Below, piece by piece: positions 1 through 64,000 of a stretch of 64,000 bases of DNA. Under the pieces are notes generated by a model. The model saw nothing but the letters and a program-made list of their open reading frames with translations. It was not told the origin of the DNA and did not search any database. How positions within the stretch are numbered: position 1 is the first letter of the stretch; each line of letters starts with the position of its first letter. The DNA comes from Hyphomicrobium sp. (lineage in GTDB: Bacteria; Pseudomonadota; Alphaproteobacteria; Rhizobiales; Hyphomicrobiaceae): the NCBI GenBank assembly GCA_030148725.1, contig JASBSU010000009.1:124001-188000 (forward strand). Reading direction: 5' to 3'. A program made the position numbers and the translations under genes.

Positions 1-49
1 ACCTCCCAGCGCGCCGACGCGATTTGGCGAGGCCCGGCGGTATATGTTG

Positions 50-61
50 AGGGTTAACCCT
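50..61. promoter_or_regulatory. 12-bp palindrome upstream of the GlsB-like gene
   Basis: AGGGTTAACCCT is a perfect inverted repeat about 100 bases before the first gene. It could be an operator, but no regulator is adjacent and the upstream neighbour lies outside the window. The rest of positions 1-161 shows nothing recognisable. Confidence 0.25.
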
Positions 62-161
62 GGCGCGCGGACGTCCGGCGCTTTCATCGAGCCTCACGCG
101 AACCAATTTGGCTCGCAATGAGTTATCTCCGCGAACCCTAGGGGTAACGGAGGTAGCTATC

Positions 162-425
162 ATGGGCATTATCGCGTGGATCGTAGTTGGCCTGATCGCC
201 GGCTGGCTCGCTGAGCAGCTGACGGGCCGAGAAGACAGCCTTCTCGCCAATCTCGTTATCGGCATCATTGGTGCCCTCGTCGGCGGCTTCCTCTTCGGCC
301 GGCTGTTGGGCTTGCAGTACGACCAGGGCCTGAACCTCGCCACTATCGCCGTGGCAACCGGAGGCGCCGTCGTATTCCTTTGGATCTTCGGAATGGCACG
401 CCGTTCGTCTCGCCCGTCGGCCTAA
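162..425 (+). CDS. GlsB/YeaQ/YmgE-family stress membrane protein
   Basis: An 87-residue, very hydrophobic protein of the transglycosylase-associated (YeaQ/YmgE) family, which are small inner-membrane proteins induced by general stress and of unknown biochemical role. It opens MGIIAWIVVGLIAGWLAEQL and continues with glycine-rich helices (IGIIGALVGGFLFGRLLG), giving three predicted membrane segments. An in-frame ATG lies upstream at 108, but the start at 162 has GGAGG nine bases ahead and matches the usual family N-terminus. A short hydrophilic gene follows 34 bases downstream and is probably co-transcribed. Confidence 0.88.
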   Translation: MGIIAWIVVGLIAGWLAEQLTGREDSLLANLVIGIIGALVGGFLFGRLLGLQYDQGLNLATIAVATGGAVVFLWIFGMARRSSRPSA

Positions 426-459
426 TGGGCGCAAGCAAAGTTTGACATCGGAGACTTGG

Positions 460-639
460 ATGAAAACCACCGATATTCGAAGCCGCAACGAGCTGGATCC
501 GTCGGGCACCAAGAAGGCCGCGAAAAAGACGCCGTCGTTTTCAGTCGACCGCAAAGGCGAGTCGAGCGCCGGTGCTGTGACCGAGAAAGATAAACTGCGC
601 GCCGTACCCGCGACGCGCGACGGCAGCAATAACCGCTAG
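460..639 (+). CDS. small basic hypothetical protein
   Basis: A 59-residue, highly charged protein without hydrophobic segments, rich in Lys, Arg, Ser and Thr (GTKKAAKKTPSFSVDRKG). It is probably intrinsically disordered. The start at 460 is preceded by GGAGAC; an in-frame ATG at 442 lacks a ribosome site. It lies just downstream of the GlsB-like gene on the same strand with no terminator visible between them, so the two are likely co-expressed. I do not recognise a family and assign no function. Confidence 0.5.
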   Translation: MKTTDIRSRNELDPSGTKKAAKKTPSFSVDRKGESSAGAVTEKDKLRAVPATRDGSNNR

Positions 640-676
640 GCTTTCAACAATCGCTAGGATTTGGAGTGCCGCACCT

Positions 677-1306
677 TCACAGGTGCGGCCCTGTCATTGT
701 CCGCCGGCACGTGTCGTGCCACGTCTCCTTCGACATATGTGTTTCAGGGTCCCACGCGGCCTCGCACTCTGCCATCGTTTTCCCCGCAGCACCCTGTCTT
801 GCGCCTCCCCCCGCTGAAAGCTCGTTGGGATTTCTGCGATCGTCATCGGCGCGGCGCGGCAGCCCCGGAGCGTCGGGATCGCGCCCGGCATCGCGGCGTA
901 CGTCGTTGGTGCGACCACGATCGTCGCCAGCCTCCGGGACAGATGCAGATGGCGTATTGGAGTTGCGTAATTCCATCGCCCGTTGCCGTGTCCTCTCCTG
1001 AGCGGGCGTCGAAATACCCGGCGTGGTCGTACTCGGCGCCTGGTTCGTGAGCCCGGAAGAGTTGTTGCCTGCTCCTCCTGCCGAACCACCCGCCGATGGT
1101 CCGCTTGAAGCTCCGCCAGCCGCGGCGCCGCCGCCCGCCGAGCCTCCGGCGCCGCCTGCTGAACCGCCACCAGACGAACCGCCCCCACCACCGCCGCCGC
1201 CGCCGCCCCCTCCACCCGATTGTGCGAAAGACAGCGTCGGCGCGGCTGCGAGCGAGATGGCCACCAGCAGCATGGCGACATGCTTGTTGATCAGAACTCC
1301 AGACAT
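677..1306 (-). CDS. exported glycine-rich hypothetical protein
   Basis: A 209-residue protein with a clear Sec signal peptide (residues 1-29, hydrophobic core AMLLVAISLAAAPTLSFA, cleavage before QS). A low-complexity segment follows, starting with 13 glycines in a row and continuing Gly/Ser/Ala. The C-terminal part is hydrophilic and ends with a compact Cys-containing motif (AECEAAWDPETHMSKETW then C), a pattern seen at the end of other exported rhizobial hypotheticals. The start at 1306 is chosen because GAGG sits six bases upstream; an ATG at 1318 is in frame. The repeat makes length variation likely. A near-consensus EcfG promoter lies upstream (1339-1363). Confidence 0.65.
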   Translation of the reverse strand: MSGVLINKHVAMLLVAISLAAAPTLSFAQSGGGGGGGGGGGGGSSGGGSAGGAGGSAGGGAAAGGASSGPSAGGSAGGAGNNSSGLTNQAPSTTTPGISTPAQERTRQRAMELRNSNTPSASVPEAGDDRGRTNDVRRDAGRDPDAPGLPRRADDDRRNPNELSAGGGARQGAAGKTMAECEAAWDPETHMSKETWHDTCRRTMTGPHL

Positions 1307-1338
1307 CTCAGACCTCATGCGGTTGAAGGCATGAGGGC

Positions 1339-1363
1339 AATGCGTCCGGGTACAGACGGTTCC
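1339..1363 (-). promoter_or_regulatory. possible EcfG-type promoter, one mismatch
   Basis: On the minus strand GGAAC (1363-1359), a 16-base spacer and CATT (1342-1339) match the alphaproteobacterial EcfG consensus GGAAC-N16/17-CGTT except for one base. The predicted start would lie about 25 bases before the ATG at 1306. It gains weight from two perfect matches elsewhere in the window. Confidence 0.35.
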
Positions 1364-1542
1364 GCTGGTGACAGCCTTAATGGCTACGCAACAATATCTT
1401 CCCACCGAGCAGATAGAGCCAATCAGCCACACCGCAGGCCGATCCGGTTATAGCCAGTACGGTGATCGGTGCCGGTTCTTGAAACGGTCATGGTTGGCTG
1501 GCAAACCCCGCCAGAAGCAAATTGCATCGGAAAGATTCGTTC

Positions 1543-2109
1543 ATGCAGGGCAAAACTTCCGCTTCCATCCACGTCTGTCCCCTGAGGCACATTCCAGACG
1601 TGCTGCAAGCGACGGGAGCGAGCCACCTCGTCAGCGCCATCAATGCAGACCTCGCGCCAGCGACACCCGCTGGCTTGACCGTCGACCGTCACCTGAAGCT
1701 CGACATGCATGACATCATCGAGCCTTGTGACGGTGCCTGCCCGCCCGACCACGAGCATGTCGGCCAGTTGATCGAATTCGTGCACGGCTGGGACCGCAAG
1801 GCCCCGCTTCTCATTCACTGCTATGCCGGCCTCAGCCGTTCGACCGCCGCGGCCTTCATCACGCTGTGCGCGCTCAATCCTGATGCCTCAGAGGCGCGCA
1901 TCGCTCAGGCGCTGCGCCGCGCATCGGATACCGCGGTGCCCAACCGCCGTTTCGTTACGCTCGCTGACCGGTTCCTGAAGCGGGACGGCCGCATGCTGTC
2001 GGCACTCGAAAGCATGGGCCCAAATCGCGTTGCGGTTGAGTGCGTACCCTTCGGTGTCGAAGGTCACCACGGTCCGCTCGTGCTTAAAGGCACCGAACGC
2101 GCCGCCTGA
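1543..2109 (+). CDS. tyrosine/dual-specificity phosphatase-like protein
   Basis: A 188-residue cytoplasmic protein with the cysteine-phosphatase P-loop HCYAGLSRS at residues 92-100 (catalytic Cys93, phosphate-binding Arg99). Upstream Asp54 and Asp57, in LKLDMHDI, are candidates for the general acid. The family hydrolyses phosphotyrosine or other phosphoesters; the substrate cannot be told. The ATG at 1543 has GGAAAG upstream and is preferred over the TTG at 1522. It is transcribed divergently from the glycine-rich protein and followed by a strong intrinsic terminator, so it is probably monocistronic. Confidence 0.75.
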   Translation: MQGKTSASIHVCPLRHIPDVLQATGASHLVSAINADLAPATPAGLTVDRHLKLDMHDIIEPCDGACPPDHEHVGQLIEFVHGWDRKAPLLIHCYAGLSRSTAAAFITLCALNPDASEARIAQALRRASDTAVPNRRFVTLADRFLKRDGRMLSALESMGPNRVAVECVPFGVEGHHGPLVLKGTERAA

Positions 2110-2153
2110 CGGCGCGTAAGCCAGCCTCCAGCTGCCAGAATTTCCCAGTACAG

Positions 2154-2186
2154 ACAGGCAGGGGCATCTCCCTGCCTGTTTTTTTT
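2154..2186 (+). terminator. intrinsic terminator after phosphatase gene
   Basis: A perfect 10-bp stem, ACAGGCAGGG with CCCTGCCTGT around a GCATCT loop, is followed directly by a run of eight T. Classical Rho-independent structure. Confidence 0.92.
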
Positions 2187-2316
2187 GCGCCCGCACCCCT
2201 TCCGCGAACGCGCCGTTGATCGTGACGCCAAACCCATGCCAAGTAAGGCTTAAGAGGCGGCAAAACGAACGAACAAGCCGTCCTGCAAGGCAAAATGGGG
2301 AAGGGGAACTACACCA

Positions 2317-4014
2317 ATGTCCGCCGCTTCAGGCTCGGCAGTCGCCGAGCCATCGCTGCTCTCTAGAGAGCGCATCATCGCCAAACCGGGCTTCAACCGG
2401 TGGCTTGTTCCTCCCGCCGCGCTCTGCATTCACCTGTGCATCGGCATGGCCTACGGCTTCTCCGTTTTCTGGAAGCCGCTGCAGGCCGCCCTCGTCGGCG
2501 CGGACGGCAAACCGTTGCCGGAATGCTCCGCCGGCGCTGTCACATTCGCCGAAAAGTCTCTCGGCACCCTCAAAGCCCTCACCGCGACGGACTGCAACTG
2601 GAGCCAGTTCGATCTCGGCTGGATGTACACGTTCTTCTTCGTGCTGCTCGGCGTATCCGCCGCCATCTGGGGCGGATGGCTCGAGCGGGCAGGTCCGCGC
2701 AAGGCCGGTCTCGTCGCCACCTTCTGTTGGTGCGGCGGTCTCGTGATCGCAGCCATCGGCGTTTACATTCATCAGCTCTGGCTCATGTGGCTCGGAGCCG
2801 GCGTCATCGGCGGCATCGGCCTCGGACTGGGCTACATCTCCCCTGTCTCGACCCTCATCAAGTGGTTCCCTGACCGCCGCGGTATGGCGACAGGTATGGC
2901 CATCATGGGCTTCGGCGGCGGCGCAATGATCGGCTCGCCCCTCGCGACGATCCTGATGCAGCACTTCCGCACCCCCACCAACACCGGCGTCTGGGAAACC
3001 TACATGACCATGGCGGCGATCTACTTCGCCTTCATGCTCATCGGTGCGTTCGGCTACCGGCTACCGCCACCCGGCTGGAAGCCCGAGGGCTGGACACCGC
3101 CACCCGTCACAAACCGCATGATCACGAGCGCCAACGTCCACCTCGACAACGCGCACAAGACGCCGCAGTTCTGGCTTCTGTGGCTCATTCTCTGCATGAA
3201 CGTGTCGGCTGGCATCGGCATCATCGGCGCTGCCTCCCCGATGCTTCAGGAGACGTTCGGCGGTGCGCTCGCTGGCGACGCCAGCGTCGGCTACGCACAG
3301 TTGAAACAGAACCTCGAACTCGCAGCGAAGGCAGCTGGCGTCGGCGCCGGATTCGTCGGACTCATCTCGCTCTTCAACATCTTCGGGCGCTTTGCCTGGG
3401 CTTCTTCGTCCGACAAGCTCGGTCGCAAAACCACGTACTTCATCTTCTTCGTGCTGGGCGCCGCACTCTACGTGCTCGCCTCGTTCGCGGCAGACTGGAA
3501 GATACTCGCCCTGTTCGTCGGCTCGTTCTGCATCATCGCTTCTATGTATGGCGGCGGCTTCGCAACCATCCCCGCCTACCTCGCGGACATGTTCGGTACG
3601 CAGTTCGTCGGCGCCATCCACGGACGCTTGCTGACGGCTTGGTCCACGGCAGGCATCGTCGGCCCGGTCATCGTCAACTACATGCACGACACGCGACAGG
3701 CGGCAGGCATCGCACCCGACCAGATCTACGGGCCGATCTTTTACACCCTCGCCGGACTGCTCGTTGTCGGCTTCATCGCCAACCTGCTAGTGCGGCCGGT
3801 GGATCCGAAGTGGCACATGAGCGAATCTGAAGTCGCCGCAGAGCAGGCTAAGCTGATGTCCGCCGGCGTCACGGCCAAGGCCGCGTCGGGCTCGTTCGGC
3901 ATCGGAAAGGGCGGCCTCGATTTCAAGGCGGCTCTATTCTGGCTGCTGGTCGTCGTCCCACTGGCTTGGGGCGTGTGGAACACGGTCGAGAAGGCACTCG
4001 TACTCTTCCACTGA
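2317..4014 (+). CDS. OFA-family MFS transporter
   Basis: A 565-residue major facilitator protein of the oxalate/formate antiporter (OFA) group, predicted to exchange or import small carboxylates across the inner membrane. Twelve core helices are visible, with the MFS loop 2-3 signature-like GGWLERAGPRK and the helix-4/5 region GLGLGYISPVSTLIKWFPDR typical of OFA proteins. Between helices 1 and 2 is a roughly 40-residue periplasmic loop with two cysteines (ECSAG and TDCNW). After the core comes a hydrophilic stretch and one extra hydrophobic segment at the C-terminus. The ATG is preceded by AAGGGG. It is monocistronic, with a terminator just after. The substrate is not determinable here; formate or oxalate would fit a methylotroph. 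Confidence 0.82.
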   Translation: MSAASGSAVAEPSLLSRERIIAKPGFNRWLVPPAALCIHLCIGMAYGFSVFWKPLQAALVGADGKPLPECSAGAVTFAEKSLGTLKALTATDCNWSQFDLGWMYTFFFVLLGVSAAIWGGWLERAGPRKAGLVATFCWCGGLVIAAIGVYIHQLWLMWLGAGVIGGIGLGLGYISPVSTLIKWFPDRRGMATGMAIMGFGGGAMIGSPLATILMQHFRTPTNTGVWETYMTMAAIYFAFMLIGAFGYRLPPPGWKPEGWTPPPVTNRMITSANVHLDNAHKTPQFWLLWLILCMNVSAGIGIIGAASPMLQETFGGALAGDASVGYAQLKQNLELAAKAAGVGAGFVGLISLFNIFGRFAWASSSDKLGRKTTYFIFFVLGAALYVLASFAADWKILALFVGSFCIIASMYGGGFATIPAYLADMFGTQFVGAIHGRLLTAWSTAGIVGPVIVNYMHDTRQAAGIAPDQIYGPIFYTLAGLLVVGFIANLLVRPVDPKWHMSESEVAAEQAKLMSAGVTAKAASGSFGIGKGGLDFKAALFWLLVVVPLAWGVWNTVEKALVLFH

Positions 4015-4027
4015 GCGCAAAAGTACA

Positions 4028-4059
4028 AGGCGCGCGGGGCAATCCTCGCGCGCCTTTTT
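4028..4059 (+). terminator. intrinsic terminator after OFA transporter
   Basis: A nine-base-pair stem, AGGCGCGCG with CGCGCGCCT, is followed by TTTTATT. It probably ends the transporter transcript and separates it from the convergent gene at 4092. Confidence 0.88.
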
Positions 4060-4091
4060 ATTGAAGCCACGCGACCCCGCAGCTGCGCGCG

Positions 4092-5390
4092 TCAGGCTAG
4101 CCTGCGACGCAACGGCTGCGGGCGCGACGCCAGCACCTTGTCGATCCGCCGCCCGTCGAGATCCACCACCTCGAACTGCCAGCCGAGCGTCTCGACTGTT
4201 TCTCCCGTCGCGGGCAGGTGATGCATCTGCGACAGGACGAAGCCCGCCACCGTCTGGTAGTCGCGATCCTCCGGCAGAGTGATATCGAGCACGTCCGCCA
4301 TCTCGTCTGCCGGCATGGCACCGGCCAGCAGCCACGATCCATCGGCACGCTCGACCGCGTAAGGCTCACGGCCTTCCGAATCCGAGTGAAAGACGCCCGC
4401 AATCGCTTCGAGAATATCGTTCGGCGTCACGAGCCCTTCGAAGTTACCGTACTCGTCGTGGATGAGCGCCATCGGCACCACGGCTTCGCGCAGCACCTTC
4501 AGCGCGTCGAGCGCGTCCATCGTATCGGGAATGATCGGCGCGATAGCGACCTGGGCGCGCACATCGAGCTCTTTGCCCAAAAGCAGCGACGCCAGCAACG
4601 CCCGCGTCTGAACAACGCCGATCATCGCATCGGCGGATCCCTCACCCACCGGCAGCCGCGAGTGACCGGTGCTGATCAGCTTGGCGCGAATGTCCTCTTC
4701 TCCGGCTTTGAGATCGAGCCAGTCGACATCGGTCCGCGGCGTCATCACGCCGACAACGCCACGGTCGCCCAGCCGCAGCACACCGGCGATCATCTCCCGT
4801 TCGCCACTTTCGAGAACGCCAGCGGTCTCAGCTTCGCCGACCAGCGCCTTGATCTCTTCTTCGGTGACAGACGAGCCGCCCTGCGGCGCCTCGCCCGTCA
4901 AGCGAAGAACGAGCTTGGTCGACGTGTCGAGCAGCCAGACGAGAGGCGAAGCGAACTTCGCCAGAAAGGTCATCGGCGGCGCCACGACGCAGGCGATACC
5001 CTCGGGGTTGCGCAGCGCCAGGTTCTTCGGGACGAGTTCGCCGATGATCAGGGACAGGTAGGTGATGATGACGATGACAATGCCGAGCCCCAGAACCTCC
5101 GCAACATTGCGCGGCACGCCGCCGTCGATCAGATGCTGCTCCAGCGCAACGCCGAGCGTTGCCCCCGAGAACGCGCCGGCAAAGATGCCGACCAGCGTAA
5201 TGCCGATCTGGACAGTCGAAAGAAAACGGCCCGGATCATCCGCCAGCGCCAATGCGCTGCGCGCACCGCTGTGCCCCGCCTTGGCCATCGCCTTCAGCTT
5301 GGAGCGGCGCGAGGATACGATCGCCAGCTCCGACAGCGCAAAGACGCCGTTGAGAGCGACAAGAAACACGACGATTAAGATTTCAAACAC
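4092..5390 (-). CDS. CNNM/CBS/CorC_HlyC domain membrane protein (hemolysin family)
   Basis: A 432-residue protein with the TlyC/YfjD architecture: an N-terminal CNNM membrane domain (about 1-185, starting MFEILIVVFLVALNGVFALS), two CBS repeats (about 205-325, with VMTPRTDVDWLD and DEYGNFEGLVTPNDILEAI), and a C-terminal CorC_HlyC domain (about 345-425). Such proteins are linked to magnesium or cobalt efflux and membrane integrity; the name hemolysin is historical. Length and domain order are normal. It stands alone, convergent with the OFA transporter and 161 bases downstream of the TonB receptor stop. Confidence 0.88.
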   Translation of the reverse strand: MFEILIVVFLVALNGVFALSELAIVSSRRSKLKAMAKAGHSGARSALALADDPGRFLSTVQIGITLVGIFAGAFSGATLGVALEQHLIDGGVPRNVAEVLGLGIVIVIITYLSLIIGELVPKNLALRNPEGIACVVAPPMTFLAKFASPLVWLLDTSTKLVLRLTGEAPQGGSSVTEEEIKALVGEAETAGVLESGEREMIAGVLRLGDRGVVGVMTPRTDVDWLDLKAGEEDIRAKLISTGHSRLPVGEGSADAMIGVVQTRALLASLLLGKELDVRAQVAIAPIIPDTMDALDALKVLREAVVPMALIHDEYGNFEGLVTPNDILEAIAGVFHSDSEGREPYAVERADGSWLLAGAMPADEMADVLDITLPEDRDYQTVAGFVLSQMHHLPATGETVETLGWQFEVVDLDGRRIDKVLASRPQPLRRRLA

Positions 5391-5551
5391 TGGCCTCGCA
5401 GGCCGGCGGCTGCGAGCCGGACCTCTCCTCTGGGGTCAGCGACCAGACCAGAATACGACGCGGCAGTCAATGACCCGCCCGCGTCGCGATCAAAGACGAC
5501 CCGCAGCCAGTTCTAGGCTCTCGCAAAACGCCTGCACAAACAGTGCGCCGC

Positions 5552-7867
5552 TCACCAGCCCTGAGTGAGCCGCGCGTAGTAGATCGAAGGAGACGGCTCG
5601 AAGCTCTCGGTCTTGCCCGTAATCACCCCCGCAGAGTTGCGCGTCGTAAGCGTGCGCTCGTCCTTGGCGTGCAGGAGATTGCCCGCCGTCAGCGTAAGGA
5701 CGACCTGATCTTCCAGGGCGATCCGCACGGATGCATCGAGCCGATCGAGCGCCGAGAAATCGGTTTCCTGGCTCGTGCCATTCACGAGCAGGATGTCCTG
5801 GTTGTAGGCGTACGTGCGATTGTAGGCGATGCCGAACGTCGTATCCCACGCAGCAACGAAGTAGTCCGCGCCGATGTTGGTGATGAGATCGGGCTGCTCT
5901 GCGAAGCGGCGCTTCTGCCCGGTCTGCTGATCGGTGAGCTGCGACTTCATCGTCGTGGCGTTACCCCAGAGCGTGAGATCGGGGAGGAAGAACGCGGTCA
6001 TCGGAACCCGCCCCTCCAACTCCACGCCATAGAGTTCGCCATTGCCGGCATTGCGCGGCGTCGAGTACCAGCGTCCGCCCTCCAACGTCAGCTCGCGCTC
6101 GATCTTGTCCTCGAACGAACGCGCGAAGAAGTTGGCGGACAGCAATCCGACGCGATCGAAAATGAACCAGTCCGAGCCGACGTCGAGGCCCCAGATCTTC
6201 TCCGGCGTCACGCTCGGATTGCCGCGCGTATCGGGGTTGGCGATGGTACCACCGTTTGTCACCACGGTCGGCGTCAGCTCTCGCAGGTCGGACCTGCGCA
6301 GCGTGCGCACAATGCCGAGACGGAAATCCAGATCCGACAGGGCTGACAGCTTGTATTGGAAGGATGGGTTGAGATCGGTCGCATCGCTCTCGGACTTGGC
6401 GCCGGCAAAATCCGCCGTCTCCGTGATGCTGTGTTCCAACCGTGCGCCGACGGTCAACTGATCACGGCCGAGCACCGCGAAACTATCGCTGATGTATGCG
6501 TGATAGATGCTCTCAGAGATCTCGTAGTTACGCTCGGCCAGCGGCACAGGCGAGAAACCGCGCACCTCGTTCTCGGCACGCTGCGTCTGCGCCCACCCAA
6601 TGCCAGTTTCGATCACGTGGGCGCCCATGCGCGTCGTCACCGTGCCACCCGAGGCTATTCTCTCCAAATCGATCGGAGCAAACCGCGGCGGCTGAATCGC
6701 CGGCGAGCCTCCTGGCAAGTTCGCCTGCGTAGAGTTTCGCGTCGTATCCTCGCGCCCCTTCTGGTAGTCGAAGAACACGCTCGAGCTCGAGTAGCTGTCG
6801 AACACGTGCTGCCATTCCAGATAGCTGCCATAGGTCTCGCGGACGCGCTCGCGCATCTCGTGCGTGTCGCGGTTTACAGTCTGCTGGTTCGTGGTCAGGC
6901 GATACGTATGCTGGTCGCGAGATTCCGTCGTCCGCAGATAGCTCGGCGCAAAAATGATGGTGTTGGAGGTGTCGAGGGCGAGCTCGAAGCGCGACAAGAG
7001 CGTGTACTCGTCGAACTTGCGATGCTGATCGACGAGGTTGCCACCGCTCGGCGTCGTTCCGCCGGCACCGCTGAAGACGAGTTCGTCCGCGCTTTCCTGC
7101 ACGAAGCGCCGCTGATAACCACCGCCGATGAAGTAGCGCAACGGACCAGTTTGGCCGCCCGTCCAGGCAGAAATCTCACCCGGCACACCGTTGCCTTCCA
7201 GTGCGCCGACGCCCGTCGTGAGCTGCCCGCCTGTCGGACCGAAATTGCGCCGCGTGATGATGTTCACGGTGCCTGCGGCACCTCCTGACACCATGCTGGC
7301 CAGCGGACTGCGCACGATCTCGATGCGCTCGATGAATGACGCCGGGATACGGTCCACTTCGAGGCTGCGGCTGGAGTCGCCATCAACGATCGGGCGCCCG
7401 TCCAGCAGTACCTGCGTATATTCCTTGCCGATGCCGCGCAGCTTGATGTCACGCGAGCGATTGACGCCAGGGAACGTCACGCCCGGAAGCCGCCGAACGA
7501 CATCGCCGATGTTGAGGTGATTGTACTGCTGCAGCTGCGCGCCCTCGATGACGACGGTCGCGTTGGGTGCTGCTGAGCGCGCTTCGAGAGCGCCGACGGC
7601 GGCCTTGCTGACCGCATTGCCGGAGGCAATACCGGCCGTCGCCGATTGGGCTGGCGTAGCTTGCGTCGGCGCTGCTGCCGGTGCCGGCTTCGCCTTGTTC
7701 GCTACCGATTTCTTGGCCGGCTTGGACTTGGCCTTGGCCTCCGTGTCACCGGAATTCACTGTGACAGGCGGCAGCGGAGTAGCTGCCTCTTGCGCGTGTG
7801 AGGTTGTGCTGGAACTCACAATCACAACCGCCGCACAAACGGTGCGCACGCATACTCTCAACGCCAT
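5552..7867 (-). CDS. TonB-dependent outer-membrane receptor
   Basis: A 771-residue receptor with a signal peptide (residues 1-25, ending TTSHA). An unusual Ala/Pro/Lys-rich linker follows (about 40-80), then a plug domain (about 100-205, VVIEGAQLQQYNHLNIGDVV and SGGAAGTVNIITRRN) and a 22-strand barrel region ending in the aromatic outer-membrane signature YYARLTQGW. It imports a chelate across the outer membrane using TonB energy. The PepSY-domain gene immediately upstream on the same strand is typical of siderophore or haem systems, so an iron chelate is the best guess. Given the lanmodulin gene in the window, a lanthanide chelate cannot be excluded. No Fur or Irr box was recognised in the 172-base gap upstream. 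Confidence 0.88.
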   Translation of the reverse strand: MALRVCVRTVCAAVVIVSSSTTSHAQEAATPLPPVTVNSGDTEAKAKSKPAKKSVANKAKPAPAAAPTQATPAQSATAGIASGNAVSKAAVGALEARSAAPNATVVIEGAQLQQYNHLNIGDVVRRLPGVTFPGVNRSRDIKLRGIGKEYTQVLLDGRPIVDGDSSRSLEVDRIPASFIERIEIVRSPLASMVSGGAAGTVNIITRRNFGPTGGQLTTGVGALEGNGVPGEISAWTGGQTGPLRYFIGGGYQRRFVQESADELVFSGAGGTTPSGGNLVDQHRKFDEYTLLSRFELALDTSNTIIFAPSYLRTTESRDQHTYRLTTNQQTVNRDTHEMRERVRETYGSYLEWQHVFDSYSSSSVFFDYQKGREDTTRNSTQANLPGGSPAIQPPRFAPIDLERIASGGTVTTRMGAHVIETGIGWAQTQRAENEVRGFSPVPLAERNYEISESIYHAYISDSFAVLGRDQLTVGARLEHSITETADFAGAKSESDATDLNPSFQYKLSALSDLDFRLGIVRTLRRSDLRELTPTVVTNGGTIANPDTRGNPSVTPEKIWGLDVGSDWFIFDRVGLLSANFFARSFEDKIERELTLEGGRWYSTPRNAGNGELYGVELEGRVPMTAFFLPDLTLWGNATTMKSQLTDQQTGQKRRFAEQPDLITNIGADYFVAAWDTTFGIAYNRTYAYNQDILLVNGTSQETDFSALDRLDASVRIALEDQVVLTLTAGNLLHAKDERTLTTRNSAGVITGKTESFEPSPSIYYARLTQGW

Positions 7868-8039
7868 ACAAACCCCACTGTACTCGTACTGGGGCGAACC
7901 TACAGGCGGTTACGAACCTCGCAACAATGTATACTCGAAAAGGAAGCTTTTGGTCTGTCCCGTGACAAGCCCGCAACAGTATTCAATTGCGACGGAGCCA
8001 CATTAGAACGATCACAAACCTGCAAAATGCGACGCGCGC

Positions 8040-9020
8040 TCAGGCAAGCGCACGCTCGGCGAGTATCCGGCGACGCTTCGCTTTGCGCCGTCCCCAGATG
8101 AATACGCCCGTACCGAGCAACGTCATCAATGCCAGCGCCACCAAAGCGCTTGCGCCAGCTGACCATAGCCCCGCCCAATTGCCCTCATGCAGCAGCTTAG
8201 GCCAATTGCGCGGACGCGGTGCGAGGCCCTCCGCCGTCACCGTGTACGTACGATACTCGCCGCCATCGAGCAGCCGCGCCTCCGCAGCGCCCTTCCTCAG
8301 CCGCAACGACAACAATGTCGAAAGATCGCGATCGCGCGCAACGATCCGCAACGCCTCCGACATCGATGCGACGTTAGCAGTCGCATGCATGCCCGGATCG
8401 GCGGCAGTAAAAGTCACCTTGTAGTACATCATCAGGCCGGTGACCGGGGCGACTAGGATCAGCGGCAGCGCGACCCAAGCCGTGCCGGTATGCCAGCCAC
8501 TGAGCGTGTTGCGCATCGGGCGCGGTCCAAGGAACACCCCGAGGACGAACAATGCCAGCAACCCGAACGTCGAGATGACGACAACTAGCTCGCCGACCTT
8601 CTCGAGCAGCAGCTTCTCATGGATGTTGCGCACCACCTGGAAGAACGACAGCACAGCGCTCGGCGCAGCCGAAGGCTCTCCCGTATCGACATCGATGGCG
8701 ACGCCACGATTTCCGACCACCAGCGCCCGCGAATAGGGCTGCAGCACGATGCGATCGGCTTTGCCCTCCGGATCCTGCTTGGCAAGGATCGCCTCCAACT
8801 TCGCCGCATCCACCGAGTGCGGCGCCATTGACGACACGACGGTCGCTGGCTCCAGGGCCAGAAGGAACCCGGTGACGAAAACGACGAGCAAGGGAAGCGC
8901 GAAAACGAGCGCGCTCCACCTGTGCATCCTATGGATCCAGGCTTTCAGCAACGTTGCCCCACACGGATGAATGGCGTCCTGAGACATACATATATCTGCC
9001 GTAAAAACACAACCGTGCAT
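8040..9020 (-). CDS. PepSY-associated transmembrane protein
   Basis: A 326-residue inner-membrane protein of the PepSY_TM family, which accompany TonB receptors and are thought to reduce ferric chelates. Four hydrophobic segments are visible, the first being ALVFALPLLVVFVTGFLLAL after the LKAWIHRMHRWSAL entry typical of the family. The others lie near LVVVISTFGLLALFVLGVFL, WVALPLILVAPVTGLMMYY and ALVALALMTLLGTGVFIWG, and a basic tail follows. GGAGG precedes the ATG at 9020 by only three bases; an ATG at 8987 is an alternative start. It is read toward the TonB receptor, 172 bases away, and the two probably form one transport unit. Confidence 0.8.
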   Translation of the reverse strand: MHGCVFTADICMSQDAIHPCGATLLKAWIHRMHRWSALVFALPLLVVFVTGFLLALEPATVVSSMAPHSVDAAKLEAILAKQDPEGKADRIVLQPYSRALVVGNRGVAIDVDTGEPSAAPSAVLSFFQVVRNIHEKLLLEKVGELVVVISTFGLLALFVLGVFLGPRPMRNTLSGWHTGTAWVALPLILVAPVTGLMMYYKVTFTAADPGMHATANVASMSEALRIVARDRDLSTLLSLRLRKGAAEARLLDGGEYRTYTVTAEGLAPRPRNWPKLLHEGNWAGLWSAGASALVALALMTLLGTGVFIWGRRKAKRRRILAERALA

Positions 9021-9131
9021 TGGCCTCCACCGCAGACGGGCGACAGAGGATGGGATGTCACCTGGTCGCGGTTGCCGCGGAGCCGTACACGATCAATGAT
9101 GTAAATCAGCAGCGGGCAGCGAGAGGCAGCG

Positions 9132-9494
9132 ATGGCACTCAGGAAGTGGGAGCGGACCGGTCTGACGGCTTATGACGATGGTCCGAAGGGGCGGTGGTTC
9201 ACAGAACCCAACCCGGCCGGATGGACCAATCCCGTGATCAGCGAATGGGAGCTCACCGCCGAGGCGTGGACCGACCACCATGTCCATGACGAGTACGCCT
9301 ATGTGCTCGACGGACAATTGTTCGTCGAATGCGATGGGGTCACCGTCGAAGTGAACAAAGGCGAGATGGTTTGCGTCCCCGGCGGTTCGACCGGTCGCTA
9401 TTGGGCGCCGGTATATGCACGCATGCTCGGCATCTACTCTGCCAATCCCACCGGCGCCGCTATGACGAAGACGAAATTCGAGCGGTTGGGATGA
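9132..9494 (+). CDS. cupin-domain protein
   Basis: A 120-residue single-domain cupin. Motif 1 is present (DHHVHDEYAYVLDGQLFVE, with His49, His50, His52 and Glu54). Motif 2 (GEMVCVPGGSTGRYW) lacks the usual second metal-ligand histidine after the PxG turn, so metal binding may be incomplete. GAGAGGC precedes the ATG. It is divergent from the PepSY gene and convergent with the NepR-like gene. The nearby glutamate-ligase/transporter operon makes a role in small-molecule metabolism possible, but this is proximity only. Confidence 0.78.
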   Translation: MALRKWERTGLTAYDDGPKGRWFTEPNPAGWTNPVISEWELTAEAWTDHHVHDEYAYVLDGQLFVECDGVTVEVNKGEMVCVPGGSTGRYWAPVYARMLGIYSANPTGAAMTKTKFERLG

Positions 9495-9510
9495 CCCGCA
9501 AGGCACCGCC

Positions 9511-9711
9511 TCAACACTTGAGGTCCGTCACGTCATCCTTGTCGAGGCTCAACTCGCCGATGAGACGCTCCCGCTTCTTGTCGTCGAGACAGTTGATAAG
9601 CTCGACCCACTTATCCGGAAGAGGCTCGCGCAAAAGTCCGTCGTGCTTTGCCCGTAGCAGCCAACCAAGGCCTTGCGCGGCTTGAGAGCCAGTAAATCCA
9701 CGAGGTGCCAT
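9511..9711 (-). CDS. NepR-like anti-sigma factor, small
   Basis: A 66-residue protein whose core LGWLLRAKHDGLLREPLPDK and following WVELINCLD align without gaps to the NepR pattern (I/L-G-x-x-L-R-x-x-Y/H-D ... P-V/L-P-D-R/K-F/W ... L-D). NepR proteins bind the sigma factor EcfG and are released when PhyR is phosphorylated, which starts the general stress response. No Shine-Dalgarno is obvious ahead of ATG 9711. Directly upstream is a perfect GGAAC-N16-CGTT promoter, consistent with EcfG autoregulation. Neither phyR nor ecfG is in the window, so this is an orphan copy. Family identity rests on a remembered pattern, not a search. Confidence 0.62.
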   Translation of the reverse strand: MAPRGFTGSQAAQGLGWLLRAKHDGLLREPLPDKWVELINCLDDKKRERLIGELSLDKDDVTDLKC

Positions 9712-9743
9712 GTTTGGTGCCCGCCGTTGCCTTCCCTGAGAAG

Positions 9744-9770
9744 GGAACGCCCCGGCCCGGCTGTCGTTCC
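9744..9770 (-). promoter_or_regulatory. EcfG-type promoter of the NepR-like gene (bidirectional symmetry)
   Basis: On the minus strand GGAAC (9770-9766), a 16-base spacer and CGTT (9749-9746) match the EcfG consensus exactly. Transcription would start near 9739, about 28 bases before the ATG at 9711. Because the arms are GGAACG and CGTTCC, the plus strand also reads as GGAAC (9744-9748), N16, CGTT (9765-9768). A GC-rich inverted repeat (9756-9764 with 9772-9780) overlaps it. Confidence 0.65.
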
Positions 9771-9824
9771 AACAGCCGGGCACACCCGTCGTTGTTTGAA
9801 CGGCCGTCAACCTTCGGCCGCAGA

Positions 9825-11186
9825 TCAATAGAATTTCAGGTAACGCGCACGCTCCCAATCGGAAACGTGATTGGTGTAGCTCAGCCACTCGTTACGCTTG
9901 AAGTCCACCCACGCTGCCTTCATCGCGGGACCGAACGTGGCTTCGCTCAACGGATCCGCATCGAATGCGTTTACGGCCTCCTCGAGCGTCCGCGGCAGAT
10001 GGAACACACCCATTTCCTTCAGCTCGGCTTCGCTCTTGAGATACATGTTCTCGGTATGCGGATCGCCAGGATCGAGCCCCTGCTCGATGCCTTCAAGCCC
10101 GGCGGCGAGAACCATCGCCGCGCCGAGATACGGATTGCAGGCGCTGTCCGTCGCGCGCAATTCAACGCGGCCGCCACCCAGCGGGATACGCAGCGTGTTG
10201 GTGCGATTGTTGTTGCCGTAGCACGCCCAGACCGGAGCCCACGTGAAGCCCGACATCGATCCTTTGAGCACCAGGCGCTTGTAGCTGTTTACCGTCGGCG
10301 CGACGACAGCACAGATGGCAGGAAGATGCTTCAGGATTCCGGCGAGGAACTGATAGCCGAGCTTCGACAAACCGCACCCGCGTGGATCGGCGGCATCGGA
10401 GAAGAGGTTGCCGCCGGTGTCCTTGTCGAAAAGCGACATGTTGAAGTGCGCGCCGCTGCCGGCGCGGTCACCGTAGGGCTTCGGCATGAAGGTAGCGAAA
10501 CCGCCGTGCTTGCGCGCGATCTCATGCGCCATGAGACGGAAGAACACGAACTTGTCCGCCATGGTGAGCGCGTCGAAGTACCGGAAGTCGATCTCGAACT
10601 GACCGATACCGTCCTCATGGTCGAAACTGTATACGTCCCACCCGAGGTCGTTCATCGAGTCGACGAGTTCGCCGATCCAGCCGATGTTGTCCAAAGTCCG
10701 CGCGACGTCGTACGCAGGCTTGTCGAGATTCTTGCGGCTGGAAAGCGGTTTGAACCCGAGCACCGGGTCATCCTGCAGCACGAAGAATTCAGCTTCCATG
10801 CCGAGATTGAGCCCGTAGCCGAGCGCCTCCGCCTTCGCGAGCGAACGCTTCAGGATGTTGCGGCTGCACGCCTCGAACGGCTTTCCTTGGCACCACAGAT
10901 CGCTGGCAAACCATGCGATCTCCTTGTTCCACGGCAGCACGATGCATGATGCGGGATCGGGGTGCGCCGCGACTTCCTCGTCGCTGATATCCTGCGGTAT
11001 GCCGTCGAGCGCCGCGCCGGTGCACAGCTCCGATCCGCCAAGCATGCGGTCAAGATGCGCCACCGGCACCGTCTTGCCCTTCGACACGCCGTGCATGTCG
11101 ACATAGCTCGCGAGCAGGTATTTGACGCCATCCGCGGCGAGCCTGCTCTCGGGTCCACCCGACCCGCTTCTAACGATTGCGTCCAT
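9825..11186 (-). CDS. type III glutamine synthetase family ligase (GlnT/GmaS-like)
   Basis: A 453-residue protein of the glutamine-synthetase fold, matching the short type III/GlnT group. It has the N-terminal beta-grasp (YVDMHGVSKGKTVPVAHLDR), the metal-binding GMEAEFFV strand, KPYGDRAGSGAHFNMS of the ATP/glutamate site, and the arginine-rich RTNTLRIPLGGGRVELRATD. Members make glutamine from glutamate and ammonia or, in methylotrophs, gamma-glutamylmethylamide from methylamine (GmaS); sequence reading alone does not separate these. It is the last gene after permease, ATPase and binding protein on the same strand, with a strong hairpin in the 86-base gap before it. Shared transcription suggests it glutamylates the imported amine. 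No mgs/mgd genes are adjacent. Confidence 0.82.
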   Translation of the reverse strand: MDAIVRSGSGGPESRLAADGVKYLLASYVDMHGVSKGKTVPVAHLDRMLGGSELCTGAALDGIPQDISDEEVAAHPDPASCIVLPWNKEIAWFASDLWCQGKPFEACSRNILKRSLAKAEALGYGLNLGMEAEFFVLQDDPVLGFKPLSSRKNLDKPAYDVARTLDNIGWIGELVDSMNDLGWDVYSFDHEDGIGQFEIDFRYFDALTMADKFVFFRLMAHEIARKHGGFATFMPKPYGDRAGSGAHFNMSLFDKDTGGNLFSDAADPRGCGLSKLGYQFLAGILKHLPAICAVVAPTVNSYKRLVLKGSMSGFTWAPVWACYGNNNRTNTLRIPLGGGRVELRATDSACNPYLGAAMVLAAGLEGIEQGLDPGDPHTENMYLKSEAELKEMGVFHLPRTLEEAVNAFDADPLSEATFGPAMKAAWVDFKRNEWLSYTNHVSDWERARYLKFY

Positions 11187-11234
11187 TTGTCTTTGTTACT
11201 CCGCTGCTCATCTTCTGAGGTGCTTTGTCCAGGT

Positions 11235-11263
11235 GAGCGAAGCGGCAAGCCGCCGCTTCGCTC
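11235..11263 (-). other. intercistronic hairpin between binding protein and ligase
   Basis: Perfect 12-bp arms, GAGCGAAGCGGC and GCCGCTTCGCTC, flank a five-base loop. No T-run follows on the minus strand, so it looks like a transcript-stabilising or processing hairpin rather than a full terminator. It would let the binding protein be made in excess over the ligase. Confidence 0.55.
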
Positions 11264-11272
11264 TTTGGAGCG

Positions 11273-12286
11273 TTATTTCGATGCAACGAGCGCGCTGACG
11301 AACTTCGCATCGAACGTATTTTCGATGCGGGGAGCCGCTTTGATCTGTCCGCGCTTCATAAGGACATCGGCGATCAGCTTGCCGGACGTGAACAGCGATT
11401 TCGCATCGTCGCGCGGCCCGAAGTAGCCGGCCATCTCGCTGACTGGAATGTTGTAGGCACCAGCGGCCTGCGCCTTCACATCTTCCACTGTCGTCGAGAA
11501 GTACTTGGCGACGATCGCGTAAGCCTCATCCGGATGCTCCTTCATGAAGGCCATGCCATCGATGTAGCCTTTGATGACCGCATCGACGGACTTCGGATTC
11601 TTGGCGATGTAGTCCTCCGAGAAGTAGAGAACATCGGTGATGAGGCCAGGCGCCGCCGCCGAAGTGTAAATCGCGTGATAGCCGCCGTTGACGTCGAGCT
11701 TCAGGATCTTGCTCACGTTCGGCTCGTACGTCGCCCCCGCCACGGCTCCGCCAACCAGCGCACCGGCGACGTTCTCAGGTGTGGCGTCCAATCCCTCGAT
11801 ATCCGCCTCAGTGAGGCCAACCTGCTGGAGACCATACGCGACGAGAAGATTGTCACACGTCGCAAACGGATAGGCGACCTTCTTGCCCTTCAGATCCGCC
11901 ATCGACTTGATCGACTTCAGGGCGACGACGGCATCGGCACCATTCGAGTAATCGATCGGCATGACGACGCGGAATGCGTTGCCGTTCGCGACGAGATTGA
12001 TCACCTGATCATAGGTGTACATCGCGCCCTGGATACCGCCGCTCTGCAGCGCCGCGGGAATGAGCGAAGGATCGGCGAAATCCTTCAGCTCGACCTTGAC
12101 GCCGTGCTTCTCGAACAGGTTCTTTTCGACGGCCACATAGAACGGTGCATAGCCGATCCAGGCGACGGTCGCGAGCGTCACCTCTCCCTCCGCGCGAGCC
12201 GGGCCGGCGCCTGCCGAGAAGATGCAGGCAACCGCTGCAACTGAGGCAATCGCCACGTTTCGCAGTTCAGTCCAAAGACGAGTCAT
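11273..12286 (-). CDS. ABC transporter substrate-binding protein (NMT1/SsuA-like)
   Basis: A 337-residue periplasmic binding protein with a signal peptide (about residues 1-31, VAIASVAAVACIFSAGAG, ending ARA). It has the NMT1/THI5-like fold: VTLATVAWIGYAPFYVAVEK near the N-terminus, MADLKGKKVAYPFATCDNLL, then a hinge and second lobe. This family captures nitrate, taurine, sulfonates, pyrimidine precursors or other small nitrogen or sulfur compounds. GGAGGAG lies eight bases before the ATG at 12286; an upstream ATG at 12331 would spoil the signal peptide. It follows the ATPase by 45 bases in the transporter operon. The ligand is unknown, but the co-transcribed glutamate ligase points to an amine or amide. 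Confidence 0.85.
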   Translation of the reverse strand: MTRLWTELRNVAIASVAAVACIFSAGAGPARAEGEVTLATVAWIGYAPFYVAVEKNLFEKHGVKVELKDFADPSLIPAALQSGGIQGAMYTYDQVINLVANGNAFRVVMPIDYSNGADAVVALKSIKSMADLKGKKVAYPFATCDNLLVAYGLQQVGLTEADIEGLDATPENVAGALVGGAVAGATYEPNVSKILKLDVNGGYHAIYTSAAAPGLITDVLYFSEDYIAKNPKSVDAVIKGYIDGMAFMKEHPDEAYAIVAKYFSTTVEDVKAQAAGAYNIPVSEMAGYFGPRDDAKSLFTSGKLIADVLMKRGQIKAAPRIENTFDAKFVSALVASK

Positions 12287-12331
12287 CTCGTGTACTCCTC
12301 CACAAGGCTGCCGCGCATCATGCGTCGGCAC

Positions 12332-13147
12332 CTATGCCCCGACTGCCGACCTATCGTGGGATAGGCCGACGGTTTCACGTACGCGCTCCATGACGGAGCG
12401 CTTCAAAGCGACGAATTCCGGCTCGACGCGCATCGCCGCGCTCCGCGCGCGCGTCAGCGGGACGTCGTAGATTGTGTCGATGCGGCCCGGATGCGGAGAC
12501 AGCAGAACCACGCGCGAGCCGAGATAGACCGCCTCTTCCACGTCATGGGTGACGAAGAGGATCGTCGTGCCTTCCTCCGCAACGACATCGAGCACGAGGT
12601 CCTGCATGACCTCGCGTGTCTGCGCATCGAGCGCGCCGAAAGGCTCGTCCATGAGGATGATGGATGGCTTGGACATTAGCGCGCGAGCAATCGCGACGCG
12701 CTGGCGCATGCCGCCGGAAAGCTGTGAGGGATAGGCATCGAGAGCCGCGGCGAGCCCGACCAGCGCGATCAGCTTGCGCGCCCGTTCCTCCTCCGCGCCG
12801 CGTTCGAGTGCTAGATTGTCGTGCAGATTGGCTGCAAGCCGGCGGCTGAAAAGCACGTTCTGCTTCACCGTCAGCCACGGAAAGAGGCTGTAGTCCTGAA
12901 ACACCATGGCCCGATCGACGCCCGCACCCGCGATCGGCCGCCCGCCCACGAGCACAGCGCCGCTGTCGGCGACTTCAAGACCTGCAACGATCCTCAGGAG
13001 CGTCGACTTCCCACAGCCGGATGCGCCGACCAGCGTAACGAGTTCGCCCGCTTTCACGCTGAGCGAGATATCGTCCAGCACCCGCGTCGTGCGGCGCCGG
13101 GTTACGAATGACTTGCACAGGTGCCGGATTTCGATGGCGTTGGTCAT
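12332..13147 (-). CDS. ABC transporter ATPase (nitrate/sulfonate type)
   Basis: A 271-residue ATPase of the SsuB/TauB/NrtD group that energises the importer. Walker A GASGCGKST is at about 41-49, the signature LSGGMRQR at about 143-150, Walker B IILMDEPFG at about 163-171 and the switch histidine in FVTHDVEEAVYLG. It sits two bases downstream of the permease stop, so translation is likely coupled. Length and motif order are normal for the family, with nothing missing. Confidence 0.92.
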   Translation of the reverse strand: MTNAIEIRHLCKSFVTRRRTTRVLDDISLSVKAGELVTLVGASGCGKSTLLRIVAGLEVADSGAVLVGGRPIAGAGVDRAMVFQDYSLFPWLTVKQNVLFSRRLAANLHDNLALERGAEEERARKLIALVGLAAALDAYPSQLSGGMRQRVAIARALMSKPSIILMDEPFGALDAQTREVMQDLVLDVVAEEGTTILFVTHDVEEAVYLGSRVVLLSPHPGRIDTIYDVPLTRARSAAMRVEPEFVALKRSVMERVRETVGLSHDRSAVGA

Positions 13148-13149
13148 CG

Positions 13150-13998
13150 CTATTGCCTCCTCAGGTACGGGAAGAGGACGTAGTGCAGGCCGCGCAGCAG
13201 CTGATCCTGGAAGAGCCCGAGAAGCCCAATGACGATGAGGCCGGCGAAAATCTTGTCCGTCTGCAGGAAGCGTTGCGCTTTCAGGACGGAGTAACCGAGG
13301 CCGGAGTTAGCAGCGACCATCTCGGCGACCACGAGGTAGGTCCAAGCCCAGCCGAGCGTGATCCTGCATGTGGTCAGCAGCGCCGGCGCCGCCGACGGAA
13401 AAATGACCTTGTAGACGATCTCCCTGGGCGTCCCGCCCATCGTCTGCGCAGCCTCGATCTGCTGCATCGGCACTTTGCGCACGTCGTCAGCAAACATCAG
13501 GACCATTTGAAAGAATGTCCCAATGAATATGACGGCAACCTTCGACGGCTCGCCGACGCCGCACCACAGCATCATGAGAGGCACGAACGCGACCGCCGGC
13601 ATGTAGCGAACGAAATCCATCGCCGGCTCGAGAAAGGCTTCCGCCGGCTTGAACGTCCCGGCAAGCAGCCCAAGCGGCAACGCAAGCGTGAGGGACGCCA
13701 GGAAGCCCAGCGAAACCCGCTGAACACTGATGGTGAGGTCTCCCACGAAGCCCTCATTCACGACCCAGGTCCAGAAACGCCTCACAACGTCGAGCGGACC
13801 CGGCATGAAGATCGCCGGCACCACGCCCGTTTGACTGAGAACCGTCCACACGAGCAGCGGCGAAAGAACGCCAAGAACCGCGTAGAGCGCGAACTGACGA
13901 CGACTGATCGCCCCGCGGATCGTCCACCGGCCGGATGAGGCAGGCGAAGGCATCAATTGAGCCGCCGGAGATGAGGTATCTGCCATCAGCGCATTCAT
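13150..13998 (-). CDS. ABC transporter permease (SsuC/TauC type)
   Basis: A 282-residue inner-membrane permease with about six helices, the first near FALYAVLGVLSPLLVWTVL. The cytoplasmic coupling loop carries the EAA motif (EAAQTMGGTPREIVYKVIFP). It is the first gene of the transporter-ligase operon and begins about 68 bases from an 18-bp palindrome shared with the divergent TetR gene. The start is uncertain: ATG 13998 has AGGG very close upstream, while ATG 13986 and ATG 14055 are in frame. Substrate specificity is set by the binding protein and is not readable here. Confidence 0.88.
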   Translation of the reverse strand: MNALMADTSSPAAQLMPSPASSGRWTIRGAISRRQFALYAVLGVLSPLLVWTVLSQTGVVPAIFMPGPLDVVRRFWTWVVNEGFVGDLTISVQRVSLGFLASLTLALPLGLLAGTFKPAEAFLEPAMDFVRYMPAVAFVPLMMLWCGVGEPSKVAVIFIGTFFQMVLMFADDVRKVPMQQIEAAQTMGGTPREIVYKVIFPSAAPALLTTCRITLGWAWTYLVVAEMVAANSGLGYSVLKAQRFLQTDKIFAGLIVIGLLGLFQDQLLRGLHYVLFPYLRRQ

Positions 13999-14065
13999 TT
14001 CCCTGCCCGCACCATTCGCTCGCCGTGCGCTTCCGAGTGCAACGAAAGACACCATTGCATTGCAC

Positions 14066-14083
14066 TAATTAAGCGCTTAATTA
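14066..14083. promoter_or_regulatory. 18-bp palindromic operator between ABC operon and TetR gene
   Basis: TAATTAAGCGCTTAATTA is a perfect inverted repeat in an AT-rich island of otherwise GC-rich DNA. It lies between the divergent permease and TetR genes, the usual place for a TetR-family autoregulatory operator. Binding here would control both directions. Confidence 0.7.
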
Positions 14084-14182
14084 ATTTCAGCGCGCAAGCA
14101 AATGGCCTCGAAAAACAGCCTAGATTCCGAACAATCTTTGCACCAAGCGCACAAATAACGAGCACTGCGCGCGTCGTTTGCT

Positions 14183-14920
14183 ATGACGTGGTCTGAGAGC
14201 AAGATGCAGCGAAGATTCGGAGACACGAGGGTGGGCACTCAAGGCAAACGAAAAGTCAGCGCGCGACCAGTACGCAAGCGCGCCAGCGCTCCAGCGCGCC
14301 CCCAACAGCGCGTCGGCAGACCAAAATTGGATGTCGCTTCGCTCGACGCTCAGACGCATATCCGCGAGACAGCGCTCGATCTCTTCGCTGACCGCGGCTT
14401 CTCAGCGGTGACAACGAAGGATATCGCTCAAGCGACCGGATATAATCAGGCGCTCATCTACTACTACTTCGGCAGCAAGGAAGAGCTGTTCCGTGCTGCG
14501 GTCTCGCTCGCCGTCGAGCGCGCCTTCCATCAGTTCCAGCTCGCGCGCGATGGTTTGAACTGCCCGAGCGCCATCATCTACGGCTGGCTCGACAATCACC
14601 TCAAGGCGTACGACACCATCGCCAAGCTCATCACGATCTCGATCGACTACGCCAAAGCGACGAAGCGCAACGTTCGCATCGACGATGCCATACGCCGCTT
14701 CTACGAGGACGAGCGCGAGGTGCTGCGCGCCGCCTTGGCCGACGGCATAAAATCCGGCGAGTATCGCAAGGTCGACGTCGACGAAACGGCGAGCTTCATC
14801 TCGACCTACCTCGACGGCGTCTTCGCGCGCGCACTGATCCTGAAGGACTTCAAGCCGGAGAAGTCAATCCGCGAGCTTCGATCCTTCCTGAGCACTCACC
14901 TCGACAACAAGCGCAAATGA
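14183..14920 (+). CDS. TetR-family transcriptional regulator
   Basis: A 245-residue regulator. A basic, disordered N-terminal extension (about 1-55, rich in Arg, Lys and Ala) precedes the helix-turn-helix domain (about 59-105: IRETALDLFADRGFSAVTTK then IAQATGYNQALIYYYFGSKE). The rest is an all-helical ligand-binding and dimerisation domain. It probably represses the divergent ABC-ligase operon through the palindrome at 14066-14083 and is relieved by the transported compound or a metabolite. The start may be ATG 14204, which has GAGAG upstream. A PotD-like gene follows 13 bases downstream and is almost certainly co-transcribed. Confidence 0.88.
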   Translation: MTWSESKMQRRFGDTRVGTQGKRKVSARPVRKRASAPARPQQRVGRPKLDVASLDAQTHIRETALDLFADRGFSAVTTKDIAQATGYNQALIYYYFGSKEELFRAAVSLAVERAFHQFQLARDGLNCPSAIIYGWLDNHLKAYDTIAKLITISIDYAKATKRNVRIDDAIRRFYEDEREVLRAALADGIKSGEYRKVDVDETASFISTYLDGVFARALILKDFKPEKSIRELRSFLSTHLDNKRK

Positions 14921-14933
14921 GAGTTGCCACCAA

Positions 14934-15989
14934 ATGACGTCGCTTCGCTACCTCGGATGGGAAGGCTACGCCGACGGTGAGTTTCAGCTGGCGCTCCGCG
15001 ACGCCACCGGCCTCGACATCGTCGGGACAAACCATCTTTCCGACGAGACAGCCTGCGCCATGGCGCTCGCGACGCCTGCGGCCTGGGACATCCTCAACAT
15101 CAACACCCCGTTCGTGCGGGATCGCCTTCACCCGCAAGGTGTCATTCGGGCGCTCGATGCGCGCTTTGCGCCGGCGACGGGGTCTTTGACCGGCGCCTTC
15201 GAACGCTTCAGGGCACCTGCGGAAAGCGCAGACGGCGCGACGATCGGCATCCCTCAGCGCTGCGGACCCTTCAATCTGGTCATCAACCAGAACAGCCTAT
15301 CCGTCGCAGTTGCGCGCGATCAAGGCTTCGGCCTCGGCCGCAACCCGGATTTCCGCGGCCGCTTCGGTGTGCTCACCTACGACGACTTCAACGTGATGCA
15401 CACGGCCATAGCTGCCGGGCTAAATCCATTCGAACGCTTCGACGCCACCGCCACATTGACCTTCGCCGCCACTGCGCGGACCATCTTTGAATCGGCGAAA
15501 ATCATCTCTGACGACCACAACCTGCTCAACCAAGCCCTCATCGACCAGCAGATCGACTTCTACATGAGCGGTGGCGTCTATGCGGCATCGCCGGCGCGAC
15601 TTGCTGGTCATCTCGAGGTGCGCGCCGTGACGCCGAACCGTGGGCCTATCTCCGGCAAGGGCGGCGTGGCTTTCGTCGAAATCAACGCCATCCTCGATAA
15701 TGCGCATGCCGCGGAACATGCCGCCAATGCGTTCCTGGATTACATCCTGAGCGATGAGGGTGCGGTGGCTGCGTCCCTCGCAGCAGGCGCCTGCAATCCG
15801 GTCGCCCAGATGCACAGTTCGGCAGTCTTCAATCGCTTCACCAGCGATCAACTGACGGCAATGCAGTGGGATGACTTCGAAGAAGATATGTCCCGCTGCG
15901 CCGATTACGCACTGATACCCGACTACGACAAACTGGTCGCGATCATCCGCGGCGCCGCGAAAAATCGCGGGCCGGGGCGCGTCGCTTGA
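14934..15989 (+). CDS. PotD-like solute-binding protein without signal peptide
   Basis: A 351-residue protein resembling extracellular binding proteins of the spermidine/putrescine (PotD) type: MTSLRYLGWEGYADGEFQ at the start, IGIPQRCGPFNLVINQN and YDDFNVMHTAIAAG in the lobes, and AFLDYILSDEGAVAASLAAG near the end. It begins directly with the first beta strand of the mature fold and has no signal sequence, lipobox or upstream hydrophobic stretch, so it should stay in the cytoplasm. It lies 13 bases after the TetR gene, so a role as intracellular ligand sensor, scavenger or buffer for the operon's substrate is possible. That role is inference. The alternative is that its signal peptide was lost. 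Confidence 0.7.
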   Translation: MTSLRYLGWEGYADGEFQLALRDATGLDIVGTNHLSDETACAMALATPAAWDILNINTPFVRDRLHPQGVIRALDARFAPATGSLTGAFERFRAPAESADGATIGIPQRCGPFNLVINQNSLSVAVARDQGFGLGRNPDFRGRFGVLTYDDFNVMHTAIAAGLNPFERFDATATLTFAATARTIFESAKIISDDHNLLNQALIDQQIDFYMSGGVYAASPARLAGHLEVRAVTPNRGPISGKGGVAFVEINAILDNAHAAEHAANAFLDYILSDEGAVAASLAAGACNPVAQMHSSAVFNRFTSDQLTAMQWDDFEEDMSRCADYALIPDYDKLVAIIRGAAKNRGPGRVA

Positions 15990-16046
15990 CACCGAACAGC
16001 TGCGACGAAGCCTCGACACCATCGCCGCCAACGTTGTCCGGCCCAA

Positions 16047-17831
16047 TCACCCGAATATCTGCTCGCCGCTCACCCAGGTTTGCGACACCTTGATGTTCAT
16101 GATCTCATCGGGCGCGACCACGAACGGATCCTGCTCAAGGATCACCAAGTCCGCTTCCTTCCCCGTCTCCAAGGTGCCGATGCGATCAGCTTGGCCTATC
16201 TGCGCGGCTGCCTGCGAAGTCACCGCCCTGATCGCCTCCTCGACCGAAATAGCCTGATCGGGTCCGACGATGGAATTGTCGACGACGCAGCGACGCGTGA
16301 CGGCCGTTTGAATCAGCCGCAGCGAGCCCAGCGGCGAGCACGGGCCATCGGTGTGCAACGTGAAGGGCAGCTCCTCGCGCACGCACGCTCCCGCCGGATC
16401 CATGAACGCAGCGCGCTCCGGTCCAAACAGCTGATCCCGGTAGGCAGCGCCATAAAAGAAGACATGGTTCATCAGGAAGGTCGGCTGCACACCCAGAGCC
16501 TTCATGCGCTTCAGCTGGTCCGGGCGCGCCAGCGTTGAATGCTCGATGCGATTGAGGCCCGACGCCGGATTGGCCCCGTAAGCCGCTTCGATGGCATCCA
16601 GCGCATAGTCGATCGTCGCGTCGCCGTTGCAATGGATCTGCACCGGCCAGCCCGCCGCCTTCACCGCAGCGACCATCGTCTTGAGTTCGGCCGGCGGATA
16701 ATTCGGTGAGCCCTTCTGATCGGTACCGAGATAGGGAATGGTCTGCGCGCCGGTCTTGGTCTGGTTCGAGCCGTCACCGATGATCTTGATCCCGAACAGC
16801 GAGAAGCGCGAGTTCGGGAACAGCGACGCCTGCGCACCACGGCCGTAAGCCTTGTAGGCATCGCCAGCCTTCATCTCATCGTACTGCAGGCTTGCGCTGA
16901 GCCGGCCCGTTCCCGAAGCCGTCAACTTGAGGAGCCCCTCGATCCAGGCCGGCTGCACGGTGCCGGGCTCATGCGTCGTCGTGTTGCCGAGCGCCGCGCT
17001 CATCTTGAAGTAGTCCGTGAGCGCCTTCTCGAAAATCGCCGGCGTGATCTTCGGCAGCGCATGCGGCACGAACTTCAAGAGGGCACTCTCTTCGTAGATG
17101 AGGCCATTGAACTTGCCGTTGGCGTCGCGACCGAAGTGTCCGCCTCCCGGCAGAACGCCAACATCATCGGGGACCTGCGCGATCCTGAACGCAGCCGAAT
17201 TGGCCGCGCCATCGTGCATGTTGATGTACCAGACGAGGATCGGCCGATCCTTGGAAATGCCGTCGAGCTCAGCCATCGACAGATCGCCACCCTGCAACAG
17301 GTTGTCGAAGTCGTATGCGAGGAGCCACTCGCCCGGCTTGAGCTTCGCATCGAGCGCCTTGAGGCCCGCCATCAGCTCCGCGCGGGTTGGATACTTCGTG
17401 TAGCCCACATCGGCTAGAAGCTCAGCGAACAGCGCCACGAAGCAGGTGTGCTGATGCGGGTCGATGAAGCCGGGCAGCAGCGTACGCCCGTCGAGATCGA
17501 CGACCTTCGTATTCGCCGTCTTCAATCCCGCGACATCGGACGCAGAACCGACAGCGACGATCTTGCCACCGCGCACCGCAACCGCCTCGGCTCGTTTCGC
17601 CCCGGATGACGCCATCGGAATGATGGTACCGCCCTGAAAGATCACATCTGCGCCTGAGGGCACTTGCGCACGAGCAGGTCGGGTGTGCAGCCCCAGCCCG
17701 CTCGCGCCAGCAGCAGCGCCGGCCAGAGCCATGAAGCTACGGCGCGACGGCTCCCGCCAAGGCGCGGGCGTCGGCCAGCCCGAATAGAGGCTCTTGTGCG
17801 TGAAGAGGGTGCCTACACAGAAACGGCACAT
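16047..17831 (-). CDS. exported metal-dependent amidohydrolase (YtcJ-like)
   Basis: A 594-residue amidohydrolase of the YtcJ group. A twin-arginine signal is visible at about residues 30-55 (RRSFMALAGAAAGASG, ending ARA), so the folded enzyme should be exported. The metal site begins with GFIDPHQHT; further ligands are expected in PVQIHCNGD, NRIEHS and LHTDGPCSPLG, and IGTLETGKEADLVILEQDP closes the barrel. The family hydrolyses C-N bonds of amides or cyclic amides with broad specificity. GGAGAA precedes the ATG. It is convergent with the PotD-like gene, 57 bases apart, and could feed the nearby nitrogen importer; that link is proximity only. Confidence 0.82.
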   Translation of the reverse strand: MCRFCVGTLFTHKSLYSGWPTPAPWREPSRRSFMALAGAAAGASGLGLHTRPARAQVPSGADVIFQGGTIIPMASSGAKRAEAVAVRGGKIVAVGSASDVAGLKTANTKVVDLDGRTLLPGFIDPHQHTCFVALFAELLADVGYTKYPTRAELMAGLKALDAKLKPGEWLLAYDFDNLLQGGDLSMAELDGISKDRPILVWYINMHDGAANSAAFRIAQVPDDVGVLPGGGHFGRDANGKFNGLIYEESALLKFVPHALPKITPAIFEKALTDYFKMSAALGNTTTHEPGTVQPAWIEGLLKLTASGTGRLSASLQYDEMKAGDAYKAYGRGAQASLFPNSRFSLFGIKIIGDGSNQTKTGAQTIPYLGTDQKGSPNYPPAELKTMVAAVKAAGWPVQIHCNGDATIDYALDAIEAAYGANPASGLNRIEHSTLARPDQLKRMKALGVQPTFLMNHVFFYGAAYRDQLFGPERAAFMDPAGACVREELPFTLHTDGPCSPLGSLRLIQTAVTRRCVVDNSIVGPDQAISVEEAIRAVTSQAAAQIGQADRIGTLETGKEADLVILEQDPFVVAPDEIMNIKVSQTWVSGEQIFG

Positions 17832-18203
17832 GGATATTTCTCCAGCGTTGGCGGGGTGATCTTGGCATGTGGGCTATCCCGACAGTGACCCCGCGGGTCC
17901 AAAGATTTGGTTGCAAGACCCTCAGCCTTAGCCGCCGCCCGAAAGAAAGACGAACAAGCACGCGCATGTTCGAAAGAATTTCTTAAGCCTTCGCCTCAAG
18001 GCGAACCGCTCGAAAAAGACTTTTGAGGCCCTCGAGGAGAAACATGCGCACGTAGAAATTGCAGACCCAAGCGCGACATTGCGAACACGATTTACATCAA
18101 TCCCCTGACGACTAATACGCGGCACACAAACGGCCGTTGACTTCGCTTCGCCATTCAATATCGCTAGCGCGCCCGAATTAGAAATTAGGGACAGGAGACG
18201 GGA
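17832..18203. other. 372-base intergenic region
   Basis: This gap holds the divergent promoters of the amidohydrolase and the small exported protein. It is lower in GC than the flanks. I see one short inverted repeat, TTCGCCT-CA-AGGCGAA (17990-18005), and no convincing gene, RNA or recognised operator. Confidence 0.5.
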
Positions 18204-18566
18204 ATGAAGCGCGCGATCGCCGCGATGACGGCAGCGACAATAGCAATAGCGTTGGCATTCAGCATGTTGGCGACAAACGTCGCCAATGCTGACGACGACA
18301 AACACTGGTACTTCGAGGTCGAAAACGATTCCAACGGCACCGTGAACGAGTTTCGCACCCAGGAAGAAGGCGAATGGAGCGAGAATTGGCTATCCAATCG
18401 CATCGAACCCGGCGACAAAATTAAACTGGATTTCGAAACCGATGAAGGCAAGTGCGAAGTTCGCACGCAAATCCATCTGATCGACGGCACCTATTTCGAT
18501 GCGCCGGTCGATTATTGCAAAGGCAAAACGCTCGTCATCCAGAATAACACGCTGCTCTGGAAATAA
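18204..18566 (+). CDS. small exported hypothetical protein
   Basis: A 120-residue protein with a signal peptide (about residues 1-29, AATIAIALAFSMLATNVANA) and an acidic, beta-rich mature part (YFEVENDSNGTVNEFRTQEE). Two cysteines, in GKCEVR and DYCKGK, could form a disulfide. It resembles small exported beta-domain proteins common in Hyphomicrobiales whose function is unknown. The ribosome site GGAGACGGGA directly precedes the ATG, and the same sequence precedes the catalase-like gene at 58821. It is divergent from the amidohydrolase and appears monocistronic. Confidence 0.68.
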   Translation: MKRAIAAMTAATIAIALAFSMLATNVANADDDKHWYFEVENDSNGTVNEFRTQEEGEWSENWLSNRIEPGDKIKLDFETDEGKCEVRTQIHLIDGTYFDAPVDYCKGKTLVIQNNTLLWK

Positions 18567-18667
18567 GCCGCGCCGCAGGAATTGCATGCAGCGCTGGTGC
18601 GGGGAGCTGGCGAAAGGCCGGCTCCTCGAACGACATTCCTCTCACTGAACCCACGAGGCCGCTAGTC

Positions 18668-19657
18668 TCAATGCGCGCAAATCGGCATGGGCCGGGGCGG
18701 TGGCCGCGGATGCTCTTTCTCGTATCGCGCCACAATCGGCCCGAGGCTCTCTTGCTGCCAAAACCTTGGCACGCGTATCTCCGCAAGGCAGGACGCATTC
18801 CAATAGAGGCCGGCGTTCGAAGGCGAACGGCCTTGCTTCACCTCCCGGGCGACAGCTTCGATGTCGGCCCGCTCCGGATAGATGTACAGTGCCGCAGGCT
18901 CGTTCTTCAGCATGGCGACGATCTGGTTGGCATCGGTCGGCGACCAGCTCGTGCAGCCGCTGCTCCGACCATCGGAATAATTCTCCACCGTACCGAACGG
19001 CACGTAGCCCTTCTGGTCGGCGTACGGACTGTCTGGCTTCTTCCGCAGGCACGCGCTGCGCAGCAACACCGCAGCATGTCCACCAATCTCGCGCTGCCTG
19101 GCGTTCGCTGTCTCGCCCTCGCCATCGAACTGGACGAACGAGCGAAGCAACGCCGCCTGCCGCCCGCCGGACGTATGGTAGTAGCCCTTGAACGATGTCG
19201 TCTGCTCGCGTGTGACGTAAGCGCCGCCCGTCGTCAGGCTCGAACTCATTGCGTTCCCAAAGTTGCGCGCGCACCGCTTGCCGTTCGAGAAATTTGCGAA
19301 ACCGCGGAGGTTTCGGCCACCGCCGTGACCGGCCGAAATGGCACGGAACGACTTGCGACCTTCGCAGATGATGTAGAAGCGACGCCCGAGCCGGCCAGTG
19401 CCTAGAGCGCTCGGACGCGTGGCATCCATCGCGAAGTAGCAGGGATTGGTGACCGAACCCTCACGCGTCTTACGCAGATGGAGCGCGCGCGCCCTTTCGA
19501 GGACAATGGGTGAAATCTGACCATCATCGTCTCCGACATGTAGGCGCAGCCAAGCCGGGATGCCTTCCGGCTTCTTGGAAGCCACGGCGATCGTCGAACT
19601 CAGCACCAGGGCCAAGCCGAGGCCCCAGAGAGCAGTGAAGGAACGAATGTTGAGCAA
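18668..19657 (-). CDS. YkuD_2-type L,D-transpeptidase catalytic-domain protein
   Basis: A 329-residue exported protein with an N-terminal signal (ALWGLGLALVLSSTIAVA). The catalytic region resembles murein L,D-transpeptidases of the YkuD_2 kind: SAGHGGGRNLRGFANFSN, then GGHAAVLL, ending in the active-site motif GRSSGCTSW with the nucleophilic cysteine. Such enzymes form 3-3 crosslinks or attach proteins to peptidoglycan in the periplasm. The C-terminus is proline-rich. Several residues of the textbook motif differ, so activity is likely but unproven. It is a single gene convergent with the small exported protein. Confidence 0.72.
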   Translation of the reverse strand: MLNIRSFTALWGLGLALVLSSTIAVASKKPEGIPAWLRLHVGDDDGQISPIVLERARALHLRKTREGSVTNPCYFAMDATRPSALGTGRLGRRFYIICEGRKSFRAISAGHGGGRNLRGFANFSNGKRCARNFGNAMSSSLTTGGAYVTREQTTSFKGYYHTSGGRQAALLRSFVQFDGEGETANARQREIGGHAAVLLRSACLRKKPDSPYADQKGYVPFGTVENYSDGRSSGCTSWSPTDANQIVAMLKNEPAALYIYPERADIEAVAREVKQGRSPSNAGLYWNASCLAEIRVPRFWQQESLGPIVARYEKEHPRPPPRPMPICAH

Positions 19658-19847
19658 CGTCAGTCTCCAGCTTCCGCGGACCCATTCTGCATGCGGTTGA
19701 GGATCGAGCTAACATCCGCGTTAGCTGCGACATCCATGTGGCATCGAGTTGGCATGGCAAGGAAGCCCCATCACCCCTTTGCTCGCGGTTGGCGCGGGCG
19801 GTCTGACGCGGAACGGTTTCTTAGGCTGCTCACGCTAGGTGTCACCA

Positions 19848-20420
19848 ATGGCCGGACCTTACAGCGTCGAGCCACCGCCCATTGGCAACGATCAGTCGCG
19901 CCGCCGCAAATCGCGTCGGGCGCGTCGGGATCGCTACTGGCGATATCGCAGCATTTTCGGAAACCGCATGAGCGGGCGGCAACTCCTGATGGCGGCTGTC
20001 GTGACGGGCGCCGCCGTGCTGCTGGCAGTGGCTTGGGATCACTTCTCCGCTCCCGTCGGAGAGGATCGGCGCGGTCCCATCGCCTTGTGTCACACGCCTT
20101 CGCAGCGCAACTGTCTGATCGACGGCGACACCGGCCGCGACAACGGACGAAAATGGCGCCTCATATCGATTGACGCTCCCGAACTCGCCGAGCCGCAGTG
20201 CGACAACGAGCGCCGGCTGGCCGTTGCGTCGAGGGACCGCCTGCAGCAACTTCTCGCCGGGGAGTATCGCATCCGGCCCAGCGGACGCGATGATCCGAAC
20301 GGCCGGGCACTCGTGGACATCTTCCTCCCGGACGGGCGCGATGTCGGTCGCATCCTCATCGCCGAGGGGTTGGCGCAGCGCTGGCCCAACCGCGGGAATG
20401 TCTGGTGCGCTGACCGTTGA
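19848..20420 (+). CDS. membrane-anchored thermonuclease-like (SNase) protein
   Basis: A 190-residue protein: a basic cytoplasmic N-terminus (SRRRKSRRARRDRYWRYRS), one membrane helix (LLMAAVVTGAAVLLAVAW), then a staphylococcal-nuclease-like OB domain (about 85-185) with LIDGDTGRDNGRKWRLISID and the APE motif. The domain is short, and the full Arg/Glu/Arg catalytic set is not obvious, so hydrolysis of nucleic acid is uncertain. ATG 19848 is chosen over GTG 19839. It is divergent from the YkuD_2 gene and lies upstream of tRNA-Asn. Confidence 0.68.
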   Translation: MAGPYSVEPPPIGNDQSRRRKSRRARRDRYWRYRSIFGNRMSGRQLLMAAVVTGAAVLLAVAWDHFSAPVGEDRRGPIALCHTPSQRNCLIDGDTGRDNGRKWRLISIDAPELAEPQCDNERRLAVASRDRLQQLLAGEYRIRPSGRDDPNGRALVDIFLPDGRDVGRILIAEGLAQRWPNRGNVWCADR

Positions 20421-20586
20421 ACGGCAACGCGACCGGCACGTCGGAAATTTTGCACGAACCCCTTGATTATCAGGTCCGATTGTGAGACCTGAGGGTCCGC
20501 CCTCGACGGGGGCCGCCGGCGCTGCTATGTGCTGGCCCACCCCGTAGCTTTCTGCTATGAGGCGCGACGCCCAAAAGGCTAGGTAT

Positions 20587-20661
20587 TCCGCGGTAGCTCA
20601 GTGGTAGAGCATCCGACTGTTAATCGGACGGTCGTAGGTTCGAGCCCTACCCGCGGAGCCA
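20587..20661 (+). tRNA. tRNA-Asn (anticodon GTT)
   Basis: The acceptor stem TCCGCGG pairs with CCGCGGA, followed by the discriminator G and an encoded CCA. A D-arm (GCTC...GAGC), an anticodon stem-loop CCGACTGTTAATCGG with anticodon GTT, and a T-arm GTAGGTTCGAGCCCTAC are all present. No integrase or duplicated tRNA 3' end is seen, so it does not mark an island boundary in this window. Confidence 0.97.
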
Positions 20662-20699
20662 ATTTCTCAACACCTTAGCCACGGCAAACCGGCCCTGCA

Positions 20700-20733
20700 T
20701 GCTGAGCAGCGGGCTTTTAGTATCCGCTCAGCA
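20700..20733. other. hairpin downstream of tRNA-Asn
   Basis: Eight-base arms, TGCTGAGC and GCTCAGCA, flank an 18-base centre. No T-run follows. It may be a processing or weak termination element for the tRNA transcript. Nothing else is recognised between 20662 and 20872. Confidence 0.35.
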
Positions 20734-20872
20734 GGGCGCTGAACACCCGCGGGCAAAACCCTAAGACGCTGTACCGGGCGCCGACGGCTTTGCCCTGCCC
20801 GCTGACCGCCGGCCACCCACCATCGTCCTATCCATCACGTCAGGCGGCGGGCTATCCTGCCGAGCCTGTCGG

Positions 20873-21883
20873 CTATCCGAACGATCCACGCGATAGGACG
20901 TAAAAGGTTGCCACATAGGCGCAGGCAGCGACAACCGATGTTGCGTAGAACACCCAGCGGTTGACAATGTGCGCCAAGCGCGACCTGCCTCGCTGGAACA
21001 GTCTTTGAATTATGATCGAGTTGAACAGCGCAACGATGATCACGGCAAACGAGACCACAGTGAACACGTCGACAAGCAGCGAGTTGGCGGCCGGATTCAG
21101 CGCCGAGTCCATGTAGTAAGTGTTGCCGATCGCCGCGAAGATGGCACTGCCGATCATCGACGAGCGGATCGAGATGTCCGAAACATGGATCGCGAACGTC
21201 AGCAACGCAATCATATTGGCTGCGATGAACCCGATCAGAAATGAAACGAGGAACTGGCTGCTCTTGCGTTTGAGATCGAGTTCCAGAACGAGGCGCGAGA
21301 AGTCTTGCGCGGACGCATCAGCCCTTCCGAAGCTGGTTGCATAGTGCTCGATCTTCTCGTTCACCCGCAGTTCCAGCACATGAAAACCCTCGACACTCAG
21401 GAACTCCGTGAGCGCCATACTCTTCGGGTCTGGCACGAGCCTTAGCTCAGCGGCCGTCGAGGGTGTTTCGATAGCGATTTGCAGCGTGTGCTGATCGTAG
21501 GGAAATCGCCGCAGTTGCCAATAGTGATTGATGGTCGCCGAGACCATGCCGGTCGTGTACGTGCGCCCATCGGCCAGCTGCCGCCTGGTGACGGCGCGAA
21601 CCGACCATTGTCGTCCGTTGATGATCTGCATCGTATCGAACGGACGGAACGCGGGATCGGAGCTGATCCACCACATGTAGAAGTCGGCACCGAAGCTGCC
21701 GTTCGCAAAGTCGATATTGTAGACGGCGGTAAACGACACCCCGACCTCTACACGCACCGGCTCCGCGATGCTTGGCGGCGCAGTCGAGACGCTGAAAACG
21801 TGCACCGCCACGCAAAGGACGAGCACCTGCACGATACGCACCGCCCAGTCGGCGACGCTGCGGTATCCCCCAATTCTCGCCAT
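20873..21883 (-). CDS. putative pentameric ligand-gated ion channel (Cys-loop receptor homologue)
   Basis: A 336-residue protein with a signal-like N-terminal helix, a beta-sandwich domain (about 45-220) and four C-terminal membrane helices, the overall plan of bacterial pLGICs such as GLIC. The ectodomain starts VEVGVSFTAVYNIDFANGSF and carries RRFPYDQHTLQIAIE, the FPxDxQxL pattern typical of the Cys-loop equivalent, here without cysteines. Helices are near FLVSFLIGFIAANMIALLTF, SMIGSAIFAAIGNTYY, LLVDVFTVVSFAVIIVALF and VFYATSVVAACAYVATFYVL. The canonical M1 proline is absent. ATG 21883 is preferred over a GTG at 21931. Ligand and ion are unknown. Confidence 0.6.
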   Translation of the reverse strand: MARIGGYRSVADWAVRIVQVLVLCVAVHVFSVSTAPPSIAEPVRVEVGVSFTAVYNIDFANGSFGADFYMWWISSDPAFRPFDTMQIINGRQWSVRAVTRRQLADGRTYTTGMVSATINHYWQLRRFPYDQHTLQIAIETPSTAAELRLVPDPKSMALTEFLSVEGFHVLELRVNEKIEHYATSFGRADASAQDFSRLVLELDLKRKSSQFLVSFLIGFIAANMIALLTFAIHVSDISIRSSMIGSAIFAAIGNTYYMDSALNPAANSLLVDVFTVVSFAVIIVALFNSIIIQRLFQRGRSRLAHIVNRWVFYATSVVAACAYVATFYVLSRGSFG

Positions 21884-22056
21884 AGGCTCGAGCACTTCTA
21901 GCAAGCCGATCCCATCATCAAACGCGTACACCCCTTTAGCACCCGCCGAATGCTCTGCGACAGGCGCGTTCGGAATAGTCGGATATGGGGTAAATGCCGC
22001 CGCTGCCGCTGAATGCCTTTAGGCTCCCGGTCGCGCCATCGAATACCCTGCGGACT

Positions 22057-23019
22057 TCAAGTCGCCTTGCGCGTGCGCACGGCCGTCTTCTCGCGCTCCG
22101 CGGCCGCAACCTGGACAATGGTGTTGCGAAGCCAGATGTGTGCCGGGTCGCTATCATAGGACGCATGCCACAGCAGCGAGGTTGTGAGCAGCGGCAGATC
22201 GACCGGCGGCTCGCTGAGGCTCAAGTCGAGTTCGTCGGCGAAGTAGCGCGCCAGCCGCGCGTGCATGGTCGCGACCACGGCTGCACCGGCGACGAGAAAT
22301 GGAACGGCCACGAACCGCGGTGTCACCAGCGCGATCTTGCGGCTGAGGCCCAGCTTCTCCAACGCATCGTCAACTACGCCGCGCTCTCCACGTCGCAAGC
22401 TCGTCAGCACATGCGGCAGCCGCACGTAATCCTCCAGTGAGATGGGAGGCTTCACGTGCACCTTCTTGGCGTTGAACATCACGAGATAGCTGTCGGTCGC
22501 CAGAACCCGCCGCTTGTGATGCACCTGTCCGCCTGCGAACGAGCCGACACCGATACCGAGATCGAGCCGATCCGCATCGAGATCGTCGAGCAGCCCCTGC
22601 CCTTCCGCGGCATAGAAGCGGAAGCGGATACCCGGCGCATGCTCGCAGACGTACGCCAGCAGCGCCGGTCCAATGAGCACCTCCGTGCTATCCGGCAAGC
22701 CGATACGAAACGTCCGCTCCGCCGTCGAGGGATCGAAGGTCTGCTCACGCGAGACCAGCGTCTCGATCTGCGCAAGGGCGATGCGCACCGGATCGACGAG
22801 CGCCAGGGCACGCGGCGTCGGCTGCATCCCGGCGGGGCCGCGTGTCATCAGGTCGTCGCCGAACAGCTCGCGTAGCCGCGCCAGGTTGTGGCTCATCGCC
22901 GACTGGCCAATTCCGACACGGGCTGCCGCCTTCGTGACGCTGCGCTCGGAAAGCAGCGCGTCGAGCGCCACGATGAGGTTGAGGTCGACCCGAGCTAAAT
23001 TGATATGGTCGATGGGCAT
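22057..23019 (-). CDS. LysR-family transcriptional regulator
   Basis: A 320-residue regulator with an N-terminal winged helix-turn-helix (LNLIVALDALLSERSVTKAA then VGIGQSAMSHNLARLRELFG) and a C-terminal two-lobed effector domain (FRIGLPDSTEVLIGPALLAY onward). The HTH sequence and spacing resemble the NodD/SyrM-like branch. ATG 23019 is chosen to give the normal N-terminus; in-frame ATGs lie upstream. It is divergent from a small exported protein across 121 bases, which is the most likely target besides itself. Confidence 0.88.
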   Translation of the reverse strand: MPIDHINLARVDLNLIVALDALLSERSVTKAAARVGIGQSAMSHNLARLRELFGDDLMTRGPAGMQPTPRALALVDPVRIALAQIETLVSREQTFDPSTAERTFRIGLPDSTEVLIGPALLAYVCEHAPGIRFRFYAAEGQGLLDDLDADRLDLGIGVGSFAGGQVHHKRRVLATDSYLVMFNAKKVHVKPPISLEDYVRLPHVLTSLRRGERGVVDDALEKLGLSRKIALVTPRFVAVPFLVAGAAVVATMHARLARYFADELDLSLSEPPVDLPLLTTSLLWHASYDSDPAHIWLRNTIVQVAAAEREKTAVRTRKAT

Positions 23020-23140
23020 TATCGATACCATGCGTTGGACTAATGACGCCAGCCGTATCATCTTCACCGGCAACAGACCAGCACTGCCCACGCGCTGGCC
23101 CGTCATTAACCAAGTCGGTCATCATCCAAGGGAGACTGTC

Positions 23141-23464
23141 ATGAGCCTTCGGAAACTTGCCTTCATCGCCGCGGCTGTCACCATGGCCTCGGTCGGAACC
23201 GCCTCTGCCGGCGGACCGCGCGCCCACACCATCAATCTGGGTGGCATCAACGGCGTCGCATACTACACCGAGGAAGCCGGCCGCTTCCACGTCGTGGCAA
23301 CGCTTGCCCAGCAGGAGGGTCTGCCCATCCGCGTTGAGGCGGTGCTCGCCCCCGGTCAGTCTGTGGTTCTTTCCACGGCCAAGGGCGAAGCGGGTTTGAC
23401 GAGTGTGGAACTCAGCCGCGAGGCCGACGATCTCACTGTTCGTCCGGTCGCAGCCACCAACTGA
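23141..23464 (+). CDS. small exported hypothetical protein
   Basis: A 107-residue protein with a signal peptide (residues 1-23, LAFIAAAVTMASVGTASA) and a mature domain predicted as beta-rich (INLGGINGVAYYTEEAGRFH, VEAVLAPGQSVVLSTAKGEA). No catalytic motif or cysteine is present after the signal. GGGAGA precedes the ATG. It is divergent from the LysR gene and closed by a strong terminator, so it forms a single-gene unit probably controlled by that regulator. Function unknown. Confidence 0.68.
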   Translation: MSLRKLAFIAAAVTMASVGTASAGGPRAHTINLGGINGVAYYTEEAGRFHVVATLAQQEGLPIRVEAVLAPGQSVVLSTAKGEAGLTSVELSREADDLTVRPVAATN

Positions 23465-23479
23465 GCCAAGCCTAGTACG

Positions 23480-23511
23480 AGGTCGCCGCCGTCAAAGCGG
23501 CGACCTTTCTT
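23480..23511 (+). terminator. intrinsic terminator
   Basis: A 10-bp perfect stem, AGGTCGCCGC with GCGGCGACCT, is followed by TTCTTT, 15 bases after the stop of the small exported protein. Confidence 0.85.
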
Positions 23512-23752
23512 TGCGAAGAGCGCAACGACGCCCTCGGTTGCGCGAGGAAAGGCTGAGAAAATAGCGCAGCGACGCGCGCCACGCGCCGCCAAGAGGGCCT
23601 CGCAATGGTTACCGCGACCTCGCAACTGGGGAACGCGCAGCACCTCGCCGCATAAAAGCCCGAAAGTAGAAAAAGGTAGCGCCTACAGGCGCTTCGCCCG
23701 GCGATATTCCCGGCGCCATAATTGGCCCCAGCGATACGGCTACTCCAGCAAC

Positions 23753-26700
23753 ATGATCACACACCTCCGCACGAAAGCGGCACGCTGCGCAGTCCTGCTG
23801 CCGCTCTTGGTCGTACCATTTCTCGCCCACGCGCAGGCTCCCGCGACGCAGAAGGCTGCCCCCGCCGCAAAAGCCGCCGCCCCGGCAACCAAGGCAGCAC
23901 CCGCGGCTGCAGCGCCGCCATCATCGGGTCCAGCGGCTGCGCCTGCTCCGACAGCGACGGCGCCAGCCGCACCTTCGGCGACGCCTGGCGCTCCTGCAGC
24001 CGCACCCGATCCAGCCCATCCGGCCCAGGCCGCACAGCCCGGTGAGCCGGCCCCGCCAGGCGACGAAGCTGCCGAAGCTGCCGCCAATGCCGAGCGCGCC
24101 CTCGAGCGCATGAAGACCCGCATTCAGGAGCTTGAAGCACGCACCGACATCGCGCCGGACATTCGCGATCAGGCCCTCGGCCTGTTGCGCAACGCGCTCG
24201 GGCAAATCGAAGCCGCCAACGCGAGCGCAGCAGCGGCCAAGCGCTTCCAGGAATCCGCGCAGCGCTCCGCCGAGCGCGTGGCCGAGGCCAAGCAGCAGCT
24301 CGATGCGCTGCAGAAGGAGCCGGGCGAGGACGAGTTTTCACGACGTGTCGCCGGCCTGCCGCTCGGAGAAGCCCAGCAGGCGCTTGATGCCACCAATGGC
24401 TCGGCCGCGACGATCAAGAGCGATCTCGACCAGCTCGAAGGGCGCCTGCGCGAAATGGGCACCCGCGCGACGGCCGCGCGCGAGGAGCAGACCGCCGAGA
24501 AGCAGGCGCTCGATGCGCTCGAAAATCCGGATGATGCGCAGGGCGGCGATGCGAACCCCGTGCTGGCCGATGCACGCCGCGCCGCCGCTTCCGCCGAGCG
24601 GCGCGCACGGGCCGCTAAGCTCAATCTCCTCGAGCAGGAACTCATCAGCCTTCCGGCGCGCCAGGCTTCGGCAACGGCGCGCCGTGATCTGGCCGCCGCC
24701 AAGCTCGACAAACTGAACAAGCGCATCCCGATCATCGCAGCACGCGTCAACACGTTGAAGGAAGCCGAGGCTGCGAAAAAGCAGGCTGAAGCCGACCGCG
24801 AGGCCCAGCGTCTCGCCGCTCAGCATCCGGTGCTCGAAGCCTACGTGAAAGACACCGACGTCATTCGCCAGCGGGAAGTCGACGCGACGCGGCTGCTCGA
24901 CGAGGACAAAAAGAGACTGGCCGAAACGCAGTCCGAGCTATCGCGCCTGCGCGATAGCAAGGTCGCGGCACAGCAAGTGCTGGAGATCGGGAGCATTGGC
25001 GGCGAGTTCAGCGAGCTGCTGCGCGCCATGCGCGCCCAGTTGCCCGATGTCGCGCGCCTCCAACGCCGTATCGCCGAGCGCGATCAGGCGATCGTCGATG
25101 CACGCCTCAAACGCCTTCAGGCCGAAGAAGCGCGGCGCGCACTGTCTGATACAGGCGGCATGTCCGAGCGCGTTCTCGCCGCCTACACCAAGCGCGGAGG
25201 CGAACCAGCGCCTGCCTACGCTAAGCCGGCGCTCGAAAAGCTGGTAGCCGCACGCCGCGATCTTTACGTGCAGCTGCACGACACGCTCGTGACGCGCATC
25301 GCTCAGCTTGCCGAGCTGAACGCCGCAGATCGCGATCTGCTCAACCAGACCACCCAGCTTCGCGCGCTGCTGAACAGCCGGCTGCTGTGGCTTCCGAGTT
25401 CCGGCAACATCGACATCGGTTGGCTCGATCAGGTGCGTTCGAGCTTCGTCTGGATTGCCGATATCGGCGCCTGGACGGACGCGGCAAAAACGCTTGTCGA
25501 TCGCGCGCTTGAAATGCCCGCTCTGACGGCCCTCGTGCTGTTCGTATTCGGCGCGCTCGTGGCTTTCTCGCGCCGCATGTTCCGCCGCTTGGCGCGGATA
25601 GCGGAGGCGGTCGGAAAATACTCGACCGACAACTACGTACGCACGCCCGAAGCGCTGTTGCTGACGACCCTGCTCGCCATCAAGACACCGCTGGTCATCG
25701 GATATGCCGGCTGGCTGCTGCTCAGGCCACCACTGGCATCCGACTTCACTGTCGGCGTCGGCGCAGGACTGCTGTCAGTCGCGTATCTTCTCGCCTTCTT
25801 GCGCTTCATCCAATTCATCTGCGCCGACAACGGCCTGTTCTCGGCGCACTTCGGCTGGAGCGATCGTGCGCGTATTGTGCTCCGCCAGAACATCCTCTGG
25901 CTGAAATACACGATCACGCCGATCGCCTTCATTCTCGGCATGATCAACGTCAGCAGCGCTCAAAACCTGCGCGATGGCCTGGGGCGCTTCGCATTCCTCG
26001 CCGGCGGCATAGCCGTGGCGCTCTTTGTTGCCCGCGTCATGAGCCCGAAGCGGGGTGTCATCGCCGAACGGCTGACGCCGACGCATCCACTATGGATGAC
26101 ACGCGTCATCTGGCACGTGCTTCTCTCGCTCCTGCCGCTCGCGATCGCCGGGCTCGCGCTGTGGGGCTACTACGACGGCGCATCGCAAATTCGCGACGGC
26201 TTGCTGCTGTCCGTCGCGATCATCGTTGGCGCATTCCTCATCTACAGCGTCATCATGCGCCAAGTGCTCGTGGCCCGCAGGCGGCTGGAGATCAGGCGCG
26301 CCTTCGAACGTCGCGAGAAAGCCCGCGCGGCGCAGGAAGCCAGCGCAGTCACCGGCGAAAAGCCGCCCCAGATCGAGGAGCCGGAGGTCGATATCGCCTC
26401 CATCAGCGATCAGACCCGCCAGCTCGTGCGGCTCGGCGTCTTCTTGCTGCTCTCGACGACGCTCTACTTCTTCTGGCGTGAGGCGCTGCCGTCGCTGGCA
26501 CTCCTCGACGTACCATTGTGGCAGCAGGTCATCACCGTCGACGGCGCCACAAAGACAGTGCCGGTCACCGTATCGAACGTTATCGTCGCGCTGGCCACGG
26601 CCATCATCACCTTCATCGCAGCGCGCAACCTGCCCGGCTTGCTGGAGATCACGGCGCTACATCGGCTGCGCATCGAAGCCGGCACGCGGTACGCCATCAG

Positions 26701-27307
26701 CGCCGTCAGCCGCTATCTGATCGCCATCGTCGGCTTGATCTTCGCATTCCGGAGCATCGGCTTCGACTGGAACCAGGTGCAATGGATCGTCGCGGCCCTC
26801 GGCGTCGGCGTCGGCTTCGGCCTGCAGGAGATCGTCGCCAACTTCATTTCGGGTCTCATCATCCTGTTCGAGCGCCCGGTGCGCGTCGGCGACACGGTCA
26901 CGATCGGCAACCTCACGGGCACGGTCTCGCGCATTCACATCCGCGCCACTAGCATGACCGACGGCGAAAACCGCGAGATCATCATCCCGAACAAATCGCT
27001 GATCACGGAGAAGGTCATCAACTGGACGCTGACGGACAGCATAACGCGCGTCACGCTCAAGATCGGCATCGCCTACGGCACCGATACGCTGCGCGCCCAG
27101 ATGCTGATCCTGGATGCGGTCAAATCGACACCGCACGTCCTCGACACGCCCGCGCCAAGCGTGTTCTTCATCGGCTTCGGATCGAAAGCCATCGAGTTCG
27201 AGGTGCGCGCGTTCGTGCTGCAGCTTGCTCACCGCGCCACGGTCATCAATGACCTCCACGTCGCGATCGAGCAGGCCCTGCGCGAAAAAGAGATCGCCAT
27301 GTCTTGA
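23753..27307 (+). CDS. large mechanosensitive channel, MscK/MscM (KefA) type
   Basis: A 1184-residue inner-membrane protein. It has a signal peptide (about 1-27), a long Ala/Pro-rich linker (28-110), and a periplasmic coiled-coil region (about 115-480) like the MscS_porin domain of E. coli MscK and MscM. About ten membrane helices follow (about 570-1000), then the MscS pore and beta domain (about 990-1184). Pore-lining and beta motifs are clear: ALGVGVGFGLQEIVANFISG, LFERPVRVGDTVTIGN and REIIIPNKSLITEKVINWTL. It releases solutes on hypo-osmotic shock. No close Shine-Dalgarno is seen at 23753. A hairpin follows at 27316. It stands alone. Confidence 0.87.
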   Translation: MITHLRTKAARCAVLLPLLVVPFLAHAQAPATQKAAPAAKAAAPATKAAPAAAAPPSSGPAAAPAPTATAPAAPSATPGAPAAAPDPAHPAQAAQPGEPAPPGDEAAEAAANAERALERMKTRIQELEARTDIAPDIRDQALGLLRNALGQIEAANASAAAAKRFQESAQRSAERVAEAKQQLDALQKEPGEDEFSRRVAGLPLGEAQQALDATNGSAATIKSDLDQLEGRLREMGTRATAAREEQTAEKQALDALENPDDAQGGDANPVLADARRAAASAERRARAAKLNLLEQELISLPARQASATARRDLAAAKLDKLNKRIPIIAARVNTLKEAEAAKKQAEADREAQRLAAQHPVLEAYVKDTDVIRQREVDATRLLDEDKKRLAETQSELSRLRDSKVAAQQVLEIGSIGGEFSELLRAMRAQLPDVARLQRRIAERDQAIVDARLKRLQAEEARRALSDTGGMSERVLAAYTKRGGEPAPAYAKPALEKLVAARRDLYVQLHDTLVTRIAQLAELNAADRDLLNQTTQLRALLNSRLLWLPSSGNIDIGWLDQVRSSFVWIADIGAWTDAAKTLVDRALEMPALTALVLFVFGALVAFSRRMFRRLARIAEAVGKYSTDNYVRTPEALLLTTLLAIKTPLVIGYAGWLLLRPPLASDFTVGVGAGLLSVAYLLAFLRFIQFICADNGLFSAHFGWSDRARIVLRQNILWLKYTITPIAFILGMINVSSAQNLRDGLGRFAFLAGGIAVALFVARVMSPKRGVIAERLTPTHPLWMTRVIWHVLLSLLPLAIAGLALWGYYDGASQIRDGLLLSVAIIVGAFLIYSVIMRQVLVARRRLEIRRAFERREKARAAQEASAVTGEKPPQIEEPEVDIASISDQTRQLVRLGVFLLLSTTLYFFWREALPSLALLDVPLWQQVITVDGATKTVPVTVSNVIVALATAIITFIAARNLPGLLEITALHRLRIEAGTRYAISAVSRYLIAIVGLIFAFRSIGFDWNQVQWIVAALGVGVGFGLQEIVANFISGLIILFERPVRVGDTVTIGNLTGTVSRIHIRATSMTDGENREIIIPNKSLITEKVINWTLTDSITRVTLKIGIAYGTDTLRAQMLILDAVKSTPHVLDTPAPSVFFIGFGSKAIEFEVRAFVLQLAHRATVINDLHVAIEQALREKEIAMS

Positions 27308-27315
27308 GCACGCGA

Positions 27316-27341
27316 GCAAAGGCGCCCGAGCGCACCTTTGC
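27316..27341 (+). terminator. hairpin after mechanosensitive channel gene
   Basis: GCAAAGG pairs with CCTTTGC, with further GC pairs inside. Only a weak pyrimidine stretch follows, so it is a moderate candidate terminator. Confidence 0.45.
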
Positions 27342-27597
27342 CCCTCACGTCTGCCGGACCTCCAAACCGCCGGGCGCCCGGCGAGACCGCCTTCCGCGGC
27401 ACAGGCCCCGTGGGCGCCGAAAATATCCCCCCCGCCGGAGCCGCTGACGCTAGCCGCCTCGGCCTAGTTTTCTCTTGAGCAGCCGTGCCACCTTACCGCC
27501 CCCCCGAGCATGCCCTTCGCGGGCTTACGGTCGGCGGAATAGCGTCCTCCCCACAGCCGATCGCTGCCCATAGCCTCACCCGGCTTGCACCCCTTTT

Positions 27598-27617
27598 TCG
27601 GATGTTATAACATCCGA
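27598..27617 (+). promoter_or_regulatory. Zur box
   Basis: TCGGATGTTATAACATCCGA is a perfect 20-bp palindrome with the GTTATAAC core of Zur operators in alphaproteobacteria. It lies 32 bases before the start of a zinc-linked GTPase gene. Zinc-loaded Zur would repress the gene and zinc starvation would switch it on. Confidence 0.85.
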
Positions 27618-27649
27618 TACAGGCATCCCCCGAACCGCGAGGCCCTCCC

Positions 27650-28909
27650 ATGGACGCAGATCTTTCCGCTCACCTTTCCAACGCGCCGGCAAAGGACGAT
27701 CGGCGGCTGCCTGTGACGGTGCTGTCCGGCTTTCTCGGCGCAGGCAAAACGACCCTGCTCAACCACATCCTCAACAACCGCGACGGCCGCAAGGTTGCGG
27801 TGATCGTCAACGACATGAGCGAGGTGAACATCGACGCCGATCTCGTCATGGGCGGCGGAGCAAATCTGTCGCGCACCGAGGAAACGCTCGTCGAGATGTC
27901 GAACGGTTGCATCTGCTGCACGCTGCGCGACGATCTACTGCAGGAGGTCGAGCGCCTCGCGAAAGACGGCCGCTACGACTATCTGCTGATCGAATCCACC
28001 GGCATCGCCGAACCGCTTCCGGTCGCCGCCACGTTCGAATTCCGCGACGAGCATGGCAAAAGCCTGCAGGATGTTGCGCGCCTCGACACCATGGTCACCG
28101 TGGTCGACGCCGCCAACCTGCTGCGCAACTATTCCTCCCAAGACTTCCTGAAGGACCACGGCGAGGTGGCAGGCGACGCCGACGAGCGATCACTCGTCGG
28201 CCTGCTCGTCGAGCAGATCGAATTCGCCGATGTTGTCATCCTCAACAAGACCGATATCGCCAAGCCGCGCGACGTCGAGCTTGCCAAGTCGATCATCCGG
28301 GCGCTCAACGCCGATGCGCGCATCATCGAAACCGATCACGGCAAGGTCCAGCTGGGCGACATCCTCGACACGGGGCTCTTCTCCTTCGACGCTGCGCATC
28401 AGCACCCGACTTGGTTCCGGGAGCTGAACGGATTCAAGGATCATCTCCCCGAGACCGAAGAATACGGCATCTCGAGCTTCGTCTATCGCGCGCGCGGACC
28501 GTTCGAGCCCGCAAAGCTCCACGCGTTCTTTGCGAAGTCCTGGCCAGGGGTCGTGCGCGCCAAGGGCTTTTTCTGGCTCGCGACGCGCCCGGCCTTCGTC
28601 GGCGAGCTTTCCCAGGCAGGTCCGCTCGTTCGTACCGAGGCTATGGGCTACTGGTGGGCCGCGGTGCCCAAGGACAACTGGCCCGACGACGATACGCTGT
28701 TGAAGCGCATCCAGACCGGTTGGCATAAGCATTGGGGCGACCGGCGCCAGGAACTCGTCTTCATCGGCACCGAGGAGATGGACAAGGAAGCGATCAAAGC
28801 CGAGCTCGATGCATGCCTGCTGGCGCTGCCGAAAAACGGCAGCATAGATTCCAGAACCTGGGCGCAGCTCGACGACCCGTTCCCGCTCTGGCAGCGGGAT
28901 GCAGCATGA
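27650..28909 (+). CDS. zigA: zinc metallochaperone GTPase, ZigA/COG0523 family
   Basis: A 419-residue G3E GTPase. It has the P-loop [15 protein letters not shown] (about 27-41), the metal-binding CICC motif in [12 protein letters not shown] (about 84-95), [10 protein letters not shown], the NKTD base-recognition motif, and a C-terminal CobW domain with [13 protein letters not shown]. It probably delivers zinc to key enzymes during zinc starvation, as known for ZigA/YciC. The perfect Zur box just upstream supports this over other COG0523 roles (cobalt, nitrile hydratase). It is monocistronic, ending at a long hairpin. Confidence 0.88.
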
Positions 28910-28914
28910 CGCCT

Positions 28915-28944
28915 GGCGGCGCAGATGAATTCATCTGTGCCGCC
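28915..28944 (+). terminator. long hairpin after zigA
   Basis: A nearly perfect 30-base palindrome with arms GGCGGCGCAGATGAA and TTCATCTGTGCCGCC (one G-T pair) starts five bases after the stop codon. A short pyrimidine stretch (GTCCTTT) follows. Confidence 0.65.
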
Positions 28945-29061
28945 GTCCTTTACCGCGGCACTCTGATCTGCGTCAGCGTCCCGTCAAGCGCAGGAATGCC
29001 CTAACTCGGCCCGGCCCATAAGCGACCGAACTCATGCTGCAACGGGATTGGGCGAGCGCGG

Positions 29062-30462
29062 CTATGGCGCGAGCGTTGCCGTCGGCGCCGGCTCGTTCGG
29101 GTCGCGATCTATCTCGGCCACCTGGTCAACCGCGCCATCGCGGCCGTAGATGTCTGGCCGGAATACGACTTCACCGTCACGCTCCGCCCAGGCCGTGATG
29201 TAGGTGAAGTACACCGGGATCGGACGCGTCAGCGTCACGTCCAGCGCCTGCCCGCTCTCGACGACCTGCTGCGCACGACCCGGCTGGCCCCAGTTCGGCT
29301 CGTAGTGCGCGATCCAGTCGACGAGATCGAAGACCCCCTCGACACGCACGCAACCCGCGCTGAAAGCGCGCGAGCGCTGGCTGAACAGCTGCTTCATCGG
29401 CGTGTCGTGCATGTAGACGGTGTGTTCGTTCGGCATGTCGATGCGGACGAGCCCGAGCGCGTTCTGCGGGCCAGGATCCTGGCGGAACCGCAGCTTCTTT
29501 GCCTCGGGCGACGACCAGTCCACCGTCTGCGGATCGATCTCCCTCGTTGACGAAGCGTCGAGGACCCGGATCTTCTCGTTCTGCAGGTAGTCCGGCTCCT
29601 TCATGAGACGCGGAATGAGATCGAGATGCGCAACGCTGTCCGGCACACGCCAGTACGGAAAGAAGTTGAGCGCCCGAATGGTCGCCTTCACCGACGGCGA
29701 CTGGCGCTCCGTCCGCCCGACGATGACGCGATGGCGCTGCTGCACTTCATAGCGCTCGACCGCCTCGAGCTGGAACGCCGGGATGTTGACGAGCACATAG
29801 CGCTCCTCAACCGGGTTCGACAGCAGTTCGCGAACACGACCGAGGTTGAGCCGCAGCTGATTGATGCGCTCGTCCACTGTCATGTTGAGCGCCGGATACG
29901 TCGATCGCTCCACACGCCCCGTCGGACGCAATCCGTTCCGGCGCTGGAAGTGCTTCACAGCCGCCGTCAACTCTTCGTCGAATGAATAGCTGTTGTAGTA
30001 CTGACCGCGCGGTCGCAAGTCGCCGCTGGCGATCAACCGGCGCCGCAGGATCGGCACGCGGTCGTCATCCTCGCCTTCGCGCATCATGCGTCCGGCCGGA
30101 ACGACCGGCCATCCGCCCTGCTGCGCGATCTGCTGGTAGCGCGCGATGGCGTCTTCGATGGACGCGACCATCTCGTCCGACCGCATCGGCACAGCGTCAG
30201 GACGCAAATCGTCGAGCTGCTCCGCCTCGCGAGTGGTGCGTTCCCGCTCCCGCTCCGCACGGCGGCCGCTGTAATCTGGCGTCCCGGAACCCGTGAGGCT
30301 TTCCCACCAGTTGGCTTGCGCGGCCTGAGCACGCGCGGGCTCGGTCGACAGCATAAAGCTCATCGCACACAGGGCAACGCTCACGGCCAAGCTGCTGCTG
30401 CCCGCATTCCGGCTCAAAATTTGCGAAACGAACAGTCGCGCCCGCGCGCGAAATGCCAGCAT
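29062..30462 (-). CDS. L,D-transpeptidase, YcbB-like (YkuD domain)
   Basis: A 466-residue exported protein with an N-terminal signal helix (SLAVSVALCAMSFMLS, ending ARA), a peptidoglycan-binding-like region (about 150-205, TAAVKHFQRRNGLRPTGRVE) and a YkuD catalytic domain (about 250-420). The catalytic motif is MHDTPMKQLF followed by AFSAGCVRVEG, with the nucleophilic cysteine and its histidine. It forms 3-3 crosslinks in peptidoglycan. Length and layout match the YcbB/LdtD branch. The start at 30462 has AGGACGGG upstream. It is similar in plan to the LdtP-like protein at 40414-41664, so the two look like paralogues. Confidence 0.85.
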   Translation of the reverse strand: MLAFRARARLFVSQILSRNAGSSSLAVSVALCAMSFMLSTEPARAQAAQANWWESLTGSGTPDYSGRRAERERERTTREAEQLDDLRPDAVPMRSDEMVASIEDAIARYQQIAQQGGWPVVPAGRMMREGEDDDRVPILRRRLIASGDLRPRGQYYNSYSFDEELTAAVKHFQRRNGLRPTGRVERSTYPALNMTVDERINQLRLNLGRVRELLSNPVEERYVLVNIPAFQLEAVERYEVQQRHRVIVGRTERQSPSVKATIRALNFFPYWRVPDSVAHLDLIPRLMKEPDYLQNEKIRVLDASSTREIDPQTVDWSSPEAKKLRFRQDPGPQNALGLVRIDMPNEHTVYMHDTPMKQLFSQRSRAFSAGCVRVEGVFDLVDWIAHYEPNWGQPGRAQQVVESGQALDVTLTRPIPVYFTYITAWAERDGEVVFRPDIYGRDGAVDQVAEIDRDPNEPAPTATLAP

Positions 30463-30681
30463 GACCCGTCCTAATCCCGCCAAGTCCGTGGCGATGAAAT
30501 CATCCGCCGACGACGTGCGACAGCCCTCTGGCGGCCGCATTTGCCAGTATGGACGCCACCGCCTCAATAGCCGCTACGATATGGCCAAACCAAGACGATT
30601 GCGCGTCGATATTATCTACTGTGCCCCGTTGTTTGAGGCCCGGTGCGATTTGGACGCATGGCACCCAAGTTTCAAGTTACG

Positions 30682-31716
30682 TCACACCTGAAAAAAGTGA
30701 TCCCAACCGGTTTTGGTGAACGACAGCGCCTCTCCGGTAGCACCGATCACCGCCGCCCCGGCACTTCCCTCCGTCACGACACCTATGCGTGTAACGCAGA
30801 CCCCAGCAGAACGTGCTCGCATCTCGAACCCTGCAGCGGCATCGGGCGCGACGGTGGCGAGCACCTCATAGTCTTCGCCGCCGGTCAACAAGCCTTCAAT
30901 GGTCGCGCAACCAGCGGCGAGCGCAGCCTGTGCGGGCACCGATAACGGGACAAGCCCGGCTTCCATCCGGCCGGCAACCCCGGACGCTCGGCAGAGCCGG
31001 TCGAAGTCTTTCACCAGACCGTCCGAGACGTCCATCGCCGCCGAAGCGGTCGCGAGCAGACCCGGCGCGATTGCAACCGGCGGACGCGGACGGGAAAACC
31101 TCCCTGCGAGATAACGGACGACATCATCATCGAGGCCGGCGCGCGGGCCGAGCGATGGATCGCGCCTCAGCGCAAGACCCAGCGCCGCATCGCCAATGCT
31201 CCCAGTGACGTAGACGTAATCCCCACGTTTCGCACCAACCCGGCGCACCATACGCCCGGCAGGGACTGCACCGAACGCTGTGATCGACACCGTCAGGGGG
31301 CCCGGCGTGCGATCCGTGTCGCCGCCGATGAGGCGACAGCCAAACGCTTCCTGCGCGCTTCTGAGGCCGGACGTGAAGCCCTCCAGCCAGGAGCGGTCGA
31401 AACGAGGCAGGGCGACATTCATCACGTAGGCGAGCGGATCGGCACCCTTCGCGACGAGATCCGACACGTTGACGGCCAGCGCCTTCCAGCCGATGTCTGC
31501 AGCGTCGTCGTGGGGGAAAAAGTGGACGCCGGCGATCAGAGCGTCCGTCGTAACAACGACCTCTTCGCCAGCTGGCACGGAGAACGTGGCGCAATCATCC
31601 TGCAGTCCAAAAGCACCGTCGGCTCCGGCTGCGAGCGGCGCCCAAAATTCGGCGATCAGCGCCTCTTCGCCGCTAACATCAACAGACCGAGCTTCTTCAT
31701 TTGGATCGTTGGGCAT
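30682..31716 (-). CDS. thiL: thiamine-monophosphate kinase
   Basis: A 344-residue enzyme that phosphorylates thiamine monophosphate to the active diphosphate using ATP. Typical features are DDCATFSVPAGEEVVVTTDA near the N-terminus, the metal/ATP region VNVSDLVAKGADPLAYVMNV, IGGDTDRTPGPLTVSITAFG, and LLTGGEDYEVLATV. The start overlaps the end of nusB by 20 bases, indicating translational coupling. It is the last gene of the nrdR-rib-nusB-thiL cluster, an arrangement conserved in many alphaproteobacteria. Confidence 0.95.
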   Translation of the reverse strand: MPNDPNEEARSVDVSGEEALIAEFWAPLAAGADGAFGLQDDCATFSVPAGEEVVVTTDALIAGVHFFPHDDAADIGWKALAVNVSDLVAKGADPLAYVMNVALPRFDRSWLEGFTSGLRSAQEAFGCRLIGGDTDRTPGPLTVSITAFGAVPAGRMVRRVGAKRGDYVYVTGSIGDAALGLALRRDPSLGPRAGLDDDVVRYLAGRFSRPRPPVAIAPGLLATASAAMDVSDGLVKDFDRLCRASGVAGRMEAGLVPLSVPAQAALAAGCATIEGLLTGGEDYEVLATVAPDAAAGFEMRARSAGVCVTRIGVVTEGSAGAAVIGATGEALSFTKTGWDHFFQV

Positions 31717-32209
31717 CGCGATCGAACTCGGCCGCGCGCAATTTGCGGGCGAGCTTGTCCAGCACCCCGTTGACGACCTTCGGCTCGTCCTCCGAGAAGA
31801 ACGAGTGCGCGACGTTGATATACTCGTTGATGACGACGCGGCCCGGCACGTCCGGCCGCTCCATCAGCTCGAACACGCCGGCCCTCAGGATGGCGCGCAC
31901 GATCGCGTCGATCCGCACCAGCCGCCAGCCTTCTGCGAGCTGCTGATCGACCAGCGGATCGATATCGCGCTGGCGCCGCACGACTCCCTTCACGAGCTCT
32001 GCGAAGAAAGCGGGATCGGCGCCCGCAGCCGCTTCGTCACCCGGAGGCTTTGGAAAGCGCAGGCGGACGAACTCGTCGATCACATCGTTGAGATCCGTGC
32101 CGGCGAGGTCCATCTGATAAAGACCCTGCACCGTCGCAACGCGTGCCGCAGTCCGCGGTTGCAACGCGACCTTTCCCGGCTTCGGCGTAGCATTGCTCGT
32201 GCCGGTCAT
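31697..32209 (-). CDS. nusB: transcription antitermination factor NusB
   Basis: A 170-residue RNA-binding protein of rRNA antitermination. The all-helical NusB fold is recognised from RTAARVATVQGLYQMDLAGT and the C-terminal VVINEYINVAHSFFSEDEPK followed by VNGVLDKLAR. Its ATG overlaps the ribH stop by four bases (ATGA), so the genes are translationally coupled. It works with NusE and RNA polymerase in the cytoplasm. Nothing abnormal is seen. Confidence 0.95.
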   Translation of the reverse strand: MTGTSNATPKPGKVALQPRTAARVATVQGLYQMDLAGTDLNDVIDEFVRLRFPKPPGDEAAAGADPAFFAELVKGVVRRQRDIDPLVDQQLAEGWRLVRIDAIVRAILRAGVFELMERPDVPGRVVINEYINVAHSFFSEDEPKVVNGVLDKLARKLRAAEFDRDAQRSK

Positions 32210-32727
32210 GCGTTCTGCCCCTCGAACTCGCGCTGCAACTCGATCAGACGAAGACAGGCCCGCGCCGCGTCTGCGCCCTTGCCGTTGATGCCCCCACGCG
32301 CGCGAGCCAGCGCCTGAGCCTCGGTATCGACGGTGAGGATACCGTTGCCGACGGGAATCGCGTGCTCGGTTGCGACATGCATCAGCCAATGATTGGCGTT
32401 GTTGCATACGATGTCGTAGTGCGACGTCTCTCCGCGAATGACGCAGCCAAGCGCGACCACGCCATCCCACTTGGCGCCCGCCGACCGCCCAGGAATGAGC
32501 CCAGCGCTGACGGCCTGCGTCAGCACCTGCGGGATCTCCAGCGCGCCGGGCACCGTGATGCGATCGTGCTGCACACCGTCCGCCTCCAGCGCTGCGACCG
32601 CGCCGCCCACCAGCTCGTCGGCGATCTCTTCGTAGAAGCGTCCTTCGATGATGAGCACGCGCGCCTGCATGGCCCCACCCGAGGCTTTGCGTGCTGTCCG
32701 AACCGGTTTGTCAGGCTTGATGATCAT
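32206..32727 (-). CDS. ribH: 6,7-dimethyl-8-ribityllumazine synthase
   Basis: A 173-residue lumazine synthase that condenses the RibB product with the RibD/pyrophosphatase product. Signature regions are RVLIIEGRFYEEIADELVGG, VPGALEIPQVLTQA and VVALGCVIRGETSHYDIVCN, with NGILTVDTEAQALARA at the end. The protein forms an icosahedral or pentameric assembly in the cytoplasm. It sits three bases downstream of the RibB-type gene and overlaps nusB by four bases. Confidence 0.96.
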   Translation of the reverse strand: MIIKPDKPVRTARKASGGAMQARVLIIEGRFYEEIADELVGGAVAALEADGVQHDRITVPGALEIPQVLTQAVSAGLIPGRSAGAKWDGVVALGCVIRGETSHYDIVCNNANHWLMHVATEHAIPVGNGILTVDTEAQALARARGGINGKGADAARACLRLIELQREFEGQNA

Positions 32728-32730
32728 CTC

Positions 32731-33879
32731 TCACTCGATCCTGCGCGTATCGACGATGCGCAATCCGAAACCGTCGAGGCCGACATACACATGCGCCGGC
32801 GAGTTCGTCAGCAGCACCATGTCGCGCACGCCGAGATCCCGCAAAATCTGTGACCCGATGCCGATTTCCACCTGTCGGCGCTCGCGCGAGCTGGCATCAG
32901 GTTTCTTCGGCTGCCCGCGAGCCGCAACCCAATCCGAGATCAGCCGCGGCCGCAGATCGCGGATCAGCACGACGACGCCGCGCCCTTCCTTCTCGATCAT
33001 CCGCAGCGAGCCGGCGATTTGCGCGCTCTCTGCCGTATCGCCGACGCCCAGCACGTCGCTCAGCACATTGACGGCGTGCACGCGCACCAGCACGGGCCCG
33101 GGAGCCGTCAGATCGCCCTTCACCAGCGCCAGATGCTCGGCCGGCTCTACAGTTGTCTCGTAGACATGCAGGTCGAATTTCCCCGCCGCGGTGGAAACGC
33201 CCGTCTTGGCAACCGATCGCACCAGATGATCGTGCTGCAGCCGGTAAGCGATGAGTTCGTCGATCGCGCCGATCTTCAGTCCGTGCCGTTGCGCGAACGT
33301 TACGAGATCCGGCAGGCGCGCCATCGTGCCGTCGTCGTTCATGATCTCGCAGATCACGGCTGCCGGATAAAGACCGGCGAGCCGCGCGAGATCGACGGAG
33401 GCTTCCGTATGGCCCGCGCGGATCAGCACGCCGCCCTCGCGCGCAACAAGCGGGAACACATGCCCCGGCGAGACGATATCCCCCGCGCTCTTGGTCGTAT
33501 CGATCGCAGTCGCGATGGTGCGCGCCCGATCCGCTGCCGAGATGCCGGTCGAGATGCCTTCGCGCGCCTCGATCGACTGGGTGAACGCGGTGCGGTTGCG
33601 CGAGCGGTTGTCGCCCACCATCGCCTGTAATTGCAGTTCGCGCGCACGCGTGCCCGTCAGCGTGAGGCAGATCAGACCGCGTCCATAGCGCGCCATGAAA
33701 TTTACGGCGTCCGGCGTCGCCATCTGCGCGGGAATGACGAGATCACCCTCGTTCTCGCGCTCCTCGGCGTCGACCAGAATGACCATGCGGCCATTGCGCA
33801 TGTCGTCGAGGATCTCTGAGACCGACGACAGACAGCCTTTGCCTTCCGAGATGGCGTATTTGCCAACGTCGTGCGTCAC
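32731..33879 (-). CDS. ribB: 3,4-dihydroxy-2-butanone-4-phosphate synthase with degenerate RibA-like domain
   Basis: A 382-residue fusion. Residues about 15-215 are an intact RibB domain: ILVDAEERENEGDLVIPAQM, then TSISSA-type region GISTGISAADRARTI and GHVFPLVAREGGVLIRAGHT. Residues about 220-382 resemble GTP cyclohydrolase II, but the zinc-binding cysteines are gone: where RibA carries its C-GD-CDC motif this protein has VRVHAVNVLSDVLGVGD, and no cysteine exists in the whole second half. It should make the four-carbon precursor only, like the RibBX proteins of rhizobia; a real RibA must be elsewhere. It overlaps ribE by four bases. Confidence 0.9.
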   Translation of the reverse strand: MTHDVGKYAISEGKGCLSSVSEILDDMRNGRMVILVDAEERENEGDLVIPAQMATPDAVNFMARYGRGLICLTLTGTRARELQLQAMVGDNRSRNRTAFTQSIEAREGISTGISAADRARTIATAIDTTKSAGDIVSPGHVFPLVAREGGVLIRAGHTEASVDLARLAGLYPAAVICEIMNDDGTMARLPDLVTFAQRHGLKIGAIDELIAYRLQHDHLVRSVAKTGVSTAAGKFDLHVYETTVEPAEHLALVKGDLTAPGPVLVRVHAVNVLSDVLGVGDTAESAQIAGSLRMIEKEGRGVVVLIRDLRPRLISDWVAARGQPKKPDASSRERRQVEIGIGSQILRDLGVRDMVLLTNSPAHVYVGLDGFGLRIVDTRRIE

Positions 33880-34469
33880 GGACGAAACTCCAGGAGTCGC
33901 GCGATGTACCGCGCGAAGAGATCAACCTCGAGGTTGACCAATTGCCCGGGGGTTTTCGCGCCCCAGGTCGTCACCGTCAAGGTGTGCGGAATGATGTTGA
34001 CCCCGAACCGCCTGTCGCTGACCTCGTTCACGGTCAAGGACACCCCATCAAGGCAGACAGAGCCCTTTGGAGCGATATAGGGCGCCAAGTGATCCGGCAC
34101 CTCGAATGCGAAGCGCCGGCTTTCTCCATCCGGTACGATGTCCACGATACGGGCCAACCCGTCGATGTGCCCGGTCACCAGATGCCCGCCCAGCTCTTGG
34201 CCAAGGCGCAAGGCCTGCTCCAGATTGATTTTGTGCCCCGGCTCCCAAGCCCCGAGCGTCGTCTTGCCGCGCGTCTCGTTCGACACATCGACCGTGAACA
34301 GCGCGCCGGGACCATCCGTCCGAATGGTCGTCATCGTCAAGCAGCACCCGTTGCACGCCATCGACCCGCCGACCTCCAGGCGGTCTGCCGGCATATGTGT
34401 GCGAATGGTGAAGCTCCCGTCCGTGCGGGACACCACCTCGCCGATATCGGTAACGATGCCGGTGAACAT
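33876..34469 (-). CDS. ribE: riboflavin synthase alpha chain
   Basis: A 197-residue enzyme that dismutates two 6,7-dimethyl-8-ribityllumazine molecules to riboflavin. The two repeated lumazine-binding halves are visible: MFTGIVTDIGEV at the start of the first, and GGHLVTGHIDGLARI plus GSVCLDGVSLTVNEV in the second. Length is normal. It starts 12 bases after ribD and overlaps the next gene by four bases, within the riboflavin operon. Confidence 0.95.
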   Translation of the reverse strand: MFTGIVTDIGEVVSRTDGSFTIRTHMPADRLEVGGSMACNGCCLTMTTIRTDGPGALFTVDVSNETRGKTTLGAWEPGHKINLEQALRLGQELGGHLVTGHIDGLARIVDIVPDGESRRFAFEVPDHLAPYIAPKGSVCLDGVSLTVNEVSDRRFGVNIIPHTLTVTTWGAKTPGQLVNLEVDLFARYIARLLEFRP

Positions 34470-34481
34470 TGCGGCTGCCTC

Positions 34482-35636
34482 CTAAGGTTTCTCTTCCGTC
34501 TGCGAACGACGAGTGCCGCGTGTCCATTTCCGGCGCAGGACAAGCATATCGTCATTCCCGAACGTTCGCCGATCGTAAACATCGAAATCCGAAGTCGAGA
34601 CGTAGCGGCCGACGTCCGAGATCGCACTGACGGGCGATGTCTCCGCACCATCTGCACCGCGAGCATGGAACAGCACGACCTCATCGACGAGCCCCGCATG
34701 CGAGAACGCACTCCAGGTTGCCGGACCTCCTTCGATAAGCAAGCGTGTGATGCCACGCGCCACGAGGGCCTCCAGCACCGCAGGCAGCCAGAACTCGCCA
34801 CCCACGAGGCGCGTCGGTACGATTTGAGCACCCATCGCCGCAAGCTCTCCGCCGTCTGTGCTCTCTGGACAGACGACCCAGAGCGGATGCACGCGCGCTG
34901 TTTGAGCCAGCTTCGTTTCCGCAAGCCCCTTGAGATCGCGAGCCAGCAGCACGCGCACCGGCGACCGCGCCTCGAGCCCCGGCAGCCGGCACGTCAGCAG
35001 CGGGTTATCGTCGAGAACCGTACGCCGGCCGACGAGGATCGCATCCGACCGCGCCCGCAACAGATGGCCCGCCGCTCGCGCGCCTTCTCCGGTGACCCAT
35101 GCTGGCTTGCCCGCATGCCCGCGCGGCACGCCACCGTCGCCGTCGAGAGCCATCTTCAACGTCACCAGCGGCCGTCGCTCGGTGACGCGCAGGATGTGCC
35201 CCGCCGTTACCCACTGTGCCGCCTCAGCCAGAACGCCACGCTCGACCGAAAGACCCGCCTGCCGCAACCGGTCGAGGCCCCGACCGGCGACACGCGGATC
35301 CGGATCCTCGATCGCGCACACCGCACGCGTCAGGCCCGCTTTGACGATGGCATCCGCACATGGCGGCGTCACGCCGTAGTGCGAACAGGGCTCCAGCGTC
35401 ACGTAAATCGTAGCACCGCGCGCACGTTCCCGGGCGGCGGCGATGGCTTGCGGCTCTGCATGTGGTCGTCCACCCGGCGCCGTACAACCGCGCGCAATCA
35501 CTTCGCCGGTCCGCTCGTCGGCGATCACGGCGCCGACGGCTGGATTGGGAGAAGTCCGCCCAAGTCCGCGCGTGGCGAGCCGCAACGCCATCTGCATCAT
35601 CTGGACGTCGAAGCCGCTACGCTCGGCCAGCTTCAT
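34482..35636 (-). CDS. ribD: bifunctional riboflavin deaminase/reductase RibD
   Basis: A 384-residue enzyme performing the second and third steps of riboflavin synthesis. The N-terminal deaminase has the zinc motifs GRPHAEPQAI and LEPCSHYGVTPPCADAI (about 58-95). The C-terminal reductase (about 155-375) has VTLKMALDGDGGVP and the NADPH-site LLIEGGPATWSAF. The gene starts two bases after nrdR ends. It ends with a basic tail. Confidence 0.95.
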   Translation of the reverse strand: MKLAERSGFDVQMMQMALRLATRGLGRTSPNPAVGAVIADERTGEVIARGCTAPGGRPHAEPQAIAAARERARGATIYVTLEPCSHYGVTPPCADAIVKAGLTRAVCAIEDPDPRVAGRGLDRLRQAGLSVERGVLAEAAQWVTAGHILRVTERRPLVTLKMALDGDGGVPRGHAGKPAWVTGEGARAAGHLLRARSDAILVGRRTVLDDNPLLTCRLPGLEARSPVRVLLARDLKGLAETKLAQTARVHPLWVVCPESTDGGELAAMGAQIVPTRLVGGEFWLPAVLEALVARGITRLLIEGGPATWSAFSHAGLVDEVVLFHARGADGAETSPVSAISDVGRYVSTSDFDVYDRRTFGNDDMLVLRRKWTRGTRRSQTEEKP

Positions 35637-35638
35637 CT

Positions 35639-36163
35639 TCAGTGCTTCTTCAGCGCTGCAGCGTCCGAGACCGCAGTGTCGAACGTCATATGCGTTTCGT
35701 GCACGCCAACCGGATCGGTTGCGATCTCACCGAGTACCTCATGGAAGTCGGCGGCTTCGCGGAAGTCGCGATAAACCGATGCGAAGCGCACATAGGCGAC
35801 AGGATCGAGCCCGCGCAGCGCCTCCATCACGAGCCCGCCGATGGTCGAGGAAGCGACCTCGCTCTCGCCGGCGCTTTCGAGCTGGCGCACCAGCCCCGAC
35901 ACCATACGTTCCACGCGCTCCTGATCGATCGGCCGCTTGCGGAGTGCGACCTCGACGGAGCGGACGAGCTTGTCGCGGTCGAACGGAACCTTGCGGCCCG
36001 AACGCTTGACGACAGTCAGCTCACGCAACTGCACCCGCTCGAAGGTCGTGAAGCGGCCGCCGCAGTCCGGACAGATACGCCGACGACGGATGGCGGCGTT
36101 CTCCTCCGTCGGGCGACTGTCCTTGACCTGCGTATTCTCGCCGGCGCAATACGGGCAGCGCAT
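35639..36163 (-). CDS. nrdR: transcriptional repressor NrdR
   Basis: A 174-residue nucleotide-sensing repressor of ribonucleotide reductase genes. The zinc ribbon [17 protein letters not shown] with [15 protein letters not shown] lies at residues 1-44 and the ATP-cone at about 47-137. AAGGAG precedes the ATG at 36163. It heads the riboflavin cluster. The class II reductase gene nrdJ at 48297 is an obvious possible target, though no clear NrdR box was seen ahead of it. The C-terminal extension after the ATP-cone is usual for alphaproteobacteria. Confidence 0.95.
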
Positions 36164-36292
36164 GGCGCGACACTCCTTGTATTTTTTATCGAGGCTTGTT
36201 GATGCCGATGCCGCCGGCTCCAGCTTCAAGTCGTAGCCGGATTCCGGTGCAGTTGAAATCTCTGCCGCCAATTGGCTGTGCGCGACGACCGT

Positions 36293-36727
36293 TCAAGATC
36301 CACCCGGTTGTTTTTCCTTAGCCTCGAACGCTGCGCGCGCCTGTATCACCTCGTCGAGGTTCTCCTCCGCCCAGTTTCCGAGCTGGCGCGTCAGATCGGA
36401 CAAAGATTGCCCAAGCGCGGTCAGTTCGTATTCGACCCGTGGCGGCACTTCCTGGTGGTCTATCCTATGGACGAGCCCGTTGCGCTCTAGCTCCCTCAGG
36501 GTCTGCGTCAACATCTTCTGCGAGACGCCGCCGATGAGCCGCATGAGATCGCCATTGCGCATCCGGCCGTCGCGCAAGGCGGGCAGGAGCAGCAGCGTCC
36601 ACTTATCAGCGATGAGTTCCAAAATCGCGCGCGATGGACATGCCTGAGCATAGACGCTCGTCGGCTCTGGCTCCGGACCAGAGCGCGAGCCAAAGATACC
36701 GCGGCCGAGCACGAGCTTGCTGACCAA
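36293..36727 (-). CDS. HxlR-family transcriptional regulator
   Basis: A 144-residue winged-helix regulator. The typical opening CPSRAILELIADKWTLLLLP is followed by the recognition helix region LMRLIGGVSQKMLTQTLREL and the wing PPRVEYELTALGQSLS. No ATG lies near the domain start; I choose a TTG at 36727 because GGAG lies eight bases upstream. Many HxlR proteins sense redox-active electrophiles through the N-terminal cysteine, here Cys in AQACPSRA. It is divergent from a flavodoxin-fold oxidoreductase, a classic regulator-target pair. Confidence 0.83.
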   Translation of the reverse strand: MVSKLVLGRGIFGSRSGPEPEPTSVYAQACPSRAILELIADKWTLLLLPALRDGRMRNGDLMRLIGGVSQKMLTQTLRELERNGLVHRIDHQEVPPRVEYELTALGQSLSDLTRQLGNWAEENLDEVIQARAAFEAKEKQPGGS

Positions 36728-36835
36728 GAGAGCTACTCCACGTCGCAGATAGTTACCAAAAGGTGCGTACTTTACCGCTAGTTCCCACAACGTATATCGG
36801 CAGGGAGGTTGGATCAACAAACCGGAGCAGGTGTC

Positions 36836-37438
36836 ATGGCTGGAATTGCAATCGTCTATCACTCGGGATTTGGCCATACGGCCGTTGTCGCCGAGCACGT
36901 CGCCAAGGGTGCGGCGGCGGTCTCAGGTACCACTGTCCGGTTGTTCAAGGCTGAGGAATTGTCCTCCCCTGACAGCGGCCCGTGGGCGGAGCTTGAAGCG
37001 GCCGACGCCATCATCTTCGGCACGCCGACCTACATGGGATCGGCATCGGCGGGCATGAAGCAGTTCATGGATGCCTCATCCAAGGTCTGGTACGCGCGCG
37101 GCTGGAAAGACAAGATCGCCGCCGGCTTCACCAACTCCGCCAGCCAGTCGGGTGACAAGCTTTCGACCCTCGAGCAGCTTGCGGTCTTCGCCGCTCAGCA
37201 CGGTATGATCTGGGCTGGCAACAGCATGCTCCCCGGCAACAATTCAAGCAAAGGTTCGCCAGATGACGATAACCGCCTCGGCGCGTTTCTTGGTCTGATG
37301 ACGCAATCCAACGCCGACGAGCCGGCTGAGTTGGCGCCGCCCAAGAGCGACCGCCGCACCGCGGAACTGTTCGGCCGACGCATCGCCGAGGTCGCCAGCC
37401 GCTGGGCCGGCGGAGCGACGCAGCAGCGCGCCGCCTAG
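36836..37438 (+). CDS. flavodoxin-fold NAD(P)H oxidoreductase (WrbA-like)
   Basis: A 200-residue FMN-binding protein. The phosphate-binding loop HSGFGHTAVVAEHVAKGA and the FMN-ring loop GTPTYMGSASAGMKQFMD are clear, followed by FTNSASQSGDKLSTLEQL. Relatives reduce quinones or other electrophiles by two electrons. GGAG lies eight bases before the ATG. The divergent HxlR gene across about 108 bases probably represses it until oxidative or electrophile stress. Family membership is firm; the quinone substrate is inferred from relatives. Confidence 0.85.
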   Translation: MAGIAIVYHSGFGHTAVVAEHVAKGAAAVSGTTVRLFKAEELSSPDSGPWAELEAADAIIFGTPTYMGSASAGMKQFMDASSKVWYARGWKDKIAAGFTNSASQSGDKLSTLEQLAVFAAQHGMIWAGNSMLPGNNSSKGSPDDDNRLGAFLGLMTQSNADEPAELAPPKSDRRTAELFGRRIAEVASRWAGGATQQRAA

Positions 37439-37459
37439 TATCCCCGTCGCCAACGAAAA

Positions 37460-37490
37460 AGCCGGCCGCGGAGCAATCCGCAGGCCGGCT
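37460..37490. terminator. bidirectional intrinsic terminator (oxidoreductase / glyA)
   Basis: GCCGGCC with GGCCGGC plus inner GCGGA/TCCGC pairs around a GCAA loop form a long stem. On the minus strand it is followed by TTTTT, closing glyA; on the plus strand by TTCTATTTT, closing the oxidoreductase gene. Confidence 0.9.
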
Positions 37491-37509
37491 TCTATTTTGC
37501 GTCCGACGA

Positions 37510-38805
37510 TCAGTAGATCGGGAAGCGGTTGCACAGCGCGATAGCCTGCGCCTTCACCTTCTCCTCGACCGCGCCGTTGCCGGCCTCGCCGTTCTTGGCG
37601 AGCCCATCCAGCACTTCCGAGATCATGCGGCCGATCTCCTGGAACTCGGCGACGCCGAACCCGCGCGTCGTTCCGGCCGGTGCGCCGAGACGGATGCCCG
37701 ACGTCACCATCGGCTTCTCCGGATCGAAAGGCACGCCGTTCTTGTTGGTCGTGATGTGCGCGCGGCCCAGCGCCTTCTCGGAGATGTTGCCCGTCAGCTT
37801 CTTCGGGCGCAGATCGAGAAGGATGAGATGCGTGTCGGTTCCGCCGGACACGAGCGCGAAGCCGGAGTTCACCAGCACTTCGCCCATCGCCTTTGCGTTC
37901 TCGATGACGTTCTTCGCGTAGAGCTTGAACTCCGGACGAAGGGCCTCGCCGAACGCCACGGCCTTGCCGGCGATTGCATGCATCAGCGGACCGCCCTGGA
38001 TTCCGGGGAAGATCGCCGAGTTGATCTTCTTCGCGATGTCCTCGTCGTTCGTCAGGATCATGCCTCCGCGCGGACCGCGCAGCGTCTTGTGCGTCGTCGT
38101 GGTGACGACGTGCGCATGCGGGAACGGGCTCGGATGCTGGCCACCGGCGACGAGACCGGCGAAGTGCGCCATGTCCACCATCAGGTACGCGCCGACCTCA
38201 TTGGCGACGGCACGGAACTCGGCGAAGTCGATGTGGCGCGGATAGGCCGAGCCGCCGGCAATGATGATGCGAGGCTTGTGCTCGACGGCAAGCTTATAGA
38301 CCTCTTCCATGTCGATCCGGTGCGTGTCGGGACGCACCTGGTACGAAACGGGCTTGAACCACTTGCCGGACTGGTTGACCGGCGAGCCGTGCGTGAGATG
38401 GCCACCATGCGCAAGGCTGAGGCCGAGGATCGTGTCACCCGGCTGAGCAAGCGCGTTGAACACGCCCTGGTTCGCCTGGCTGCCCGAGTTTGGCTGCACG
38501 TTGGCAAAGCCGCAGTTGAACAACTTCTTGGCGCGATCGATCGCGAGTTGCTCGGCGACGTCTACGTACTGGCAACCGCCATAGTAACGCTTGCCGGGAT
38601 AACCTTCGGCGTACTTGTTCGTCAGCACGCTGCCGGCGGCCTCGAGCACGGCCTTGGAGACGATGTTCTCGGAGGCGATCAGCTCGATCTCGTGCTGCTG
38701 ACGACCCAGCTCCTTCTTGATCGCATCAGCGATCTCGGGATCGCTCTCGCTCAGGGTGGCGGAGAAAAAACCGCTCTTCGAGGGCTCAGCCTTGGCGTTC
38801 AACAT
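37510..38805 (-). CDS. glyA: serine hydroxymethyltransferase
   Basis: A 431-residue PLP enzyme interconverting serine and glycine with one-carbon transfer to tetrahydrofolate. In serine-cycle methylotrophs it is the entry of C1 units into assimilation. Landmarks are [38 protein letters not shown], and [19 protein letters not shown] containing the PLP lysine. Length is normal. It is monocistronic with a terminator after it and an upstream hairpin at 38871-38886. Confidence 0.97.
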
Positions 38806-38870
38806 TCTTGGTTATCCTTGGTTCTCGGGCGAATGAATGGGTCTGTGCGGCGCTGTGGCGGTTCGCAAGC

Positions 38871-38886
38871 TCCTACCATAGTAGGA
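38871..38886. promoter_or_regulatory. inverted repeat upstream of glyA
   Basis: TCCTAC-CATA-GTAGGA is a perfect six-base inverted repeat 66 bases before the glyA start. It could be an operator or leader hairpin. No known regulator motif is matched. Confidence 0.3.
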
Positions 38887-39016
38887 GGGCGCCGCGCCGG
38901 TCTCAACCCGTACTGCGTATTGCGCCTTCCAACCAGAGGCTTTTTGGGGGTGCGCCGAAGCGCGGCGGGTAGTGCCGGAGGGTAGGTTTTTCCGCCGCGT
39001 GCCGGGTAGGCGGATG

Positions 39017-40252
39017 CTACTCCGCCGCCAGACGCACGTACTCGCCCTTGGCCACCGGACAAGCCTGCCAAAGCTCTGTCAGAGCCGTGACCAGCTGCTC
39101 AACCTGAGCCGCATTGTGCACGGGCGAAGGCGTCAGCCGGATACGCTCGGTGCCCCGCGGTACGGTCGGATAATTGATCGGCTGAGCATAGATCGCATAG
39201 TGCTCCAGCAGCGCATCCGTCACCGCCTTGCAGTGCACCGGGTCGCCGATGGCGACGGGCACGATGTGGCTGGGCGACTGCATGACCGGCAGACCTGCCT
39301 CGGTGAGGCGGCTCTTGACCTCGGCAGCACGCTCCTGCAGCTGCTGGCGCTCGATCGTGCTCGACTTGAGGTGGCGGATGCTGGCCAGCGCACCCGCTGC
39401 CAGCGTCGGAGCGAGCGAGGTCGTGAAGATGAAACCGGCAGCGTAGGAGCGGATCGCATCGCAGCAATCGCGCGAAGCAGCGATATAGCCGCCCATCACG
39501 CCGAAGCCCTTGGCCAGCGTGCCATTGATGATGTCGACGCGGTGCATGACGTTGTCGCGCTCGGCGATGCCACCACCGCGCGGGCCGTAAAGGCCAACGG
39601 CGTGCACCTCGTCGAGATAGGTCAGCGCGCCGTACTTGTCGGCGAGATCGCAGATCGCAGCGATGGGAGAGATATGCCCGTCCATCGAAGAGACGCTCTC
39701 GAACGCGATGATCTTCGGAGTTGCGCGGTCGTACTGCTTGAGCTGCGCTTCGAGGTCTTCGATGTCGTTGTGACGGAAGATGTGCTTCGGCCCGCGACCA
39801 TGGCGGATGCCAGCGATCATCGAAGCGTGGTTTTTCTCGTCCGAGAAAATGACAGGACCCGGCAGCAGCTGCGCCATCGTCGCCAGCGTGGAGTCGTTTG
39901 CGACATAGGCCGAGGTAAACAGCAGCGCCGCGTCCTTGCCATGCAGGTCGGCAAGCTCGTCCTCGAGCTGCACGTGATAATGCGTCGTGCCGGAGATGTT
40001 GCGGGTGCCGCCCGAGCCGGCGCCGACCGTATCGATCGCCTCGTGCATCGCCGCGAGAACGGTTGGGTGCTGGCCCATGCCCAGGTAGTCGTTGGAGCAC
40101 CAGACGGTGATCGGACGTCCCTGATCGGAATTGTCGAAATGATCGGCCGCAGGATACGCGCCACGACGGCGCTTCAGGTCCGCGAACACGCGGTAGCGTC
40201 CCTCGCGTCGAACGGCGTTGAGCGCATCCCTGAACTGCTTTGCGTAATCCAT
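39017..40252 (-). CDS. hemA: 5-aminolevulinate synthase
   Basis: A 411-residue PLP enzyme making 5-aminolevulinate from glycine and succinyl-CoA, the alphaproteobacterial entry into haem, B12 and bacteriochlorophyll synthesis. Landmarks are [51 protein letters not shown] and [14 protein letters not shown] with the PLP lysine. It lies next to glyA, which supplies glycine, but is separated by about 210 bases. A FixK/FNR-like box lies upstream at 40383-40396. Confidence 0.97.
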
Positions 40253-40382
40253 CAGGCGACTTTCACTCCCCTAGGCATTTTTTCCGCTTTATATCGCCTG
40301 CCGGGCCTCGGCGAGCAACGTGTCTATTGTCGCGCTGCCAATCAAGATCTCGGCAAGACTATCTGAGCATCGCCCTGCGGCC

Positions 40383-40396
40383 TTGATGTCGGTCAA
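40383..40396 (-). promoter_or_regulatory. FixK/FNR-type box upstream of hemA
   Basis: TTGATGTCGGTCAA matches the TTGAT-N4-ATCAA consensus with one mismatch. It lies about 130 bases before hemA, a gene known to be under FixK or FnrL control in other alphaproteobacteria. Its distance from the unknown start site is not testable here. Confidence 0.4.
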
Positions 40397-40413
40397 CCAT
40401 GTTAGCGCGACAT

Positions 40414-41664
40414 CTAATACGCGGCGGCAACCTCGCCCACCCCATCCTTTAGGTAAAGATCCGGGCGGAATTGGATAACGCCATCCGGTGTAGCCCAGGC
40501 GGTGAGATACGCGAAGTAAAGCGGAACCGGCTTTTTCAGCCGCACCATCTTCGTCTCGCCCGTCTCTTTGAGGTGCGCCACCTGCTCCGCCGTCCCCTGT
40601 CCCGCCAACAACCAAACCGCGAGCTGGTCGATATTTTGCACCCGCACACATCCCGAGCTAGCAGCTCGGAAATTACGTCCGAAGAGAGATTCCTTCGGAC
40701 TGTCGTGCATATAGACCGAGCTCGAATTGGCGAAGTTGATTTTCAGGAACCCGAGCGGGTTTTCTTTTCCCGCCGCCTGACGATAGGAGAGCGAGAGCGG
40801 ACGCGAGGAACTCCAGTCGATCGACTCCGGATCGAGCTTCTTGCCGCCCTCGTAGGCGTCGATCCCAAACTTCAGCAGCACGTTGCCGCCCGCCTTCTGC
40901 ATGTCGCGCCCTTTCGGCACGAGGTCCTCTCGGATCACGGTCGGCGGCAGCGTCCACATCGGGTTGAAGGACAGGTCGGTGATCGTGGATCGCAACAACG
41001 GCGTCGGCCGATCCGGCTTCCCAACGACACCCGAGTGCCGCGAGACGACGGCGTTGTTTTCCACGGCCTCGACCTGCGCTGCGGGGATATTCACGATCAC
41101 GTAGCGCTTCGCGACGATCTTCGTGAGATCGTTGAGCCGCTCCAGATTCGCCTTGAGCTGCGCGAGCCGCACCTCCGAGGGCACGTTGAGCGCCGCCAGC
41201 GTACGTTTGTCGACGACGCCCGTCGGCGCTAGGCCGTTGGACGCCTGGAACCGCTTGACGGCCGTGTCGAGGTCGGAGCCGAAGTGCTCCGGGTAGCTCG
41301 TCTCCGAAGTGAGGTCGCCCGAGCGCATCAGCCGGGTCCGCAGAACCGCCACCGCGGGATCGGACGCTCCAGGCTCGAGTTCCACATCCGGAACCAACGG
41401 GAACCCGCCGCGCGCCACGATCTCCTCGTAGCGGGCGATGGCCGCCTTGGTCGGCGCGATATTGGCCTTCGAGGCCGTCGGGTAGCCCTTGGGTGGGTTT
41501 GCCTGCCATTCGCGGATGAAACTGCGATCGTAGCTGCGGTTGACCTCGCCTGGACCTTCGCCGACAGGCCCGAACCGCAGAAAATCCTGCGCGAAGCTCG
41601 GTGCTCCGCCAGCCACGACCATGACTGCCACTGCCGTGGCAACGGCCGCCCATTTCCCCCGCAT
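40414..41664 (-). CDS. L,D-transpeptidase, LdtP-like (YkuD domain)
   Basis: A 416-residue exported enzyme with a signal peptide (AVATAVAVMVVAGGAPSFA), a peptidoglycan-binding-like region (about 120-165, LDTAVKRFQASNGLAPTG) and a YkuD catalytic domain (about 190-370). The catalytic motif is YMHDSPKESLFGRNFRAASS followed by GCVRVQN. It builds 3-3 peptidoglycan crosslinks. GGAGG lies nine bases before the ATG. The MarR-family gene upstream resembles LdtR, which in Liberibacter and Sinorhizobium activates ldtP, so the two probably form that known regulator-target pair. Confidence 0.85.
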   Translation of the reverse strand: MRGKWAAVATAVAVMVVAGGAPSFAQDFLRFGPVGEGPGEVNRSYDRSFIREWQANPPKGYPTASKANIAPTKAAIARYEEIVARGGFPLVPDVELEPGASDPAVAVLRTRLMRSGDLTSETSYPEHFGSDLDTAVKRFQASNGLAPTGVVDKRTLAALNVPSEVRLAQLKANLERLNDLTKIVAKRYVIVNIPAAQVEAVENNAVVSRHSGVVGKPDRPTPLLRSTITDLSFNPMWTLPPTVIREDLVPKGRDMQKAGGNVLLKFGIDAYEGGKKLDPESIDWSSSRPLSLSYRQAAGKENPLGFLKINFANSSSVYMHDSPKESLFGRNFRAASSGCVRVQNIDQLAVWLLAGQGTAEQVAHLKETGETKMVRLKKPVPLYFAYLTAWATPDGVIQFRPDLYLKDGVGEVAAAY

Positions 41665-41825
41665 CACGTCAGCCCTCCCGTCTTGCGCAACGGTTATCGA
41701 CGTCTGGCGCCCCGCGCACCCCAAGGCTCGGACACTTCGAGGTTATTCGCAGATCGTAGAAAATCGAAGGTAAGCCGGAGGCTACCCCTAACGCAAGCGG
41801 GCTTGGACTGCGTTCAAACGCAAAG

Positions 41826-41852
41826 AAGAGCCGCGGCATTGCCACGGCTCTT
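41826..41852 (-). terminator. intrinsic terminator after ldtR-like gene
   Basis: AAGAGCCG pairs with CGGCTCTT, with an inner GGC/GCC pair. On the minus strand it is followed by TTCTTTG. It separates the MarR gene from the transpeptidase gene. Confidence 0.7.
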
Positions 41853-41881
41853 CCATTGGGGCTGCAGTGAAATCTTTGAGA

Positions 41882-42391
41882 TCAGAGGCGATAGCGGATC
41901 TGATCCGACCAGAAGCGCTCCAGACGAACCAGCGCCTTGTTGAGATTGCGGAAGTCGTCCTCGGAAACCTCTCCGACGGTTTCCACGGAGCCGAGCTGGC
42001 GCTGATAGAGCTTCTGCACGACCTCGCAAGCTTCCTTGCCCTTTTCGGTCAGGCTGACGCGCACGCTGCGGCGGTCGGTCTCCGAACGCTTGTAGTGAAG
42101 GTAGCCCATGTCGACGAGCTTCTTCAGATTGTAGGACACATTCGAGCCGAGATAGTAGCCGCGCGTCTTGAGCTCGCCGGCCGTCAGCTCGCTTTCACCG
42201 ATGTTGTACAGCAACAGCGCCTGCACGCTATTGAGGTCCGCACCGCCAAGACGATCGAACTCGTCCTTGATCACGTCGAGCAGCAGCCGATGCAGCCGTT
42301 CGACGAGACGCAGAGCCTGCAAATATTCGGACCGGAAACTGTCGGTTTGAACTGGCGCACGATGGCGCGCCACATCGAGCGCAACACTCAT
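41882..42391 (-). CDS. ldtR: MarR-family regulator, LdtR-like
   Basis: A 169-residue winged-helix regulator. The DNA-binding part reads LNSVQALLLYNIGESELTAG, then RGYYLGSNVSYNLKKLVDMG and the wing SETDRRSVRVSLTEKGKE. The GYYLGSNVSYNLKKL recognition segment and the neighbouring L,D-transpeptidase match LdtR, known from Candidatus Liberibacter asiaticus to control ldtP and osmotic tolerance. A perfect inverted repeat at 42442-42464, 51 bases before the start, is its probable operator. A terminator separates it from the transpeptidase, so each has its own promoter. Confidence 0.83.
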   Translation of the reverse strand: MSVALDVARHRAPVQTDSFRSEYLQALRLVERLHRLLLDVIKDEFDRLGGADLNSVQALLLYNIGESELTAGELKTRGYYLGSNVSYNLKKLVDMGYLHYKRSETDRRSVRVSLTEKGKEACEVVQKLYQRQLGSVETVGEVSEDDFRNLNKALVRLERFWSDQIRYRL

Positions 42392-42441
42392 AACTGCCTC
42401 ATACTGTTTGACGCCATCCCGGTGCGTTTTTTATTTCCGGG

Positions 42442-42464
42442 TTATGCCAACAGGTAAGGCATAA
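42442..42464. promoter_or_regulatory. probable LdtR operator
   Basis: TTATGCC and GGCATAA form perfect seven-base arms around a nine-base centre, in an AT-rich stretch just upstream of the MarR-family gene. Size and position fit a MarR operator. Confidence 0.5.
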
Positions 42465-42565
42465 AACTAAAAGTCACCTAAATCCGTATAGTAAAAGAAT
42501 AGTGACGGGGGTTCGCTGGAACGCTTTGTTTATCGTGACTTAGCGCTTGTACTCATATTGCGCAC

Positions 42566-43675
42566 TCAAACGCGCGCTGCTTGCATCTCCGGTCGGGTGG
42601 GTAAAATGAGATCGTCTGCACCGAGCGGCGCGAAGTAGTCCTCGACCATCGCCGGCGTCACTTCCACGATTGTCGCCGGCCGCCATTTCGGCGCCCCGTC
42701 CTTGTCGATCAGGGCAGCGCGCACACCCTCATAGAAATCGTGGCCATCGAGGAAGCGACACGCGAGTCGGTAGTCGACCGTAAGCGTCTGACGCAGATCG
42801 AGCGCGCGCGCCTCGCGGATATGCCGATGCGTGACTTTCAGCGAGAGCGGAGAGCGCGATGTCAGATCGGCGACCACCGCCTGCGCCCATACGCGACCCG
42901 AACCCGTGATGCCATTGAGACGACCGATGATCTCCTCGACACTTCCTGCCGAGAAGCAGTTCTCGATGACCGCAGCATATCGGTCGAGCTCACCCGGTCC
43001 CGGATCGACATGGCGATCGTCGAGAACCGTATCGACCGGCCAGGTATCGATCAGCGCGGCCTTGATCTCCTCGAAGCGCGCCGCCGGAATGCAATGCGTC
43101 AACAGGCCGAGCGCATAAGCGTCCGCACGACCAATCGACCGCCCCGTGAGACCGAGGTACATGCCAATCGAATGCGGCAGGCGTGAAAGCGACCACGCAA
43201 CGCCGACGTCGGGAAACAGTCCGATAGCGGTCTCAGGCATCGCGAACTTGTAGCGTTCTCCACCGACACGGTGCGTGCCGAAAAGGCTTATGCCGACGCC
43301 CGAGCCCATCACCGCGCCGTCGATCAGCGAGATGGTCGGCTTCGAGAAGCACTCGTGCAGCCAGTTGAGCGCGTATTCGTCCTTGAGAGCTTTACGGGCT
43401 CGCGGACGGTCCTCGCGCCCCCAACCCACGATCTCCCGCACGTCGCCGCCCGCCGAGAACGCCTTCTCGCTCGCCGACTGTATGACCACGCAGTAGATTT
43501 GCGGATCGCGCGCAAAGCTGGGATACGCCGCCGCCAGCTTGGCGCGCATCGCTGTTGTCAGCGCATTGAGTGCCCGTGGCCGATTGAGCGTGATGATCGC
43601 GCAAGAACCCTTCGGCTCGATCACAAGCTCGTCGACCGGTCGCTCCGCCGAGCCATCCGCTTGCATCTGCGCCAT
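42566..43675 (-). CDS. 3-hydroxyisobutyryl-CoA hydrolase (crotonase family)
   Basis: A 369-residue crotonase-fold protein of the hydrolase subgroup, acting in valine breakdown. Core motifs are ITLNRPRALNALTTAMRAKL, the oxyanion-hole SEKAFSAGGDVREIVGWG, and MGSGVGISLFGTHRVGGERY followed by FAMPETAIGLFPDVG, where hydrolase-specific Glu and Asp lie. It has the C-terminal extension (to ATIVEVTPAMVEDYFAPL) that separates hydrolases from ordinary enoyl-CoA hydratases. ATG 43675 gives the usual N-terminus; an upstream GTG at 43759 is less likely. Confidence 0.87.
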   Translation of the reverse strand: MAQMQADGSAERPVDELVIEPKGSCAIITLNRPRALNALTTAMRAKLAAAYPSFARDPQIYCVVIQSASEKAFSAGGDVREIVGWGREDRPRARKALKDEYALNWLHECFSKPTISLIDGAVMGSGVGISLFGTHRVGGERYKFAMPETAIGLFPDVGVAWSLSRLPHSIGMYLGLTGRSIGRADAYALGLLTHCIPAARFEEIKAALIDTWPVDTVLDDRHVDPGPGELDRYAAVIENCFSAGSVEEIIGRLNGITGSGRVWAQAVVADLTSRSPLSLKVTHRHIREARALDLRQTLTVDYRLACRFLDGHDFYEGVRAALIDKDGAPKWRPATIVEVTPAMVEDYFAPLGADDLILPTRPEMQAARV

Positions 43676-43853
43676 GTTCGTCACGTGTTGCACAACTTTC
43701 TGCTCCGGCCGCCGGTTGTGGCAGCGCTCATCATCAATCGGACTGAATCCCCTATACACTGAGGCCGATTAGGAAGAAACTTGCACGGTTGATTCGCCAA
43801 TCCTGGCCGAAAGATACCCGTGCCCACACCCGCAAAAGGTGGAGACGCGAACG

Positions 43854-44945
43854 ATGCTGCGATTCGGAGTTGGCTTGGCGATTGCGCTCACGGCGCTCAA
43901 CTGCACGGCAGCCGTCGCAAAGCAGAGCGCCAAGCCTGCCGACAAAGCGCAACCTGAAGCTGCGCCACCAGCACCCGACCGCAAAAACCCAGAAGCGGCA
44001 ACCAAGACCCCGCCGCCTCCGCCAGACGTCTGGGCCCCTGCCGAGATCGCCGCGGCCAAAGCGCAATGCGCCGCTGCCCTGAAGGGCCTCAACGTTCTCG
44101 TCAGCTACGAGGAGCCCATAAAGGATGGCGAGTGTGGCACGCCCGCGCCGATCCGCCTCGTGAAGCTAGACAACGTCACATTCCAGCCGGCAGCGCTTAT
44201 CAACTGCGGCATGCTCGCCCCGCTGCACACTTGGATCACGCGCGACCTGCAGCCGCTCGCCCGCCGCAAGCTCAGCGCCAAAATCACCACAATCGAAGTC
44301 ATGAGCGACTACTCCTGCCGCACCGCGTTTGGTCGCGTCGGCAAAAAGCTCAGCCAGCACGCCTATGTGGATGCGCTGGATATCCGTGGCTTCGTCACCG
44401 ACAAAAACCAGCAGGTCATGGTCCTAGAGAGTTGGGGCGCCACCGACCGAGACATCGCCGCGGCCAAGCTGCGCGAGGAAAGAATAGTCCAAGCCGCGCA
44501 AGCGGCCGCTGCCGCGCATGCTCCCACCGAGGCAACCCGCGCCGAGGCCCCCCCCGCTGGCAAGCAGGCTGCTGCGAATGGAAAGGCACGCACCAAACAC
44601 GCTCAGGCCGACGTAGACGTCGTCACGGCCATTCTCCCTGGCGCCAGCAAACGCCAACAGGTCGCCGCCCGCTTAGGCGGCCCTCCTGACAAGATTCCGG
44701 CAGCCGATAAGCCTAAGCTGAAGCCCACCGTAATGGGCGACCAGAAAATCCCCCAGCTGAGCCGCGCCGCACTTGCCGCCCTCGCCAAGCCGACCGACAC
44801 CCCCAGCGCGCTTTTCCTGCGTGAGGCCCACGCCTCCGCATGCCGCATCTTCGGCACCACGCTTGGCCCAGAGGCCAACGAGATGCATCGCAACCACTTC
44901 CACGTCGACATGGCCGAGCGCAAAATCAAGAAGATCTGCGACTGA
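43854..44945 (+). CDS. extensin-like family exported protein with long insertion
   Basis: A 363-residue protein with a signal peptide (about 1-23), a Pro/Ala/Lys-rich linker (24-65) and the extensin-like C-terminal domain, which binds or acts on the cell wall. The domain is recognised from LINCGMLAPLHTWITRDLQP, SQHAYVDALDIRGFVTDKNQ and the final FGTTLGPEANEMHRNHFHVD, with conserved cysteines. Between the third and last blocks a roughly 110-residue Ala/Lys/Pro-rich insertion (about 205-325) interrupts the domain. GGAG lies nine bases before ATG 43854. It is upstream of hemB, 83 bases apart. Function is unknown in bacteria. Confidence 0.82.
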   Translation: MLRFGVGLAIALTALNCTAAVAKQSAKPADKAQPEAAPPAPDRKNPEAATKTPPPPPDVWAPAEIAAAKAQCAAALKGLNVLVSYEEPIKDGECGTPAPIRLVKLDNVTFQPAALINCGMLAPLHTWITRDLQPLARRKLSAKITTIEVMSDYSCRTAFGRVGKKLSQHAYVDALDIRGFVTDKNQQVMVLESWGATDRDIAAAKLREERIVQAAQAAAAAHAPTEATRAEAPPAGKQAAANGKARTKHAQADVDVVTAILPGASKRQQVAARLGGPPDKIPAADKPKLKPTVMGDQKIPQLSRAALAALAKPTDTPSALFLREAHASACRIFGTTLGPEANEMHRNHFHVDMAERKIKKICD

Positions 44946-44998
44946 GGACTGGCCGTCTGATAGCCGTCCTCCTTGCAAAATGCGCTCTGTTGCGGTGA

Positions 44999-46111
<1,113 letters not shown>

Positions 46112-46117
46112 ACTGCA

Positions 46118-46148
46118 AACGCTTCGGACCGCGAAAGTCCGAAGCGTT
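46118..46148. terminator. strong hairpin between hemB and lanM
   Basis: Perfect 12-bp arms, AACGCTTCGGAC and GTCCGAAGCGTT, enclose a seven-base loop just after hemB and 22 bases after the convergent lanM stop. No T-run is present, but position and strength suggest a shared terminator. Confidence 0.65.
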
Positions 46149-46170
46149 CATCGTCGTTCATGGCGTCGGC

Positions 46171-46581
46171 TTAGACCAGCTTCAGGAAGTCCTGGCCCTT
46201 CTTGGACTGCAGCTCCGCTTTGTCGAGCGTGCCGTCGTTATCCGGATCGGCGGCCTTGAAGTCCTTTTCGACGATGGCCGTGTACTCGTTGAGATCGAGC
46301 GTACCGTCGTTGTCGGGATCCGCCTTCTTGATCTGCGACTTGCTGAGCTTGCCCTTCAGCTCCTTCGCATCGAGGGTGCCGTCGTTGTCCTTGTCGAGGC
46401 GCTTGAATTCCGTGGCCGCAGCCGCCTTGGCTTCCTTGATGTCAACGGTGCCGTCATTATCCGGATCGAGCGTCTTCATCAGCGCGTCATCGACCTTGAT
46501 CTTTGCGGCCGCCGGCGGCGCGAAAGCCAATGAGCCGGCGCCGAGCAGCAGGCCGAGCGAAAGCACAAACTTTGCAAGCAT
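46171..46581 (-). CDS. lanM: lanmodulin (periplasmic lanthanide-binding EF-hand protein)
   Basis: A 136-residue exported protein with a signal peptide (about 1-26) and four EF-hand loops: DPDNDGTVDIKE (39-50), DKDNDGTLDAKE (63-74), DPDNDGTLDLNE (88-99) and DPDNDGTLDKAE (112-123). Three have proline at loop position 2 and all have Asp at position 9. The spacers between loops are only 12, 13 and 12 residues instead of the usual 20-plus of calmodulin-like proteins. These are the hallmarks of lanmodulin, which binds rare-earth ions with picomolar affinity in methylotrophs. Loop 2 has Lys in place of Pro, and loop 4 begins with Asp where the M. extorquens protein, as I recall it, has Asn. GGAG lies nine bases before ATG 46581. 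Confidence 0.93.
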   Translation of the reverse strand: MLAKFVLSLGLLLGAGSLAFAPPAAAKIKVDDALMKTLDPDNDGTVDIKEAKAAAATEFKRLDKDNDGTLDAKELKGKLSKSQIKKADPDNDGTLDLNEYTAIVEKDFKAADPDNDGTLDKAELQSKKGQDFLKLV

Positions 46582-46760
46582 AGGCAATTCTCCGTTCCGT
46601 TTTTTCCTTGAGCATGCCCAGGGAGATACGCCGCGCATGGCGCAGCATCCACAGCAACAGCGAGTGGCGGTAAGCGCGCCATGACGCCCACCCCCGCGAA
46701 ACGGAGAAAACTTGAGCAAAAGAGGATGCAGCGGACGGAGTTGGCGTCCCGGTCAGGACG

Positions 46761-47282
46761 TTAGCGGCGGACCCTGCGGCGAGGCGCGAACGGATCTTCT
46801 TCCTGCACCGGAGCCTCACCCGTGGCCGCAGCAGCGCCAGGGTCCTCGCCCGAAGGGGCACGCTGAGCGATGCCGCCCTTCGGCTTTTGGCAGTCCGTCA
46901 GCCAGACGTCGAAAACCGGATGCTCGACGGCATTGAGACCGGGACTCTCGGCAAACATCCACCCGGTGAAGATGCGCTTCTCCTGTCCGTCGAGTTGTAC
47001 CTCATCCACTTCCACGAACGAACTCGTCTTCGGCTGCTCCTCGGGCGGACGCGAATAGCAGACGCGCGGCGTCACCTTCAGCGCCCCAAACTGCACGGTG
47101 TTGTTGAGAGGAACCTCGAACTTCGAGGTGCGCGCCGTCACCTTGTCGAGCGCCGAGAACACCGCAACGCCGTTCTCGATGCGATCGGCATACGCCTCAG
47201 CCGCAAAGCACACCGCGACGCCGCTCGCGATCGCCATGATTCGGCAGCTTCGCCCAAACGCGCTCACAACGCTCTCGATCAT
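46761..47282 (-). CDS. DUF2155 exported protein
   Basis: A 173-residue protein with a signal peptide (about 1-32, IMAIASGVAVCFAAEAYA) and a DUF2155 domain: SALDKVTARTSKFEVPLNNT, VTPRVCYSRPPEEQPKTSSF and IFTGWMFAESPGLNAVEHPV followed by YDVW-like FDVWLTDC. The two cysteines probably form a disulfide. The family is widespread in alphaproteobacteria, often next to the NDUFA12-like gene as here (103 bases upstream, same strand). Its function is unknown. A Glu/Pro/Arg-rich tail ends the protein. Confidence 0.87.
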   Translation of the reverse strand: MIESVVSAFGRSCRIMAIASGVAVCFAAEAYADRIENGVAVFSALDKVTARTSKFEVPLNNTVQFGALKVTPRVCYSRPPEEQPKTSSFVEVDEVQLDGQEKRIFTGWMFAESPGLNAVEHPVFDVWLTDCQKPKGGIAQRAPSGEDPGAAAATGEAPVQEEDPFAPRRRVRR

Positions 47283-47385
47283 TCTGTCGGCCTACCTCGC
47301 GGCCCGGCGACACCGGGCCGAGCCACTCCCTGAGCCTCGACTTGGGCCGAAATTGGGAGCCTTCCGAGCGCGAAAGTCCGCCCGA

Positions 47386-47787
47386 TCACGCCTCAGGACG
47401 CCAGGGCTTATAGTCGGCGGTGCCCTTCGGCCGCACGCCACGTCCGAGAATCGACCCCGGAGGGCGGTACGCGGTAGGCGTGCCGGTCTGATTCATGAGA
47501 TGCGGACGCTGCCAGGGCCGCGAGGCATAGTTCTCCTCGGTCGGCGGCGTATCGACGGTATAGTGCAGCCAGCCATACCAGCCCGCCGGCACCTTCGAAG
47601 CCTCCGCAAAATCGGTGTACGTGACCCAGCGGCGCGGACGCCCCAGCGGCCCGACACCCTTCTTCTGCTCATAGTACCTGTTGCCGAACTCGTCCTTGCC
47701 GACGAGGCGCCCCTGACGCCAGATCGTCACCCGAGTGCCCCAGGTGTTGCCGCCCCACCAGCAGAAAAGCTCGCTGAAAAGTCCCAT
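47386..47787 (-). CDS. NDUFA12-like complex I accessory subunit
   Basis: A 133-residue protein of the NDUFA12/B17.2 family, a supernumerary subunit of respiratory complex I found in alphaproteobacteria and mitochondria. Recognisable blocks are RVTIWRQGRLVGKDEFGNRY, RPRRWVTYTDFAEASKVPAG and WYGWLHYTVDTPPTEE, with the C-terminal RPWQRPHLMNQTGTPTAYRP. It lacks the nuo cluster nearby, which is normal. It is read toward the DUF2155 gene and divergent from nrdJ. Confidence 0.92.
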   Translation of the reverse strand: MGLFSELFCWWGGNTWGTRVTIWRQGRLVGKDEFGNRYYEQKKGVGPLGRPRRWVTYTDFAEASKVPAGWYGWLHYTVDTPPTEENYASRPWQRPHLMNQTGTPTAYRPPGSILGRGVRPKGTADYKPWRPEA

Positions 47788-48296
47788 CGTCCTGCCCGCC
47801 GTTTTCGCTGCCGCAACATCGCCGATCTGGCGCTGCGGGGCAATTGCTTCACCTCTACCGGAAAGCGCGGCAGATGCGCCACACCCACCCCCGAGGAATC
47901 GCCATACGCTGACCGAACTCGGTACCGCGGGGGCTTGATTTCGCAGAACCCCGCGGAGGCCCGCCAAATCCGGCGTTTCAGGCTGAAGCCGTACCGATCC
48001 CCTCACAGGAAATCCACGGCCTTACCGACAGTTATCCAACCGATATCTACATCTAGTATGCGTGCGACCGGCAACATACAAACCCTTTGGCGTCTCGTCT
48101 CGAATCGGACAACTTGAGTCCAACGCGGCGAGAAAACGGCAGACACCCTGCCGGTGTCTCGTTGCCCTCAGTACGGGTCCGTAGACCCAATCCAGACAAC
48201 GCGTAGGTGGCAGGCGAAGGCGCTCGAAGCGCTTCCGCCGACGGCGAAGTTGCGCCTGCCGCCCGCGCAGCAGAGATGCCAAACGGGGGACGACTT
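47788..48296. other. 509-base divergent intergenic region (NDUFA12-like / nrdJ)
   Basis: This region must hold the promoters of both flanking genes. It contains a hairpin, AGACACC-CTGCC-GGTGTCT (48141-48159). I looked for paired NrdR boxes and a cobalamin riboswitch ahead of the B12-dependent reductase and found neither. No convincing gene is present. Confidence 0.5.
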
Positions 48297-52058
<3,762 letters not shown>

Positions 52059-52069
52059 GAGAGGACAAC

Positions 52070-52300
52070 ATGACCAAGCTCGCTGACCTTGTACCGTTGT
52101 TCGAGATGACCGCTGCCGAGCTTCGGCAGCGCCACTTCGACGAGTTGCTGGCTTCGCGCATCAACCCCTTCTCGGTGCGCGAGGCTTCCCCCGAGGACGC
52201 GGAGCGTGCTGACGACCGCGCGCGCCGCTATGACCGCGCGGCACGCCGTCATCAGCTCTGGATCACCCGGATGCTGCAATCGCGCTCTACGGGCGCGTAA
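52070..52300 (+). CDS. small hypothetical protein downstream of nrdJ
   Basis: A 76-residue, highly charged, helix-prone soluble protein (EMTAAELRQRHFDELLASRI, DAERADDRARRYDRAARRHQ). GAGAGGAC precedes the ATG, and the gene begins 11 bases after nrdJ with no terminator, so it is co-transcribed and possibly translationally coupled. No family recognised. Its placement suggests an accessory role to the reductase, but this is only context. Confidence 0.62.
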   Translation: MTKLADLVPLFEMTAAELRQRHFDELLASRINPFSVREASPEDAERADDRARRYDRAARRHQLWITRMLQSRSTGA

Positions 52301-52431
52301 GGCGCACACAATGAGGAAGTCGGCGGACACGCGCCGGCTTCCCGCGAACGCCCGGCGTCGTCTGCGAGCGCACGCGATGAGCTGGGGATGCCTGGGGGAT
52401 AACCGGTGCACAATATTCAGAATCGCACCAC

Positions 52432-52446
52432 CATCCCTCGGGGATG
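52432..52446. other. short inverted repeat
   Basis: CATCCC-TCG-GGGATG lies 18 bases before the next gene start. It could be an operator or small leader hairpin. Confidence 0.2.
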
Positions 52447-52464
52447 TTTCGCGCGGGGACCGCG

Positions 52465-53076
52465 ATGACGGACAATTCGATCGAGCGGCTCAATGCGCCG
52501 GCCAGCGTCTATCTGCTGGCCGAGCATCTCGATGCCGCCCTCGCCGCCGGCGAGGATTTGACCGGCGTACTCTTCATCTGGCCGGGAGCACCGCCGCGCG
52601 AGCCGGAAGCCATCGCCGAACTGCGTGCGGGACAGCGCGCCGCGATCGAGCGCATTCGCACCTTCGAACTTGCATTGATTTCGCGCGTCCTGAAGGGCCG
52701 CGATTGGGCAACCGAGGTCGCTGAGTCGGAGGAGCGTTTCGCCATGATGGCGCGGCTCTACCTCGCCGGCACCGCCGTATTGCTCGACGCTGTCGAAGAG
52801 TGTGCCGACATCAGCGCCGCCGACTTCGACTCCGGCAGCGGCCTGTTGGCTTATGTCCGCAGCCGCGGACTAATCGCTGCCGACGCGCCGGCATTGGTCG
52901 ACAGCGCGCCGCTGATCGCCGGCGAGAACTTCCTCGTCGCGCGTCGCATCCCGCTCGGCCCGCTGATGGACCTCGCGGCGACCTTCCTCGACACGCTGGA
53001 AGCGGAATACGACCTGTTCTTCAAATACGAAGACGGCGGTTCGGCTTTTGGCCTCCCCGCCGCCCTGTTGCGTTAA
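52465..53076 (+). CDS. hypothetical soluble protein, helical
   Basis: A 203-residue acidic protein without signal or membrane segments. It is predicted mostly helical (PASVYLLAEHLDAALAAGED, AIAELRAGQRAAIERIRTFE, FAMMARLYLAGTAVLLDAVE), with Cys in EECADISAADF the only cysteine. I do not recognise a family. ATG 52465 has GGGGAC upstream; ATG 52444 is in frame. It is convergent with the RlpA-like gene, 15 bases between stops. Confidence 0.6.
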   Translation: MTDNSIERLNAPASVYLLAEHLDAALAAGEDLTGVLFIWPGAPPREPEAIAELRAGQRAAIERIRTFELALISRVLKGRDWATEVAESEERFAMMARLYLAGTAVLLDAVEECADISAADFDSGSGLLAYVRSRGLIAADAPALVDSAPLIAGENFLVARRIPLGPLMDLAATFLDTLEAEYDLFFKYEDGGSAFGLPAALLR

Positions 53077-53091
53077 GCGCTCAGCCGGACG

Positions 53092-54381
53092 TTAGAGCGG
53101 ACGGAAGTTGTCCTGCATCGTCTGGCCAGCGCTGCGACCGCCGTCGCTGTGGCCGTACGAGGAATACCCCTCGGACTGATACGCGACCTTCGGCCGGTAT
53201 TCACGGTCCTCGCGGTATCCGCGGCTGCGGCCCTCATAGCTCGCGACCTCACGATCGCGGCGCGACTTGCGGGACTTGCTGCTGGCGGTCTTCGTCGCCT
53301 TCCCAGCTTTCTCTGACTTCTCAGCCTTTTCGTTGGCCTGCTTCTTGGAAGGCTTGGCGCTGTCGTCGTAAGCCGCGGCGGCAAGCTTTGCCTTCGCAGC
53401 TTCCTTCTTGGCGACTTTCGCCTTCTTCGCCGGCGAGGTGATGCTCGACGTCTCGGTTTCAGCTGAAAGCTTCACGGCCCCGTCGATGACGCGATCCTCA
53501 TCCCAGTGCGTCTGGTTCGCGGCGGCACTGCGCAGCGAGCGAGACTGCTGACCAGGTACGCGGTCGACATGGCTCTGCGTTGAGAAGCCGCCGAACGCGA
53601 CGGGAGCCGTAGCTGCCGGAGCGTAGGCGATCGTCATCACGCGACCCATAGCCTGCGGGGCTTCCGCAACCAGCATGTTGCCGGCACCGACGCTTTGGCC
53701 CTTGAACGCATTCGCAGTCGTAACCGGTGCGAACGGCGATCCGGTCGTCGCCTTGAACGCCAGCACGACGGCCATGCCCTGCTGTGCATCGGCGATGGTC
53801 GTGTACTGGCCAATGTCTCCGGGAACGGGATCGTACTCGCGGTTCTTTTTGTAGCGAGCTTCCTCCGGTTCAGGCGCCTTGATCACCTTCACCTTGAGAT
53901 TTGCAACGCCGTCGCCCTCAAAGCCGAGCTTCTCAGCTGCCGCACGCGACAGATCGAGCGTGCGATTACCCCAGTAGGGGCCGGCATTGTTCACACGCAC
54001 CACGAGTGCGCGCTTGTTCTTCGGGCTCCAGACCAGCAGCTGCGTGCCGTCCGGATAGACCGGGCTCGCAGTGTTGTCGGGGCGGTCCGGATGGAAGCGC
54101 TCGCCCGACGACGTGAGACCGCACGGATTATAACGATCTTTACTGCAGTCGTCGTAATGAGAGGCGGTAACGCTCTGCTCGACGCCAACCAGCGCCTGAG
54201 TTTCTTCGATCGTTTTAACGCGATGGCATTTGCCAACGAAACAATAGGTCTTGCCCGGCGTCTTCGCCTCGACTGGCGTCGACGTGGTCGCGGGAATGGC
54301 GATCGCGCCGATCGCGGAGGCGACCGTAGCGACTAACGCCAGGCGAACGCGCTTCGCCCAGGTGGATGCTGTCCACGCCAT
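53092..54381 (-). CDS. RlpA-like double-psi beta-barrel exported protein
   Basis: A 429-residue protein with a signal segment (about 13-37), a double-psi beta-barrel domain (about 70-165) and a long Lys/Ser/Ala-rich tail (about 280-429). The barrel is recognised from VTASHYDDCSKDRYNPCGLT, SSGERFHPDRPDN and NRTLDLSRAAAEKLGF. RlpA proteins cleave naked glycan strands at the septum; the usual DRGP motif is NNAGP here, so the catalytic Asp appears replaced and activity may be lost. GGGAG lies nine bases before ATG 54381. A perfect EcfG-type promoter sits upstream. Confidence 0.75.
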   Translation of the reverse strand: MAWTASTWAKRVRLALVATVASAIGAIAIPATTSTPVEAKTPGKTYCFVGKCHRVKTIEETQALVGVEQSVTASHYDDCSKDRYNPCGLTSSGERFHPDRPDNTASPVYPDGTQLLVWSPKNKRALVVRVNNAGPYWGNRTLDLSRAAAEKLGFEGDGVANLKVKVIKAPEPEEARYKKNREYDPVPGDIGQYTTIADAQQGMAVVLAFKATTGSPFAPVTTANAFKGQSVGAGNMLVAEAPQAMGRVMTIAYAPAATAPVAFGGFSTQSHVDRVPGQQSRSLRSAAANQTHWDEDRVIDGAVKLSAETETSSITSPAKKAKVAKKEAAKAKLAAAAYDDSAKPSKKQANEKAEKSEKAGKATKTASSKSRKSRRDREVASYEGRSRGYREDREYRPKVAYQSEGYSSYGHSDGGRSAGQTMQDNFRPL

Positions 54382-54418
54382 TACAGAACTCCCGTGTTGT
54401 TTCTTTTTGCGCCGCGAG

Positions 54419-54444
54419 AACGAAGGTGCTGGAAACTCGGTTCC
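54419..54444 (-). promoter_or_regulatory. EcfG-type promoter of the RlpA-like gene
   Basis: On the minus strand GGAAC (54444-54440), a 17-base spacer and CGTT (54422-54419) match the alphaproteobacterial EcfG consensus exactly. Predicted start is near 54412, about 30 bases ahead of the ATG at 54381. Confidence 0.6.
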
Positions 54445-54547
54445 GCATCCCTCTCCCCCCGGAGCGGCCTGCATGAAACAGCAGGAAGAGGAGATAACGC
54501 GGCAAATCACTGCGCAATGACGCCGCTGCGACGCATGGCCGCGAATC

Positions 54548-55291
54548 TCACAATAATTTTCGCGCTGCTAGAACACGTTCCAATTCATTCCGCGCGCGCT
54601 GCAGCAAAGATGAATCTGTAGATCGCAGAACGAGTTGCGTGGAGACACGCCCATCCGCGAATGACGGATAGCTTCCCATTGCAACATCCGGAAATGTTTT
54701 TTGATGGGCTGCGAATAAATCCGCGACGTCACCTTCGGGACGGAAAAGTTGGATCGTCGCCGTGAGCATTTTGGCGCCGGTGCGCAATTTTGGCGTCACG
54801 TCGTCGAGCATCACCTGCATGATATCGGGCACGCCGGCGAGCACGATGACGTTCTCGATCATGAAGCCGGGAGCCACCGAAAGACTGTTTGTGATGAGCT
54901 CCGCCCCGCTCGGAATGCGCGCCATCCGCATGCGCGCAGCCGTCGCCTCGACACCCCGCCGCGCGAAATAGGCTTGCAGCAATTCGACAGCGCGGGGATC
55001 GTGATCGATCGCAACTCCGAGCGCCTTCGCAACCGAGTCCGCGGTGATGTCATCGTGCGTCGGACCTATGCCGCCGGTGGTGACGAGATACGTATTGCGC
55101 GCGCGCAGCGTGTTGACTGCCTCGACGATCGCCTCCTCCACATCGGGCACCACGCGAACTTCGCACAGGCGTATGCCGATGCGCGTCATGTGATTGGCGA
55201 TGTAGTTGATGTTGCGGTCGTGTGTGCGGCCCGACAGAATTTCGTCGCCGATCACCAGCACCGCCGCCGTGACGATCTCCTCGCCGCCCAA
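54548..55291 (-). CDS. CinA-like molybdopterin-binding domain protein
   Basis: A 247-residue single-domain protein of the MoCF-biosynthesis/CinA N-terminal type. Landmarks are AAVLVIGDEILSGRTHDRNI, VTTGGIGPTHDDITADSVAK and VIVLAGVPDIMQVMLDDV. It lacks the C-terminal nicotinamide-nucleotide amidase domain of full CinA, as is common in rhizobia. Its exact reaction is unknown; CinA relatives hydrolyse ADP-ribose-like or related nucleotides. The start is a TTG at 55291 with GGAG nine bases upstream. It is divergent from sfsA across 51 bases. Confidence 0.85.
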   Translation of the reverse strand: MGGEEIVTAAVLVIGDEILSGRTHDRNINYIANHMTRIGIRLCEVRVVPDVEEAIVEAVNTLRARNTYLVTTGGIGPTHDDITADSVAKALGVAIDHDPRAVELLQAYFARRGVEATAARMRMARIPSGAELITNSLSVAPGFMIENVIVLAGVPDIMQVMLDDVTPKLRTGAKMLTATIQLFRPEGDVADLFAAHQKTFPDVAMGSYPSFADGRVSTQLVLRSTDSSLLQRARNELERVLAARKLL

Positions 55292-55342
55292 GGTAATTCT
55301 CCGTATCTGGCGAGGGGCTGTCTTAGCACTTAGTGTGCCCGC

Positions 55343-56056
55343 ATGCGATTCCCCTCCCCACTTGTCCGCGGCCTGCTCGTGCAGCGCTACAAGCGCTTCC
55401 TAGCCGACGTCAGATTGGATAGCGGCGAAACAATCACCGCCGCTTGCCCGAACACTGGCTCCATGCTCGGTCTCAACGCGCCGGGTTCGGCGATCTGGCT
55501 CTCGCGCAGCGACGCGCTTACCCGCAAGTACCCGCACACCTGGGAAATGGTGGAGGCCGATCTCGGCGCAGGCCCGACCCTCGTCGGCATCAATCCGATG
55601 CACCCCAACCGCATCGTCGGCGAGGCTGTTGCGAGCGGACTTATAGAAGAACTCGCTGGCTACGCCGTCACGCGGCGCGAGGTGAAGTACGGAGTGTCGA
55701 GCCGCATCGATCTGTTACTGGAGGACGAGCGCAAGGGACGCTGCTACGTCGAGGTGAAAAATGTGCACCTGATGCGCAAAGCCGGCCGCGCCGAGTTTCC
55801 CGACAGTGTCACCACCCGCGGCGCCAAGCATCTTGCAGAACTCTCCTCCATGGTGGCCGAGGGACACCGCGCGGTCATGGTCTATCTCATCCAGCGCCCC
55901 GACGCAGAAACGTTCTCGATTTCCGGAGATATCGACCCGGCTTACCTCGCAGCCTTCCACAAGGCGATCGCCTCCGGCGTCGAGACGCTCGCGCTGCGTT
56001 GCCGCCTCAGCAGCCAGGAAATCGCCATCGACAAGGCCGTGCCCATCGCGCGGTAG
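55343..56056 (+). CDS. sfsA: SfsA-family nuclease-like protein
   Basis: A 237-residue protein with an N-terminal OB fold ([20 protein letters not shown]) and a C-terminal restriction-endonuclease-like domain ([20 protein letters not shown], followed by [20 protein letters not shown]). The D-EVK pattern in that domain is the metal-dependent nuclease core. SfsA was first described as a sugar-fermentation stimulator and later as a nucleic-acid-binding nuclease. Length is normal. It has a very short upstream region shared with the CinA-like gene. Confidence 0.93.
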
Positions 56057-56179
56057 CGGCCATTTTGCGGTCGATGAAAAATCTCTAATGTAACGAAGGA
56101 TCGCCCAGGACGAATTCATGGGCGACCCAACAAGAAGCTGGCGACGACACCGCCAGCCCGCCGCACCAGGGAGGTGCCA

Positions 56180-56695
56180 ATGCTGACACGTCGGACCTTC
56201 GGCCTCGCCGGACTGAGCTTAGCTGCAGCCGCCAGCGGGCTCGGAGCGACGCGCGCGCACGCCAACGAGGAAACAATGACAACAACAACCAAGGACCCTC
56301 TGCAGATCACCAAGACGCCCGACGAGTGGCGGCGCATCCTGACTCCCGAGCAGTATTACGTGCTGCGCGAGCACGGCACCGAGCGCGCCGGTTCGAGCCC
56401 CCTCGACAAGAACTACGCCGCCGGCATCTATCAATGCGCCGGTTGCAGCCTGCCGCTGTTCTCGTCCGAGACCAAGTTCAACAGCGGCACCGGCTGGCCG
56501 AGCTTTTCCAAGCCCCTTCACAACGCCGTCGGCGACACCGTCGACAAGAGCTACTTCATGACGCGCACCGAAATTCATTGCCGCCGCTGCGGCGGACATT
56601 TGGGACACGTCTTCGAGGACGGCCCTCCCCCTACCGGACTGCGCTATTGCATGAACGGCGTCGCGCTGAAGTTCGTGCCCAGCGCCACCGGCTGA
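56180..56695 (+). CDS. msrB: exported methionine-R-sulfoxide reductase MsrB
   Basis: A 171-residue enzyme reducing methionine-R-sulfoxide. A twin-arginine-like signal (LTRRTFGLAGLSLAAAASGL) precedes the MsrB fold: YQCAGCSLPLFSSETKFNSG and HCRRCGGHLGHVFEDGP supply four zinc cysteines, and RYCMNGVALKF holds the catalytic Cys. Export suggests repair of oxidised periplasmic proteins. GGGAGG lies five bases before ATG 56180. It is the first of three co-directional genes, with a DUF1232 gene and an exported MsrA. Confidence 0.93.
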   Translation: MLTRRTFGLAGLSLAAAASGLGATRAHANEETMTTTTKDPLQITKTPDEWRRILTPEQYYVLREHGTERAGSSPLDKNYAAGIYQCAGCSLPLFSSETKFNSGTGWPSFSKPLHNAVGDTVDKSYFMTRTEIHCRRCGGHLGHVFEDGPPPTGLRYCMNGVALKFVPSATG

Positions 56696-56719
56696 CGACA
56701 GAAAGTGGAGCAACGCCCC

Positions 56720-57124
56720 ATGACGGTTTCGCAGGATGTGTCGGTCGTGGGGCGACTGCGCAGTTGGGCGAGAAGCATCAAGCGTGACGTGCACGCTCTC
56801 TATCTCTCCGCACGCGATCCGCGCGTGCCCTGGTACGCAAAGGCGGTGGCGCTCGCCGTCGCCGCCTACGCACTGTCACCCATCGACCTCATCCCCGATT
56901 TCATACCGGTGCTCGGATACCTCGACGACCTCATCATCGTGCCACTCGGCATCCTGCTCGCCGTACGCCTGATACCCGCTGACGTTCTTGCCGAGCACCG
57001 CGCCACGGCCACGGACACTCGCCTCGCACCAAGCCGCGGCGCAGCCGTGGTCATCATCGCCATCTGGATCGGGCTGGCACTCGTCGCGATCGGACTGGCT
57101 CTTCGATATCTGGAAGCCATATAG
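56720..57124 (+). CDS. DUF1232 (YkvA-like) membrane protein
   Basis: A 134-residue protein with the DUF1232 core [20 protein letters not shown] then [19 protein letters not shown], and a second hydrophobic helix at the C-terminus ([20 protein letters not shown]). The family is widespread and of unknown function. It lies between msrB (24 bases upstream) and msrA (11 bases downstream) on the same strand, so the three are probably one transcript. ATG 56720 has GGAG eleven bases upstream; GTG 56705 is possible. Confidence 0.85.
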
Positions 57125-57135
57125 GGACGTCTGCC

Positions 57136-57786
57136 ATGCGTCTTGCCCTACCAGCCGCGGCCGTCGTGATAACGGCCGCAGCTTTTGCCTTCGCGCACGC
57201 TTCGCACGGAGCACCCACGCAGAGTTCGCCCGCACCCACCGCCGGCCTCGAAGTCGCAACGTTTGCTGGCGGCTGCTTCTGGTCGATGGAGTACGACTTC
57301 GACAAGGTGCCCGGCGTCAAGGAAACGATCTCCGGCTTCATGGGAGGTCACACGAAGAATCCGACCTATGCAGAAGTTTCGCGCGGTGACACCGGACACG
57401 CGGAAAGCGTGCAGGTTACCTACGATCCGAAGGTCATCACATACGACAAGCTCGTCGACTACTACTGGCACCACGTCGACCTGCTCGACGGCGGCGGGCA
57501 GTTCTGCGACCGCGCCGACGAATATCGGCCCGTAATTTTCGCTCACACGCCCGAGCAGAAGCGTATCGCCCAGGAGAGCAAGGAAACGCTCGAGAAAAGC
57601 CGTCGCTTCTCATCGCCGATTGCCGTGACGATCACCGACGCCGGGCCGTTCACGGCGGCGGAGGACTATCACCAGAACTTCCACGTCAACAACGAGGCGT
57701 ACTACAAGCGCTATCGCATCGGCTGCCGGCGCGACGCTCGTCTCAAGGAAATCTGGGGCGCCCAAGCGGACACGGCAGGGCACTGA
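57136..57786 (+). CDS. msrA: exported methionine-S-sulfoxide reductase MsrA
   Basis: A 216-residue enzyme with a Sec signal peptide (about 1-25) and the MsrA active site GGCFW (Cys47) in VATFAGGCFWSMEYDF. Further conserved parts are SGFMGGHTKNPTYAEVSRGD, TGHAESVQVTYDP and EDYHQNF. It reduces the S-epimer of methionine sulfoxide, complementing the exported MsrB upstream. GGACG precedes the ATG. It ends at a terminator hairpin. Confidence 0.94.
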   Translation: MRLALPAAAVVITAAAFAFAHASHGAPTQSSPAPTAGLEVATFAGGCFWSMEYDFDKVPGVKETISGFMGGHTKNPTYAEVSRGDTGHAESVQVTYDPKVITYDKLVDYYWHHVDLLDGGGQFCDRADEYRPVIFAHTPEQKRIAQESKETLEKSRRFSSPIAVTITDAGPFTAAEDYHQNFHVNNEAYYKRYRIGCRRDARLKEIWGAQADTAGH

Positions 57787-57800
57787 CCAAAAAGAAAAGC

Positions 57801-57832
57801 CCGGCCGCTCGCGATGGAAGGCAAGCGGCCGG
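57801..57832. terminator. terminator between msrA and catalase-like gene
   Basis: CCGGCCGCT and AGCGGCCGG form a nine-base-pair stem. A-rich sequence lies upstream and TTCTGTT downstream, fitting a terminator usable by both convergent units. Confidence 0.7.
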
Positions 57833-57852
57833 ACTTCTGTTCATCGCAGTAG

Positions 57853-58821
57853 TTACTCGCTGCGGCGTCCGAACGACACCGCATAATCCTGCGAGCGCAT
57901 CGGCAGTATCTTATCGTTCGGCGAGGGCTCGATACCGTCTGCCAGAGCGTTCGGATCGAAGATACCGGCATCGCATGTTGCCGCTGGCTCGAGCCCGCTG
58001 ATCGAGATGGTCCCGACCTTCACGCTTTTGCGATCGGCCGGCCATTCTGCGGTCGGATCGTCATCCTGATCGCCCGGCTGTCCGAGCACCGCGAACAGGT
58101 TGAACTGCACCGGCCCCTTGGCGAACTGCTCGTCGAGCTCCTTTGCGTAGAAGTCAGCGCCTTTCGCTTCCGCATCCTTGTCGCTCAGCCCGACAAATCC
58201 GCCGACCGGCTCGGCCTTCCACTTCACAGCCTGCCGCGTGCCCTGCGCATTGGTGAGGTAAAACGTATGCACGCCGAAATAGTCCGCCGTCGCGTAGCTC
58301 GCCGGCGTTTCACGCGCCTTCAGCCACGCCCCCTGTTTTGTCGACTCGGGATGCGCCTTGAAGTACGCGCCGATCTTGTCCTTGTCCTTGCTCGCGACCG
58401 CCGTCAGCAGCGACACGAAATCCTCCGGCGTCTTCACGGGGAAGATCGGTGCCGAGATCAGCAGGAGGTCACTGTTGCTGCCGTCGGGGAGCTGGAAGTG
58501 CATGGCGATGCCGCGCACATTGTCTTTCTGGCTATCGGACGCAGCCGGATTGCCACCACCCAGCGAAAACCGACCGATGAGCGGCACCGGAGCCGCGAAC
58601 TGCGGAGCCTTGCTCAAGCTCGCGGCCTCGGGCGTCGGTGCAAAATTCCCTTTGACGCAAATACCTTTGGTGTGCGCCGCCCGCATCTTCGCGTGCGCCC
58701 CGAAGACACCATTGAGCGCGTCGATGAGCTGCTCGGGCTTCGCCTCTTCGCCGGACGCCGGCGCACCACCCCAGACGGACAAACTCAGCACCGCAATCCC
58801 AATTCCACGCACGATTTGCAT
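57853..58821 (-). CDS. exported catalase-related peroxidase
   Basis: A 322-residue haem-catalase-fold protein with a signal peptide (about 1-22, GIAVLSLSVWGGAPASG). It is the short monofunctional peroxidase type: HAKMRAAHTKGICVKGNFAP contains the distal histidine, and DNVRGIAMHFQLPDGSNSDL follows. It should use peroxide to oxidise organic donors in the periplasm. The ribosome site GGAGACGGGA abuts ATG 58821. It lies 79 bases after a carotenoid-oxygenase gene on the same strand, so the two may be co-transcribed. Confidence 0.83.
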   Translation of the reverse strand: MQIVRGIGIAVLSLSVWGGAPASGEEAKPEQLIDALNGVFGAHAKMRAAHTKGICVKGNFAPTPEAASLSKAPQFAAPVPLIGRFSLGGGNPAASDSQKDNVRGIAMHFQLPDGSNSDLLLISAPIFPVKTPEDFVSLLTAVASKDKDKIGAYFKAHPESTKQGAWLKARETPASYATADYFGVHTFYLTNAQGTRQAVKWKAEPVGGFVGLSDKDAEAKGADFYAKELDEQFAKGPVQFNLFAVLGQPGDQDDDPTAEWPADRKSVKVGTISISGLEPAATCDAGIFDPNALADGIEPSPNDKILPMRSQDYAVSFGRRSE

Positions 58822-58900
58822 TCCCGTCTCCACATCAATTGGCAGTCCCAGATGCACGCTATTCGCGTCTGGCGACCAATACGTGTCAACGGCTATTGCG

Positions 58901-60343
58901 CTAGGACGCCGCAGGCTGCGTTGGCTCGGGGAAGTAGTTCCCGTGGAAACTGAATGGAATGTGGTGCGGGCATTCCGCACGGGCCAGTTCTTCCAGGGTG
59001 AGCGCATCCAGGACGATGAGGAACGAGAGCCCACGCCTCGCATCGAGAACGACCGACAGCAGGACGCCATCGCCCTCCGTTTCGGAGCCAGGACGCGCCA
59101 CGAAGACCGGCTCCCCCGGGAAACAGCCGTCCTGTGACCACGCGCGCGTTTCGCCGGCGATAATGTCAAACACCAGGATCATATCGAGAAACGCGCCGCC
59201 CGCGCGACGGCCCGTACACCACACATACCGGTAAGGCCGCGCCGCGACGCGATCGTAGTCAATGCGTGGCAGTTCCAGCATTTCGTCCGCAATCACGTTC
59301 GAATCCACCGGCGTATCCGCGGCAAGCGGCACCCAGTAGCGCGTCAGACGCCCGGTCGCTGCCAGGGTTTCACCGGCTCGAAGGTGTGACAGATAGAGCT
59401 GATCAATGATGCTCGCATCGTCGTACGTGATGACGTCAAGGACGATCTCGTCGCCATCCTCGTACGCGTTGACATGATGAAACGCGAATGCCGCCTCGGC
59501 GACATGACTGACGACCAGCTGCCCGGTGTCCTTGTCGAAGATATGAAACCGCAGGCCCATCTCCGGATCCCATCGATAGTTGCGGATGAAGGGCGCGGCG
59601 CACAGCAGCAAGCGCAGAGGATCGACGACCAGCGGAAATTCCGTGAGGACGAGATAGCGTTCCGTCATCGCGAAAGAATGCATGTACGCCGGCTTCTCAA
59701 CCGGCATCTCCGCTACGATCCGCTCCGGAGAGCCGTCATCCGGTATGGCAAACAGCCGATACTTCGACCGGCGTCCGAGATCGACCACGTAGCTGAAACG
59801 GCATCCTCGCTTCGCATCGTGATGCGGATGCGCAATAGACACCATGCCGCCTACATCACCACGCGCCGCATAGTGTCCGAGCGTCTGCAGCGTCTCGGCA
59901 TCGAAACGCACCGGCAACGTCGTCTCGGTCAGCGCAACGATCTCACCCCCGAAACAATCCACGTTGACGTTGCAGTTGTCCGTGAGCTGCGGAGAAAACA
60001 CGGCCGCGACGCGCTGGAAAAGCGTCCGGCATGGATCGGTGGCGAATTCACCGCGCGCCAAAGCACCCTTGGCAGCCGCCTCGCGATAGGAATCGGAATT
60101 GAGAAAGCGGTTCGCGTACGTTACCGCGCCGCCCGCAAAACTGAACCGATGCAGCATCGCGAGGCCGTCGAACCAATGGTTCACGGTCGTCGCGCCGACA
60201 TCGAACTTGGCAGGCCCGGTTCGCAACAGCGTGCCGGTGAGCCAATCCGGAAAACGCCCCCGTACCTCCAACGGCAACGGGCCGACCTCGCTGTCGAGGT
60301 CGACAAAACCAGCTGCGTAGGACACCCGATCGGACCCGGTCAT
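58901..60343 (-). CDS. carotenoid oxygenase (RPE65 family)
   Basis: A 480-residue seven-bladed propeller enzyme with non-haem iron. The four iron histidines are visible in SIAHPHHDAK, AYMHSFAMTERY, FAFHHVNAYED and FSFHGNYFPEP, and the N-terminal GRFPDWLTGTLLRTGPAKFD is typical. Such enzymes cleave carotenoids, apocarotenoids or stilbenes at a double bond. No carotenoid synthesis genes lie in the window. ATG 60343 has GAGG close upstream. It is followed by the exported catalase-like peroxidase. Confidence 0.88.
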   Translation of the reverse strand: MTGSDRVSYAAGFVDLDSEVGPLPLEVRGRFPDWLTGTLLRTGPAKFDVGATTVNHWFDGLAMLHRFSFAGGAVTYANRFLNSDSYREAAAKGALARGEFATDPCRTLFQRVAAVFSPQLTDNCNVNVDCFGGEIVALTETTLPVRFDAETLQTLGHYAARGDVGGMVSIAHPHHDAKRGCRFSYVVDLGRRSKYRLFAIPDDGSPERIVAEMPVEKPAYMHSFAMTERYLVLTEFPLVVDPLRLLLCAAPFIRNYRWDPEMGLRFHIFDKDTGQLVVSHVAEAAFAFHHVNAYEDGDEIVLDVITYDDASIIDQLYLSHLRAGETLAATGRLTRYWVPLAADTPVDSNVIADEMLELPRIDYDRVAARPYRYVWCTGRRAGGAFLDMILVFDIIAGETRAWSQDGCFPGEPVFVARPGSETEGDGVLLSVVLDARRGLSFLIVLDALTLEELARAECPHHIPFSFHGNYFPEPTQPAAS

Positions 60344-60391
60344 GGGCCTCAGTTTGCACGTCAAACCGCAAACGAAGCCTCAAGACGGCGC

Positions 60392-60784
60392 CTACAAAGT
60401 GTTGAGCTGTGTCGCGAGAAGGTATCCGACCCACACGGCAACCAGGCAGAGAGCGACCGAACCCAGCACGTAGCCGCCGGCATGCAGCCACTCACCCTCC
60501 TGCATGAGAACGAGCGTCTGCAAACTAAAGGCCGAGAAGGTCGTGAACCCCCCGCAGATCCCAACGGTGACAAAGGCTCGGATGTTGGGATCGACGATGT
60601 ATCGACCACCTTCCGGGCTCGTCAACGCCACGAAGAAGCCGATGAGAAGCGAACCGAAAATGTTGATGAAGAGTGTGCCCCACGGAAACGTCTCGCCGAA
60701 CATCCGCGCTGCCACCCCGGTGCACCAATAGCGCGCCATGCTGCCCAGCGCCCCGCCCACGGCAATCCAGAGATACGGATGCAC
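60392..60784 (-). CDS. crcB: fluoride ion channel CrcB (Fluc)
   Basis: A 130-residue, four-helix membrane protein exporting fluoride. Landmarks are YLWIAVGGALGSMARYWCTG, GTLFINIFGSLLIGFFVAL and VGICGGFTTFSAFSLQT with the Phe-box and Thr/Ser residues of the pore. GTG 60784 is chosen because GGAGGGAG lies just upstream; ATG 60823 would add a non-homologous N-terminus. No fluoride riboswitch was recognised in the short leader. Confidence 0.93.
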   Translation of the reverse strand: MHPYLWIAVGGALGSMARYWCTGVAARMFGETFPWGTLFINIFGSLLIGFFVALTSPEGGRYIVDPNIRAFVTVGICGGFTTFSAFSLQTLVLMQEGEWLHAGGYVLGSVALCLVAVWVGYLLATQLNTL

Positions 60785-60832
60785 GGCTCCCTCCGTCGCA
60801 AATCTACCGGCGGGGACTAGCATAACATGCGA

Positions 60833-60860
60833 GCGCCGGCGACACGCCTGCCGCCGGCGC
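60833..60860. other. hairpin between EF-G-like gene and crcB
   Basis: GCGCCGGCG and CGCCGGCGC form nine-base-pair arms around a ten-base loop. No T-run follows on the minus strand, so it may be an intercistronic or weak termination structure. Confidence 0.4.
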
Positions 60861-60880
60861 GAAGATTGGCCGCTGTGCGA

Positions 60881-62947
60881 CTACGCGGCAACTGGCCGGT
60901 GCGCCGCGAGCACCTGATCGGCAAGCCGGCCTGTCAACTCGGCGAGATGATCAAACCGCGCCGTGTAGGTCCCGACGCCAGATGTCGCCGAGCGCAGATC
61001 GACGATGAGGTTCTCCATCTCGGACGCTGGCATCTGAGCCTGCACCACGTCCCAGCCGGTCCATCCCTCCCGCGCATCGAACCCGAGGATCTGGCCCCGT
61101 CGCTGCGAAATGATGGCGTTGACGCGCGCCGTCGCCTCGTTCGGCACGGCGATATCGACCGCCATCACCGGCTCCAGCAACACCGGCGAGCACTTCGGGA
61201 GGCCATCGGTCATGCCGATGCGGGCAGCCTGCCGGAATGCCATGTCGGAGGAGTCGACCGTATGGTAGGAGCCGTCGAGCAGCGTCACCGACACATCGAC
61301 CACTTGGAACCCGAGCGGTCCATGCTGCAGGAAATCCTTCACGCCGATCTCGACCGAAGGAATATATTGCCGCGGCACCACCCCGCCTGTGATCTTCTCG
61401 GCGAACGTAAAGCCTGAGCCCCGCGGCAGCGGTTGGATCTCGAGCACAACATCACCGAACTGACCGTGTCCGCCTGACTGCTTTTTATGCCGCCCGCGCA
61501 CCTGCGTCCCGGCGCGTATCGTCTCCTTGTAGGGAACGAGACGCGGCTGCCTCTCGACCGCGACACCATACTTGCGCGCCAGCCGCTCGAGCGACACGCG
61601 CAAATGCATCTCTCCCTGCCCGAGCAACAGCAGTTGGTGTGTATCGGCGTTCGTTTCCACCGATAGTGACGGATCGTCTTCTAACAACTTGCTGAGCGCC
61701 GTGGTGAGCTTCACCTCGTCCTTGCGATCCTTGAGGCCAAGTCCAACCCCGAAAACCGGTGCAGGTGCGGCAGGTGCCTTCACCTGAACGACGCCACCCT
61801 TTTCGGCGCTGATCGTGTCCCCGGTCCGGACACCTTCGAGCCGGCCGAGCGCGACCGTCGTGCCGGCTCCGCCGGCGCCGCGTTTCACCGGCTCCTCGCC
61901 GCGCAGAGCAAAGACGCCGGCGACGCGCTCGTCTCGCCCGTCTGGTCCGACGACGACCGTTCCATCGCCGAACTCGCCCGTGAGAACGCGCGCCAGCGAC
62001 AGCTTTCCACCATGTCCGGTATGCAGCGTCTTCATCACGAAGGCCGCCGACTTCGCATTCTCGAGCTTCAATCGGCGCGCGGTGACTTCCACGGTGGGCG
62101 CCTCGTGCCGCAGCGCTTTCAGCAGCCTGAAGATGCCGTGATTGTCGCGCGCCGAGCCGATCAGCACAGGGCAGATGAGGCCGTCCCTGAACTCCTGCGT
62201 CAGATCCTCGAAGACCTTGTCGCGGGACGCCGGGATGTCGGACAGCAGCTGCTCCAAAAGCTCATCGTCGTGGTCGGCAAGCTGCTCCAGCATATGGAAG
62301 CGCGCTTCTGTCTCCCGCTCGCTCACCGCCACCGGCAGTTCGACGATCTCCGAGGGCGCGTTGGCCCGATAGACGAAGGCCCGCTCCGAGGCCAGATCGA
62401 CAAATCCGGTGGCAACGCCGTTCTCCCATATCGGGATCTGTCGCAACACCAGCGGTCGAGCGCTCGCCGGCTGCAACGTGGGGATCAGCTCCCGCAGCGG
62501 CACTTCGGATTCATCGATCTTGTTGAGGAACAGGAAGTGCGGAATGCCACGATCCTCGAGTTGCTTCAGGATGATCTGCAGCGACGGAACACGGCGCGCA
62601 TCTGCTTCACACACGACGACCGCCGCATCACACGCCGTGAGCGCGATCGAACCCTCGTTCTGGAATTCGATGGAGCCCGGGCAATCGATGAACGTGAAGC
62701 TGTCACCCAGGAAGGAAACGTCGGCGACATTGAGCGAAACGCTCATGCCGTGATCGCGTGCTTCGGGGCTTGCGTCTCCCACCGACGTTTTGTCGGCGAC
62801 GCTCCCGGCACGTTGGACGGCCCCGGTGCGGGCAAGAATGGCTTCGAGAAGGGTGGTCTTGCCGCTGAGATAGGGGCCGACGAGTGCGATGCAGCGGGAG
62901 CGGGGGCTCCCATTGGCTCCCGCTTTAGGGACTTCGGACTGCGCCAT
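60881..62947 (-). CDS. elongation factor G-like GTPase (EF-G paralogue)
   Basis: A 688-residue translational GTPase. The P-loop is VGPYLSGKTTLLEAIL, with FTFIDCPGSIEF (G3) and LFLNKIDE (G4). Domains II-V follow, including the EF-G-specific RQYIPSVEIGVKDFLQHGPL. G3 reads DCPG and the P-loop has YLSGKT in place of the canonical HxDxGKT, marking it as one of the divergent EF-G-like proteins of alphaproteobacteria (sometimes called FusA-like) rather than the main EF-G, which sits in the str operon. AAGGAGG lies before ATG 62947. Its function is unknown. Confidence 0.88.
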   Translation of the reverse strand: MAQSEVPKAGANGSPRSRCIALVGPYLSGKTTLLEAILARTGAVQRAGSVADKTSVGDASPEARDHGMSVSLNVADVSFLGDSFTFIDCPGSIEFQNEGSIALTACDAAVVVCEADARRVPSLQIILKQLEDRGIPHFLFLNKIDESEVPLRELIPTLQPASARPLVLRQIPIWENGVATGFVDLASERAFVYRANAPSEIVELPVAVSERETEARFHMLEQLADHDDELLEQLLSDIPASRDKVFEDLTQEFRDGLICPVLIGSARDNHGIFRLLKALRHEAPTVEVTARRLKLENAKSAAFVMKTLHTGHGGKLSLARVLTGEFGDGTVVVGPDGRDERVAGVFALRGEEPVKRGAGGAGTTVALGRLEGVRTGDTISAEKGGVVQVKAPAAPAPVFGVGLGLKDRKDEVKLTTALSKLLEDDPSLSVETNADTHQLLLLGQGEMHLRVSLERLARKYGVAVERQPRLVPYKETIRAGTQVRGRHKKQSGGHGQFGDVVLEIQPLPRGSGFTFAEKITGGVVPRQYIPSVEIGVKDFLQHGPLGFQVVDVSVTLLDGSYHTVDSSDMAFRQAARIGMTDGLPKCSPVLLEPVMAVDIAVPNEATARVNAIISQRRGQILGFDAREGWTGWDVVQAQMPASEMENLIVDLRSATSGVGTYTARFDHLAELTGRLADQVLAAHRPVAA

Positions 62948-63197
62948 TTGCTTTCCTCCTTCGGTTGGAGGCGCACGCACCCGCGTCGTGGGTCGCACAC
63001 CTCGCGCCTCTGGGAGGAGCGCGACCTCGACATCGTCGCGCCGCGCGTGAACGCACGCAAGCTCTCAATGCGCAAACTTCGATGAGTTGTTGAGGTAAGT
63101 CATGGGCACACCAATATTGCGGCGCATCATGGCGGCCAAGAATTCGTGTCTCCATTTCGGCACAGCACAATCGAAATTACTTTGCTCGGGAACTATT

Positions 63198-63497
63198 ATG
63201 CAGCATTATGAATTGAATGGTTCGTTCAGTGAACAAGCCAGCAGGCTGCGGAGGCTAGCAGCCGGAAAGATGAGGCGTAACATGGGTATGAAAAGGCTGA
63301 TTTCGGCAGCCCATGCTGCAGGGTACGCGATGGCACCGGCCGAGGAAGTCATAGAGGCGCGACCCGCTCCAATGCGCGCCCAGTCGACGGCTCTCGTCGT
63401 GCACCGTCCTGTACAACGTGGCGTCATCGCCAGCACACAGCGTTCGATGCGGCGCATGTGGCTGCAGTGGTTCGCCGATCATCGCGCAGCCGCCTAA
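63198..63497 (+). CDS. small basic hypothetical protein
   Basis: A 99-residue, Arg/Ala-rich protein without clear membrane segments (RLRRLAAGKMRRNMGMKRLI, STQRSMRRMWLQWFADHRAA). The first 25 codons are much less GC-rich than the rest, so the true start may be ATG 63282, which has GAGG six bases upstream and would give 71 residues. It ends just before a strong terminator. No family recognised. Confidence 0.45.
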   Translation: MQHYELNGSFSEQASRLRRLAAGKMRRNMGMKRLISAAHAAGYAMAPAEEVIEARPAPMRAQSTALVVHRPVQRGVIASTQRSMRRMWLQWFADHRAAA

Positions 63498-63532
63498 CGG
63501 CACGCACAGCAGCAAACCGTAGCAAGATAAGC

Positions 63533-63556
63533 GGGCGCACTCTGGTGCGCCCTTTT
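63533..63556. terminator. intrinsic terminator
   Basis: GGGCGCAC and GTGCGCCC around a TCTG loop, followed by TTTTGCTTTT. It closes the small gene upstream and may serve the convergent aminotransferase unit. Confidence 0.9.
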
Positions 63557-63567
63557 GCTTTTCTGGA

Positions 63568-63681
63568 TTAGAAGTATCGGTCGACCAACCAACTCGCTGC
63601 AAGGGCCAGCACACTCACCACCAGCCCGATGCGCCAAGCCAAGCAGCTGACGCATCGTGACTGGTGAGGCTTCCGGCCCAA
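63568..63681 (-). CDS. possible 37-residue membrane peptide after the aminotransferase gene
   Basis: A short reading frame begins at a TTG with GGAG six bases upstream, 12 bases after the aminotransferase stop and in the same frame. It encodes a basic start (MGRKPHQSR), then one hydrophobic helix (IGLVVSVLALAASWLV) and ends DRYF. This looks like a single-pass small membrane protein, but it has no ATG and no known family. Confidence 0.28.
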   Translation of the reverse strand: MGRKPHQSRCVSCLAWRIGLVVSVLALAASWLVDRYF

Positions 63682-63693
63682 CGGCTTCTCCGA

Positions 63694-64000
<307 letters not shown>

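Follow-up and report, generated by a model that had tools for sequence, protein, structure and literature searches.

Lanmodulin is the rare-earth-binding protein of methanol-using bacteria, and it combines picomolar affinity for lanthanide (Ln) ions, Ln3+, with an about 10^8-fold selectivity over Ca2+. It folds into a three-helix bundle with peripheral metal sites; in calmodulin and the calcium EF-hand family the spacers are near 25 residues. Mattocks et al. 2023 (PMC10232371; papers given by PMC number are cited from excerpts) name as hallmarks of lanmodulins four EF hands, a 12-13 residue spacing and, in one loop or more, Pro at position 2; their set comprises 696 putative lanmodulins. In the protein of Methylorubrum extorquens AM1 (Mex-LanM, 6mi5), each of the four loops carries Pro at position 2, Asp is found at position 9, and loop 4, which binds weakly (PMC10232371), opens with Asn; the gene lies within the lut cluster (PMC9260416). 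Hans-LanM, from Hansschlegelia quercus (8dq2), carries Asn at position 1 and Glu at position 9 in EF1-3 and Asp at position 1 in EF4, and forms a metal-dependent dimer (PMC10232371). In the lanmodulin of Methylobacterium aquaticum 22A, the second residue is Thr in loop 1 and Lys in loop 2, and the protein changes conformation when La binds; its gene is clustered with genes unrelated to Ln transport and is induced 4.25-fold by La (Fujitani et al. 2022, PMC9260416).

Here we analyze a lanM gene found in a 64,000-nucleotide stretch of Hyphomicrobium DNA (the window, C27:124001-188000 of the genome denoted G000). The nearest named relative of the host, and the sole relative returned by a contig scan, is Hyphomicrobium sp. 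NDB2Meth4 (taken as G006), a member of the same genus.

The lanM gene of the window and its family

The lanM ORF lies on the minus strand, with an ATG at 46581, 136 codons plus stop, and its end at 46171; a GGAG, noted by eye, is located 8 bases 5' of the ATG. The features of the locus are as follows:

46171..46581, minus strand: lanM (lanmodulin, 136 aa, copy A; stop codon included)
46504..46581, minus strand: signal-peptide-like N-terminus, residues 1-26, with the break between AAA and K (by eye)
46432..46467, minus strand: EF loop 1, DPDNDGTVDIKE, residues 39-50
46360..46395, minus strand: EF loop 2, DKDNDGTLDAKE, residues 63-74, Lys at position 2
46285..46320, minus strand: EF loop 3, DPDNDGTLDLNE, residues 88-99
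46213..46248, minus strand: EF loop 4, DPDNDGTLDKAE, residues 112-123, Asp at position 1
44999..46111, plus strand: hemB (porphobilinogen synthase; PF00490), convergent neighbour
46761..47282, minus strand: DUF2155 gene (PF09923), upstream neighbour on the same strand as lanM, 179 bp gap
46118..46148: perfect 12-bp inverted repeat with a 7-base loop, between the convergent hemB and lanM ends

The first-pass annotation had described a lanmodulin with four 12-residue loops, Asp at position 9 and spacers of 12-13 residues, flanked by hemB and a DUF2155 gene, and this description was borne out. The translated minus-strand ORF contains four 12-residue EF loops separated by 12, 13 and 12 residues, with Asp at position 9 in all of them; the second residue is Pro in loops 1, 3 and 4 and Lys in loop 2. 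PF00490 and PF09923 were matched on either side. By eye, the N-terminus reads as signal-peptide-like (MLAKFVLSLGLLLGAGSLAFAPPAAA followed by K). The inverted repeat at 46118-46148 is a possible two-way terminator for hemB and lanM, but a terminator scan (stem plus T-run) of positions 46050-46800 returned no site; no promoter was found by a promoter scan of the same interval. When the upstream regions of the four lanM genes that lie beside hemB in the genus (see below) were aligned, a TCAAGTTTTC-like stretch was alike in several rows.

The lanmodulin equivalog of NCBIfam (NF053806) matched the protein with 158.9 bits against a cut-off of 135 (E 6.4e-47), and the second and last NCBIfam match at E 0.001 was a calcium-binding effector model that reached 40.5 bits against a cut-off of 120. 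Nine Pfam matches were obtained at E 0.001, the best being EF-hand_1 (2.4e-22) and the rest other calcium-binding types, with no lanmodulin-named family among the nine. Seven calcium-type Pfam models exceeded their own cut-offs, SPARC_Ca_bdg among them and Excalibur by a narrow margin, and calcium loops frequently have Lys as their second residue (PMC12603986). Both features might be seen in a calcium EF-hand protein, either calmodulin-like or a calcium buffer, that had come to resemble lanmodulin by convergence. However, the equivalog score is well above its cut-off, and a phmmer search of PDB sequences with the window protein placed lanmodulins first. The top four were 6mi5 and 8fns (about 2e-33, with identical alignments), 8dq2 (8e-18) and 9pi2 (about 9e-16), and the first calmodulin followed at E 3.7e-7. 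In the PDB, 6mi5 is labelled Lanmodulin, 8fns and 8dq2 EF-hand domain-containing protein, and 9pi2 Ancylobacter 'lanthanum bound protein'; 8dq2 is identified as Hans-LanM in PMC11845868. The short spacers, the Pro at position 2 in three of the four loops and the Ln-type dehydrogenases encoded by the same genome also argue against the calcium-binding origin, which was rejected as extremely improbable given the equivalog score and the distance between Mex-LanM (2e-33) and calmodulin (3.7e-7). The NCBIfam search and the PDB sequence search, the latter covering the M. extorquens and Hansschlegelia proteins, thus gave lanmodulins as the best matches rather than calcium EF-hand families, and all three hallmarks of PMC10232371 are present in the window protein. 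That the gene encodes a genuine lanmodulin, a new sequence of an already known family, is well supported by these comparisons.

Loop residues among lanmodulins

The window protein aligns with Mex-LanM over residues 36-135 and without gaps, and both have four EF loops, Asp at position 9 and Pro at position 2 of loops 1, 3 and 4. The first-pass annotation had singled out the Lys that replaces Pro in loop 2 and the Asp that opens loop 4, giving Asn as the M. extorquens residue at the latter position. Both residues were read in the translation, and Asn stands in the aligned M. extorquens sequence, whose four loops all have Pro at position 2. Another difference from Mex-LanM is the position of the gene, which lies in the window between hemB and the DUF2155 gene and not in a lut cluster. 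The 22A protein, compared by description only, shares with the window protein the Lys of loop 2, and its gene a neighbourhood unrelated to Ln transport, but it has Thr where the window protein has Pro in loop 1 (PMC9260416). Hans-LanM belongs to the same family and has the Asp that opens EF4 in common with the window protein, although the match is only E 8e-18, and at positions 1 and 9 of EF1-3 the window protein is Mex-like and not Hans-like. The closest sequence of these is the NDB2Meth4 lanmodulin (L024), with 88.9% identity over 117 aa and the same hemB-lanM-DUF2155 locus. It shares both the Lys of loop 2 and the Asp that opens loop 4, but the ninth residue of loop 4 is Ser in place of Asp, an indication that this loop is only loosely conserved.

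A loop census placed these residues among 90 distinct lanmodulin-type proteins from the genus, the family and the order. It was derived from 123 matches, 99 of them distinct, by removing before counting nine proteins under 140 bits: L124 (lanmodulin-like, with only three loops placeable), the fragment L008 and seven other EF-hand proteins. Some weaker family matches, e.g., G087:C363 and G022:C10, lie outside this census. Of the 90 proteins, 14 carry Lys as the second residue of loop 2 and 41 have a loop 4 that begins with Asp, the two traits occurring together in 9; Asp opens all four loops in 19. The full pattern, i.e., Pro-Lys-Pro-Pro at position 2 with Asp opening every loop, was counted by eye in 3/90: the window protein, its G006 orthologue and L102. 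Among the 14 proteins with Lys, loop 2 opens with DKD in only four (L001, L014, L109 and L102; by eye), and in the other ten it opens with Glu or Asn. The description of a distinctive EF-hand set therefore holds for the exact pattern and fails for its components: neither residue change is distinctive in itself, since both are common and the Lys has been published for 22A. Each trait is normal variation, and the combination is merely uncommon, so that an unusual EF-hand set is only weakly supported by the loop sequences.

The first-pass annotation had suggested that the number and ranking of high-affinity sites may differ; what the two residues might do can be approached through published variants. 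Among the few lanmodulins studied, Pro prevails at position 2, followed by Lys and Ala, and the Pro-to-Ala change in the M. extorquens protein kept Ln affinity and lowered the selectivity over Ca (2025 peptide paper, PMC12603986). By analogy, the Lys of loop 2 would be expected to lower the Ln-over-Ca selectivity at that site rather than its affinity. For position 1, the same paper states that the first residue does not take part in binding in native-order EF peptides, and its tightest binder was a reversed-sequence EF4 peptide in which Asp replaced Asn. Hence, the Asp of loop 4 could strengthen the weak fourth site or have no such effect.

The hemB locus and lanthanide-type dehydrogenases in the genus

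The first-pass annotation had reported no xox genes, which is true of the 64,000-nt window but not of the genome. Ten matches to PQQ alcohol dehydrogenases were found in the genome, four of them over the TIGR03075 cut-off, and the only one on C27 lies outside the window, at 35073-36710, so that no PQQ methanol dehydrogenase was found in the window. These enzymes were classified by the second residue past the catalytic Asp, which we take to be the lanthanide ligand. The motif is DYD in the C27 and C38:36956 enzymes, DFD in that of C40 and DYA in that of C38:24544; as judged from these motifs, the first three are of the lanthanide type and the last is MxaF. The best PDB matches agree with this: XoxF 6oc5 for the C27 and C40 enzymes, methanol dehydrogenase 7o6z for C38:36956, and MxaF-type structures for C38:24544. 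The C27 xoxF is adjoined by a methanol-related cytochrome (TIGR03874) and a MoxJ-like protein (TIGR03871), an xoxFGJ-like set located about 133 kb from the window lanM on the same contig. A search for xoxF thus yielded this cluster and two further Ln-type dehydrogenases; the immediate neighbours of lanM include no xox gene and no Pfam-recognised uptake gene. For a Hyphomicrobium-containing community, the excerpt of PMC8999231 reports that no lanmodulin was detected.

As a separate observation, a lipoprotein-like EF-hand protein is encoded about 15 kb from the Ln-type dehydrogenase of C40 (G000:C40:41068-41427; L004:1402-1929). It scores 42 bits to the lanmodulin model, and two of its spacers are 12 and 19 residues; similar proteins occur in the same genus (L009, L010, L011, L016 and L020).

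The hemB-lanM-DUF2155 order is common to four of the eight genomes of the genus (G000, G001, G002 and G006), i.e., the locus is kept in half of the genus. The four lanM genes at this locus form one clade (100/98), in which those of G000 and G006 are sisters (100/98); deeper branches of the tree are weak because the alignment has only 109 columns. In the G001 and G002 orthologues, loop 2 has Pro as its second residue and loop 4 starts with Asn; both residues are also kept by the proteins of a second lanmodulin type, copy B (see below), in G000, G001 and G006. By parsimony on the tree, the Lys and the Asp therefore look derived at the hemB locus, and the presence of Asp at position 1 of loop 4 elsewhere in the family implies that it arose more than once or was lost. 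The lanM genes at this locus are under purifying selection: dN is 0.059 and dS 0.891 between G000 and G006, the nearest orthologues, and dN is 0.041 and dS 0.818 between G001 and G002, although with dS near 0.9, close to saturation, the ratio is approximate.

The other four genomes differ at this spot. In G005, a lanM fragment matching residues 79-127 (loops 3-4) lies between hemB and the DUF2155 gene (L178:4921-5079, C138), and no PQQ dehydrogenase was found at E 1e-60 in this 2.5 Mb genome. In G004 the spot is occupied by a DUF7676 gene, and in G007 the interval is about as long but gave no match to lanM; both genomes encode MxaF plus two dehydrogenases in which the D-x-D motif is not intact. 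The spot is out of view in G003, where the contig ends near DUF2155. The best match of G003 to the lanmodulin model is 25.8 bits, and yet an XoxF-type enzyme is present (DQWDYDGVN), so that lanM is not required for XoxF. Each of the four genomes with intact lanM encodes at least three D-x-D-type dehydrogenases, with three locus-less matches left unclassified. This pattern, seen in eight related genomes with G003 as an exception, fits a link between lanM and lanthanide methylotrophy. Two further observations were made in these genomes. The XoxF-like proteins L159 (G007:C9:236063) and L160 (G004:C2:68845) carry the motif DVWGFDGVN, with Gly in place of what is presumably the catalytic Asp; and on G001:C1 (L070:8627-13422) mxaF and the lanM of copy B are divergently oriented and about 2.5 kb apart, the distance in G006 being about 100 kb.

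Three lanmodulins in one genome and their possible role

In addition to the window gene (copy A), two further proteins of this genome exceed the cut-off of NF053806, and both are 46-60% identical to copy A. Copy B (C60:507-890; 168.9 bits) resembles Mex-LanM in that every loop has Pro as its second residue and loop 4 opens with Asn. Copy C (C2:188907-189290) scores 153.7 bits and has two degraded loops, its loops 2 and 3 being ETDKDGKITAKE and DPGKHGSLTKDE. In the family sample, 23 of the 103 genomes have a protein over the cut-off, and three copies were found only in G000, with two in G001 and in G006. In the order sample, 48 of 397 genomes match at E 1e-20; two or more matches occur in 10 of these 48 and three in two of them (G000 and G429). 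Several lanmodulin copies are hence uncommon, but not unique. The three copies are unlikely to be an assembly artefact: completeness of the genome is rated at 96% and contamination at 0.22%, the other copies are only 46-60% identical to A, and copies A and B and the flanks of copy C are syntenic with G006, although copy B is located 0.5 kb from a contig end. We recognised no report of several lanmodulin genes per genome in the literature searched, which is weak evidence, as subscription papers and preprints fell outside its scope. The 'two LanM' and 'second LanM' of the excerpted review PMC11845868 are the Mex and Hans proteins and not paralogues, and no lanM copy number per genome was seen in the excerpt of the methanotroph survey PMC12482762.

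The genes that flank copy C are present in G006 without copy C. The distance from the end of an ABC-F gene to the next shared gene is about 3.0 kb in G000 (L067:8299-11332, C2) and about 0.5 kb in G006, and the extra DNA includes a 91-bp repeat of the 3' end of the ABC-F gene (97.8% identical) and, adjoining lanM-C, an ORF whose product has a DpnII-MboI-type restriction endonuclease domain (PF18742). Weak tree support (84/86) joins copy C to a copy from G048, away from copies A and B, and both are long branches. This arrangement suggests, and does not prove, that copy C was gained by insertion. The G048 copy with which it groups is the second lanmodulin-like protein of that genome (L075; G048:C2:302352), in which loop 3 is degraded and loop 4 altered.

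The window gene very probably encodes a true lanmodulin of the NDB2Meth4 genus, and its likely role is that of a periplasmic Ln buffer or shuttle for XoxF. Sequence family, four-loop architecture, synteny, purifying selection and the Ln-type enzymes of the genome speak for this reading. By analogy with the relatives that have been studied, the protein would be exported to the periplasm, would stay largely unfolded without metal and would fold around three, possibly four, lanthanide ions; once folded, it would buffer or shuttle Ln ions, thereby feeding or protecting the XoxF system and limiting free Ln3+. The shuttle role is a working model that is not proven even in the model organisms, since deletion of lanM in two other strains caused no methanol growth defect (PMC9260416).

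The presence of two further lanmodulins allows another assignment, in which the window protein is tuned as a four-site sponge for storage or detoxification and the shuttle role is left to the canonical copy B. Copy B indeed keeps the Pro and Asn residues, all four loops of the window protein open with Asp, as in 19/90, both changes look derived in a clade in which G001 and G002 keep Pro and Asn, and the Asn-to-Asp change gave the tightest binder in the reversed EF4 peptide (PMC12603986). However, such tuning would depend on only two residue changes, the first residue is said not to bind in native-order peptides (PMC12603986), Asp 9 of loop 4 is lost in G006, and Asp opens loop 4 in 41/90 proteins. 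We know of no difference in role for lanmodulins with an Asp-opening loop 4, and overall we regard the sponge assignment as quite unlikely and retain the buffer or shuttle role for the window protein. A further reading, which we consider rather doubtful, is that the three lanmodulins form a graded periplasmic lanthanide set, with the canonical C60 protein, the window copy with all-Asp loops and a non-Pro loop 2, and the C2 protein, with two degraded loops and probably gained on a small insertion, differing in site number or in Ln/Ca or light/heavy selectivity, for three Ln-type dehydrogenases or for a split between delivery and storage.

The window gene is an ordinary lanmodulin, and what is less ordinary is the occurrence of three different lanmodulins in one genome. 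Lanmodulins are used in rare-earth recovery and separation, so that new sequences are useful raw material. The hemB locus offers a natural contrast between Pro 2/Asn 1 (G001 and G002) and Lys 2/Asp 1 (G000 and G006), which allows the effect of the two residues on selectivity to be tested in natural backgrounds within one clade. This contrast and the three-copy genome are the parts worth following, and, as growth on methanol was not impaired by single lanM deletions in other strains (PMC9260416), the three-copy genome could help to reveal the cellular role of lanmodulin.
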